NCBI GenBank assembly: GCA_012519415.1
Contig: JAAYQG010000027.1
Span: forward strand, 1 to 45,258
DNA: 45,258 nucleotides
Direction: 5' to 3'
Source of the DNA: Treponema sp.
Lineage (GTDB): Bacteria; Spirochaetota; Spirochaetia; Treponematales; Treponemataceae
Part shown: positions 1-45,258 of the stretch, piece after piece
Numbering within the stretch: the stretch's first letter is position 1
Layout: each line of letters starts with the position of its first letter
The notes under the pieces: model-generated
What the model was told of the DNA's origin: nothing
Seen by the model: the letters and a program-made list of their open reading frames with translations, nothing else
The model's database searches: none
Translations under genes and position numbers: made by a program

Positions 1-86
1 TGACTGGAGTTACAGTTGCTCAGTCTGAAAAGCGACGTAAAAAACGCAGACGTGAAAAAACAGGAGACAAAGATGGATATAATTAA
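1..86 (+). CDS. trmD: C-terminal end of TrmD (tRNA m1G37 methyltransferase), partial
   Basis: The frame beginning at base 3 is open from the window edge and stops with TAA at 84-86. It encodes a 27-residue tail that is very basic in the middle ([11 protein letters not shown]). The tail itself is not diagnostic. The call rests on position: in most bacteria trmD lies directly upstream of rplS, and this frame overlaps the rplS start by 14 bases, as in a translationally coupled ribosomal operon. TrmD methylates G37 of tRNAs reading CNN codons. It could instead be the end of another gene, because only the tail is visible. Confidence 0.5.
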
Positions 87-426
87 GACTATCGAAGCTG
101 CTCAAACAAGAGATGATATTGATCAATTCAAAATCGGCGACACTATAAAAGTGTTTTTCAAAATTATTGAAGGCAAAACAGAACGCATTCAAGTTTATGA
201 AGGTTTAGTAATTTGTATGAAAGGCGCAGGCATTTCAAAAACATTTACTGTTAGAAAAAATTCTTACGGTGTTGGTGTTGAACGTGTTTTTCCGTTTAAT
301 TCACCACGCATTGCAAAAGTAGAAGTTGTGCGACCTGGTAAAGTTCGTCGTTCTAAACTTTATTACATCCGCGATAAGATTGGTAAAGCTGCAAAAATCA
401 AAGAGCTTATTACAAAAAAAAGCTAA
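73..426 (+). CDS. rplS: 50S ribosomal protein L19
   Basis: A 117-residue protein of normal L19 length. It carries the family's SH3-like core: [20 protein letters not shown], then a stretch on glycine-rich turns ([17 protein letters not shown]) and the conserved [15 protein letters not shown] segment, ending in the basic [12 protein letters not shown] tail. L19 sits at the 30S-50S interface. The start was taken at 73, not at the earlier in-frame codon at 16, because an AGGAG Shine-Dalgarno at 62-66 lies 6 bases upstream and the protein then begins at the usual L19 N-terminus (MDIIKTIE). The gene starts inside the end of the upstream trmD-like frame. Confidence 0.97.
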
Positions 427-468
427 CGGATTTTATCGGTTGTTTTGTATTTGTGGAAAAATTTCGTA

Positions 469-1530
469 ATGAATAATCTTTCTGCACATGCAGTTACACA
501 CATTTCTTTAGGCAAAGCCGCTCTTTCTTCAACAAATGTTTTGAAGGATGGCGGCTTTGTTTTTGTTAGGGTTTTAGGCGAAAAAGCCGGCGGTAAAATG
601 CTTGTTTCTTTTGCAGGCAATGTATTTGAAGCCAGCACAAAATATGCTACCAACAATGAAATCTTAAAAACAGGCACTTCTTTTAAAGCTCAAATTAAAA
701 TATCAAACGGAAATATTAATCTTATACCAGTAAAAAATGAATTAGCGGAATTTTCACAAATCGCTGCAAAAGATGCTGCACTTTATGCTTCGATGTGTTC
801 AGCATTAAATCTTGTGCAAGATGAAACATCACTAAAACTTTTGCAGTTTATGCGTGAAAATTTTGTTTATTTTACAAAACAGGAACTTAGATTATTACAG
901 AAAAAATCTAAAAAATATGGAAACAAAGCCGGAAAAATGACGGAAATAGTTGCGTTACTAAAATCAAAAGGAATCGAGCCTGATGATGAAGCTATAAGCA
1001 AACTTTTGTCAATTTTAGAAAGTGAAAATAATTCAGCTTCAATAATAAATAAAAAAATTAAATCTAAGACTGGAACTTTTTTAGATATCATATATAATAA
1101 TCCTGAAGCTGCATTAAATGCAAAAAAAGGATTATTGACATTATCCAATCATTTAGGCAATCAAAATTCACATTGGATTATTTTGCCGTTTGAAACTATG
1201 CTGAAAAGCACATTATGGACTGGAACTTTACGCATTCTTTTGGATAAATCAATTCATTCTGTTAAAAAGCTTTACATTAGTGCTAAAAATAACGAAAAGT
1301 CCTTGATTTTTGAATTTTTTCAGCCGAAACATATACATAAGGCTTTTGAGATTCGTTATGCTATCATGCCGGAAGTTTCAAAAAACGAGGTGGAACGTTT
1401 TACTGATGTTCTTAAAGACATTTTTGCTGCGGGAGGGCGCAGCGTGGAAATTGTTTATAATCAAGAACTTCAAAATGAATATTTCGTTGATAGCAGGTTG
1501 TTCATAAAAGGAGCGGATGAGCGAGCATGA
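469..1530 (+). CDS. FliK-like hook-length-control-type protein (YlqG-like), function unknown
   Basis: A 353-residue protein with no signal peptide. Residues about 20-90 look like the small beta domain seen in FliK-type proteins (a 'magnify, then G-T-x-F-K-A-Q-I' pattern ending in NGNINLIPV). Residues about 230-345 resemble the FliK C-terminal substrate-switch domain: a WTGTLRILLD strand, a hydrophobic strand ending LIFEFF, then an amphipathic helix (EVERFTDVLKDIFAAGG) and a last VEIVYNQ strand. The middle is a charged helical linker. It overlaps the next gene, a soluble FlhB tail, by ATGA at 1527-1530. FlhB tails normally bind FliK, so the pairing supports the reading, and Bacillus has a comparable ylqG-ylqH pair after rplS. 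ATG at 469 was preferred over the weaker codon at 445; no clear ribosome site. Family assignment is inference. Confidence 0.6.
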   Translation: MNNLSAHAVTHISLGKAALSSTNVLKDGGFVFVRVLGEKAGGKMLVSFAGNVFEASTKYATNNEILKTGTSFKAQIKISNGNINLIPVKNELAEFSQIAAKDAALYASMCSALNLVQDETSLKLLQFMRENFVYFTKQELRLLQKKSKKYGNKAGKMTEIVALLKSKGIEPDDEAISKLLSILESENNSASIINKKIKSKTGTFLDIIYNNPEAALNAKKGLLTLSNHLGNQNSHWIILPFETMLKSTLWTGTLRILLDKSIHSVKKLYISAKNNEKSLIFEFFQPKHIHKAFEIRYAIMPEVSKNEVERFTDVLKDIFAAGGRSVEIVYNQELQNEYFVDSRLFIKGADERA

Positions 1531-1778
1531 GTAAAAAAACTGCTATAGCACTTTCTTATCCGGACGGCGCTGAAGCTCCTTTTATTGTTGCTAAGGGAAA
1601 AGGTAGCTATGCTGAACGAATTCTTGAAATTGCTAGAGAAAATTCTGTTTATGTAGTGAAAGATGATTTGACAGCAGGAATTCTTTCATTGTATGAAATT
1701 GGCGAATATATTCCGCCCGAAACATACGAAGTTATTGCAGGAATTTTTGCATTTCTGCTCAGGATGCGTGATGAATAA
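1527..1778 (+). CDS. Soluble FlhB C-terminal-domain homologue (FlhX/YlqH-like)
   Basis: An 83-residue protein made only of the cytoplasmic C-terminal half of FlhB/EscU. It matches the family pattern: AIALSYPDGAEAPFIVAKGKG, AERILEIARENSVYVVKDD, then IGEYIPPETYEVIAGIFAFL. It lacks the four membrane helices and the NPTH autocleavage site of full FlhB, because it begins just after where that site would be. In flagellar FlhB this half faces the cytosol and sets export specificity together with FliK. Such stand-alone copies exist in other bacteria and some can partly replace the FlhB tail. ATGA overlap with the FliK-like gene upstream and an 8-base overlap with the HD-GYP gene downstream indicate coupled translation. 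Confidence 0.85.
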   Translation: MSKKTAIALSYPDGAEAPFIVAKGKGSYAERILEIARENSVYVVKDDLTAGILSLYEIGEYIPPETYEVIAGIFAFLLRMRDE

Positions 1779-3009
1779 AATTAACAGTGATTTACTTGAA
1801 CTTGGAATGAAATTTTCAGCCCCTGTGTTTTTTGATGACGGGAAACATATGTTTCTTGCTGAAAAAAAACCGATTCGTAAATTTCATCTTGAAACATTGC
1901 AACGTTGGCATATTCCTTATGTTATTACATATGGGCGTTTGCTTCCAAAAGCTTCTATTGATTTAGATGAACTTTTAGGTTCTCCTGAAGAACTCGAAGA
2001 GCTGGAAACAGAGGAAACAACATCTTCAGGTGCTTATGCAATTTCTTCTTCTGAAGATGAAGATGATTTATCAGAAACTTATGTTGGTCCAATTGATGAA
2101 AACCCGTTGTTTATAAATTATTGTGAGTTAATTTCAGCAATGGGAATGGTTATAGAATCGATTCGTGCAAATTCTTCCGCTGATATTGCTCAGTATATTG
2201 AAAGTATTTCTGAGCAGTTATATAAATTGATAGAAAAAAATGCCAGCTTTGTTACTGGTTTCCTTCTTATGGGAGAAGCCAAAAAACATGATTTTGCACA
2301 GGCGGCTATTGATTCTGCAATATTAACGTATTTAATTTCAAAAAAAATGGGACTTTCTCCAAAAAAAATAAAACTTTTTGTAACCGGAGCACTTGTTCAT
2401 GATATTGGAATGTTTTTATTGCCTGAATCTTTAATTACAAAAAAAACATCTCTGCTTCCAGAAGAATTTTCAAAGCTTAAAATGCACACAATTGAAGGTG
2501 CAAGATTGGCAAGTTCATTGCTCCATTCTCCAACAGAAGTAACAAATATGATAAGTCAACATCATGAACGTTGGAATGGTGAAGGTTATCCAAGAGGACT
2601 CAAAGGTGATGAAATCAGTCTTGGAGCTACAATTCTTGCGGTAACTGATGCATTTGAAGCGATGATTACAGAAAAAGCTTACAGAACATCAATGCTCGGT
2701 TATGAAGCTATGAAAGTGCTTATAAGCGATAATGGAAGACATTTTTCACCTGAAATAGTAAGAGCTTTTATACAATGTATGGGTGTTTATCCTATCGGTT
2801 CTCTTGTTCTGTTAAGCGATTCTTCAATAGCTCGCGTTGTTCAAGGAAATGATGCTTCTCCCTTAAGACCGGACATACGAATACTTGTTTCTGCTTCAGG
2901 TGAAAAATTCTTGAATAATACAGGTGCTGTTCTGAAACTTGAGGGTATGCGCAAGTTATTCATTGTGCGTGCATTAGATTCAAAAGACCTACATGGAAAG
3001 TTCGATTAA
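1771..3009 (+). CDS. HD-GYP domain protein (cyclic-di-GMP phosphodiesterase family)
   Basis: A 412-residue cytoplasmic protein. The N-terminal 60 residues (GMKFSAPVFFDDGKHMFL, then PIRKFHLETLQRWHIPYVI) resemble the DUF3391-type domain that often precedes HD-GYP. An acidic linker follows (ELEELETEET). The HD-GYP domain occupies roughly residues 175-345: a first His in KKHDFAQAA, the HD pair in VHDIGMFLLP, MHTIEGARL, QHHERWNGEGYPRGLKGDEI and ILAVTDAFEAM. HD-GYP enzymes hydrolyse c-di-GMP. One oddity: the usual HHExxDGxGYP has Asn for Asp (ERWNGEGYP), so activity should not be assumed. A further 70-residue C-terminal domain follows. Start at 1771 lies inside the stop of the FlhB-like gene (ATGAATAA). 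Confidence 0.88.
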   Translation: MNKINSDLLELGMKFSAPVFFDDGKHMFLAEKKPIRKFHLETLQRWHIPYVITYGRLLPKASIDLDELLGSPEELEELETEETTSSGAYAISSSEDEDDLSETYVGPIDENPLFINYCELISAMGMVIESIRANSSADIAQYIESISEQLYKLIEKNASFVTGFLLMGEAKKHDFAQAAIDSAILTYLISKKMGLSPKKIKLFVTGALVHDIGMFLLPESLITKKTSLLPEEFSKLKMHTIEGARLASSLLHSPTEVTNMISQHHERWNGEGYPRGLKGDEISLGATILAVTDAFEAMITEKAYRTSMLGYEAMKVLISDNGRHFSPEIVRAFIQCMGVYPIGSLVLLSDSSIARVVQGNDASPLRPDIRILVSASGEKFLNNTGAVLKLEGMRKLFIVRALDSKDLHGKFD

Positions 3010-3364
3010 TAAAAAAATCGGAAATAATGGAGAAGAGCGTGCTTCAATTTTTTTGGAGAACGCCGGATATAAAGTTCTTGAACGAAATTATCGCTCAAGA
3101 TATGGCGAAATAGATATAATTGTCTGCAAAAATGAAACAGTCGTTTTTGTTGAAGTGAAAACATGGCCGAGAAGCGACTTTTTTAGTCTTGCTCAAGCTG
3201 TAGATTACCGAAAACAAAAAAGAATAATCAAAACGGCTAAATGTTTCCTTGCAGAACATCGACAATATAAAGAGTGCTATGTGAGGTTTGATTTGATTGC
3301 TCTTGATATATCAGGGCATGATAAGATTTTCCACATAGAGAATGCGTTTTCGGAGATCTTATGA
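2993..3364 (+). CDS. yraN: UPF0102 / YraN family nuclease-like protein
   Basis: A 123-residue protein of the usual YraN length. It shows the family's restriction-endonuclease-like core: GNNGEERASIFLENAGYKVLERNYRSRYGEIDIIV, then VVFVEVKT, where the E, D and ExK residues match the catalytic metal site of the fold, and finally a RKQKRIIKTAKCFL helix and VRFDLIALD strand. The biological role is not established for the family. It overlaps the HD-GYP gene by 17 bases and the next small gene by ATGA, so it belongs to the same transcript. Proximity of yraN to rplS and an FlhB tail is a recurring arrangement in bacteria. Confidence 0.92.
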   Translation: MESSINKKIGNNGEERASIFLENAGYKVLERNYRSRYGEIDIIVCKNETVVFVEVKTWPRSDFFSLAQAVDYRKQKRIIKTAKCFLAEHRQYKECYVRFDLIALDISGHDKIFHIENAFSEIL

Positions 3365-3549
3365 GTTCTGTATCAAAAAAAGCTGCTGCGAAAGCAGAGC
3401 GTTCAGCGCGTGTCGCAGAATTACAAACAAAAATTCACGATAAGGCTTACATAGACGGTGCTATTCAACGTATTGCGCAGGTTTTGAGCAACAGTCTCGT
3501 GGTAGACAAAAAAATGACACAAGGACATAGTTTTTATGGCACAAGATAA
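3361..3549 (+). CDS. Small hypothetical protein, coupled to yraN
   Basis: A 62-residue reading frame whose ATG overlaps the yraN stop (ATGA, 3361-3364) and whose end overlaps the next gene by 14 bases. The first 20 residues are basic and alanine-rich (KKAAAKAERSARVAELQ) and probably helical. The second half (AYIDGAIQRIAQVLSNSLV) looks like an amphipathic helix. No signal peptide or known motif is visible. The tight overlaps on both sides argue that it is a real gene; a function cannot be given. Small basic helical proteins of this kind may bind RNA or a protein partner, but nothing here proves it. Confidence 0.65.
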   Translation: MSSVSKKAAAKAERSARVAELQTKIHDKAYIDGAIQRIAQVLSNSLVVDKKMTQGHSFYGTR

Positions 3550-4018
3550 TTCTAACAATCATTATGGAAAGTCATATTCCGGACGGCATTTTAACCAAAA
3601 CAAAAAAAAAGTAAAAGAACAAGGTCATTTTAACAATAAACGCGATAATAACAAAAATAACGAACAAAAATCTTACAAAACATTAAAAGATTCTTCGATT
3701 GAGTCGCCAAAACTTGATACGCCAAACTGTGCATTTTGTGGTGAACCTATTTATGATTTGCCTTCTGCAATGTGCGATAAAGATACACTTTCTCCAATTC
3801 ATTTTGATTGTGTTTTGCAAAGACTTAATGATTCAGAAAATCTCAAAGAAAATGAAAAAATCACTTATATAGGGCAGGGAAGATTTGCAGTTGCATATTT
3901 TGAAAATCCACATGATTTACGTCATTTCAAAATACAGAGAATAATTGAATGGGAAGATCAAGAAAAAAAAGCCGAATGGAGAGATGAAATCGCTTTGAAA
4001 TTTAGCCGGACTAAATAA
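3536..4018 (+). CDS. Hypothetical protein with a Cys/His zinc-finger-like centre
   Basis: A 160-residue protein. Residues 1-55 are a low-complexity Asn/Lys/Gln/His-rich segment, basic and probably disordered. Residues 65-92 form a compact Cys/His cluster (C65-x2-C68, C80, H89, C92) that could bind zinc. The last 65 residues carry a mixed domain (ITYIGQGRFAVAYFENP, then RHFKIQRIIEWEDQEKKAEWRDEI). A basic tail next to a zinc cluster would fit an RNA- or ribosome-associated role, which is inference. It starts 14 bases inside the preceding gene and is the last gene of the rplS cluster; hairpin repeats begin 3 bases after its stop. Confidence 0.7.
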   Translation: MAQDNSNNHYGKSYSGRHFNQNKKKVKEQGHFNNKRDNNKNNEQKSYKTLKDSSIESPKLDTPNCAFCGEPIYDLPSAMCDKDTLSPIHFDCVLQRLNDSENLKENEKITYIGQGRFAVAYFENPHDLRHFKIQRIIEWEDQEKKAEWRDEIALKFSRTK

Positions 4019-4020
4019 TG

Positions 4021-4372
4021 GCGTTTTGCGTTTGGGATTGAGCTACAAATTTGGGATTAATCTAGCAAAACGCCAAGTTTTTGCGGTGCAAAAACTTGAG
4101 GCTTATGTGTTGGTTGGGTTTAATCTAAAATTTAGGGATTAATCTAGCAAAACGCTGCTTATGTGTTGGCTGGGTTTAATCTAAAATTTGGGGACTAATC
4201 TAGCAAAACGCCGAAGTTGCACTTTAATCAGACGTCCTTGTCTGATTAAAGTGCCGAGTTTTGCTTCACAAAACTCGTCGCTTGTGCACTGCGTCCTTGC
4301 AGTGCGGTTTTGTGTCGGGAGGGTTTTGCGTTTGGGATTGAGCTACAATTTGGGATTAATCTAGCAAAACCC
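4021..4372. repeat. Intergenic hairpin-repeat cluster 1
   Basis: Fills the gap between the zinc-finger gene and tRNA-Leu. Type A units: 4021-4073 (arms GCGTTTTGC / GCAAAACGC) and 4321-4372 (arms GGGTTTTGC / GCAAAACCC), both with the interior that reads TAGATTAATCCC on the minus strand. Two further A-like copies without a left arm form a 55-base direct repeat, 4101-4155 and 4157-4211. Type B short hairpins: 4074-4098 (11-bp stem, loop GGT), 4219-4254 (15-bp stem, loop GTCCTT), 4255-4277 (9-bp stem, loop CTTCA), 4286-4305 (7-bp stem, loop GTCCTT). No U-run follows any stem, so they are not ordinary terminators. 4373-4449 holds nothing I recognise. Confidence 0.9.
4219..4254. repeat. 15-bp perfect hairpin, loop GTCCTT
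   Basis: Arms GCACTTTAATCAGAC and GTCTGATTAAAGTGC pair over all 15 positions. A related hairpin at 18074-18108 differs at stem positions 4 and 11 in both arms, so pairing is preserved. Confidence 0.9.
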
Positions 4373-4449
4373 GTAGTTTTCTGTGTTTGTTTGTGTTTTT
4401 AGATATGTTTAACGTTATTTTGAATAACTATAAAGTGAAATAAAATATG

Positions 4450-4536
4450 TGCCGGAAACCAGAATCGAACTGGCACGACCTTTTTACGGTCGAGGGATTT
4501 TAAGTCCCTTGTGTCTACCTATTCCACCATTCCGGC
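4450..4536 (-). tRNA. tRNA-Leu (anticodon UAA)
   Basis: Read on the minus strand, the gene begins GCCGGAA and ends TTCCGGC plus discriminator A, giving a 7-bp acceptor stem. The anticodon arm is GGGAC-TTAAAAT-like with anticodon TAA in the loop CTTAAAA, a long variable arm (CGACC / GGTCG) typical of Leu, and a T arm CCAG-TTCGATT-CTGG. Length is 87 bases. The CCA end is not encoded. Its promoter can be seen just upstream (4557-4585). Confidence 0.96.
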
Positions 4537-4556
4537 ACGATTAAAAGATGTTTAAT

Positions 4557-4585
4557 ATAATATAAAACTGCAAAGGTTTGGTCAA
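4557..4585 (-). promoter_or_regulatory. Sigma-70 promoter for tRNA-Leu
   Basis: On the minus strand: -35 TTGACC (4580-4585), a 17-base spacer, -10 TATTAT (4557-4562). Transcription would start near 4550, about 14 bases before the mature tRNA. The -35 box ends only 3 bases before the tatD start codon, so the two divergent genes share this short region. Confidence 0.65.
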
Positions 4586-4588
4586 GAT

Positions 4589-5434
4589 ATGTTTACAGAT
4601 ACTCACTGTCATTTATCAATTATGAAAAAACGTGGGATTGATATAAAAACTTTTTTTGCTGATTTTTTAAAAATTGAAGAAGGTTGCGCAGATTCCTTTT
4701 TAATTGATATTGGAACAAAATCTGAAGATTTACATGAACGTATAAAACTATGTGATTATGCAAAAGAAATTGCAGAAAACTGTGATTTTTTGAAGTTTTC
4801 AGCTGGAATATGGCCGTCAAAAAAAGAGGTAGAAAATCGTTTTGATGAAATTGAAAAATTAAAAAAAGTAATTGAACAATTTTCACTACACGGAAGAAAA
4901 GAGCTTTGTGCAATAGGCGAATGCGGTTTTGACAGGCGAGAAAATCCTTTAGAATTAGGAAAAAAACATTTATCTAACGAAGAAGAACTTTTCTCTATGC
5001 AAATTGAAATTGCAAAAAAAAATAATTTATCGCTTATTGTTCATTCACGAGATGCATTTGCAGAAACATATGGAGTTATTAAAAATGGGAAACATGATAA
5101 AGTTGTAATCCATTGTTTTTCTTACGATAAAAAATCATTAAAATTGTTTCTTGATTTAGGTTGTTACATCTCTTTTTCCGGTGCTATAACATATGGCAAT
5201 AAAACGCAAAAAGAAATAAATTGCGAGCTTTTAAGATATATGCCTAAAGATATGATTTTACTTGAAACAGATGCGCCATATTTAGCACCAATGCCTTTAA
5301 GGGGAACTATAAATACGCCACTGCTAATTAAGCATACATATCAATTTGTTGCAAAAAGTATCAATGTTTCAGATAATTCACTTGCAGAAATAATAAAAGA
5401 TAATGCAAATAAGTTTTTTAATATTAAATCTTAA
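4589..5434 (+). CDS. tatD: TatD family metal-dependent deoxyribonuclease
   Basis: A 281-residue TIM-barrel hydrolase of normal TatD size (about 260). The metal ligands are all visible: D4/H6/H8 in TDTHCHL, E111 in GECGFD, H152 in VHSRDA, H175 in IHCFS and D228 in LLETDAPYLAP. TatD enzymes remove nucleotides from DNA 3' ends and have been tied to DNA repair and fragmentation. The family's GLDYY is GFDRR here, a mild variation. The gene stands alone, divergent from tRNA-Leu, with an AAAGG at 4572-4576, rather far from the ATG. A TATAAT at 4556-4561 could serve as its -10. Confidence 0.93.
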   Translation: MFTDTHCHLSIMKKRGIDIKTFFADFLKIEEGCADSFLIDIGTKSEDLHERIKLCDYAKEIAENCDFLKFSAGIWPSKKEVENRFDEIEKLKKVIEQFSLHGRKELCAIGECGFDRRENPLELGKKHLSNEEELFSMQIEIAKKNNLSLIVHSRDAFAETYGVIKNGKHDKVVIHCFSYDKKSLKLFLDLGCYISFSGAITYGNKTQKEINCELLRYMPKDMILLETDAPYLAPMPLRGTINTPLLIKHTYQFVAKSINVSDNSLAEIIKDNANKFFNIKS

Positions 5435-5499
5435 TGTTACAAAAAATGTTAAATAGTAAAAAAAACTGAATTATTGTAGCGTTTTTTTTTAAAGCTGTG

Positions 5500-5505
5500 T
5501 ATACT
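5500..5505 (+). promoter_or_regulatory. -10 box (TATACT) placed for a leaderless yerC-like mRNA
   Basis: TATACT lies 7 bases before the ATG at 5513, so transcription would begin at or next to the start codon. No Shine-Dalgarno is present between them. A TTGTAG at 5474-5479 is a weak -35 with a long 20-base spacer. Confidence 0.45.
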
Positions 5506-5512
5506 TATTTAT

Positions 5513-5815
5513 ATGGAATACACCGAACGTACAAAAAGATATTTAGAGGAATTATGCACTGCGTTGACTATTATTAAAACGCCGGAGCATATGCAGGATT
5601 TTCTTGAGTGCTTGCTAACTGAAGCAGAAGTGGTTGATATTGCAAATCGATGGCTTTTAGTGCGCGAAATCGATCGTGGTGCTACACAAAGAGAGATTGC
5701 TAAAAACTACAGTATGAGCCTTTGTAAAATTACTCGCGGTTCTCGTGAGCTTAAAAAAGAAAACAGCGCATTTAAAAAAGTCCTTGAAGATTTTAAAGCA
5801 TCTCAATCAGAGTAG
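5513..5815 (+). CDS. TrpR/YerC-type helix-turn-helix DNA-binding protein
   Basis: A 100-residue all-helical protein matching the YerC/YecD branch of the TrpR superfamily. The N-terminal helices (YLEELCTALTIIKTPEHMQDFL) are followed by the segment LLTEAEVVDIANRW and the DNA-reading helix-turn-helix GATQREIAKNYSMSLCKITR, ending GSRELKK, which parallels the TITRGS signature of TrpR. Members of this branch are generally not tryptophan repressors and their targets are mostly unknown. It is a single-gene unit closed by a strong terminator at 5828-5866. Confidence 0.88.
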   Translation: MEYTERTKRYLEELCTALTIIKTPEHMQDFLECLLTEAEVVDIANRWLLVREIDRGATQREIAKNYSMSLCKITRGSRELKKENSAFKKVLEDFKASQSE

Positions 5816-5827
5816 AGTATTTTCTCT

Positions 5828-5866
5828 GAATAAAAATGCCCCTTTCAAAGAGTGGCATTTTTATTC
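5828..5866. terminator. Bidirectional terminator between the YerC-like and ankyrin genes
   Basis: A perfect 13-bp stem, GAATAAAAATGCC (5828-5840) with GGCATTTTTATTC (5854-5866). The A-rich left arm and T-rich right arm supply U-runs for both directions, fitting the two convergent genes. Confidence 0.85.
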
Positions 5867-5896
5867 ATGCAGAAAGTTCAGTATGAAATTATTCGA

Positions 5897-8728
5897 TTAT
5901 TTTAATAATTGAACAATTTCATTTGATCGATTAAATTTTTTTGCTATATCTGCGGCAGTTTCACCTTTTTTATTTTTAGCATTTTTATTTGCATCATATT
6001 GCATTAAAACAGATAATACATTTGAATTTGCGCATTGTGCAGCATAGTGAAGAACACTGTTTCCATTTGAATCTGTTTTGTTTTGATTTGCTTTAAGAAT
6101 ATCAATAAGAACAGATGGATTGTCTGAAATTGAAGTTGTAATTGTATTTTTACCTGTAGAATCAAGTGTAAATACATCTGCTCCGCAAGCAAGCATATAT
6201 TGAACAACATCATTCATACCTGCAGAAACAGCAAGTTGAATTGGTGTTTTTCCAAGATTGTTTTTTGCATTCAGATTATAGCCGCGTTTTATAAGAAATT
6301 CAAAAACTGAAATTGGTGCATTTTCAATTACAGCTATGTGAATCGGAGAGTTATTATTAATATCTACAATGTTGAGATTTGTGCCGAGAGTTGTTTGAAG
6401 CAGTTTTTCGTCTTTTCTGATTATAATTCCAAACGGAGTTTTCCCGTGCAAATCTGTAGAAAGAGGACTTGTTCCTGTTTTTTGCATTATACTAATAAGT
6501 TCTTCAAGTTCTGTTGTTGTAGCCTCATGAAAAGCATTTCTTCCGTAAATATCAACGATTGTAGGGTCGGCACCTTTTTGCAAAAGAATTGTTGCAGCTA
6601 CAGGATTTTTACATTGGATTGCATCCATTAAAACGCTTTTTCCTATTACATCTTGAGAATTTACATTTGCGCCTTTTGAAATAAGCTGTTTCATTATTTC
6701 AATGCGATTTTGTCTAGCTGCTTCTGCCAAAGGTGTTTTTCCTGCTTGATTTTTGGCATTGACATCATATCCGGCTGCAAGAAGTTTTGTACAACTTTTA
6801 TTAGCTGCCCATCTTGCACAAGAATGAAGAGCTGTATTTCCTTGATTATCTGTTATATTTTTGATTGCACCGGCTTTGATAAGTTGCTGAATTCCTTGAT
6901 AGTTGTCAGATTTTGTGGCACTAAAAAGTGCAGTTTCTCCATAACAGTTTGCAACATCAACTGCTATGCCAGCATCTAAAAGATAGCGCACGCAGCCTGA
7001 TGTTGCCTTATGTTCCAGTGCAACATGCAAAGGTGTGTTTCCATAAGGATCAGTAACTTTAAGATTAGATGCGTTTACAAGAATTTTTAGAATATTTCCA
7101 TCTCTAAAGCAACGTGTAAGCGGAGTTTTGCCATTTATATCTGATGCAAAAATATCAGCACCATGTGTCGAATATATTTTGATATGTTCTATATTTTTTG
7201 AAGAAACAGCTTCTGCAAGGGGAGTTAATCCTTTTTGATTTTTTGCATTAATTTTTGCTCCTGCATTTATAAGGCGTATAACGTGTCCGCTTGACATTGA
7301 ACCCATTGTAGCAATATGAAGTCCATTATCTCCAAAAATATCTTGAACAGATGCATCTGCATTATTTTCCAGCAACAGTGAATATATTTCATCTTGAGCT
7401 TCTTTTGGTGCTGTAATTAACAGCGGCGTTTTTAGCGTTGAATCACATGAATTAACATCTGCACCTTTTTGAATTAACAGTTTTGCATGGTTTATTCTGC
7501 CATAACGGACTGCAAGATGAAGAGGTGTTGCGCCTGAAATATCTTGTGCATCAAGAAGAGATCCGCAAGATATAAGATATTCAGTAATACCATAATGATT
7601 TTTTACAATTGAAAGATGAAGTGCTGTTTGGTTATCTTCAAAAATTTGACGAGCATTTCTAGTTTTTACTGTATTTTCAAAATATTCAAAATCTCCTCTA
7701 ATCGGAGAAACATCGGCAAGAATAAGAGCTGCGGCAATTGTTGCACTTATATTGCTTTGTGTATTTAAATATGCTAATGCAAGCGGTGTTAAGCCGTTGT
7801 TATCTCTTATGTCAAGATTAAGTTCTCGCTCGATACATAAAGTTATTCCGTCAATATCATCTTTTTTGACAAAATGGTGAACTATATTTTGACCGCGAAT
7901 ATCTCTAATTTCTCCCACCGGCTGAATAATAAATACAGGATAAAAACTTTTATCTTTTTCTATTCCTGCAAAAAAGGCCATTTGATCTTCTGTATTTTTT
8001 GCAAAATAATTTGCACCGCCATCAATTAAAGCTTGAGCGGCTGCAACAGAAAAATAGCGAATAGCTGTGAAAATAGGTGTATCGCCAAGATTGTTTTTTT
8101 GTTCAGTATCTGCGCCTCTTGCAATAAGCCATGTTACAAGTTCAGCATTATTTGCTTGTGCGGCTGCATGAAGAGAACTGTACCCGTTTGAATCTGTTTG
8201 ATTATATGTTTTTGTTCGTTGAAGTTCTGTTTTTGCTTCTTCTATTTTACCATTAAGAATTAATGAAATTACATTCCAGCTACTTGAAAGTGCTTTCGAA
8301 TTCTGTTGGTTTATTTCTTCTTTTGTATTTGGCGTAGGTTCTAATTGCAAGTATAAATCTTCATTAGAATTTGAAGATTCATCATCATAGTAAAAATCGT
8401 CCTCGTCTTCTTCATAATAAAAATCATCATCGTTAGAAGAGTCATCAGATGAAAAATTATCTGGAATTTGCGTATCTGTAGTTTTTTTTGCAATGGGTGT
8501 TCCATGCAAAGTTGGTGCAGGGTGACTATCATCTTCTTTTGGCGGCGGCGGAGCAGGTTCTTCCGGAACTTTTTCGGGAACATCTCCTATTCCTATAATT
8601 CCACTTGCAACAGCTGCTATTGCTGTAGGTGCTAAAACTCCTGCAACTGCGGCCGAAACACAAGATGAAAACATTGAAATAATAAGAACTGAAGTAGTTA
8701 TTATGATAAAAAATCGGCGTTTTTTCAT
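5897..8728 (-). CDS. Large ankyrin-repeat lipoprotein
   Basis: A 943-residue predicted lipoprotein. A basic, hydrophobic signal ends in the lipobox-like MFSSC with Cys23. Residues about 55-135 are proline-rich then strongly acidic (runs of D, E, Y and S), probably a flexible spacer from the membrane. From about residue 175 to the end there are roughly 22 ankyrin repeats of about 33 residues, recognisable by the GxTPLHxA and LLxxGADxNAKD patterns; some are degenerate. Ankyrin arrays bind proteins, so an exported or surface scaffold is likely. Convergent with the YerC-like gene and alone in its transcript. AAGGAT lies 9 bases before the ATG. Treponemes are known to carry ankyrin proteins; the partner here is unknown. 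Confidence 0.87.
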   Translation of the reverse strand: MKKRRFFIIITTSVLIISMFSSCVSAAVAGVLAPTAIAAVASGIIGIGDVPEKVPEEPAPPPPKEDDSHPAPTLHGTPIAKKTTDTQIPDNFSSDDSSNDDDFYYEEDEDDFYYDDESSNSNEDLYLQLEPTPNTKEEINQQNSKALSSSWNVISLILNGKIEEAKTELQRTKTYNQTDSNGYSSLHAAAQANNAELVTWLIARGADTEQKNNLGDTPIFTAIRYFSVAAAQALIDGGANYFAKNTEDQMAFFAGIEKDKSFYPVFIIQPVGEIRDIRGQNIVHHFVKKDDIDGITLCIERELNLDIRDNNGLTPLALAYLNTQSNISATIAAALILADVSPIRGDFEYFENTVKTRNARQIFEDNQTALHLSIVKNHYGITEYLISCGSLLDAQDISGATPLHLAVRYGRINHAKLLIQKGADVNSCDSTLKTPLLITAPKEAQDEIYSLLLENNADASVQDIFGDNGLHIATMGSMSSGHVIRLINAGAKINAKNQKGLTPLAEAVSSKNIEHIKIYSTHGADIFASDINGKTPLTRCFRDGNILKILVNASNLKVTDPYGNTPLHVALEHKATSGCVRYLLDAGIAVDVANCYGETALFSATKSDNYQGIQQLIKAGAIKNITDNQGNTALHSCARWAANKSCTKLLAAGYDVNAKNQAGKTPLAEAARQNRIEIMKQLISKGANVNSQDVIGKSVLMDAIQCKNPVAATILLQKGADPTIVDIYGRNAFHEATTTELEELISIMQKTGTSPLSTDLHGKTPFGIIIRKDEKLLQTTLGTNLNIVDINNNSPIHIAVIENAPISVFEFLIKRGYNLNAKNNLGKTPIQLAVSAGMNDVVQYMLACGADVFTLDSTGKNTITTSISDNPSVLIDILKANQNKTDSNGNSVLHYAAQCANSNVLSVLMQYDANKNAKNKKGETAADIAKKFNRSNEIVQLLK

Positions 8729-9078
8729 TTATGAAATCCTTATGTCAAACTATTTTGACTTGTTTAGAAACATTAAAATCTCTAAAATATAGTTGCGTTT
8801 TTTAGACAATTATGTACTGAAAAACGGCTGTATTTGAATTTGCTTACAATTCAAGCCTTTCGTTTGAATATCGGCGACAAATATAATAGTCTTTAGAAAA
8901 GCATAGTTTAAAATTAATTATATATAGCAACTTGCGATAATTTATTGTATGCTGAAGTGATTTTAACTGCCAAAAATGTGCGAAAATTAGCGGTAGAAGG
9001 TATGTTCATTAAAATCCATTCCGCTGCTTTCGGAGAGTTGCATTTTTGAAAAATCATAATTGAAATGAGGTTTATAAA
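8729..9078. other. Intergenic region between divergent ankyrin and gtrA-like genes
   Basis: Very AT-rich, 350 bases. It must hold the promoters of both genes, but no pair of -35/-10 boxes stands out with correct spacing. TATATT at about 8781-8786 on the minus strand is a possible ankyrin -10. No RNA gene, reading frame or hairpin repeat is seen. Confidence 0.4.
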
Positions 9079-9573
9079 TTGAATGACGAATCGAATGAGT
9101 TAGCTCATCAGCCTGAAAAAAAAGATATTTTTGATAAAATTATGCATTTGCCATTATTAAATATATTTGAGCCTTTTTATAAAAAATATAAAGAAACATT
9201 GCTTTATTTATTTTTTGGCGGAACAGCATTTTTTTTGAATATAGGGCTTTTTGCTGCAATAAATTATTGCTTTCATATAAACGAACTTGTAAATAATATA
9301 ATTTGTTGGATTATTTGTGTTTTTTATCAATATTTTACTAACAAAACATGGGTTTTTGATGGTCATGTAGATACAATCGGTGCTCTTATAAAACAAATAC
9401 TTAGTTTTTTTGGAGGCAGGCTTTTTACGCTTTTTATTGAAGAAGTTATAATAGCAATTTTTATTACATGGCTTGGATTCAATACAATGATTGTAAAACT
9501 TGTAGCGCAAATTATTGTAATCATTTTAAATTATGTGATAAGTAAATTAGTTGTGTTCAAAAAACCGACATAA
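9079..9573 (+). CDS. GtrA-like small membrane protein, TTG start
   Basis: A 164-residue protein with four predicted membrane helices: ETLLYLFFGGTAFFLNIGLF, then NNIICWIICVFYQYF, then LFIEEVIIAIFITWL and IIVIILNYVISKL. The FxFGGxxxFxxN first helix and the closing NYxxSKxxVFK match the GtrA family, thought to move or flip lipid-linked sugars across the inner membrane. The only in-frame start is TTG at 9079. It is supported by GAGG at 9067-9070, 8 bases upstream; the nearby ATG at 9083 is out of frame. The N-terminal 35 residues are soluble and charged. No glycosyltransferase is next to it, so the lipid substrate is unknown. Confidence 0.85.
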   Translation: MNDESNELAHQPEKKDIFDKIMHLPLLNIFEPFYKKYKETLLYLFFGGTAFFLNIGLFAAINYCFHINELVNNIICWIICVFYQYFTNKTWVFDGHVDTIGALIKQILSFFGGRLFTLFIEEVIIAIFITWLGFNTMIVKLVAQIIVIILNYVISKLVVFKKPT

Positions 9574-9757
9574 GCTTTAGCCGGAAAACTTTTGAAGTTG
9601 TTATCCCACAAGAAAATTAATGATGAATAACTTAACAGAATACGCAGGATATTTAGGAAATGAAACTTATCATAAGACTACAGATTGATTGTTCTAATAA
9701 TCCTGTAAAGTTGGAAGAAAAATCTTTGTGCACTATTAGGTGCAAAAAAATAAAAAA

Positions 9758-9786
9758 GGTCGGTTAAACTTTAAGTAAAACCGACC
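9758..9786 (-). terminator. Terminator of the solute-binding-protein gene
   Basis: On the minus strand the arms GGTCGGTT and AACCGACC (9779-9786 with 9758-9765) form an 8-bp stem with a 13-base loop. The stem is followed by a long U-rich tract (TTTTTTATTTTTTT). It lies 22 bases after the stop codon. Confidence 0.85.
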
Positions 9787-9808
9787 AAATTATAAAACCT
9801 AACTAAAA

Positions 9809-11518
9809 TTATTTAGCAACAGCTTTTTTCTTTGCGTCAACTTCAAGTTGATGCTTTGTAGTATCGAACTTGTAAAGCTCATCAAAACCAAAGCCTTTAA
9901 CTTCTTTGGTCATATCGTCCCACATTTTATCGAATTCTGCATCGTTTTTAGCGAAAATCATGCGCCAAGAAGCATCACAAACTGCTTGATTTACACTGTT
10001 GCGAATAACAGAAATATCAGGGCTGTCAGAAGGAAGGTTTACAGAAACAGACGGACTTACTACAAGCTTGTTGTTTTTAAGCATCCAGTCTGTAGGATTT
10101 TTGGCATCGTATTTCTTTTCCCAATCTTTTCGCATTTGTGTCATGCTTTTTTCTTTATACGAAGCCCAGTACTGCGGCGAATAAATTTCGCCGGTGAGCG
10201 GATTTGTGCATTCGGATTTACAAATCCACTGGTTTATGGCGTTGTTGCCGTCGCTGTAGCCGCCTCCACCGTATTCTGCCGGAACCGGAAGATTATCCAT
10301 CAAGGCGTTATCGTTCAGCAATTCATATTTGCCATTTGCCATTTTTTGATAGTTGAATCCTTCAATTCCTATATGCTGGAATTCACATCCTTCAGGTGAA
10401 GCATACCAGTCCAAAAAGTCCATAATTCTTTCATATTTAGCACTATCAACTTTTGAACCGACACCAAATACACGACCTGTTCCAAAATAAGCGTCAGAAT
10501 CTGTATAATAATTTTGATCCATTACAGGAATAAAACAGAATGCTGTTCCGTCTTGGTAGCGTGCTGTTGTGTTCCAAAAGCCTATTTCCCATGTGTACCA
10601 GATAAAGTCTACTTGTCCGTTAGAAATTTTAGCACAGACAGAACTCCAATCTTGTGTTCCTGAATCAGGGTCAACAACACCCATTCTTTTTGCTTTGTTT
10701 AAAAATTTGAGTATTTTATAGTATGAGCCAGATTTTTCAGTAAGGGGATAGAATGTTCCGTTAGGAGTAAGTACAGCAGAACCTTTAATTTTATCGCCAT
10801 ACCAAGTTGTAAGTTGAACAACGTTTGCAATGCCGATCATGCCGTCTCCGCCGTCCCAATCAGGCCATAGAGAAAGTGGATATGCAGGGTCTCCTTTTTC
10901 GTTCGTTGGGTGAACTTTTCTAAGTTCTACAAACGCATCCAAAAGATCGTCAAGATTTTTAAGCTCCGGAGCACCAATTTTATTGTAAAGATCCCAACGA
11001 AGTTGAGGAAGAGAATAAATTCTCTCTTGTGTAACTGAAGTAGGAGAGGTATCCATCATTTCTGCCGGAATACCGAAATATCTTCCTGCGCTATTATTTG
11101 ACAAAGCAGAGTTAAAAGTTTTAATTTGTTTGTCAAATTTCATAAGGTTCTTTGAAGTTGTAACTCTATCAGTTATATCTTTTATCAATCCGGCTTCAAG
11201 ACAATCGTTGAATTGAGTTGCTTCAAGAATAACAATGTCGCCTAAATTTCCAGAGCTTGCACGTGTCTGAAAAATTGTATCGCCCGCAACTTGTGGAGCA
11301 ATAATGTTTAGCTCAATGTTAAATCTGTCTTTTACAACTTTAGCGAACCAACCGGTTTGCATACCTTGATAGTTAGCTGCAACATCATAAATTTCAAAAG
11401 TCATAGGCTTTGAAATATCGCCGTCATTTGAACCCTTTGAGTCCTTTCCGCAACTGCATAATAAAACAACAGCAACGACCGTTAATGTGATAATAGAAAA
11501 AATTTTTCTTTTTTTCAC
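9809..11518 (-). CDS. ABC transporter extracellular solute-binding lipoprotein (LplA-like)
   Basis: A 569-residue lipoprotein with a signal ending LLCSC (lipidated Cys23), then a glycine/serine linker. The body has the long, tryptophan- and tyrosine-rich form of binding proteins that partner LplB/LplC-type permeases for oligosaccharides: WFAKVVKDRFNIELN, GDIVILEATQFNDCLEAG, YFGIPAEMM, then DFLDWYASPEGCEF near the end. It would capture a sugar at the outer face of the inner membrane and pass it to the two permeases upstream on the same strand. The start is GTG at 11518, chosen for its AAGGAGGA Shine-Dalgarno; an ATG 5 bases earlier runs into a stop at once. The exact sugar cannot be told. Confidence 0.9.
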   Translation of the reverse strand: MKKRKIFSIITLTVVAVVLLCSCGKDSKGSNDGDISKPMTFEIYDVAANYQGMQTGWFAKVVKDRFNIELNIIAPQVAGDTIFQTRASSGNLGDIVILEATQFNDCLEAGLIKDITDRVTTSKNLMKFDKQIKTFNSALSNNSAGRYFGIPAEMMDTSPTSVTQERIYSLPQLRWDLYNKIGAPELKNLDDLLDAFVELRKVHPTNEKGDPAYPLSLWPDWDGGDGMIGIANVVQLTTWYGDKIKGSAVLTPNGTFYPLTEKSGSYYKILKFLNKAKRMGVVDPDSGTQDWSSVCAKISNGQVDFIWYTWEIGFWNTTARYQDGTAFCFIPVMDQNYYTDSDAYFGTGRVFGVGSKVDSAKYERIMDFLDWYASPEGCEFQHIGIEGFNYQKMANGKYELLNDNALMDNLPVPAEYGGGGYSDGNNAINQWICKSECTNPLTGEIYSPQYWASYKEKSMTQMRKDWEKKYDAKNPTDWMLKNNKLVVSPSVSVNLPSDSPDISVIRNSVNQAVCDASWRMIFAKNDAEFDKMWDDMTKEVKGFGFDELYKFDTTKHQLEVDAKKKAVAK

Positions 11519-11571
11519 TTCATTTCCTCCTTAAATCTTTATGTAATTCAAATCGAAAATTCGATTTGTAA

Positions 11572-12477
11572 TTACCCCTTTACAGCACCAATCATAATTC
11601 CTTTTGTAAAATAACGCTGAAAAATCGGATATACACAAATTATTGGGAGTACAACAATTACAGAAACTGTCATTCTTATCGATGTTGCAGTTTGTGCGTG
11701 TGCAAGACTTGCAACTATTGCCGCTGCAGACGAGCTGTTATTTACAAGTGATTTAAGAGAACTTGCTTGGTTTATATATTGATATAGAGTAAATTGAAGA
11801 GTATATAATTTTGGGTCTGTTACCAAAAGCAAAGTATCTTGAAATGAGTTCCACTGTGCTACAGAAGCAAAAATTGCAACAGTTGCAATAATCGGTTTTA
11901 TTACTGGAACAATAATACTAAAGAAAATCCTCAAAGTTTTTGCGCCGTCAATTAAAGCCGCTTCTTCAAGTTCTTTAGGAATGCTTTCTACAAACGTTTT
12001 GCACAAAACGATATAAAACGGCTGAACGGCAACCGGAAAAATGTATCCCCAAAAATTGTTTGTAAGATGAAGATTGCGCATTGTTATAAACCAAGGAATA
12101 ATTCCTGCATTAAAATACATTGTCGCAACAGCATATCTATACCAAAATTTTCGTTTCCACAATGTTTCTTTTGTAAACATATATCCCAAAAAAGCGGCAA
12201 CAACAACAGTAAGAGCTGTGCCGATTACCGTCCGAAGTATTGAAATTTTAAATGCGGAAAGTAATCCGCTTATTTTTATTACTTGTGCATAGTTATTAAG
12301 ATGAAAGCCCAATGGAATAATGAGAACTTTTCCGCGCTCACTTAAATCATTTGCACTAAGTGAATTAATAAAAATATAATAGAAAGGATATACACAAACA
12401 AAAGCAAAAAATGTATAAACAATATAAGTTACAACACTTATGATACGATCTTCAGGTGTTATCTTTTTTAAACTCAT
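11572..12477 (-). CDS. Sugar ABC transporter permease (LplC/MalG type)
   Basis: A 301-residue inner-membrane permease with about six helices (FFAFVCVYPFYYIFINSL near the N-terminus). The EAA loop that docks the ATPase is clear: EEAALIDGAKTLRIFFSIIVP. The C-terminal YFTKGIMIGAVKG is the usual ending of MalG/LplC-type permeases. The start was set at ATG 12477 with GGAG 6 bases upstream, not at the in-frame TTG 12 bases earlier. Second gene of a three-gene importer operon; no ATP-binding subunit is encoded, so it must share one (MsmK/UgpC type) made elsewhere, a common arrangement. Confidence 0.93.
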   Translation of the reverse strand: MSLKKITPEDRIISVVTYIVYTFFAFVCVYPFYYIFINSLSANDLSERGKVLIIPLGFHLNNYAQVIKISGLLSAFKISILRTVIGTALTVVVAAFLGYMFTKETLWKRKFWYRYAVATMYFNAGIIPWFITMRNLHLTNNFWGYIFPVAVQPFYIVLCKTFVESIPKELEEAALIDGAKTLRIFFSIIVPVIKPIIATVAIFASVAQWNSFQDTLLLVTDPKLYTLQFTLYQYINQASSLKSLVNNSSSAAAIVASLAHAQTATSIRMTVSVIVVLPIICVYPIFQRYFTKGIMIGAVKG

Positions 12478-12497
12478 TTTAATCTCCAATCAATAAT

Positions 12498-12557
12498 AGT
12501 TTGCAACGCAAACTTGTCGATGAGTAGCGAGGCGCAATATTAGTCGAGCTACTTATC
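12498..12557. repeat. Two small hairpins between the permease genes
   Basis: AGTTTGC / GCAAACT (12498-12514, loop AAC, 7-bp stem) is close to the short hairpins of the intergenic repeat family. GATGAGTAGC with GCTACTTATC (12519-12528 and 12548-12557) forms a 10-bp stem with one G-U pair. Both lie in the 99-base gap inside the importer operon and could tune mRNA decay or read-through. Confidence 0.55.
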
Positions 12558-12576
12558 AAACCTCCATAAACCCATT

Positions 12577-13497
12577 TTATATAAGGCTTTCGCCGCGTAT
12601 CTTTTTAGAGGCCCAGTTAGTAACAGCGAGAAGAATAATGCTTACAAAAGTTTTTAGAATACTTATTGCAGTTGAAAGTGAATAACCGCCGCTACCCATT
12701 GCAAGGTTGTATACATATAAATCAAGAACTTCAATTTTTGTTTTATTGAATGAATTTGCAAATACAAAATATTGCTCCATTCCATTTGAAAGAAAATTCG
12801 CAAGGCTTAACATTACAAGAACAAAATATGTTGGAAGAATACATGGAATTGTAATGTGCCAAATGCACTGCATTCGCGAAGCTCCATCTATTTTTGCGGC
12901 TTCCATAAGTTCGCCGTCAATTCCGGTAATTGCAGCAATATACATAATTGCAGCCCAGCCTGCGTTTTTCCATGTAAGCCATAGCCATTGCTTAAACCAG
13001 ATGCGCTCAGACGACTGTAAAAACATAATCGGCTCTGTTGTAATTTCAAGATTCATAAGAATACTGTTTATAGCACCTGTGCTGCTAAAAATGCTGAATG
13101 CAATCGAATATACAAGAACCCAACTGATAAAGTTTGGCAAAGTCGTTACAGTTTGAACAAATTTCTTAAAACGGACCGATTTAATTTCGTTCAAAAATAC
13201 CGCAAAAATCATTGGAAACCATGAAAACAAAAGACTCAATCCGCTCATGGCAAATGTATTTGTAAGAACTTGCAAAAGTTTTTTGATTTTTATAGGGTTT
13301 TCTACCATAGAAACAAACCATTTAAATCCTACAAATTTTTCCCACGAAAGCGGAAATGGCGGTTTGTAATCAAAGAAAGCATAAATCCAGCCATAAAGTG
13401 GATAGTATGAAAAAACTGCTATTAAAATAAGAAACGGCAGAACAAGAAGAAAATCAGATATTGAGTTTTTCTGTTTTACGTTTTTTATAATTTTCAT
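12577..13497 (-). CDS. Sugar ABC transporter permease (LplB type)
   Basis: A 306-residue permease, first gene of the importer operon. It opens with a basic segment and a first helix (FLLVLPFLILIAVFSYYPLY), continues with PNFISWVLVYSIAF, and has the EAA docking loop ELMEAAKIDGASRMQCIWHI followed by TIP. The end ASKKIRGESLI matches LplB-type proteins. It pairs with the downstream LplC-type permease to form the channel. TTGGAG lies just before the ATG. A LacI-type operator (13515-13528) sits 18 bases upstream and a near-consensus promoter at 13704-13732, so the operon is probably controlled by sugar-responsive repression. Confidence 0.93.
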   Translation of the reverse strand: MKIIKNVKQKNSISDFLLVLPFLILIAVFSYYPLYGWIYAFFDYKPPFPLSWEKFVGFKWFVSMVENPIKIKKLLQVLTNTFAMSGLSLLFSWFPMIFAVFLNEIKSVRFKKFVQTVTTLPNFISWVLVYSIAFSIFSSTGAINSILMNLEITTEPIMFLQSSERIWFKQWLWLTWKNAGWAAIMYIAAITGIDGELMEAAKIDGASRMQCIWHITIPCILPTYFVLVMLSLANFLSNGMEQYFVFANSFNKTKIEVLDLYVYNLAMGSGGYSLSTAISILKTFVSIILLAVTNWASKKIRGESLI

Positions 13498-13514
13498 AAT
13501 ACTCCAATAATTAA

Positions 13515-13528
13515 GTTAAACGTTTAAC
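13515..13528. promoter_or_regulatory. LacI-family-type operator upstream of the ABC importer
   Basis: GTTAAACGTTTAAC is a perfect 14-base palindrome around a central CG, the hallmark of LacI/GalR-family sites. It extends to 22 bases (TTA...TAA) with one mismatched pair. It lies between the promoter and the first permease codon, a position suited to roadblock repression. No regulator gene is next to it. Confidence 0.65.
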
Positions 13529-13601
13529 CTAATTGATTTAAAAAAAACTTTTACAAAATTCATCCATTCAAAGGAAAATCTTGCTCATTCAAATATTGAA
13601 T

Positions 13602-13631
13602 TTTATTTTCAGTCTAAGACATGAAAATAAA
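13602..13631. other. Hairpin in the importer mRNA leader
   Basis: TTTATTTTCA (13602-13611) pairs with TGAAAATAAA (13622-13631), continued by an inner GTC/GAC with one bulged A. It lies about midway in the roughly 200-base 5' leader. The role is unknown. Confidence 0.5.
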
Positions 13632-13703
13632 TACGATGATTAAAAACCACGTATAGCTAAAAGATTAAATTGAAGTAATATTGTAAAAGGTTTAATATGA
13701 TAA

Positions 13704-13732
13704 ACTATAACATGGAGTTTTTATTCTGTCAA
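13704..13732 (-). promoter_or_regulatory. Near-consensus sigma-70 promoter of the ABC importer operon
   Basis: On the minus strand: -35 TTGACA (13727-13732), exactly 17 bases, -10 TATAGT (13704-13709). Start would be near 13697, leaving a leader of about 200 bases. An inverted repeat GTTTA-N6-TAAAC (13690-13705) covers the -10 edge and start point and may be a second operator. Confidence 0.8.
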
Positions 13733-13828
13733 AATTTTTTTAGTAAGCATTAAAATATAATTCTCCAAAAACTGAGCACTGAAAAATATGCACAAGCCGA
13801 CTTTGACGTTTCGTTATAAGATGCTAAA

Positions 13829-13842
13829 AACGCTGCAGCGTT
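13829..13842. promoter_or_regulatory. Perfect 14-base palindrome, possible operator
   Basis: AACGCTGCAGCGTT reads the same on both strands. It lies between the importer promoter and the tRNA-Pro promoter. Nothing identifies the protein that might bind it. Confidence 0.3.
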
Positions 13843-13914
13843 GTTACTTTTTTTATCCGCTATACATCTTGATTGTTCACATTAATTCCTTGAACAACAT
13901 TAATTTTGTGTTCA

Positions 13915-13943
13915 TTGACATTTAGAAAATTTATTGTTATGTT
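13915..13943 (+). promoter_or_regulatory. Promoter of tRNA-Pro (and probably the PfkB kinase)
   Basis: -35 TTGACA (13915-13920), 17-base spacer, -10 TATGTT (13938-13943). Start would be near 13950, 30 bases before the tRNA. Three half-sites TGTTCA / TGAACA / TGTTCA at 13874, 13891 and 13909 precede the -35 at 17-18 base intervals. The rest of 13733-13979 shows no gene. Confidence 0.6.
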
Positions 13944-13979
13944 GTCTTCCATGAAACTTCTTTGCGTAGTTGTTTTTGT

Positions 13980-14053
13980 CGGGCAATAGCGCAGCTGGTT
14001 AGCGTACAAGTCTGGGGGACTTGGGGTCGCGGATTCGAATTCCGCTTGCCCGA
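13980..14053 (+). tRNA. tRNA-Pro (anticodon GGG)
   Basis: Acceptor arms CGGGCAA and TTGCCCG pair fully, with discriminator A at 14053. D arm GCGC-AGCTGGTTA-GCG, anticodon loop CTGGGGG between CAAGT and ACTTG, T arm GCGGA-TTCGAAT-TCCGC. Length 74 bases, CCA not encoded. Confidence 0.96.
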
Positions 14054-14087
14054 CAAAGACAATTATGCAATTGTTTCTTTTGCGTTT

Positions 14088-15065
14088 ATGTTTGTAACTC
14101 TTTGTCTAAATCCAACAATACAAAAAACACTTGTTTTTGAAAAATTCCACCATGCTGAAGTAAATCGAGCTAAAGAATCATTTACAGATATTTCCGGAAA
14201 AGGCGTTAATGTAAGTCGTGTATTGGCTCAGTTAAAAAAGCCTGTTCTTCATATTACTCAACTTACAAAAGAAGAAAAATCATTCTTCAAGCGGGAGCTT
14301 AAAAAACAGAAAATAGAACTTTTTTCGATTAAGACTGCTGCAAAAGCAAGAATATGCACCACAATAATAGAAGAAAATATGTCAAAAAACGATAATATTG
14401 TTCGAAGCATTACAGAACTTGTAGAAAATGGCAACAAAGTTGAACCTAAAACAGAAATTCATTTGAAGAAAAATTTTGACAAACTGCTTAAAAAAGCAAA
14501 AAATAATTTTAAAATTGATGCCTTTGTTATTTCCGGAAGTAAAGCACCGGGTTTTAATGATTCGCTTTTTGCAGAACTTGCATTAAAAGCACATGCAAAT
14601 AAAATTCTAACTGTACTTGATATTAGAGGTGCTGATTTAAAAGAATTATTAAACGCTTTGCGCAATAATCCAATTAAAGCTGACGAAACGCCCATTATTA
14701 TAAAACCGAATGTTTTAGAATTAAAAGAAACATTTTTTGCAAATCAAGCGGAAAATTCTTCAGAATTTTTTGAAGAACGGATAAAATTTCTTCTTATGGA
14801 TATTTTTGAGAAATACGGAATTTTATCTATTATTACGCGCGGAAAAAATTCAACATTAGCTTTTGATGGCAAAAATTTTATTGTTATGCCTTCTAAAAAG
14901 TTAAATCCGGCAAAAATTATAAATACTATTGGTTGCGGTGATTCTTTTACGGCGGGTTTTGTTGCTGCAATGTCGGAATGCAAAAATTTTATAGAATCGC
15001 TAAAGCAAGGTGTGGAATGTGCTTCATTAAATGCTTTAACAATTCGTCCAGGTTCAATATTCTGA
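14088..15065 (+). CDS. PfkB-family sugar kinase (1-phosphofructokinase / tagatose-6-phosphate kinase like)
   Basis: A 325-residue ribokinase-fold enzyme. It begins with VTLCLNPTIQKTL, the N-terminal signature of the FruK/LacC branch, has GKGVNVSRVLAQL for sugar-phosphate binding, an ISGSKAPGF segment, a central KPNVLEL motif, and the ATP/catalytic signature NTIGCGDSFTAGF with the base Asp. FruK-type enzymes phosphorylate fructose-1-phosphate or a related hexose phosphate using ATP. Which substrate is used here cannot be told, and no PTS gene is adjacent. The ATG at 14088 has no Shine-Dalgarno and lies only 34 bases after tRNA-Pro, so the two are probably transcribed together. An upstream in-frame codon at 13962 would run through the tRNA and was rejected. 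Confidence 0.85.
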   Translation: MFVTLCLNPTIQKTLVFEKFHHAEVNRAKESFTDISGKGVNVSRVLAQLKKPVLHITQLTKEEKSFFKRELKKQKIELFSIKTAAKARICTTIIEENMSKNDNIVRSITELVENGNKVEPKTEIHLKKNFDKLLKKAKNNFKIDAFVISGSKAPGFNDSLFAELALKAHANKILTVLDIRGADLKELLNALRNNPIKADETPIIIKPNVLELKETFFANQAENSSEFFEERIKFLLMDIFEKYGILSIITRGKNSTLAFDGKNFIVMPSKKLNPAKIINTIGCGDSFTAGFVAAMSECKNFIESLKQGVECASLNALTIRPGSIF

Positions 15066-15114
15066 CGATTATATCAAGATTTTGCGGAGAGATTCATTTG
15101 CAAAAAACGAACTT

Positions 15115-15142
15115 TTTACAATTTATATGCTTATTATATGCT
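15115..15142 (+). promoter_or_regulatory. Possible lon promoter
   Basis: TTTACA (15115-15120), 16 bases, TATGCT (15137-15142). It would leave a leader of about 160 bases. The rest of the gap (15066-15306) is AT-rich with no CIRCE-type heat-shock operator visible. Confidence 0.35.
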
Positions 15143-15306
15143 TAAATAAAAAAAAAGTATTTGCCTTTATCAAAAAAAATTAGCATATTAAATATAGAGT
15201 ATATTTCTAAATTTATGTAAATATTTTAGAAAACTTTTAAAAATAAAATACTACACGTTTAATTTTGTTTTTTTATAAAAATGTGTTTTAAAAATAAAGA
15301 GGTAAT

Positions 15307-17694
15307 ATGTCTGAACCAAATATTGTTACTGTCGAACAGACTCTTTCAAATAAGCTTTGCATTATTCCATTAACCGGACGTCCGATTTTTCCGGGCATTT
15401 TTACACCGTTGATGATTAATTCGCCGGATGATACAAATGTAGTTGAAAAAGCTACCGAAACAGACGGACTTATCGGCGTTGTTATGACAAAAAATGATGT
15501 TGACTTTCCGACTGCTGAAGATTTGCATTCTGTAGGAACTGCGGCTAGAATTGTAAAAAAAATCAATCTGCCGGACGGCGGAGTAAATATTTTTATTTCG
15601 ACGATAAAACGTTTTAGAATTCGTAAAGTTCTTTCTGAAAAAGCACCTATTGTTGTAATTGTTGATTATCTTGAAGATGAAGAAGATGATACTTTTGAAG
15701 TAAAAGCATTGACACGTGCTTTACTAAGTGAAATGAAAGAAATTTCTGAAAACAATCCGCTTTTTTCAGAAGAAATGAGATTGAATATCGTAAACATAGA
15801 TTATCCGGGTAAAGTTGCGGACTTTATTGCTTCTATTTTGAATGTTGAAAAAGATGACCAGCAACGCATTCTTGAAATACAAAACGTAAGACAAAGAATG
15901 GAGCAAGTGCTTGTTTTCATCAAAAAAGAGCAGGAACTTCTTCGTATTCAAAAGCGAATTCAAAATGAAATAAATGACCGCATTGAAAAAAGCCAAAGAG
16001 ATTATTTTCTTCGAGAAGAACTCAAAGCAATTAAAGAAGAGCTTGGAATGGCTGTTGATGCGAAAAGCTCAGATTATCAAAAATTCAAAGAAAAACTTGA
16101 TTCATTTAAGTTCGAAGGTGAAATAAAAGAAACTGTTGATTCTGAACTTGAAAAATTTGCGCTGATGGATGCTAATTCAAGTGAATATATGATTTCTCGT
16201 AATTATCTTGAAACGATAGCAGCATTGCCTTGGGGTGAACCGGAGGTGGAAGAATACGATTTGATTAAAGCTAAGAAAATTCTTGAAGGAGATCATTACG
16301 GCTTAGAAGATGTTAAAAAACGAATAATTGAATATCTTGCTGTGCGTCGTCTCAAAAAAGATTCTAAAGGCTCTATTATTCTTCTTGTTGGACCTCCAGG
16401 CGTTGGAAAAACAAGTGTTGGACTTTCGATTGCAAATGCAATGAACAAGCCTTTTTTTCGCTTTTCTGTTGGAGGAATGCGTGATGAAGCTGAAATAAAA
16501 GGACATCGACGCACGTATATTGGTGCAATGCCTGGTAAGATTATTCAAGGATTAAAGATTTCAAAATCTAAAAGCCCTGTTTTTCTTATTGATGAAATTG
16601 ACAAAATGGGTTCGTCTTATCAAGGAGATCCTGCTTCTGCTTTGCTTGAAGTGCTTGACCCTGAACAAAACGTAGCTTTTAGAGATCATTATCTTGATTT
16701 GCCATTTGATGTTTCAAATATTTTGTTTATTTTGACTGCAAATTCATTCGATTCAATTCCTGAACCTTTGCTTGATCGCGCTGAAATTATCAGACTTTCC
16801 GGTTATATTGACCAAGAAAAAGTTGAAATTGCTAAGAAATATTTGATTCCGCGCAGCCTTGAAAAGAATGGTCTTAAAAAAGGGCAGATTAAATATTCAA
16901 AAGAAATGCTACTTCTTATTGCAAACAGCTATGCAAGGGAATCTGGCGTACGTAACTTTGAAAAAAATCTTGATAAAATTCACCGAAAAATTGTAACTGA
17001 ATTTTTGACAAGCGAAGAATATCTTTCTGCGGAAAATGATGCAGCAAGAAATAGTATTGTTACAGAAAAAAAAGTGATAGAAGCAAAAGATGTAAAAACA
17101 TATCTTGGAAATCCACTCTTTGATGGTGAAGAAATCAAAAAAGCAGATTCATCAGGGACAGCAATAGGTCTTGCATGGACAAGCATGGGCGGCGATACGT
17201 TAGCTATTGAAGCCGTTTCACTTGCAGGCAAAGAAGGCTTTAAGCTGACAGGTCAAATGGGCGATGTAATGAAAGAATCTGCTGAAATTGCTTTAAGCTG
17301 GGTGCGTAGCTATGTTATAGATGAACAATTATGTAGCCCCGATTGGTTTGAAAAAAACACAATACATTTACATATTCCAGAAGGTGCAACCCCTAAAGAC
17401 GGACCATCTGCTGGTATAACAATGGCAACAGCTTTGCTTTCTCTGATAAAAGATAAATCAATAAAACAAAACCTTGCAATGACAGGTGAATTATCTTTAA
17501 CAGGACAAGTTCTATCAATTGGAGGACTTAAAGAAAAAACAGTTGCAGCAAAACGCAACAAAATCAAACATATTATTATTCCCAAACAGAATGTACGCGA
17601 TTTAGATGATATTCCTGATCATGTAAAAAAAGGATTGATTTTTCACCCTGTTTCTAAAATGAAAGAAGTAGTTGAGCTTGTGTTTGCCAAATAA
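15307..17694 (+). CDS. lon: ATP-dependent Lon protease
   Basis: A 795-residue LonA-type protease of typical length. N-terminal substrate-binding domain about residues 1-215 (IIPLTGRPIFPGIFTPL), a coiled helical stretch (QRDYFLREELKAIKEELG), AAA+ module with Walker A GPPGVGKT at 362-369 and Walker B VFLIDEIDKMG, and a C-terminal serine/lysine-dyad domain with Ser701 in KDGPSAG and Lys744 in GGLKEKT. It degrades misfolded and regulatory proteins in the cytosol. GAGG at 15299-15302 precedes the ATG. Single-gene unit between the PfkB kinase and a hairpin-repeat cluster. Confidence 0.98.
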   Translation: MSEPNIVTVEQTLSNKLCIIPLTGRPIFPGIFTPLMINSPDDTNVVEKATETDGLIGVVMTKNDVDFPTAEDLHSVGTAARIVKKINLPDGGVNIFISTIKRFRIRKVLSEKAPIVVIVDYLEDEEDDTFEVKALTRALLSEMKEISENNPLFSEEMRLNIVNIDYPGKVADFIASILNVEKDDQQRILEIQNVRQRMEQVLVFIKKEQELLRIQKRIQNEINDRIEKSQRDYFLREELKAIKEELGMAVDAKSSDYQKFKEKLDSFKFEGEIKETVDSELEKFALMDANSSEYMISRNYLETIAALPWGEPEVEEYDLIKAKKILEGDHYGLEDVKKRIIEYLAVRRLKKDSKGSIILLVGPPGVGKTSVGLSIANAMNKPFFRFSVGGMRDEAEIKGHRRTYIGAMPGKIIQGLKISKSKSPVFLIDEIDKMGSSYQGDPASALLEVLDPEQNVAFRDHYLDLPFDVSNILFILTANSFDSIPEPLLDRAEIIRLSGYIDQEKVEIAKKYLIPRSLEKNGLKKGQIKYSKEMLLLIANSYARESGVRNFEKNLDKIHRKIVTEFLTSEEYLSAENDAARNSIVTEKKVIEAKDVKTYLGNPLFDGEEIKKADSSGTAIGLAWTSMGGDTLAIEAVSLAGKEGFKLTGQMGDVMKESAEIALSWVRSYVIDEQLCSPDWFEKNTIHLHIPEGATPKDGPSAGITMATALLSLIKDKSIKQNLAMTGELSLTGQVLSIGGLKEKTVAAKRNKIKHIIIPKQNVRDLDDIPDHVKKGLIFHPVSKMKEVVELVFAK

Positions 17695-17739
17695 TAAGCT
17701 TGTTATAAATCGAAGAACAATGCACACAGTCTTACACGC

Positions 17740-18325
17740 ACAATGCGCTTCCGCAGATTAATCCCGAATTTGCAAAACCAATATAATGCGAAACCGCCAC
17801 AAAAACTCATAGGTTGCCATTTCGCTAACATAAACCCAAAATTTTGGATTAATCCCAAGTGAACGCCCAAGCCTTCAAGTTTTTGCCTCGCAAAATTATG
17901 CCGTTTCGCTAGATTAATCTCAAAATTGTAGATAAAACCCAAGTGAACGCCCAAGCCTTCAAGTTTTCGTCCACGAAAACTTGGCGTTTCGCTAACATAA
18001 ACCCAAAATTTTAGATTAATCCCCAAGCGAAACGCACAGTGCACAAGCAACGAGTTTTGTTTCGCAAAACTCGGCAGTTTAATAAGACAGGACGTCTTAT
18101 TAAACTGCAAACTTTCCGGTTTCGCTATGCCAATCCCAAATTTATATAACAACCCAAACGCAAATCTCCCAAAGTTTTCGTCCACGAAAACTTTCCGGTT
18201 TCGCTATGCCAATCCCAAATTTATATAACAACCCAAACGCAAATCTCCCAAAGTTTTCGTCCACGAAAACTTTCCGGTTTCGCTATGCCCAATCCCAAAT
18301 TTATATAACAACCCAAAGCGAAACC
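17740..18325. repeat. Intergenic hairpin-repeat cluster 2 (largest)
   Basis: Occupies most of the 684-base gap between lon and glpK. In order: a decayed type A unit (about 17740-17795); A-like copies near 17820-17865 and 17902-17950; a type B hairpin CAAGTTTTCG / CGAAAACTTG (17960-17983, loop TCCA); a full A unit 17984-18035 (arms GCGTTTCGC / GCGAAACGC); hairpin 18051-18073 (CGAGTTTTG stem); 15-bp hairpin 18074-18108 (loop AGGAC); then a 79-base tandem repeat starting 18112, 18191 and 18270, each with an A-like part and, between units, a 10-bp hairpin AAAGTTTTCG / CGAAAACTTT. The last A unit has paired arms GGTTTCGC / GCGAAACC (18276-18283 with 18318-18325). Reading frames here are by-products of the repeats. 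Confidence 0.88.
18112..18325. repeat. 79-base tandem repeat, 2.7 copies
   Basis: Units start at 18112, 18191 and 18270 and are almost identical. The first two end their A part in GCAAATC, which spoils pairing with GGTTTCGC, whereas the third ends in GCGAAACC and pairs over 8 bp. The near identity points to recent local duplication. Confidence 0.88.
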
Positions 18326-18378
18326 ATGATATACTTAACCCATCTTTTCTATAAATATCACATTCAAGCGGAGAAAAA

Positions 18379-19905
18379 ATGGAAAAAAAATTTATCATCG
18401 CATTAGATCAAGGCACAACATCTTCAAGAGCTATTATTTATAATAGAAATGCACAGCCGCTTTTTGCTAGAAGTCGTGAATTTACTCAGTATTATCCAAA
18501 ACCCGGTTGGGTTGAGCATGATGCGGAAGAACTTTTTCAAAGTCAGCTTGATGTTTTAAAAGAAATAGTTGAACTTACAGCGCAAGATAACGAATGTTCG
18601 GTTGAAGAAATTGCAAACAATATTGCTGCTTTGGGTATAACAAATCAAAGAGAAAGTATTGTTCTTTGGGAAAAATCAAGCGGGAAGCCTGTTTATCATG
18701 CGATTGTTTGGCAATGCCGACGAACAAGTGCGATTTGCGATAAACTTATTGCAGAACAAAAGACGGAATTTTTTCGAAGCAAAACAGGACTTATAATAGA
18801 CGCATATTTTTCAGCAACTAAGATTGTATGGCTTTTAGAAAATTTGGAAGGTCTTAGAAAAAGAGCCGAAAATGCAGAAATTCTTGCAGGAACAATAGAT
18901 ACATGGCTTATATGGAAACTTTCAGGCGGAAAAACTCATGTAACTGATGTAACAAATGCAAGTCGTACTATGCTTTTTAACATTCATACTATTCAGTGGG
19001 ACGAAGAAATCTTAAAGCTTTTGAATATTCCACGCTGTATTTTGCCGGAAGTAAAAGATTCAAGTGCAATTTATTGCAAAACTTCAAAATCCGTATGCGG
19101 TTTTGAAGTTCCAATATCGTCTGCCATCGGCGATCAACAGGCAGCACTTTATGGACAAGCTTGCTTTGAAGAAGGGACTGCCAAAAATACTTATGGAACT
19201 GGCTGCTTCCTTCTATTAAATACAGGTGAAAAACCTATAGTTTCAAAACATAATCTTCTTACCACAATCGCACTTGGATTTAATGGAAAAATAACCTATG
19301 CACTAGAAGGAAGTGTTTTTATGGGTGGTGCTATTATAAAATGGCTCAGAGATGAACTTGAACTTATTACAACAGCACATGAATGTGATATGCTTGCAGA
19401 ATCAGTTGATGATGCAAACGGTTCATATCTTGTTCCAGCTTTTACCGGGCTTGCTTCTCCATATTGGGATATGTATGCAAGGGGTACAATTGTAGGACTA
19501 ACACGCGGTGTAAAAAAAGCCCATATTTGCCGTGCCGCACTTGAGGGAATTGCTTTTCAAGTAAAAGATGTAATTGACTGCATGATAAAAGATTTAGGCA
19601 AATCATTGGAATATTTAAAAGTTGACGGCGGCGCATCAGTTAGCAATGTTATGATGCAGTTTCAAGCCGATTTGTTAAAAACGCCTGTAATAAGACCTCA
19701 GAATATTGAAACAACCGCATTAGGTGCTGCTTTTCTTGCAGGACTGGCAGTTGGATTTTGGAAAAGTACGGAAGAACTTAAAGCATGTTGGAAAGCACAA
19801 AAAATTTTTGAACCTGTAATGTCTGATAAAAAACGTGAAGAATCCTGCAACGGCTGGAAAAAAGCAGTTTCTCGTGCTCTAGATTGGGAAGAGGTAAAAC
19901 AATGA
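18379..19905 (+). CDS. glpK: Glycerol kinase
   Basis: A 508-residue FGGY-family kinase of normal GlpK length. Key features: ALDQGTTSSRAIIY at the N-terminal phosphate-binding loop, PGWVEHDAEEL, ALGITNQRESIVLWEKSSGK, AIVWQCRRT, TDVTNASRTMLFNI, GDQQAALYGQACFEEGTAKN and the adenosine-binding LKVDGGAS. It makes sn-glycerol-3-phosphate from glycerol and ATP in the cytosol. GGAG at about 18370 precedes the ATG. First gene of a four-gene operon; its stop overlaps the dehydrogenase start (ATGA). No glycerol facilitator gene is present. Repeat cluster 2 ends 53 bases before its ATG, so its promoter must lie in or beside the repeats. Confidence 0.97.
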   Translation: MEKKFIIALDQGTTSSRAIIYNRNAQPLFARSREFTQYYPKPGWVEHDAEELFQSQLDVLKEIVELTAQDNECSVEEIANNIAALGITNQRESIVLWEKSSGKPVYHAIVWQCRRTSAICDKLIAEQKTEFFRSKTGLIIDAYFSATKIVWLLENLEGLRKRAENAEILAGTIDTWLIWKLSGGKTHVTDVTNASRTMLFNIHTIQWDEEILKLLNIPRCILPEVKDSSAIYCKTSKSVCGFEVPISSAIGDQQAALYGQACFEEGTAKNTYGTGCFLLLNTGEKPIVSKHNLLTTIALGFNGKITYALEGSVFMGGAIIKWLRDELELITTAHECDMLAESVDDANGSYLVPAFTGLASPYWDMYARGTIVGLTRGVKKAHICRAALEGIAFQVKDVIDCMIKDLGKSLEYLKVDGGASVSNVMMQFQADLLKTPVIRPQNIETTALGAAFLAGLAVGFWKSTEELKACWKAQKIFEPVMSDKKREESCNGWKKAVSRALDWEEVKQ

Positions 19906-21401
19906 TTTATGATGCAGCAATCATTGGTGCTGGAATTGTCGGTTCTTGTATCGCTAGAGAATTAAGCCGTTATAAGCTCAATATTTGTATTCTTGAAAAA
20001 GAAAACGATGTTTCTTGTGGAGTTTCAAAAGCAAATTCTGGAATTATTCATGCCGGATATGATCCTGAACCGAATACATTGATGGCTTTGCTTAATGTTA
20101 AAGGTGCAGAAATGTATCCTGAACTATCAAAATCGCTTCATTTTGATTTTAAGCAAATCGGTTCGTTTGTAATTTCTTTTAATGAAGCAGATAGAGTGCA
20201 CTTAGAAAATCTTCTTGAGAGGGGAAAAACAAACGGAGTAAAGGAACTTCGTATTATCGAAAAAGAAGAACTAAAAAAAATTGAACCAAATATTTCCGAT
20301 GAAGCAAATGCTGCTCTTTTTGCGCCCTCTGCCGGCATAATAAGTCCTTATCAGGCAACGTGGGCGTTTGCAGAAAATGCTGTTCAAAATGGTGTAAAAC
20401 TCTATTTAAATAACCAAGTACGTGCTATAGAACGAAATACAGAAAACGGTGAAGAACTTTTTGAATTGAAAACTTCAAAAGGTAGCTTAAAAACCCGCTT
20501 TGTAATAAATGCTGCCGGACTTTATGCTGATAAAATAAATGAACTTGTCGGCGCAAAAACTTTTTTTACAAAAGCTCGTCGTGGTGAATATTGTCTTTTA
20601 GACAGTAATTGTAAAAATTTAGCGAAACATGTGCTTTTTCAGTTGCCCTCTAAGCTTGGCAAAGGTGTTTTGATTACACCTACAGTTGATAACAATATTC
20701 TAATTGGACCAAGTGCGGATTCTGTGTCAACGGTTGATGAAACTGCAACTACAAAAGCAGGACAGAAATTTGTTTTTAATACAGCTTGCCGTACAATTCC
20801 AAATCTTCCCGCAAGAAATATTATAAATTCTTTTGCAGGAGCAAGAGCTTTAGCTTTTGTAAAATCAGAAACAGAAGAATTTGTTCCTGTTAATGATTTT
20901 ATCATAGAAGAGGATTCTATAATAAAAAAATTTATTACAGTCGGTGGCATTGCATCTCCGGGATTATCTGCTGCTCCGGCTATTGCAGTTTATGTTGTAG
21001 ACCTTTTAAAAAATGCAGGGCTTGAATTAATTCCGAATCAAGATTTTGTGTCTGTAAGAAAGGGAATTGAAAGTTTTCTTAGAGCTTCTGCTGAAAGAAA
21101 AGTGGAACTTATTGAAGAAAATTCGCTTTATGGGCGTATTATCTGCCGCTGCGAAATGATTACTGAAGCTGAAATTGTTCAATCAATTCATTCTATAATT
21201 GGTGCAACAGATTTAGACGGTGTAAAAAGGCGCACAAGAAGCGGAATGGGACGATGTCAAGGAGGCTTTTGCTTGCCGCGTGTTACAGAAATTTTAAGCC
21301 GTGAACTGAAAATTCCAATGATTGAAGTAACTAAAAAAGGTGGTTACTCTTATGTGCTTTACGGAAAAACACGTAGCAATGATGAGGTTCCCTATGATTG
21401 A
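19902..21401 (+). CDS. GlpA-like FAD-dependent glycerol-3-phosphate dehydrogenase with C-terminal BFD-type [2Fe-2S] domain
   Basis: A 499-residue protein. The N-terminal GAGIVGSCIARELSRY is a Rossmann FAD-binding loop; the body is the DAO fold (SGIIHAGYD, FVINAAGLYADKI, TVGGIASPGLSAAPAIA). The last 95 residues are a BFD-like iron-sulfur domain with C415-R-C417 and C452-x4-C457 (GRCQGGFC). This layout is that of the anaerobic G3P dehydrogenase subunit A, and its place right after glpK supports oxidation of glycerol-3-phosphate to dihydroxyacetone phosphate. The start is ATG 19902 (ATGA overlap with glpK). Overlap of 8 bases with the next flavoprotein indicates a complex. L-2-hydroxyacid oxidation is a less likely alternative. 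Confidence 0.88.
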   Translation: MIYDAAIIGAGIVGSCIARELSRYKLNICILEKENDVSCGVSKANSGIIHAGYDPEPNTLMALLNVKGAEMYPELSKSLHFDFKQIGSFVISFNEADRVHLENLLERGKTNGVKELRIIEKEELKKIEPNISDEANAALFAPSAGIISPYQATWAFAENAVQNGVKLYLNNQVRAIERNTENGEELFELKTSKGSLKTRFVINAAGLYADKINELVGAKTFFTKARRGEYCLLDSNCKNLAKHVLFQLPSKLGKGVLITPTVDNNILIGPSADSVSTVDETATTKAGQKFVFNTACRTIPNLPARNIINSFAGARALAFVKSETEEFVPVNDFIIEEDSIIKKFITVGGIASPGLSAAPAIAVYVVDLLKNAGLELIPNQDFVSVRKGIESFLRASAERKVELIEENSLYGRIICRCEMITEAEIVQSIHSIIGATDLDGVKRRTRSGMGRCQGGFCLPRVTEILSRELKIPMIEVTKKGGYSYVLYGKTRSNDEVPYD

Positions 21402-22713
21402 AAAAATAATTAATTCCGACGAAAAATCAATTTTTCTTAATTATGAAGTTGTAATTATTGGAGGAGGACCTGCCGGTCTTGCTGCATCAATTGAAGTAAA
21501 AAAAAGCGGCGTAGAAAAAGCTCTTCTTTTAGAGCGTGATACTAGACTTGGTGGCATTTTGCTTCAATGTATTCACAATGGCTTTGGACTTCATTATTTT
21601 GGAGAAGAACTTACAGGAACTGAATATGCTGCACGTTTTGTTTCAAAGGTGCATGAACTTAATATAGAATTCAAAATAGATACAACCGTGCTTTCAATTG
21701 AAAAACTTGAAAGTAGCGAAATCCTTGTTACAGCAATAAATACAAAAGATGGTTTAATTTTTATTAAAACAAAAGCACTTGTACTTGCAATGGGCTGCCG
21801 CGAACGTACTCGTGGTGCGCTTGTAATTCCAGGTGAAAGACCTGCCGGAATTTTTACAGCAGGTGCTGCTCAGCGTTTTGTAAATATCGAAGGATACCTC
21901 CCGGGTAAAAAAATTGTTATTTTAGGTTCAGGGGATATTGGATTAATAATGGCAAGGCGTCTTACGCTTGAGGGAGCTGAAGTAAAGCTTATCTGTGAAA
22001 TTATGCCTTTTTCGGCAGGTCTTGCAAGGAATATTGTTCAATGTGTTGAGAATTTTAATATTCCGGTAAAATTTTCGCATACAATTACAAAAATACATGG
22101 AAAACAGCGGCTTGAGGGCGTTACTATTTCAGAAGTTGATAGCAATCGAAAATCAATAGCAGGTACGGAAAGTTTTGTCGAATGTGATACATTGCTCCTT
22201 TCTGTGGGGCTTATTCCTGAAAATGAACTTTCAATTAATTGCGCAGTTGCAATAGATGCAGCGACATCAGGTCCTGTTGTGAACGAAACAATGGAAACAT
22301 CTATTGAAGGCATTTTTGCTTGCGGCAATTCTGTTCATGTTCATGATTTGGTAGATTTTGTTACAGAAGAAAGTATTCGTGCCGGTGCTATGGCTGCATC
22401 ATATGTAAAACTTAAAGAGCGCAAAAAATATCTTAGAATTCCTATAAGAAGTGCAAATCGTGTTCGCTATACTGTGCCGCAATATATTGATTCTTTGGAT
22501 CATGAAAAAATTGTAATTATGTTCCGTGTAACTGATGTATATCGAAATGTTAACGTTGTTGTTTCGACAGGAACAGAACGTATATATTCTGCAAAAAAAC
22601 GCATAGTACGCCCCGGTGAGATGCAGGTTATTGAACTTGATAAAATGCAGATTGAAAAACTTAAAGAATCAGTAACTGTTTCAGTTGAGTTGCCGGAGGA
22701 GGATATTGACTGA
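21394..22713 (+). CDS. FAD/NAD(P)-dependent oxidoreductase subunit of the glycerol-3-phosphate dehydrogenase complex
   Basis: A 439-residue two-dinucleotide-binding flavoprotein. FAD loop IIGGGPAGLAASIEVKKSG near residue 15-35, a CIHNGFGLHYFGEELTG segment, MGCRERTRG, a second nucleotide loop VILGSGDIGLIMARRL for NAD(P)H, and FACGNSVHVHDLVD near the FAD end. It most likely passes electrons between the GlpA-like subunit and NAD or another carrier. The start ATG 21394 has GAGG 6 bases upstream and lies within the end of the preceding gene; earlier in-frame codons would extend the overlap without reason. A glpK / GlpA-like / this protein / DUF1667 order recurs in other anaerobes such as Thermotoga and clostridia. 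Confidence 0.87.
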   Translation: MIEKIINSDEKSIFLNYEVVIIGGGPAGLAASIEVKKSGVEKALLLERDTRLGGILLQCIHNGFGLHYFGEELTGTEYAARFVSKVHELNIEFKIDTTVLSIEKLESSEILVTAINTKDGLIFIKTKALVLAMGCRERTRGALVIPGERPAGIFTAGAAQRFVNIEGYLPGKKIVILGSGDIGLIMARRLTLEGAEVKLICEIMPFSAGLARNIVQCVENFNIPVKFSHTITKIHGKQRLEGVTISEVDSNRKSIAGTESFVECDTLLLSVGLIPENELSINCAVAIDAATSGPVVNETMETSIEGIFACGNSVHVHDLVDFVTEESIRAGAMAASYVKLKERKKYLRIPIRSANRVRYTVPQYIDSLDHEKIVIMFRVTDVYRNVNVVVSTGTERIYSAKKRIVRPGEMQVIELDKMQIEKLKESVTVSVELPEEDID

Positions 22714-23096
22714 TGAAAAAATATCTTACTTGTATTTTATGTCCTATGGGATGCAGCCTTGAAATAGAGGGTGAACAAACAGATTGTTGTTTTGAAGTTT
22801 CTTCTGTAAAAGGAAATAGCTGTAATCGCGGTATAGAATATGCAAAAAAGGAATTAACAGCACCAACTCGTACTTTAACTACAACAATAGCTGTAACAGG
22901 TTCAAGTATAAAACTTGTGCCTGTTAAAACTGCTGAAGAGATTCCAAAAGATATGCTTTTAACGGCAATGGAAGTAATTCGCAGAGCAAAATGTAGTGCT
23001 CCTGTAAAATGTGGCGATGTGTTGATATTTGATTTGCTGGGCACAGGTGTTAGAGTTGTTGCATGTGCAGATGCTCCTCCTCTTTTTCCGTGTTGA
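22713..23096 (+). CDS. DUF1667 cysteine-rich protein, third subunit of the G3P dehydrogenase operon
   Basis: A 127-residue protein with an N-terminal CILCPMGC motif, then Cys pairs at DCCFEV and NSCNRGIEYAKKE, and a closing ADAPPLFPC. The pattern CxxCPxGC plus CxRG is that of DUF1667, probably an iron-sulfur or metal-binding electron carrier. Its ATG shares one base with the upstream stop (TGATG), so the stoichiometry is probably fixed by coupling. It is the last gene of the glycerol operon and is followed by a terminator. Confidence 0.88.
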   Translation: MKKYLTCILCPMGCSLEIEGEQTDCCFEVSSVKGNSCNRGIEYAKKELTAPTRTLTTTIAVTGSSIKLVPVKTAEEIPKDMLLTAMEVIRRAKCSAPVKCGDVLIFDLLGTGVRVVACADAPPLFPC

Positions 23097-23102
23097 GAAT
23101 TT

Positions 23103-23144
23103 AATAACTTCGCCGCAAATTTAGAGATTTACAGCGAAGTTATT
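23103..23144. terminator. Terminator of the glycerol operon
   Basis: AATAACTTCGC (23103-23113) pairs with GCGAAGTTATT (23134-23144) over 11 bp, followed by a T-rich TATTTATTTGC. The A-rich left side lets it serve the convergent minus-strand gene too. Confidence 0.75.
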
Positions 23145-23180
23145 TATTTGCATATTTTGCATTCATTTTGCACGAATAAA

Positions 23181-26132
23181 TTATTTTTTGAACGTTACAG
23201 TGCCAATAGTGAAAACTCCTTTGACAGAATCAAGTTGTAAAGTAAGAACTTCTCGTTTTTGGTTTGTACGCCCAAAATTGGTAAAGATTTCTGCTTGAAC
23301 AATAACAGGCTGAAGCATTTTTTGACTCGAAGTGCCATAATAATTAGCTTCAATTTTGTATGTTCCTTCAGGTGCTTCTTTTATGCAGAATTCTTCCGGT
23401 CCATAGCCTCGTGTAAAATCTCTTGATATTCGACCGCCATTGGCAGTTAGTTTGTTTTTGTAATAACATTTTTCATTATCGGGATCTGTAACCCACAAAT
23501 CAATGTCGCAATTGTCTGTGTTCCATGTAAGTACAATTCTTATATCTACAGGGAAATTTTCCATAAGTTTTTTGTCGATGAATGAAGTATCAAGTTTGTT
23601 TTTGTTATTAAGTGCAATAATACTGTTCATATCATTTAGTGCAATTTGCTGGACTTCTTCAAATCGACTGTCCCAACCTTTAGAGGCAAGATACCAAAGT
23701 GTATCTACGGCTTTTTGGTTTTCTCCATTGTAATGATAAGCCATTGCAAGATCTCGAAAGAATTGTGGAATTTCACTTCTGATTTTTGTGAGCTTTTCAA
23801 AAACCCATATCGCATTTTTATAGTCTTTATGTTCAACAAGTTTATTGCCTAATGCTCTAAGAATATCTGAATTTTCCGTTTCTATTTCTGCAAGATTAGA
23901 AAGAATGCGATAAGCTTCTTTTTCCAAATTTTCATCAAAGAAATAATCGGATACTTCTATAAAAAATGCGGGTGATGACGAATAAGATGTTTTTAGTTGA
24001 AGATATGTATCATACATATCTTCAAGTGCGGTTTTTTTAAGTTTTTTAAGATATTCATTGTCCGGCGTCCATGTTTGAAGTTCAACAGAAATAATTTGCT
24101 GATTTGAACTATTCGATTTAGATTTTGGCATAATCATATTTGGAGTTGATTCATTATAATTGCTTACGGGAGCTGATTCGGCAAAACGAGCACTTGATGC
24201 ACTTTGAGTTATAATAATTTCTGAATCAATGCTTTCTGAAGCTGCGTTTGAGAAAGTTTGATTTCTTATAGAAATTTCATCTTGCGGTTTTTTTGATTTT
24301 TTTGTTTTAAATTCCTTTAATGAAGTGTTCCACCATTCTTTGAATTTTTCAAATGTTTTATAAACAGAAGTTGGAATTGTATTTTCTGTTTCTTGTTTCG
24401 GATTAGATCTTATAAGTTTGTTATATTCATCTTTTAGTTCTTCCGGCGGTGTAATATCGTAGCGGATATAATCAGAAACATTGTCCAGAACGATAAGAGA
24501 TGTGTCTTTTGTTACGATATTGAATTTTTTTGAAAGTTCGGTAATTTCTGTTTTGTTATCGTCATAAAAAACAGAAAGATTTTCTATCTTTTTTTGTGCC
24601 CATATACGCTGCACGTTTGTCGCTTCTATTCCATTGATAGAAGATATATCAACATTGATGCGTTCTGTAACATTTGTACCGTACCCAAAAGAAAGTGTGA
24701 TAGTTCCGTTCTTTTTTTTGAGTATTCCTGCCATAGAAAATGTGTCATTTACAACAGCGTGTTTTTCAGGATAAACATTGTCGAATTTTGTATTATCATA
24801 TTCGATGTTTAATAATCTGAAAGTTTCTTTTGTGATCATATTTATTGATTCTTCGTTTGTGTTTCTACAAAGATTTACATAAACGCCGTTATTTTTTACT
24901 GCCAACATTGAAAGAAGTGAATGATTTGCAGAATAACATGAATTTATTGTAATGACAGGTACTGAAGAATTGAATTTTTTTGATTTTTCAGAAAAGCTTA
25001 TAGTTTTGCCCCATGTGTTCATGCCGTCTGAAAAAAGAAGAATTTCGTCTGTTTTTGCTGCATAAGAATCAAAATCAAGAGAATCAAAATTTGTAGAGCC
25101 ATCGTATTTTTGATTTTCAAGATATTCTTTGATTTTTGATATTGAGTTGGAATTGAAAATTTTTTCTTCATGTATATCATTGCTGAATGTAACAACTTTT
25201 ATAATTTTGGGATTACACAAAGAAATATATTTTTCAAGAAGTGCAATTTCTCTGGTTCTATCACGTTTTTCAGTAGAAGAAGAAATATCATAAAAAACAG
25301 TAATATTTGTAGGGAGTTTTTTGTTTTTTGTTTCCGCAGTATGCGGAGTATAGATATTATGCGGAGCATAATAGTAAAAATATGTGTCAGTCCCAACTGT
25401 TTGAATATATGTGTCTCCGGTTTTTGTAGACGGTAATGTAAATGAAAGCGGTTTTGTTTGTATGTAATTTTCTTTTTTAACTGTAGCGTTATATGAATCA
25501 TTCCAATTTTCAAAATCGAGCGTATCAAAAGAAGAAGATTTTTCATTTGTATTTTTGATTGAAGAATTGTAAACATTTATTGAAAATTCAAAAACATCTA
25601 CCGCTTCTGATGTAAGTGGCTGCAAAATATATGTACGTTTTTCATCAATTATTTTAAGTTCGTGTTCATAAGCAATTACAACGCGCCTGCTTCCATTTGC
25701 AGGAATAGGATAAACTCGTGTTTTAAAATTATTTCCGGAAGTCATTTCAACAAGACCGGGATCTATTTTTTGACGTACAATTGTTTCAAAAACTTGACGT
25801 CCTTTTTCTTTTTCAACAACAACACCTTCGCGGAGCTTTCCATTTATATCGAGTGCATAACGAGAAACGGTTTGACCATTATCAAGTGGAAATTCAAACT
25901 CGCCTTCAAGAACACGGTTTGAACTGTTTGAAAATGTCATATCATAAGTTGTTGTTGCAATATTTCCAATTACATCGACATTAATTTTAAGAGTTGATAG
26001 TCGAATAGCATTTTTATCTGTTTCAGTATTCATTTTGATTCGTTGATGAATCACCGTTTGTTGTGCAGTTATATTTTGTGTTAAAACTGCAAGAATAATT
26101 GCAAAAAAATAAAAAATATTAAGTTTTCTCAT
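23181..26132 (-). CDS. Secreted VIT / von Willebrand A / DUF2135 protein
   Basis: A 983-residue exported protein. Signal peptide at residues 1-24 (FYFFAIILAVLTQNITAQ). A VIT domain follows (about 30-170; EGEFEFPLDNGQTVSRYAL, KIDPGLVEM, RVYPIPANGSRRVVI). A vWA domain from about 275 has the metal-site motif DISSS (FYDISSSTEKRD) and LLFSDGMNTWG. After a Ser-rich linker come TPR-like helices (AYRILSNLAEIETENSDIL). The last 130 residues resemble DUF2135 (WNTDNCDIDLWVTDPDNEKC, then APEGTYKIEANYYG). VIT-vWA proteins usually bind other proteins; the role here is unknown. The start was set at 26132, where a signal peptide begins, although no Shine-Dalgarno is seen; an in-frame extension to 26198 exists. 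Confidence 0.85.
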   Translation of the reverse strand: MRKLNIFYFFAIILAVLTQNITAQQTVIHQRIKMNTETDKNAIRLSTLKINVDVIGNIATTTYDMTFSNSSNRVLEGEFEFPLDNGQTVSRYALDINGKLREGVVVEKEKGRQVFETIVRQKIDPGLVEMTSGNNFKTRVYPIPANGSRRVVIAYEHELKIIDEKRTYILQPLTSEAVDVFEFSINVYNSSIKNTNEKSSSFDTLDFENWNDSYNATVKKENYIQTKPLSFTLPSTKTGDTYIQTVGTDTYFYYYAPHNIYTPHTAETKNKKLPTNITVFYDISSSTEKRDRTREIALLEKYISLCNPKIIKVVTFSNDIHEEKIFNSNSISKIKEYLENQKYDGSTNFDSLDFDSYAAKTDEILLFSDGMNTWGKTISFSEKSKKFNSSVPVITINSCYSANHSLLSMLAVKNNGVYVNLCRNTNEESINMITKETFRLLNIEYDNTKFDNVYPEKHAVVNDTFSMAGILKKKNGTITLSFGYGTNVTERINVDISSINGIEATNVQRIWAQKKIENLSVFYDDNKTEITELSKKFNIVTKDTSLIVLDNVSDYIRYDITPPEELKDEYNKLIRSNPKQETENTIPTSVYKTFEKFKEWWNTSLKEFKTKKSKKPQDEISIRNQTFSNAASESIDSEIIITQSASSARFAESAPVSNYNESTPNMIMPKSKSNSSNQQIISVELQTWTPDNEYLKKLKKTALEDMYDTYLQLKTSYSSSPAFFIEVSDYFFDENLEKEAYRILSNLAEIETENSDILRALGNKLVEHKDYKNAIWVFEKLTKIRSEIPQFFRDLAMAYHYNGENQKAVDTLWYLASKGWDSRFEEVQQIALNDMNSIIALNNKNKLDTSFIDKKLMENFPVDIRIVLTWNTDNCDIDLWVTDPDNEKCYYKNKLTANGGRISRDFTRGYGPEEFCIKEAPEGTYKIEANYYGTSSQKMLQPVIVQAEIFTNFGRTNQKREVLTLQLDSVKGVFTIGTVTFKK

Positions 26133-26138
26133 AGTAAC

Positions 26139-26155
26139 CGTTAAACATTTTAACG
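26139..26155. promoter_or_regulatory. Operator-like inverted repeat just before the VIT/vWA gene
   Basis: CGTTAAA and TTTAACG are perfect inverted arms around CAT. The half-sites match those of the palindrome at 13515-13528 but with a 3-base centre. It sits 6 bases before the start codon, where a ribosome site is missing, so it could also be an RNA hairpin over the start. Confidence 0.4.
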
Positions 26156-26345
26156 ACTTATTTTGTAACATTAAAATATGATTAGATATTTGGTGCATAT
26201 TGTTGAAATTCTGCTCTTAAAGCTGGAATTTCATCGTGAATTCTTGTTTCAGTTTCGTTATGTTATTTTATTGCTTTTTTACTGCTTTGTATAAGCTAGT
26301 GCAGCTTAATTTGTTGCAAAACCAAAAATACTGCACATATTCTTT

Positions 26346-26397
26346 GGGGTTCGCTAGATTAATCCAAAATTTGTAATTCCAACAAATGCGAAACCCC
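26346..26397. repeat. Single type A hairpin-repeat unit
   Basis: Arms GGGGTTCGC (26346-26354) and GCGAAACCCC (26388-26397) pair with one bulged A, enclosing TAGATTAATCC and a degenerate second half. It is the only isolated A unit of the window. It lies in the 364-base gap (26133-26496) upstream of the VIT/vWA gene; the rest of that gap holds no gene. Confidence 0.8.
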
Positions 26398-26441
26398 AAT
26401 GCGAAATCATCGTACAGTCATATTCAAGAAAGGGAAGGGTT

Positions 26442-26492
26442 TAAGGGAAAGGAAAAATCTCGCTTCTGAGTAGAGAGATGTCCTTTCCCTTA
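26442..26492. terminator. 3' hairpin of the GH94 gene
   Basis: TAAGGGAAAGGA (26442-26453) pairs with TCCTTTCCCTTA (26481-26492) over 12 bp, with an inner ATCTC/GAGAT pairing. It starts 4 bases after the GH94 stop on the minus strand. The U-run is weak, so it may mainly protect the mRNA end. Confidence 0.6.
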
Positions 26493-26496
26493 TTTA

Positions 26497-28923
26497 CTAC
26501 ATTTCAACTTCAACGATATTTGTTGTTCCGGTTTTTTGATACGGAATAATTACACCATCAACAGGCTTGCCGTTTAGTTTTATAGATTTTATGCCTTTTG
26601 ACACTCCGCTTGTGTTTTTTACGCTGATTTTATAAACAGAACCGCGACAAGTTCGTTCAACATCAAAACTTTTCCAGCTTTTCGGAATACACGGCTCAAT
26701 GCGAAGTCCAGTATGCTCAGGTCTGATTCCAAGAATATATTTAGTTGAAGCTTGGTATGTCCAGCTTGATGTGCCTGAAAGCCATGAGTTTCTGCCAAGC
26801 CCAAAGTTCGGATGCTCGTTAGACAAAATATTTTGTGCATAGCAGTACGGTTCACATTCATATTCATCAATTGAATTATTCTTTGTCGCCGGATTTATGC
26901 GCTGATAGTAGTCAAAAGCTTGATCACCATCGCCTAAAATTGTTTCGGCGATAATTGCCCATGGATTAGGATGAAGGAAGATACCGCCATTTTCTTTTGC
27001 TCCGGGCGGATAAGTTGTAACGCCGCCTTTGTCGCGATCAAATCCATTGTAGCCGGGCCAAGAAAGTTTAATGCCTTTATCTGTTGCAAGATATTTTTTA
27101 ACGGAATCCATTGCTTTTCTGCCCTTGTCTGTGCCCGAAGCAAAACCTGAAAGCACTACCCAAGATTGTCCGTTTAGCCAGATTTTTCCGTATTCGTTTT
27201 TTGCTGAACCGATCGGCTCGCCTTTGTCATCAAAATAACGAACGAACCATTCGCCGTCCCAAGCGGAATCAAGCACAGCTTTTTTCATCTGCTCATACCA
27301 TTTGCGCCATTCATCGGCTTTTGCTTTTTCGCCCCTGAAATCTGCAAGTTCTGCAAGTTCAAGAAGTGCCCAACCGTAAAGATTTGATGTAAAAAGACTT
27401 TCTGCACCGGTTGGTAAATTTACAGTGTCGTTCCAATCTGCAAAACCTAAAAGCGGAAGTCCATGCTTTCCGCAATTCTCATATGTAAATTTAACAGCCC
27501 TTTGTAAATGTTCATAGACTGTGCCTGTTTCAAGAGGATTTTCATTTTTGTCTTTTTCGTAAAATGGAATCTGTTTTTCGAGGAAGTTGTAATCGCCTGT
27601 TTCTTTTACATAAGCACTTACTGCAAGCACAATCCAGAGCTGATCATCTGAATAAAAATGCGGTCGGTCTTCATATTCAAGAGAATCACCGCGCCCTGCA
27701 ACCATTGAAAGCGGATTAAACTGATGATATGCAGAACCGTCTGTGCTTTGTACAGAAAGCAGTTTTTCCATAAGTTCACGAGCTTCATCTGGAATTTGCG
27801 GAATTACGCCCATAATATCTTGCGATGAATCTCTAAAACCGATGCCTCTGTCTGAACCGTAGCCAAGCTGGTAAAGCGAAAGGTAACGCGACCAAGTTTT
27901 TGTTGTAAAGCATTGGCGCGGATTATGCAGATTTAACATTGAATTAAATGCTGCGTCCGGTGTATTTACTTTTATTACAGAAAGATACTTATCCCAGAAT
28001 TTAGAAAGTTCATCAAATGCGTTTTTTACAGAATCTACTGACACGTAACGTTCAGTTGCTGCTGCGGCCTTTTCTAGACTATCAACTTGCGTAAGCTGTG
28101 TAATTACAGTTGAGCTTTTGCCAGGTGCAATTTCGCCCATCGGCAAAATGAAAGAAGCAATTGTATCGCCGCGCACGGTATTCATAGAAGATAATTCTTC
28201 ATTTTTAAGCGAAAGCGGATTTTGCCATGTACCATATTCGTTTGCACCCAAAAAGCGTTTGCGGTCTGTTTCAAAAGAAGAAGCTTTAACATTGGCAGAA
28301 AAAACATTCACGCCCATGTCGCGTTTCATAAAAGCATATGCTGCGATTGCGGCGTTTTGGCTTTTTGTTTCGATTTTATGGCTTTGCATTGTTTGCGGAA
28401 CCCAGTCGGCATTTGTAAGTTGTTTTAATGCGTCAAAATGAGAAAATTCAACAACAGGAATAAGCTCAACTTTTAAAGATTCTTTGCCTATATTTGTAAT
28501 TGTGTATTGGCGTACAAGTTCGCTTCCTCCTCGCGGAATAAATGCAAGAATATCGAATTTCAATTCTCCGTAAGTGCAAATCCAGCGAGTATAATACATT
28601 CCGACATGACATTCAAAACTATCAGGTTCAATAAGTGTAGGTACAAAATAAGGAGAGATAATTTTTGCGTCTTTTGCATTTTGCCCGTTTTTGCGTACAC
28701 GAACATAAGCTGTTTCTCCTTTAAAATCTCCGGCAGGAAGCTGCGGAATGTACTTTGTAATTCTGTTTAAGGCCGGGTCTCCTTTGCAAAGCTGAGAACC
28801 GCCTGTATGGTCGAGAAACCCTCCAAACTTGAGTGTTCCAACGTAGTTAATCCATTTAACCGGTGTTTTGGGGTTTGTAATCACATATTCGCGCTTTTCA
28901 TCGTCGAAATATCCATACTGCAT
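26497..28923 (-). CDS. GH94 family disaccharide phosphorylase (cellobiose phosphorylase-like)
   Basis: An 808-residue cytoplasmic enzyme, the size of cellobiose and chitobiose phosphorylases (about 800-820). It begins YGYFDDEKREYVITNPKTP and WINYVGT like them, with a beta-sandwich N-terminal domain, then the (alpha/alpha)6 barrel with GFRDSSQDIMG, SAYHQF, DDQLWIVLAVSAYVKETGDY, the catalytic Asp in ADWND (residues 495-499), and the TTYPPGAKENGGIF and WLSGTSSWTY motifs. It would split a beta-linked disaccharide with phosphate into a sugar-1-phosphate and a sugar, saving ATP. The substrate (cellobiose, another beta-glucobiose or chitobiose) cannot be fixed by eye. AGGAG precedes the ATG. Single-gene unit. 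Confidence 0.88.
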   Translation of the reverse strand: MQYGYFDDEKREYVITNPKTPVKWINYVGTLKFGGFLDHTGGSQLCKGDPALNRITKYIPQLPAGDFKGETAYVRVRKNGQNAKDAKIISPYFVPTLIEPDSFECHVGMYYTRWICTYGELKFDILAFIPRGGSELVRQYTITNIGKESLKVELIPVVEFSHFDALKQLTNADWVPQTMQSHKIETKSQNAAIAAYAFMKRDMGVNVFSANVKASSFETDRKRFLGANEYGTWQNPLSLKNEELSSMNTVRGDTIASFILPMGEIAPGKSSTVITQLTQVDSLEKAAAATERYVSVDSVKNAFDELSKFWDKYLSVIKVNTPDAAFNSMLNLHNPRQCFTTKTWSRYLSLYQLGYGSDRGIGFRDSSQDIMGVIPQIPDEARELMEKLLSVQSTDGSAYHQFNPLSMVAGRGDSLEYEDRPHFYSDDQLWIVLAVSAYVKETGDYNFLEKQIPFYEKDKNENPLETGTVYEHLQRAVKFTYENCGKHGLPLLGFADWNDTVNLPTGAESLFTSNLYGWALLELAELADFRGEKAKADEWRKWYEQMKKAVLDSAWDGEWFVRYFDDKGEPIGSAKNEYGKIWLNGQSWVVLSGFASGTDKGRKAMDSVKKYLATDKGIKLSWPGYNGFDRDKGGVTTYPPGAKENGGIFLHPNPWAIIAETILGDGDQAFDYYQRINPATKNNSIDEYECEPYCYAQNILSNEHPNFGLGRNSWLSGTSSWTYQASTKYILGIRPEHTGLRIEPCIPKSWKSFDVERTCRGSVYKISVKNTSGVSKGIKSIKLNGKPVDGVIIPYQKTGTTNIVEVEM

Positions 28924-29380
28924 AATGTACTCCTGTAAAATATAAGATTTGTTTTTTGACGCAAGTTTTCAATATTTATGCCTTATTGTTTTATATAGCA
29001 AAGTTTTTCTATAAAATAGTGAACTTTTTATGTATAACCTCAAATTACCTCAAATCATTTTATCATATGGAAAAGTGAAATCGTTTTTGTTAAGTGAAAA
29101 TTTGCATTGTTTCATGCAAAATATTTCATATTCCGAATACTGCATCAAAATAAAAGGAATAAATTCGACTTCGACACCTTATTTGTTCAGAAAAATACAA
29201 TAACATTGAAAATATACAACATAATTTACTATCTGTCTATAAAAAATAAAATATCGCTACATCATTTACCGACTTGAAACTTTTGATATCGACTGTTGTT
29301 TCAGTATGAAACAGAGTTCTGGAGTGGAAAGTTTGCGTCGCAAACTTTATTATTAATTGCTGTTTTTATTTGGAGGAATG
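28924..29380. promoter_or_regulatory. Intergenic region between GH94 and the DUF4349 gene, with inverted repeats
   Basis: Divergent promoter region of 457 bases, AT-rich, no gene. Visible: TTTGCAT-TGTTTC-ATGCAAA (29101-29120), TGTTTCA-GTA-TGAAACA (29297-29313) and AAAGTTTGC-GTC-GCAAACTTT (29328-29348). The first two share TGTTTCA and could be binding sites of one regulator. The third resembles the short hairpins of the repeat family. On the minus strand TGCTATATA near 28997-29005 could be an extended -10 for GH94. Confidence 0.45.
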
Positions 29381-30385
29381 ATGGGAAAAATTATTCGGAG
29401 TTTTAAGAAAAATGAATTTTTATTTCAAGTTATATTTTGTGTTTTTGTTTTTATTGTTGTTGCAGTAAGTGCTACAGCTTCTTTTATCGGTTGCAGTGCC
29501 AGCAAAAAATCAGCAACAGCTGCCGGTCGTTATCCAATGCAATCAATGGAAAAAAAAGAAAGTTTTGCTTTTGATTCAGAAGATTTAGTGGTAAACGATG
29601 TTATAACAGAAACAAAAATTAATAATTTTAGTTCAAATAGGCAAAATGCAACTGCTCAAAATGAACAGGTTCAAATTGATAGAAAATTAATTTATACTGG
29701 TAATATTTCTGTACAAGTTTCAGATTTAACACAAACTGAAAAAAATATTGCTTCTTGGGTTGAAAAATTCGGCGGTTATATTACGAGCAGTTCTATAAGC
29801 GGAAGATATTTAAACGTTGTAGCCCGCATTCCACAGAAGCGATTTAATGAAGCTTTTGAAGAAACTTCTTCTTTTGGCACACTTCTGAATCGGTCCATTT
29901 CAACGCAAGATGTTACAGACCAATACTATGATGTTTTTACAAGACTTGAAACCAGAAAAATTCTTCGTGAACGGCTAGAATCATATTTAAAAAACGCTCC
30001 AAAAATTGAAGATATGATTTCTATTGAGCGTGAATTAAATGATGTTCAAAGTGAAATTGAATCTATGGAAGGTCAATTCAGGCGTCTTTCAAATCAAATT
30101 GATTTTGCAACAATTTATTTTGACGCATCTTTGCCGCCAAACACAACAGAGCAGGGGTTTGTTTATCCGGATGTTGGAAGAAAGTTTTCTCAGTTCTGGG
30201 CTGATACTTTAGAATTTTTGGCTTCTTTCTTAGTTGGAATTTTTTATTTTGTTGTTTTCGTTATTCCGTTTATTCTTGCTGCGGCTTTTTTGTATTTTAT
30301 CTGTTTTGGAAGGCTTGGACTTGTAAAAAAATTATTTTTACTTGCCGGCAAAAAAACTAAAAAAACAAAAGACAGCAAAGAATGA
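29381..30385 (+). CDS. DUF4349 domain lipoprotein
   Basis: A 334-residue envelope protein. A long N-terminal signal (hydrophobic VIFCVFVFIVVAVSATAS) ends in FIGC, with Cys38 a likely lipidation site. Residues about 105-260 are the DUF4349 domain: LIYTGNISVQVSDLTQTEKN, FGGYITSSSISGRY, VARIPQKRF, a central coiled coil (IERELNDVQSEIESMEGQFR) and IDFATIYFDASL. A C-terminal membrane helix (FLASFLVGIFYFVVFVIPF) and a Lys-rich tail follow, so the domain is held at the periplasmic face of the inner membrane. Function unknown. ATG 29381 was preferred to the adjacent ATG 29378 because it sits 4 bases from GGAGG (29372-29376). Confidence 0.85.
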   Translation: MGKIIRSFKKNEFLFQVIFCVFVFIVVAVSATASFIGCSASKKSATAAGRYPMQSMEKKESFAFDSEDLVVNDVITETKINNFSSNRQNATAQNEQVQIDRKLIYTGNISVQVSDLTQTEKNIASWVEKFGGYITSSSISGRYLNVVARIPQKRFNEAFEETSSFGTLLNRSISTQDVTDQYYDVFTRLETRKILRERLESYLKNAPKIEDMISIERELNDVQSEIESMEGQFRRLSNQIDFATIYFDASLPPNTTEQGFVYPDVGRKFSQFWADTLEFLASFLVGIFYFVVFVIPFILAAAFLYFICFGRLGLVKKLFLLAGKKTKKTKDSKE

Positions 30386-30426
30386 TTAATTTGATAAATT
30401 ACAAGTAAAAAGTTGTTCCAATAATT

Positions 30427-30465
30427 TATTCGTGCGGAGGAGAATTAATCTTCTTCGCACGAATA
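30427..30465. terminator. Bidirectional terminator between DUF4349 and cysteine desulfurase genes
   Basis: TATTCGTGCG (30427-30436) pairs with CGCACGAATA (30456-30465); the pairing continues inward for about 7 more positions with two G-U pairs. It separates two convergent genes. Confidence 0.75.
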
Positions 30466-30484
30466 TTTACAAAATTAAAAAATC

Positions 30485-31729
30485 CTAAACTTTGAAAATT
30501 TCCCTTATTTGATTTAATGCTTGAATCAAAGACTGAATATCATCTTTTGCAGATTCTGCTCCAAAAGAGAAGCGCACCGCCGTTGACGCCTGAGCTTTTT
30601 TTATATCCATTGATTCAAGTACCGGTCTAGAAAGTTTTTTTGTAGAACATGCAGAACCTGTTGAAATACTGAAACCTCTTTCGCTCAAAGCACGCACCAT
30701 AACTTCTCCCGGAATGTTTTCAAAAGAAGCTTGAACAATCCACGGCGAAAAAAGTTTAACGTTTTCTGCAGGTTCCAGATCTTTTCTTACTTCCGGAATT
30801 AATTTGCAGCCTTTTATGTTTGAAATCTGCTCTATAAACTGAAATGTTGATTCAATTTGCTCTTTGTATTTATTAAAAGCTTTTTGATTCGGTATTGAAG
30901 AATCTGTTCTATTAATGGGCGTAAGTGCATATTTTTCAAGACATGCAGCCATTGAAATCGCACCCGCTACATTTTCTGTACCTGCCCGTAAACCGATTTC
31001 TTGACCACCGCCGCGTAAAAAAGGTTCTTGACGCTTTGCAAGATACAAAAGCCCCATTCCTTTTGGACCTCGTAATTTGTGGGCACTGATTGCAACTGTA
31101 TCTATGCCTTCATAGTTTAATAATAAAGGAATTTTTCCAATTGCTTGTACAGCATCAACATGAAATTTCGGTTTTTTCTTTCCGGCACACATCTTGATAA
31201 GTTCATCTGCAACTTTATATATAGGCTGAATTGCACCCGTTTCATTGTTGACAGCCATTAGGCACACAAGAAGCGTATTTTCGTTGACTTTTTCGAGAAG
31301 TTTTTCTGCATTTACAATGCCGTTTCTTTCCGGTTTTATGGAGATAATATTGTATCCTAAATTTTTCATGCTTTCTGCCATCTCTCTTATTGCAGGATGT
31401 TCTATCGCAGAAATAATAATTGTACCTTGAGATTTGTCGCTAAATTTTGTTTTTGGACGCTGAAGCAATGATAAAAAAGGCCAGTGGTTGCTTTCTGTTC
31501 CGCCGGAGGTGAAAATCAAATTATTCGGAGATACTCCGAGCGATTTTGCACACCTTTCCCGCGCTTCTTGAAGAAGCGATTTTGCCTGAATTCCAGCTTT
31601 ATGTACGCTTGATGGATTAGCAAAACATTCAGAAGCCCTAAGCATAGATTCTTGCTGAATTAAAATATCAGGCGGTGTCGTTGCCGCCCAGTCGAAAAAA
31701 CCTTGAAAAAAATCATCAGATGATGTCAT
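30485..31729 (-). CDS. Cysteine desulfurase (NifS/IscS family)
   Basis: A 414-residue PLP enzyme. It has FDWAATTPP, the substrate-side ANPSSVH, the TSGGTESNHW phosphate cup, AIEHPAI with the ring-stacking His, the MAVNNETG stretch, HVDAVQAIGK, the PLP-lysine segment SAHKLRGPKG, GTENVAG, and the catalytic Cys in STGSACSTKK. It takes sulfur from cysteine for Fe-S cluster or tRNA thiolation; no IscU or MnmA gene adjoins it. IscS, NifS or SufS-like roles cannot be separated here. ATG 31729 was preferred to ATG 31735: neither has a Shine-Dalgarno, and the -10 box TAAAAT ends 6 bases before 31729, which suggests a leaderless message. Confidence 0.92.
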   Translation of the reverse strand: MTSSDDFFQGFFDWAATTPPDILIQQESMLRASECFANPSSVHKAGIQAKSLLQEARERCAKSLGVSPNNLIFTSGGTESNHWPFLSLLQRPKTKFSDKSQGTIIISAIEHPAIREMAESMKNLGYNIISIKPERNGIVNAEKLLEKVNENTLLVCLMAVNNETGAIQPIYKVADELIKMCAGKKKPKFHVDAVQAIGKIPLLLNYEGIDTVAISAHKLRGPKGMGLLYLAKRQEPFLRGGGQEIGLRAGTENVAGAISMAACLEKYALTPINRTDSSIPNQKAFNKYKEQIESTFQFIEQISNIKGCKLIPEVRKDLEPAENVKLFSPWIVQASFENIPGEVMVRALSERGFSISTGSACSTKKLSRPVLESMDIKKAQASTAVRFSFGAESAKDDIQSLIQALNQIREIFKV

Positions 31730-31735
31730 ATGCAT

Positions 31736-31764
31736 ATTTTAATAAAATCAAATAAAAATCACAA
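31736..31764 (-). promoter_or_regulatory. Promoter of the cysteine desulfurase gene, leaderless type
   Basis: On the minus strand: -35 TTGTGA (31759-31764), 17-base spacer, -10 TAAAAT (31736-31741), then 6 bases, then ATG at 31729. Confidence 0.5.
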
Positions 31765-31805
31765 GCAAACAGCCACCCAAATCATCAACGCAAACGCAAA
31801 GCCAT

Positions 31806-32137
31806 GTAGTTTGCGCTCGCCGCAAACTACGGGTTTTGCTAGATTAATCCCAAATCTGTAGCACCAACCCAAACGCAAAACCCGCCTTCAAGTTTTTGCT
31901 CCGCAAAACTTGGCGTTTCGCCAGATTAATCCCTAAATTTTAGATTAAACCCCTGTGAACGCCCAAGCCTTCAAGTTTTTGCTCCGCAAAAACTTGGCGT
32001 TTCGCTAGATTAGTCCCTAAATTTTAGATTAAACCCCAAGCGAAACGCAAAGCCCACCTTCAAGTTTTTGCTCCGCAAAAACTTGGCGTTTCGCTAGATT
32101 AGTCCCCAAATTTTAGATTAAACCCCAAGCGAAACGC
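31806..32137. repeat. Intergenic hairpin-repeat cluster 4
   Basis: The most regular cluster. In order: hairpin 31806-31830 (GTAGTTTGCG stem, loop CTCGC); A unit 31831-31883 (GGGTTTTGC / GCAAAACCC); hairpin 31889-31912; A unit 31912-31963 with a shortened right arm (GGCGTT / AACGCC); hairpin 31972-31996 (CAAGTTTTTGC stem, loop TCC); A unit 31997-32048 (GCGTTTCGC / GCGAAACGC); hairpin 32061-32085, identical to the previous one; A unit 32086-32137 with the same arms. The last two A+B pairs form an 89-base tandem repeat. It fills the 408-base gap upstream of cysteine desulfurase and ends 7 bases before the stop of the next gene. Confidence 0.92.
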
Positions 32138-32143
32138 AAACGC

Positions 32144-32749
32144 CTAGTATGTATTTTCATCCATTGATTCGAAATCTTTTATTACACCTAACAATCTGGT
32201 AAGTTCGCGGTTTATTGTTTTTTCGTAATCTAATTTACCAGAAGCAATTCTTTCTCGTTCATCTTCCCAGTTTTGCAAATCTGTTATAAAAAGGAATTTG
32301 AATTTTCCCTGATTTGCTTTTTCAGCCCAAAGTTTTGCTTCTTTCCAATAATGAAGACCTGCACGATAAGCTGTTTCTGCGGTTCTCAAGTCATTTAAAT
32401 ATTGCTCTTTCCACGGAGCATCATAAAAGTACGCTACGTTTTTATCCCAGTATCTTCCCAATCTCATATGTTGTTCGATTAGTTTTAGATTTATATGCAT
32501 CATAAAAAGATAGCGATATTTTTCCCAATCGGTTTTGTTATTGATTTTTGCCATTGCGTACTGAGGGTTACAAAAATCCGCCGCTGCGGCTCGTTCAAGC
32601 CAATAGATGTTTTCGATAACATCATCGGGGTACTGCTGATAATGAATGTGATAAAGCTTATAGTATTGTTCTTTATACGAGATAATATATGCCGAAACAG
32701 GCAAAATCATTATAAATATTATAAGCAAAATTAAAGCAATCTTTTTCAC
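32144..32749 (-). CDS. Secreted or membrane-anchored hypothetical protein
   Basis: A 201-residue protein with an N-terminal hydrophobic signal (IALILLIIFIMILPVSAYII), probably an anchor since no clear cleavage site follows. The rest is strongly helical, rich in Trp, Tyr and charged residues, with TPR-like spacing (ENIYWLERAAAADFCNPQYA; TAETAYRAGLHYWKEAKLW). I do not recognise a family. The start is GTG (32749), overlapping the tmk stop as GTGA, so it is co-translated with tmk. Its role could be in the envelope; nothing more can be said. Confidence 0.75.
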   Translation of the reverse strand: MKKIALILLIIFIMILPVSAYIISYKEQYYKLYHIHYQQYPDDVIENIYWLERAAAADFCNPQYAMAKINNKTDWEKYRYLFMMHINLKLIEQHMRLGRYWDKNVAYFYDAPWKEQYLNDLRTAETAYRAGLHYWKEAKLWAEKANQGKFKFLFITDLQNWEDERERIASGKLDYEKTINRELTRLLGVIKDFESMDENTY

Positions 32750-33357
32750 TTTTTTATCATCGGCAGATTTTCTATCACACTCCAGATTTTTTCAGCAATG
32801 CTTTCAATGCTTTTTTCTGCATTAATATATACAACTTGTGTTAAAGCTTCATATTTTTTCATTATGCCGATATAATTTAGGCGGGTTTTTTCTAGAAAGT
32901 CTTTTTTTTCGTAGATTTCCGTAACCCCGCGCACTGTAATTCTGTTAATTGATATGTCAGCCGGAAGATCAAAATAAAATACTATTTGCGGCAATGGAAA
33001 AGATTTGTTAAGTTCTTCCGGAAGTGAATTGTCGCATTCGCTTGACTGATATGCTATGTTTGAGAATATGTATCTATCACAGAATACAAGTTCGCCTTTT
33101 TGAATATGTTCCATTATGCCGTTTTTGCCGTAAAGATGTTCACATCTGTCTGCTGCAAAAAGACGTGCTGTTGTATCGGGATGCAGAACAATGTCGCCTT
33201 TTAAAACTTTGCGTAGAAAAACTCCTGTTTCTCTTGTTGTCGGTTCAAATGTAAACCAAGCCGGTTTGCATTTGAGTTTATCTTTTAGTATATTTAATTG
33301 GGTTGTTGTTCCGGCACCGTCAATGCCTTCAAATACAATAAAATTTGAAATTATCAT
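32746..33357 (-). CDS. tmk: Thymidylate kinase, with a variant P-loop
   Basis: A 203-residue dTMP kinase of normal length. It shows NFIVFEGIDGAGTTTQ at the N-terminus, then FTFEPTTRETGVFLRK for the substrate, LLF-type ADRCEH, the signature VFCDRYIFSNIAYQ and a LID-like RITVRGVTEIYEKKDF. dTMP is converted to dTDP. The invariant P-loop lysine of GxxGxGK[ST] is Thr17 here (GAGTTT), unusual for a P-loop kinase. ATG 33357 was chosen because AAGGAT lies just upstream and the protein begins at the usual position; an in-frame extension to 33459 is not needed. Followed by the GTGA-coupled hypothetical gene. Confidence 0.9.
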   Translation of the reverse strand: MIISNFIVFEGIDGAGTTTQLNILKDKLKCKPAWFTFEPTTRETGVFLRKVLKGDIVLHPDTTARLFAADRCEHLYGKNGIMEHIQKGELVFCDRYIFSNIAYQSSECDNSLPEELNKSFPLPQIVFYFDLPADISINRITVRGVTEIYEKKDFLEKTRLNYIGIMKKYEALTQVVYINAEKSIESIAEKIWSVIENLPMIKK

Positions 33358-33392
33358 GGTAATCCTTTTTAAGAGCAGAAAAGTAATTTTTA

Positions 33393-33425
33393 GCCCTCTC
33401 TTTTTTGTGATTCGTGCGGGAGGGC
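33393..33425. other. Hairpin between the divergent tmk and tamB genes
   Basis: GCCCTC (33393-33398) pairs with GAGGGC (33420-33425). The 118-base gap must hold both promoters, but none is clear. Confidence 0.35.
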
Positions 33426-33475
33426 ACATATCCCAACGCTTGCGTCGGGGTTCGTTCATTTAACGAGTAATCGGC

Positions 33476-36400
33476 ATGAAATCATCTTTTCTAAAATATT
33501 CGATAATAAGTTTACTCTTTTTGCTGATTATTATTCTAGCTGCTGTTTTTGTACAGCCATTGTATAAACAGCTTACATCTAAGTTTGATATTTTTGCTGA
33601 ATATATTCTGAAAACCGTATCGGATTCACTTGGTGTAGATATTACTTATGAAAAACTTTCGCCTTCTGTTTTTTCAAGCATAGAAATTGAGGGCGTAAAA
33701 CTTAAAAACAAAGATACGGGACAAATTCTTGCCGAGCTTGAAAAAGCTTCAATAAAATATAATATTCTTTCTCTTTTAAAAGGCGATTTTGTAAATGCCG
33801 TTAAAGAAGTTGTTTTTCGAGGCGGAAAAGTTGAGTTTCAAAAACAAAGCGATATGCCTTTAGTCTTTCGCATTCGAGATTATTTTAAAGAAAAAAAAGA
33901 TTCCGTTTCAAGCTCGAAAACAGACGAAATTGATTCAGATCAAAATATAATATCAATTCCGGGTGAAGAAAAAGTTATTGAAATAAAAGATAGTTCCGAC
34001 ATAGAAGAACTTATTAAGAAAACACAAAAACTGCTTGAAGGATTGCCTTTTGTAATTTCATTGCGTGATTTCATCATACATTATCGCGACTATAATATTG
34101 ACGCAAAATATAAATTGAATTCGGTTTCACTTGTTCCGGAACATCAAAGTAAACTAAGTCGTTTAGTTGTAGATAGCAATTTGGATATTGAACTTATCAA
34201 CGAAAACAGACCGAAATTCTTTCGCGAAAACAATAAATTGTTTTCTTGTAGTATAGATGTACAAGGCACTTGCGCTTCTGATTTAACGGAAGCTTTGGCA
34301 GTTATTACTTTTGATGATGTAAAAGTTGCCACTTATTCCATATCTAAATTTTCTTTTTTAGCTGTTCTTGATGATAGAACCGTTTCCGTTAATATGGTGC
34401 AAAATCTTTTGCCATACAATATTGAAGGAAAATGGTCATTAATCAGCGGCGAAATTGAAGCTCGTTTTGATGCAGAAAAGCTTGATTTATATGATTTAAT
34501 GGTTGCACAAGTTTATTCTATTGGACTTAGACGTTTTTCAAAATCTACGATAGATGGTTCTTACAAACTTTGGTTTAACACAAAAAATAAAACATTGAAT
34601 TATGATGTTGCCGGTGAAATATTTTTGACAGAAAAATTGATTGATGGCGGTGCTAAAGCTGAATTTAATTTTACAGGAACACAAGAAACGCTTAACCTTT
34701 CCAAATTTCGCCTTGATTCAAAACTCGCTTCTTTTGCATTGCAATGTTCATGTATTTTTCAAGGTTTAAGAATTGACGGTTTTGCCGATGTTCGCTCTAT
34801 TTTGTTGCCAAACGGAAAAACTTTTGCAACAAGTGTTTATCTAAAACCTTTATCAAACGGAACTGAAGCAATTATTCCTCGTCTTATGCTTGGCGAGCAA
34901 CAGTTTAGAGATTTTAATTTATCTTTTATTCCTATGCAAGATAGTATAAATTTTATAATTTCCGCTTTCGATGCAAAGAGAGAAAAAGGCAAATTATTAG
35001 TCGATGGTTTGTACAGTTTAAAAAAACCTTCGATTTTGGAAATTCGTGCAGATGTAGAATCTATGTCGCTTGGTTCTATAGCTCGCACTGCTGCTTTTTT
35101 TGTAAAACCAAAGGCGCAAAAAAACTTAAAAAAATGGGCAGTAACGCTTTCGCCTTATTCCATTTCAAGCGAAATTTTCTTTTCAACTGATTTTAAGTCT
35201 TATACGTTGAATGCGCCAAGGGTCGGCATTATTCATACAGGCGGAAAACGTCAAATGTTTTTTTGCAGTATAACAGGCAGCGAAATGTTATTTTCTATAA
35301 ATAATATTATTGCCGGTTGGTCTGGTCAGCATCTTCAAGGAAATATTCAAGTTGATGTTGGGCAAGATTTTAGCGATATTATATTTTCTTCCGATTTGAA
35401 TTTTAATGATATTCCATATTCAATAGGGGGAACTTTTGTTCCTGATTCATACGTTTCCGTAATTGGAGATTATGGTCTTGAAGTTGCTATTGACCTTGCC
35501 GGTTCTGAAAAACTTGGAACAGTCGTTTTTGAAAATTTTCCTCTAAAAGTTTCGGATAAAATGGTTTCAGCATCTGCACAAGCTTCTTTATCATATGAAT
35601 CGGAACAAAATTGGCAATTTCATGTTTCTAGATTAAATTTTAAAGATATATCAGGTATTTTAAGCGGCAAGCCAAGTATAGATTTATCTTTTGTTGCAAA
35701 CCCCGGAAGTGTTTTGCTTGAATCTTTTCTTTATTCAGATTCAGCTGGTACACTTTCCGGTTTCGGTTCATTATCATGGTTGTACGAAGATAGTATTCTT
35801 GATGCAATGGCAATGCATATTCAAGTTAATAATCCATTTTCAAACGAGCAAATATCTTTAAACGGAACTGCGGCAAATCCGGAACGCATAATCTTAACGG
35901 AAGCTGATTGGAAAAAAGATTATTATTTTATATTTGAAGGCTCCGTTCAAGAATTTGCTTTCGCTAGAATTATGAATCGTCAACATTCTACAGATACTTT
36001 TACCGCATCTCTAACTGCATCAGGAACTTTTGAAGAGCCTTTGGCTACTCTTTCTATTGACCAAGCTAAATGTTCAATTAAAGGTTATCCTTTTGAAGCT
36101 AAAGGTTCATTTATTCTAGCAGACGGAACAGCAACAGCAGAAGGTGTCAATATAAAATTTAGAGATCAAGAACTTACGAATGTTATGCTTGATTTTAAAC
36201 CAAAAACTTTTAATGGAAAATTTACAGCAGATTATCTTGGAACTTTGTTTGCAGCCAGCGAATCTTTCCATTCATTTAAAATTCCGTTGGCAATTTCGTT
36301 GAATAGCAAGAAAACTCCAGGTGATTCTTTTGTTCCGGAAGATTTTTCTGTAACTTTATCTATTGCCGGAGTTACAGGCGATTTAATAAATATAAAAGAT

Positions 36401-38026
36401 ACATATACTTATGTTTTTTCAAAGAAAAAACAGCGCATGGAACTTTCCGGTGGCATAAAAAATGAGGCGCAAGGATTTTATGAGTTGGATACAGGAAAAG
36501 CTAATTTTACGCTTAGTTCTCCATCGCCTATAAAAGTTAATGTTTCCGGTGAAATTCTATCAAAAGAAAATAAGATAAATCTTTCTGTTAAAGGTTTGCA
36601 AGCAGATTTATATAAAATTAAAGGTATTTTAACTTATCCGTTTTTTAAAGTTGAAACAGGTCTTCTTGTCGGATATGGCTCTATAACCGGTATGATTTCT
36701 GACCCTGATTTTAATGGTGAAGTAACGCTTATTCAGTTTGAAGCGGGCGTGCCAAAATTTTTGGAGAATACTTTTTATTTAGACCATACGCCGATAAAAA
36801 TTGAACATAGTTCGTTCCGTGTTGATCCGATGATTATTACGATTGGAAAAGGCGATATATTATTTGATGCTTTTGCTTATTTTGACCGCTGGAAATTTGA
36901 TACTTTATCTATGAATGCGAAAACTCTTCAAAAAACACAACTTGATGGAAAAATAAATCTTGATTGGGTCAACATTAATGGAAAAGTTTCAGGGCAAATG
37001 CTTATAGAAATGACCCATGATGATGTGTTTATGTCCGGAGATGTTTTGCTGGAAAAAGGTTCTGCTGAAATTACACTTGGTACAAAATCCAAATCTACGC
37101 CAAAACCGAAGTCGCGCATGGAACAAAAAGTGCAGCTTAATATTGAAATTGGCGAAAAGACTGAAGTTGTTTATCCGAATAGAAAATCGCCTGTTTTTTG
37201 GGCGCAAGTTGTTCCCCATACAAAATTTGTTGTTGCTGTTGATAGTGCAATGAATACTTTTGAATTTAAAGGAAATCTAAAACTTCGCGGCGGAGAAATT
37301 ATGTATGTGGGAAGAAACTTTTACCTAAAAGAAGGAAATTTAGTTTTTGATGCAAACGAAAATTCTATTGATCCGTTTGTTACGCTCAAAGCAGAAATAC
37401 GAGAACGTGATACAGACGGAAAACAAGTAAAAATTATTTTGTCGGCAGAAAATCAACTTTTAAGCCAACTTTCGCCGTCTTTATCTGCAACACCGGCAAA
37501 AAGCGAAGCTGAAATTATGGCACTTTTAGGACAAGCATTGCTTGCAGATTCAACAGATTCAGATGCTCCTATGGCGCAGATTGCAATTAGTCTTATGGAT
37601 TATGGAATGCAAGTTGCTTTCTTTAGACATGTTGAAAGACAGTTGCGCAATATTCTAAAATTTGATATTTTTTCTTTTAGAACAACAGTTGTTCAAAATA
37701 CAATGTTGCAGATGTTTAATCTGAATAAAGGTCGGCAAATATCAATTGGTAACTTTTTAGATAACTCAACTGTTTACGTAGGTAAATACTTTGGTGATGC
37801 TATTTATGCAGATGCCATGTTGCAGGTTGTTTATGATGAAGCAAAACTTGATAGAAATAAGCTTTTTAGTGGATTACATTTACAGCCTGAGATTGGTTTT
37901 GAAATGAACAGCCCATATGCTACAATACGTTGGAGTATTTCGCCTGATATTGCAGATAAATCTTTTTTTAGAAATTTGTTAGTGCCAAGTACATCTTTAA
38001 CAATTTCTAAAAAGTGGCAGTTTTAA
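33476..38026 (+). CDS. tamB: TamB-like translocation/assembly protein (DUF490), inner-membrane anchored
   Basis: A 1516-residue protein. A single N-terminal membrane helix (ISLLFLLIIILAAVF) is followed by a long periplasmic stretch dominated by repeating beta-strand patterns, as in the beta-taco of TamB/AsmA-like proteins. The last 300 residues carry the DUF490 features: WAQVVPHTKFVVAVDSAMNT, FKGNLKLRGGEIMYVGRNFY, then EAEIMALLGQALL and ISLMDYGMQVAFF, ending in barrel-like strands. TamB-type proteins span the periplasm and move lipids or aid outer-membrane protein insertion. Its place before bamA and skp fits that, and matches the T. pallidum order. Residues about 130-175 are an acidic, variable insertion. 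Weak ribosome site. Confidence 0.88.
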   Translation: MKSSFLKYSIISLLFLLIIILAAVFVQPLYKQLTSKFDIFAEYILKTVSDSLGVDITYEKLSPSVFSSIEIEGVKLKNKDTGQILAELEKASIKYNILSLLKGDFVNAVKEVVFRGGKVEFQKQSDMPLVFRIRDYFKEKKDSVSSSKTDEIDSDQNIISIPGEEKVIEIKDSSDIEELIKKTQKLLEGLPFVISLRDFIIHYRDYNIDAKYKLNSVSLVPEHQSKLSRLVVDSNLDIELINENRPKFFRENNKLFSCSIDVQGTCASDLTEALAVITFDDVKVATYSISKFSFLAVLDDRTVSVNMVQNLLPYNIEGKWSLISGEIEARFDAEKLDLYDLMVAQVYSIGLRRFSKSTIDGSYKLWFNTKNKTLNYDVAGEIFLTEKLIDGGAKAEFNFTGTQETLNLSKFRLDSKLASFALQCSCIFQGLRIDGFADVRSILLPNGKTFATSVYLKPLSNGTEAIIPRLMLGEQQFRDFNLSFIPMQDSINFIISAFDAKREKGKLLVDGLYSLKKPSILEIRADVESMSLGSIARTAAFFVKPKAQKNLKKWAVTLSPYSISSEIFFSTDFKSYTLNAPRVGIIHTGGKRQMFFCSITGSEMLFSINNIIAGWSGQHLQGNIQVDVGQDFSDIIFSSDLNFNDIPYSIGGTFVPDSYVSVIGDYGLEVAIDLAGSEKLGTVVFENFPLKVSDKMVSASAQASLSYESEQNWQFHVSRLNFKDISGILSGKPSIDLSFVANPGSVLLESFLYSDSAGTLSGFGSLSWLYEDSILDAMAMHIQVNNPFSNEQISLNGTAANPERIILTEADWKKDYYFIFEGSVQEFAFARIMNRQHSTDTFTASLTASGTFEEPLATLSIDQAKCSIKGYPFEAKGSFILADGTATAEGVNIKFRDQELTNVMLDFKPKTFNGKFTADYLGTLFAASESFHSFKIPLAISLNSKKTPGDSFVPEDFSVTLSIAGVTGDLINIKDTYTYVFSKKKQRMELSGGIKNEAQGFYELDTGKANFTLSSPSPIKVNVSGEILSKENKINLSVKGLQADLYKIKGILTYPFFKVETGLLVGYGSITGMISDPDFNGEVTLIQFEAGVPKFLENTFYLDHTPIKIEHSSFRVDPMIITIGKGDILFDAFAYFDRWKFDTLSMNAKTLQKTQLDGKINLDWVNINGKVSGQMLIEMTHDDVFMSGDVLLEKGSAEITLGTKSKSTPKPKSRMEQKVQLNIEIGEKTEVVYPNRKSPVFWAQVVPHTKFVVAVDSAMNTFEFKGNLKLRGGEIMYVGRNFYLKEGNLVFDANENSIDPFVTLKAEIRERDTDGKQVKIILSAENQLLSQLSPSLSATPAKSEAEIMALLGQALLADSTDSDAPMAQIAISLMDYGMQVAFFRHVERQLRNILKFDIFSFRTTVVQNTMLQMFNLNKGRQISIGNFLDNSTVYVGKYFGDAIYADAMLQVVYDEAKLDRNKLFSGLHLQPEIGFEMNSPYATIRWSISPDIADKSFFRNLLVPSTSLTISKKWQF

Positions 38027-38075
38027 AAATCAACTTTGTATTTGATGATGCAGACAAAATTAGGAGTTTTAATAA

Positions 38076-40499
38076 ATGTATCTAATAAACAGATTGAACG
38101 CAAAACGTTTTGTAATTTTTAGTTTTTTGCTTTTTTTTACTACTCTATTACCGCTTTTTGCACAATCTGAAGACTGGTTTTATGGCAAAAAAATTAAATC
38201 CATAAAATTTAGTGGACTTCATTATGTTTCGAGAAGTGATGTTTCAGGTATTACAAAAGGGTTTCTCGGCAAAGAATTTTCCGATGATGTTTATTTTGAA
38301 CTTTTAAGCCGTATCGGTGCATTAGATTATTTTGAATCTTTTGATACGACGATTGTTCCCTCTAATGAAAAATATGAAGCTGTTGAAATTATTTTTACAG
38401 TTATAGAAAATCCGATAATTTCTAAAGTTTCATTTGTCGGAAACAAGCGCATTACACGCACAGACTTGTTAGCGCGCATGAAAATGAAAGAAAAAGATAT
38501 TTTTTCGGAAACGGATCTTGAAAAAGAAGTAAGAACTATAACAGATCATTACCTTTCCAAAGGCTTTACAAATATTCATATAACTACAAAATGGGAAGAA
38601 ACAGCAAACCGTGAAATTGAAATAACGTTTTTGATTAATGAAGGTATAGCTACTTCAATTCGTTCAATTAAATTTGAAGGAAATCAAATAATTTCGGAAC
38701 GCACTTTGCTTGGCACTATGAAACTCAAGCCACGTTCTCTGTTCAGCAAAGGCTCGTTTCAAGAAACAAAACTTGAAGCTGATAAACAAGCAATTTTGAC
38801 ATACTATCTTAATCGTGGTTATGTAGATGCTGATATTATTGATGTAATTAGAGAAGATGCCGTTGATGAAAAAGGCAATTCCGTAATTGATTTAACTTTT
38901 GTTCTTACAGAAGGCTATCAATACACATATGCTGGAGTTCAATTTGAAGGCAATTATTTGTTTTCATCTGAATATTTAGAAAGCAAATTTAAGATGAGCA
39001 TTGGAGATGTTTTTAATTATACCAAATTCAATGAATATCTTTCGAATATGTCAGATGCGTATTATGAAAACGGTTATTTGACTACTGTCATTATTCCTGA
39101 GCCATATAAAGATGATGATTTACGCCAAATTTCACATTTGATTCATATTCAGGAACGTTCGCGAAGCCATGTTGAAAGCATTACTGTTGTAGGAAACAAA
39201 AGAACAAAAGATAATGTTGTTCTTCGCGAAGTTCCAATTCAGCCCGGCGATGTTTTTTCAAGGTCTAAACTTATGGACGGTATGAGAAATCTGTACAATT
39301 TGCAGTATTTTTCAGATATTATTCCTGATGTTGTACCCGGTTCAGAAGATGACCTTATGAATATTGTTTTTAATGTTGAAGAACAATCTACAACTTCTAT
39401 TGAAGGCGGAATAACTTTTTCTGGACTTGCAAACCGAAATACTTTTCCAATATCATTAATTGGTACATGGAAAGATACTAACCTCTTGGGAACCGGTAGA
39501 CAAATATCTGTAACAGCATCTCTTTCATTTACAGATAGATCTCTTGGATTTACTTATGGCGATAACTGGCTTTTTAATATGCCTATCGGTTATTCTTCGT
39601 CTATAAAAGCTTCTTGGAAAACCGAAACAACTTTGCAAAAAGTTTACACGCCGCGAGGTCTTGATGTAACGAATTATAATATGACATATGATGCCATAGA
39701 CATTACGCTTGATAATTCTATTGGAAAAAGATGGTATCCAGAAGATATGCTTGTAGCTCTTACAGGCGGATTATCAAATTCATTCATTAGAAACAGAATC
39801 AAAGCAGGACTTGTTCCTGTAGATTCTACAATTTCAGATTACAACAATAAATGGGGATTTTCCAACGCAGTATGGAGCGCATTTTCTGTTGACAAACGAG
39901 ATAACAGATATTTTCCGACTTCCGGTTGGTTTGCAAAAGAATCTTTAACATGGACAGGTCTTATTCCAAAACTTGAAAATCAATTTTATTTACGCTCCGA
40001 TACAATCGGTGAAGCTTATTTTACGCTTTTTGATATTCAAGCTACAGAAAAATGGAATTTTAAAGCAATATTTGCTTTGGTAAGTGGAATAACTGCACTT
40101 AAACCCAAAAAATATACGACTATTTCATCTTCTAACAAGCTTTCGATTGACGGTGCTATTATTGGTCGCGGCTGGGATGATATATATTCAACAAAAGGCG
40201 ATTTTTTATGGACTAACTCTTTAGAGCTTCGTGTTCCGGTTTTGCCGAATATAATTTCAGCACAATTTTTCTTAGATGCGGTTGCTTTAAAGCCAAATCT
40301 TCCTTCAATGTCAAATAAAATTAGAGCTGATGATTTTTATTTTAGTTTTGGACCTGGTATTCGTTCTTTGATTCAGCAGTTGCCGCTTTCAATTTATTTA
40401 GTAAATACATTTACTATGAAAAATGGAAGATTCAACTGGGGCAATGGGAAAAACCCTGAATGGAAACCTGTGCTTTCTTTTACAATTACAAACTTCTAA
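38076..40499 (+). CDS. bamA: Outer-membrane protein assembly factor BamA
   Basis: An 807-residue outer-membrane protein with a signal peptide cleaved near LLPLFAQ. Five POTRA domains can be followed (starting IKSIKFSGLHYVSRSDV; ISKVSFVGNKRITRTDL; IRSIKFEGNQIISERTL; YAGVQFEGNYLFSSEYL; VESITVVGNKRTKDNVV), then a C-terminal 16-stranded-type barrel with TFSGLANRNTFPIS and the lid motif region GRGWDDIYSTKG. BamA inserts barrel proteins into the outer membrane and is essential in Gram-negative-type cells. The T. pallidum homologue is the known antigen Tp92/TP0326. GGAG 9 bases before the ATG. It is co-oriented between tamB and skp, 49 and 28 bases apart. Confidence 0.97.
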   Translation: MYLINRLNAKRFVIFSFLLFFTTLLPLFAQSEDWFYGKKIKSIKFSGLHYVSRSDVSGITKGFLGKEFSDDVYFELLSRIGALDYFESFDTTIVPSNEKYEAVEIIFTVIENPIISKVSFVGNKRITRTDLLARMKMKEKDIFSETDLEKEVRTITDHYLSKGFTNIHITTKWEETANREIEITFLINEGIATSIRSIKFEGNQIISERTLLGTMKLKPRSLFSKGSFQETKLEADKQAILTYYLNRGYVDADIIDVIREDAVDEKGNSVIDLTFVLTEGYQYTYAGVQFEGNYLFSSEYLESKFKMSIGDVFNYTKFNEYLSNMSDAYYENGYLTTVIIPEPYKDDDLRQISHLIHIQERSRSHVESITVVGNKRTKDNVVLREVPIQPGDVFSRSKLMDGMRNLYNLQYFSDIIPDVVPGSEDDLMNIVFNVEEQSTTSIEGGITFSGLANRNTFPISLIGTWKDTNLLGTGRQISVTASLSFTDRSLGFTYGDNWLFNMPIGYSSSIKASWKTETTLQKVYTPRGLDVTNYNMTYDAIDITLDNSIGKRWYPEDMLVALTGGLSNSFIRNRIKAGLVPVDSTISDYNNKWGFSNAVWSAFSVDKRDNRYFPTSGWFAKESLTWTGLIPKLENQFYLRSDTIGEAYFTLFDIQATEKWNFKAIFALVSGITALKPKKYTTISSSNKLSIDGAIIGRGWDDIYSTKGDFLWTNSLELRVPVLPNIISAQFFLDAVALKPNLPSMSNKIRADDFYFSFGPGIRSLIQQLPLSIYLVNTFTMKNGRFNWGNGKNPEWKPVLSFTITNF

Positions 40500-40527
40500 C
40501 AGATTTTTGTGATAAAGGGGATTTAAT

Positions 40528-41052
40528 ATGAATAAAAAAATATTTACGACTTTTATTTTTGTTTTTGCTTTTACGGCTGTTTTAACTGCTCAACAGATTA
40601 CACGATTTGCTGTTGTTGATACTGCTGTTGTTTATCAAACATATTTTCGTGAGTCGGCAGCAGTTAGAAATTATGAATCTACAAAAGCTGAATTTCAAAC
40701 AGAAATAATGCACCTTACAGATGAGTTGAAAGCTTTGCAAGTTAAAAAAATTGAAGCCCAAAAAGAGAATGATTTATCAAAAGTTCAGCGACTCGAAGGC
40801 GAAATTACACAAAAAGCAACTTATCTTACAGAATATACAAGAGCAAAAAATATCAAACTCAATGATATGAAAAAGCGAATTGAATCATCTGATGATTTTT
40901 ATGAACTTATGTACACCACAATAGCAAGAATTGCCGAAAGCGAAGGCTACAGTATGGTGCTAAGTTTACAGCAAGCAGATGCGGTATTATGGTACAGCAC
41001 ATCTGTAGATATTACAGAAAAAGTAATAAATGAAATTTCTGCACAACGATAA
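40528..41052 (+). CDS. skp: Skp/OmpH-like periplasmic chaperone
   Basis: A 174-residue exported protein with a signal peptide ending LTAQ. The first strand FAVVDTAVVYQTY matches the OmpH start; the middle (residues about 45-130) is a long charged coiled coil (ELKALQVKKIEAQKENDLSK, QRLEGEITQKATYL) forming the tentacles of Skp; the C-terminal strand SMVLSLQQADAVLWYSTSVD closes the trimer body, with the family's 'VLxxxxVLY' type pattern. Skp holds unfolded outer-membrane proteins on the way to BamA, which precedes it. AAGGGG lies before the ATG. Confidence 0.9.
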   Translation: MNKKIFTTFIFVFAFTAVLTAQQITRFAVVDTAVVYQTYFRESAAVRNYESTKAEFQTEIMHLTDELKALQVKKIEAQKENDLSKVQRLEGEITQKATYLTEYTRAKNIKLNDMKKRIESSDDFYELMYTTIARIAESEGYSMVLSLQQADAVLWYSTSVDITEKVINEISAQR

Positions 41053-41080
41053 ACTGAAGTTATAATAGTCGGTTTTATAA

Positions 41081-41124
41081 GCCATGATATGCCAGCTTTA
41101 ATGGTATGTTATGGCACTTTTTTT
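41081..41124 (+). terminator. Rho-independent terminator of the tamB-bamA-skp operon
   Basis: GCCATGATATGCC (41081-41093) pairs with GGTATGTTATGGC (41103-41115), a 13-bp stem with three G-U pairs, followed by ACTTTTTTT. Confidence 0.88.
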
Positions 41125-41166
41125 AATCAATATTATTTTTGACTTTTCCCTTCCGATAAAAATTGA

Positions 41167-41172
41167 TATACT
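41167..41172 (+). promoter_or_regulatory. -10 box (TATACT) of mutS, leaderless arrangement
   Basis: TATACT ends 6 bases before the mutS ATG and no Shine-Dalgarno is present. A TTGACT at 41139-41144 is 22 bases away, too far for a normal -35. Confidence 0.45.
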
Positions 41173-41178
41173 CACACT

Positions 41179-43827
41179 ATGAGTAGCGACAAAAATCTGA
41201 CACCTATGATGGCTCAGTATCTGTCAATAAGAAATCAATATCCAGACACGATTTTGTTTTTCCGCTTAGGCGATTTTTATGAAATGTTTGAAGAACAAGC
41301 CGTTGAAGTTTCAAAGCTTCTTAATTTGACTTTAACACAAAGAGCTTCTGTGCCCATGTGTGGAATTCCGTTTCATGCCTCAAAAATATATATTGCCAGA
41401 TTGCTTCGACTTGGTAAAAAAATTGCTGTATGCGAACAAGTAACAATGCCAAACGGAAAAGGTATAGTTGAGCGACGCGTAACGGAAATTATTACACCAG
41501 GAACAACATTTGAAGAAGATTATCTTGAGCGCGGAGCAAACAATTTTTTAGCATCTCTTACGCTTGTAAAACAGGGAAAAGAATCAGTTTATGCTTTTGC
41601 ATGGCTTGATGTATCAACAGCTGTTTTTGAAGCTTGCTCGTGGTCAAAATCCGCACATACAGAAGAAGCTTCAAAAAACATTTGCCGAGTTGCACCTTGC
41701 GAGCTACTTCTTCCAAAATCTTTAGAAAACGAACCTGTTTTATCAAATTTATTATCAAACATTTCAGGTACAATAGTTTCATATTATCCGGACTGGCAAT
41801 TTTCGGCTGAAATTGCATATAAACGATTAATATCACAATTCAAAACTGTAAATCTTCGTTCTTTTTCCATTTCCGAAAATTCCCCTGAAATTATTCCAGC
41901 AGGATTTCTTTTAGATTATGCAGCAAAAAATGCAGGAAATGATTTAACTCACGTAACTGGAATAAATATTTATCAAAAATCCGATTATCTGAATTTAGAC
42001 GAATCTTCGCGAAAAAATCTTGAATTGATTTCAAACTTAAAAGACAACACTACTCGTTACACTTTGTATGAAGCAATAAACCACACTTGCACGCCAATGG
42101 GAAGCCGCTTGCTTAGGCTGCGCTTATCATCTCCTTTAACTGATGTAAATCAAATAAACCATAGGCAAAACGAAGTTCAGCTTTTAGTTGATAATCCTGA
42201 ATGCACTGAAAATATTCAAAAAGTGCTTAATGAAATTTCTGATATTGAACGTCTTTCAAGCCGCATAGCGATGGATAGGGCACATGCTAAAGATTTGCTC
42301 GCATTGAAAAAAAGTCTAGAATGTTATGTTTCTATGAAAAACGAAACAAAAAAATTCAATCTTTTTGCAAACGATACGGAAAATGCAAAAAAAGTTTCTG
42401 AAACAATCGGTAAAGCTATAAAAGAAAATCCTTCAATTTATTTAACAGAAGGAGATATGATTGCTACAGGTTGGTCTTCGGAATTGGATCATTTGCATGA
42501 TGTTAGAAATAATTTTTCTACAATTTTAGACAATTATCTTGAAGAAGAAAAACAAAGAACAGGAATCCAGAGTTTGAAAATTCGATATAACAGACAAATC
42601 GGCTATTATATCGAAGTAACGAAAGCCAATCTTGATTTAGTGCCGAAAGATTATATTCGTAAACGCTCATTTTTGAATGGAGAACGTTATTCAACAAAAA
42701 AACTGGAAGAGCTTGAAAATGAACTTCTTTCATCATCAGAGAAAATCATAGAACTTGAAAAAAATCTTTTTATAGCTTTACGAAATGAGCTTAAATCGTT
42801 TGTTTCATATTTTTTTATTTGTGCAAAAGAAATTGCAGAACTTGATGTTGCTGCTTCAAATGCATGGTGTGCAAGATATTATCACTGGGTTTGCCCTGTG
42901 GTAGATGATTCTAATGTTTTCAGTATAGAGCAGGGCAGACATCCTGTTGTTGAGTTTCATATGCCAGAAGGAGCTTTTGTTCCAAATGATATTTGCCTTG
43001 ACAAGAAGCCGTTTGTACTAATTACAGGACCGAACATGGCAGGCAAAAGTACATATTTACGACAAAATGCACTTATTGCCGTTCTTGCACAAATAGGAGC
43101 ATTTGTTCCTGCAAAAAAAGCACATCTTGGAATTGTTGATAAAATATTCTGCCGTGTTGGTGCTTCAGATAATTTAGCGCGCGGTGAATCGACTTTTCTT
43201 GTAGAAATGATAGAAACTGCAAATATTTTGCGTTCCGCAACTTCAAAAAGCTTTGTTATTATGGACGAAGTAGGGCGCGGAACTTCAACGGAAGATGGAT
43301 TATCAATAGCATGGGCAGTGTCGGAATTTTTGCTTAATGTGATAAAAGCAAAAACTTTATTTGCAACTCATTATCATGAATTGACAAGACTTACTCATAA
43401 TTCTTTACAGCTTTTATGTCTTGAAGTTTTGGAAACAGCAGGAGAAGTTGTTTTCTTAAAACGTGTAAAAGAAGGAGCATCAAAGAATTCTTATGGACTT
43501 CATGTAGCGCGCCTTGCAGGAGTGCCCCAAAAAGTTATAGACCGAGCAAAAGAAATTCTTGTAGTTTTGCAAAAACATTCCCCCGCAACGGAAACAATTA
43601 CAATAGAAAATATCGATAATATCGAAAATATCGAAAGCTTTGCCGAAAATATCGACTCAAAAACCGATGTTTTGAAAAATATTAAAACACAATCAATTCA
43701 GCCAAGCCTTTTCAGTGAAGAAGAGTTTATTATTGAAGAAATTCTTTCTATGAATATAGATGAACTTACACCACTTGAAGCACTAAAAAACCTTGCAAGA
43801 TGGCAGAAACAACTTTATAACAAATAA
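41179..43827 (+). CDS. mutS: DNA mismatch repair protein MutS
   Basis: An 882-residue MutS1. The mismatch-reading Phe-x-Glu is F33-Y-E35 in GDFYEMF, followed by CGIPFHA; connector and lever domains contain NLKDNTTRYTLYEAINHTCT and MGSRLLRLRL; the ATPase has Walker A GPNMAGKS at 617-624, signature VGASDNLARGESTF, Walker B FVIMDEVGRGTSTEDG and the THYHELT switch. It recognises base mismatches and recruits MutL. Near the C-terminus a short IENIDNIENIESFAENID low-complexity stretch is coded by repeated AATATCGA units (about 43608-43660), probably slippage in a tolerant linker. Stands alone behind the skp terminator. Confidence 0.97.
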   Translation: MSSDKNLTPMMAQYLSIRNQYPDTILFFRLGDFYEMFEEQAVEVSKLLNLTLTQRASVPMCGIPFHASKIYIARLLRLGKKIAVCEQVTMPNGKGIVERRVTEIITPGTTFEEDYLERGANNFLASLTLVKQGKESVYAFAWLDVSTAVFEACSWSKSAHTEEASKNICRVAPCELLLPKSLENEPVLSNLLSNISGTIVSYYPDWQFSAEIAYKRLISQFKTVNLRSFSISENSPEIIPAGFLLDYAAKNAGNDLTHVTGINIYQKSDYLNLDESSRKNLELISNLKDNTTRYTLYEAINHTCTPMGSRLLRLRLSSPLTDVNQINHRQNEVQLLVDNPECTENIQKVLNEISDIERLSSRIAMDRAHAKDLLALKKSLECYVSMKNETKKFNLFANDTENAKKVSETIGKAIKENPSIYLTEGDMIATGWSSELDHLHDVRNNFSTILDNYLEEEKQRTGIQSLKIRYNRQIGYYIEVTKANLDLVPKDYIRKRSFLNGERYSTKKLEELENELLSSSEKIIELEKNLFIALRNELKSFVSYFFICAKEIAELDVAASNAWCARYYHWVCPVVDDSNVFSIEQGRHPVVEFHMPEGAFVPNDICLDKKPFVLITGPNMAGKSTYLRQNALIAVLAQIGAFVPAKKAHLGIVDKIFCRVGASDNLARGESTFLVEMIETANILRSATSKSFVIMDEVGRGTSTEDGLSIAWAVSEFLLNVIKAKTLFATHYHELTRLTHNSLQLLCLEVLETAGEVVFLKRVKEGASKNSYGLHVARLAGVPQKVIDRAKEILVVLQKHSPATETITIENIDNIENIESFAENIDSKTDVLKNIKTQSIQPSLFSEEEFIIEEILSMNIDELTPLEALKNLARWQKQLYNK

Positions 43828-43889
43828 TCAGAAAATAATAAGTTTATAAAAAAATACAGAAAAATCAATTTTTGCATTATATATTATGT

Positions 43890-44627
43890 ATGACAATTAA
43901 TATTTTTTTTATGCTTATTATTCATTTTATTGAAAAATTTTATTATTTATTAACTTCCCTTTTAAGTGAAAAAAAATGTATTATCTGCGGAAAATCTCAC
44001 AGTGATTTATGCTTTGTTTGTCAAAACAAGATTTTCGAAAGAGTAAAAATTAATTTTTTTTGCCGACGCTGCGGTCGCCCTTTAACAGATGATTTTAAAA
44101 TTTGTATAAATTGTTTGAACAGACCCATATTTTTTGAATTGAAAGCTGCCCGCTCATTAACTGTTTATGGAAAAAATCAGCAAACATTTATATATCATTG
44201 GAAATTCAACAAAAAAAGAATGCTTGGAATAACAGCTGCTTTTAAATTGTATGATGTGTATAAAAAATTATATAAATCCATTCCTGTTGTTCCCGTTCCG
44301 CCGAGAAAAAAAACAAACAAAATAGAAGAAATGAATTATGATTGTGTAAAAGATATTGCTTTTATTTTCAGATTTTGTTTTAACGTGAAAATTATTGAAC
44401 CGTTAATAAGAATTGATTCCGAAGAACAAAAATATAAAAGTTTTGCAAATCGAATAGATAAATCCAAAAAAAGATATGCACTTAAAAAAAATCATCAAAT
44501 AAACAGCCGTTCAGTAGTAATTTTAGATGATATAATGACAACAGGTGCAACTTTAGAAGAATGCGCCTTGCTTTTAACATCAGCCGGTGTGGAAAATGTT
44601 TATGCAATTACGTTGTTTTGCGATTAA
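43890..44627 (+). CDS. comF: ComF family phosphoribosyltransferase-like protein
   Basis: A 245-residue protein. Two zinc-type Cys pairs in the N-terminal third (KCIICGK, LCFVCQN; FFCRRCGRPL, KICINCL), a SLTVYGKNQQTFIYHWKF segment, VVPVPPRKK, and the PRPP-binding loop VVILDDIMTTGATLEE near the end, as in ComFC. In competent bacteria ComF helps DNA uptake; in others the role is unclear. ATG 43890 was preferred to TTG 43872 and to the later ATG 43911; it has no Shine-Dalgarno and TATATA ends 6 bases upstream, again a leaderless pattern. Convergent with the FliG-like gene 10 bases away. Confidence 0.9.
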   Translation: MTINIFFMLIIHFIEKFYYLLTSLLSEKKCIICGKSHSDLCFVCQNKIFERVKINFFCRRCGRPLTDDFKICINCLNRPIFFELKAARSLTVYGKNQQTFIYHWKFNKKRMLGITAAFKLYDVYKKLYKSIPVVPVPPRKKTNKIEEMNYDCVKDIAFIFRFCFNVKIIEPLIRIDSEEQKYKSFANRIDKSKKRYALKKNHQINSRSVVILDDIMTTGATLEECALLLTSAGVENVYAITLFCD

Positions 44628-44637
44628 ACAATATCAG

Positions 44638-44994
44638 CTATTTCCCGTTTTTTAACCAAGAAGCAATAACATTAGCTACAGTTTCTGCACTTTGGTCAAC
44701 TTCGTAAGTCTTTTTTGTATATGCACTTGTATCTGTATACAATGCTTCTTCTGGAACAATTCCTTTTAACATACCTTTTTTTAACATTTCCGTTAGAACC
44801 GCTATTTCTTGCTGAATATTTATAGAATGCCCCAATTTCTTTAAAGCTTTTCGGATTTTTTTAAGTTCATTTGTACTTAAAAACCCACACACTATAGAAG
44901 CAGTACCCGAGTCCATTTCACCTAAAAAAATTGCAGCTTTTTCCACACCTTTTAATTTAGGACCAACAGTTTCTTTATAAAAATAATCTCCCAT
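44638..44994 (-). CDS. Short FliG N-terminal-domain-like protein
   Basis: A 118-residue protein. Residues 15-60 match the N-terminal motif of FliG (GVEKAAIFLGEMDSGTASIV, LSTNELKKIRKALKKLG). The usual middle and C-terminal motor domains are missing, so it cannot be a complete torque-generating FliG. The FliG N domain contacts the FliF ring; this protein could modulate that, or be a remnant. AAAGGAT precedes the ATG. It stands alone and convergent to comF. The gap after it (44995-45142) shows no gene. Confidence 0.75.
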   Translation of the reverse strand: MGDYFYKETVGPKLKGVEKAAIFLGEMDSGTASIVCGFLSTNELKKIRKALKKLGHSINIQQEIAVLTEMLKKGMLKGIVPEEALYTDTSAYTKKTYEVDQSAETVANVIASWLKNGK

Positions 44995-45142
44995 AAAATT
45001 ATCCTTTTACTGCATTTATTAAGCATAATTACAATATCATTGTTTTGGCATTTAGTAAAATGGTTTTATCTAAACTTGGCGTTTTGCCACAAAGACTCTG
45101 ATTTTAGATAGCTCCCCCGCAACACACCCGGCTTTCAAGTTT

Positions 45143-45220
45143 GGGTTTTGCGTTTGGGTTGGAGCTATAAGTTTGGGATTAATCTGGCAAAACCCGTAGT
45201 TTGCGGCGAGCGCAAACTAC
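45143..45220. repeat. Intergenic hairpin-repeat unit 5
   Basis: A unit 45143-45195 (arms GGGTTTTGC / GCAAAACCC) followed by hairpin 45196-45220 (GTAGTTTGCG / CGCAAACTAC, loop GCGAG). It is the inverted counterpart of 31806-31883, with the same two modules in mirrored order. The last 38 bases of the window hold a partial hairpin and nothing else. Confidence 0.88.
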
Positions 45221-45258
45221 AAAGCTTTTGCTCCAAGTAACTAATCAGCTAAAAGACA

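Follow-up and report, generated by a model that had tools for sequence, protein, structure and literature searches.

Polar arrays of a mosaic palindromic repeat family at gene edges in an uncultured rumen spirochaete

Background

What are the hairpins that recur between genes in this spirochaete, and how did they come to occupy the sites where we find them? The window, that is, the whole 45,258-nucleotide stretch of DNA analyzed here (contig C122), is part of a 2.45-Mb MAG (G000), 98% complete, of an uncultured treponeme-like rumen spirochaete. Its nearest Lon proteins belong to the rumen MAGs RGIG8276 (90%) and Spiro_07 (89%). An initial annotation had reported two alternating types of hairpin module, A and B, at five intergenic places of the window and in both orientations, and had proposed a treponeme-specific mobile or RNA-level element.

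Results and discussion

Hairpin arrays in the window and in its genome

Direct reading of all five places confirms the hairpin modules, their intergenic position and their two orientations (Table 1). Type A, announced as about 50 bases with a 9-bp closing stem and a conserved interior, was found as modules of 50-54 nt, in which a 9-bp stem, GCGTTTYGC/GCRAAACGC or GGGTTTTGC/GCAAAACCC, closes a loop of sequence TAGATTAATCCC-AAATTT-TAGNNNNNNCCC. The range of 20-36 bases given for type B had to be narrowed: B modules are real hairpins of 24-25 nt (CAAGTTTTTGCnnnGCAAAAACTTG or GTAGTTTGCGGCGAGCGCAAACTAC), but the 35-36-nt hairpins and their 23-nt neighbors form a separate three-hairpin block that resembles the Rfam family TD-2 (RF03162).

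Table 1. Hairpin features of the window
Feature	Position	Strand	Details
Array 1	4021-4372	-	A 4021-4073, 4107-4155, 4163-4211, 4321-4372; B 4074-4098; head A begins 3 nt past the stop codon of ORF 3536-4018
TD-2-like three-hairpin block, array 1	4217-4304	-	Perfect hairpins 4219-4254, 4255-4277; 41.9 bits against TD-2, whose gathering score is 48.7; genome-wide E 5.9e-5
Array 2	17740-18326	+	Flanked by lon (15307-17694) and glpK (18379-19905); head ends 4 nt upstream of the glpK -10 box TATACT
A modules, array 2	17821-17863 (partial), 17901-17950, 17984-18035, 18118-18168, 18197-18247, 18275-18326	+
B modules, array 2	17960-17983, 18171-18194, 18250-18273	+
TD-2-like block, array 2	18027-18109	+	Hairpins 18051-18073, 18074-18108; 28.3 bits against TD-2, under the gathering score, E 0.017-0.047
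Single A, without B	26346-26397	+	Orthologous interval in G006 without A
Array 3	31806-32137	+	A 31831-31883, 31913-31962, 31997-32048, 32086-32137; the stop codon of ORF 32144-32749 (-) is 7 nt away from the end of the head
B modules, array 3	31806-31830 (GTAG type), 31889-31912, 31972-31996, 32061-32085	+
Array 4	45143-45220	-	A 45143-45195; GTAG-type B 45196-45220

The five sites are part of a much larger set. We counted 264 A modules in about 90 arrays of G000 (307 kb of array regions), a figure that includes a few modules twice owing to an apparently mirrored contig. BLAST with one A+B unit returns 137 matches in this genome and the covariance-model scan called for by the initial annotation at least 152 matches to A, which bears out its suggestion of a dispersed modular family as opposed to a local duplication. 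The predicted folding of positions 31800-32140 is far stronger than that of shuffled sequences (z -10.5 on the forward and -7.4 on the reverse strand). These hairpin repeats are neither chance nor local duplication. They also affect annotation and assembly, as several contig ends of the MAG fall inside arrays. An 8.4-kb or so stretch of contig C84 (L051) looks like a near-perfect inverted duplication centered at about position 4100, with array copies double-counted, and is probably an assembly chimera. At 17703-18185 of the window, the reverse strand holds a 160-aa ORF built of array sequence; nine such ORFs of G000 fall into one cluster, and they are probably spurious. Another reverse-strand ORF (5897-8728, 943 aa) contains internal DNA repeats and is possibly ankyrin-like.

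Alternation of A and B is frequent rather than strict: of 169 A-to-A junctions in G000, a B occupies 105 and a TD-2-like hairpin 3, and the other 61 are bare. Comparison of filled and empty sites within the genome shows that a given junction may or may not contain B; it revealed no clean insertion of A.

A conserved loop under changing paired stems

The A loop, of about 32 nt, is conserved and contains two direct repeats; its closing stem measures 8-9 bp. At least seven stem sequences close this loop, each as a matched pair: CTTTTCGC, CGTTTTGC, CGTTTCGC, GGGTTTGC, GGGGTTGC and CATTTTGC surround the same loop in the related genome G006, and G000 has the further type GGTTTTGC. As this list was picked by perfect stems, pairing was checked separately with an HMM of the loop only. 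Seven or more contiguous flanking pairs were observed at 33 of 39 HMM sites in G006 and 24 of 61 in G000, against 0.7-0.9% of random positions, and several different stems occur among the paired flanks. Pair 7 of our first A alignment is U-A in 18 sequences and C-G in 13, with no one-sided change, a change that the selecting pattern permitted. Such paired changes say that the hairpin matters or gets repaired as a hairpin; they do not discriminate RNA from DNA. A modules end in GCG/CGC, and the minority GTAG-type B carries its GTAG within the stem.

Arrays are polar and end at expression signals

Within arrays, A modules are co-oriented, about five clusters of G000 deviating from this rule. The arrays are polar: their intact end, or head, stops at a -35 box or a stop codon, and their tails do not. 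A perfect 9/9 stem is found in 59 of 70 head A modules compared to 23 of 92 inner units (p 2e-14), 18 of 56 tails and none of 500 random positions. With genes called as simple ORFs and not from curated annotation, heads face gene 5' ends in 55 cases and 3' ends in 31. Of the 31 3'-facing heads, 22 reach into the end of the ORF or come within 20 nt of its stop codon, versus 4 of 34 tails. For promoters, we considered 5'-facing heads separated from the start codon by 60 nt or more, since shorter distances partly force promoter proximity: 16 of these 25 heads have the -35 box of the best promoter at a distance of 10 nt or less (tails, 2/27), a number reached in none of 500 shufflings (mean 4.3, maximum 11). 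A short replicate in G006, where arrays are more composite, yielded single cases that agree with this head position.

The orientation of heads bears on the RNA-level half of the initial proposal, according to which transcribed arrays would be processed into, or act as, RNA hairpins. Strong predicted folding on both strands fits this idea, as do the TD-2-like blocks inside arrays, TD-2 being filed as an sRNA in Rfam. However, heads toward 5' ends outnumber those toward 3' ends, and many end upstream of the promoter and hence outside the transcript of that gene; in addition, G000, G004 and G006 lack a reverse transcriptase. We regard an RNA-level element as very unlikely.

Tandem B-A' units are present, and 18 of 68 inner units have their nearest neighbor in the same array. 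Compared with inner units, heads show no measurably greater closeness to the copies of other arrays, and the idea that heads are the youngest units is thus unsupported.

Distribution and empty sites

We scanned genomes with a broader A model, R2, scoring the best candidates (at most 150) in each. Matches number at least 138 in G000, 147 in G004, 148 in G006, 119 in G003 and 110 in G001, so that five of the eight genus members are carriers; G007 has one copy and G002 and G005 have none. Outside the genus, 266 genomes gave two weak single matches. Lon identity to the protein of the window is 89-100% in G000, G001, G004 and G006 and 78-80% in G002, G005 and G007 (G003 yielded no full-length Lon and was left out of this split). 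The concentration of A in genomes of high Lon identity indicates that the family expanded in one subclade. In the genomes scanned, it is limited to this one subclade of one uncultured genus, for which 'treponeme-specific' is too broad a term.

Comparisons between species reveal empty and altered sites. The approximately 590-bp lon-glpK array corresponds in G006 to a short interval with a conserved promoter, and in G004 to a different palindromic repeat (L268, TGTCATTCCGAAC...TTCAGCATGAC), apparently within a terminator. At L091, the array begins at a stop codon, and the corresponding empty site in G006 holds an intrinsic terminator. Cluster 22 carries arrays in both species, which belong to different subfamilies; each time, the last codons of the ORF and its stop codon lie in the element. 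Other palindromic families (AACGTCATNATGACGTT, GAAGCAATCTGCTC...GATTGCTTC) are abundant beside A arrays in G006 (L195, L215, L226, L218).

Empty sites lend indirect support to the mobile half of the initial proposal. They also weigh on a host-maintained cis element, in which the head A would be a protein-binding or insulating hairpin under selection and the rest of the array debris. Head stems that are much better kept than inner stems, and a head edge fixed at the -35 box or stop codon, fit such a function. Yet A is missing from close congeners whose genomes are nearly complete, the same intergenic sites are empty in G006, itself a carrier, and a single regulatory site would not predict tandem decayed copies. 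This explanation is therefore unlikely in our view.

Alternatively, the repeats may lack dedicated mobility, recombination and gene conversion spreading the copies and template-switch repair restoring perfect stems. This would account for compensatory stems without single-side intermediates, for the tandem units and same-array neighbors, and for our failure to find a mobilizing enzyme or target duplication (see below). Still, it leaves unexplained the roughly 90 dispersed sites, those occupied here and empty in a relative, and the position of heads; we think it somewhat less probable than a host element.

Search for a mover

A scan for Y1_Tnp, the transposase domain expected of REP elements mobilized by RAYT, found none in G000, G001, G003 and G006; within the genus it is present only in G004 and in the non-carrier G002. 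The initial annotation had suggested such a linked gene, and its absence from G000 speaks against the connection. RVT_1 is likewise absent from the genus genomes, G000, G004 and G006 included, save one copy in G001, which sets A apart from retroelements. Genes beside arrays show no recurring family, the recurrences being spurious array-made ORFs. We detected no target-site duplication, a difference from classical MITEs moved by a DDE transposase: the shared flank of 70 arrays, whose tail boundary is uncertain, averages 4.94 nt versus 4.87 nt in the control.

Since neither a mover gene nor a target duplication was found, the mechanism is an inference. The reading we favor, at slightly better than even, sees the repeats as a new mosaic palindromic family, non-autonomous and with the A hairpin as core unit. 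They are probably mobile, and insert or persist at the margins of expression signals. We infer that the moving form of A is a DNA hairpin, that a trans-acting enzyme moves it, and that insertion or trimming, not host function, explains where heads lie. A, with its conserved loop and a stem of any sequence that pairs, would probably be recognized as an extruded hairpin and then copied or moved in trans. Insertion, or trimming, would run as far as the -35 box of one neighboring gene or the stop codon of the other; behind the head, more units would form by local duplication and then decay, with TD-2-like blocks and B hairpins traveling in the same array. Covariation can also arise through template-switch repair of imperfect palindromes, which weighs against this mobile reading. 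More tentatively, and with considerable doubt, we may hypothesize a hairpin replicator moved by an enzyme of a class new to palindromic repeats, one that recognizes the fixed loop in any paired stem and inserts beside a stop codon or a -35 box, so that polar arrays grow from there.

Relation to known repeat families

REP elements and their BIME composites are palindromic, exceed 100 copies per genome and form mosaic composite arrays (PMC2817692, PMC3733652); REPs are intergenic, lie near the 3' ends of ORFs and in some cases supply the stop codon (PMC3733652). A arrays share all these traits, which are the case for REPs mobilized by a RAYT. Against it, besides the lack of Y1_Tnp in main carriers, A and the common B have no unpaired GTAG/CGTC tag, the A loop of about 32 nt contrasts with REP loops of 2-20 nt (PMC2817692, PMC3733652), and A modules are co-oriented whereas BIME units are regularly spaced and alternate in orientation. 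Furthermore, REPs occur mainly between same-direction and convergent ORFs (PMC3733652), whereas many A arrays are in divergent intergenic regions (20 divergent, 33 same-direction and 12 convergent pairs among arrays with both flanks known). With neither tag nor RAYT-type transposase found in the host genome, membership is largely refuted, and we give it hardly any credence.

BOX elements of Streptococcus pneumoniae are modular, of the form boxA-boxB(n)-boxC. They are high-copy, interspersed, confined to few related species, rich in secondary structure and have been judged parasitic (PMC3049150). A arrays resemble them in modularity, copy number, dispersal, host range and structure, but the sequences are unrelated as far as known, and A is set apart by description: a fixed loop in a variable paired stem, and a head adjoining a -35 box or stop codon. 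The conservation of the loop under changing paired stems and the polar array ending at a -35 box or stop codon are the two unusual features of the family, of which our literature search found no description. Families of palindromic repeats that have no known mover are common and lack an explanation. Here carriers and non-carriers, paired-stem change and a sharp promoter/stop-codon rule come together, so that the mode of spread and the effect on neighboring genes are directly testable.

TD-1, TD-2 and the array hairpins

Whether the arrays match a described family has a divided answer. The blocks inside them resemble TD-2, which with TD-1 (RF03155) forms Rfam clan CL00124 and was reportedly defined with it by Weinberg in 2017; no Rfam family reaches its gathering score on A, tRNAs being the only matches that do so within the window. 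Sub-threshold matches of A-B stretches to eukaryotic miRNA and snoRNA families look like chance. G000 holds 14 TD-2 matches, several of them inside arrays and one above gathering score. The top copy (contig C142, 53 bits) is outside these arrays; other array blocks score up to 48.4. The central TD hairpin and B have in common an NNAGTTT...AAACTNN foot, a sequence resemblance that may be a lead.

TD-1, unlike A, is widespread in Treponemataceae (34 of 119 genomes). In G021, a Shine-Dalgarno-like GGAG closes 27 of 30 copies (L284, L292-L320) and precedes a start codon by 2-11 nt, most copies have GGAG at the upstream end as well, and the shared flank is 7.0 nt versus 5.3 in the control, with a maximum of 14 nt (L307). 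TD-1 may be a mobile hairpin that inserts at ribosome-binding sites with target duplication.
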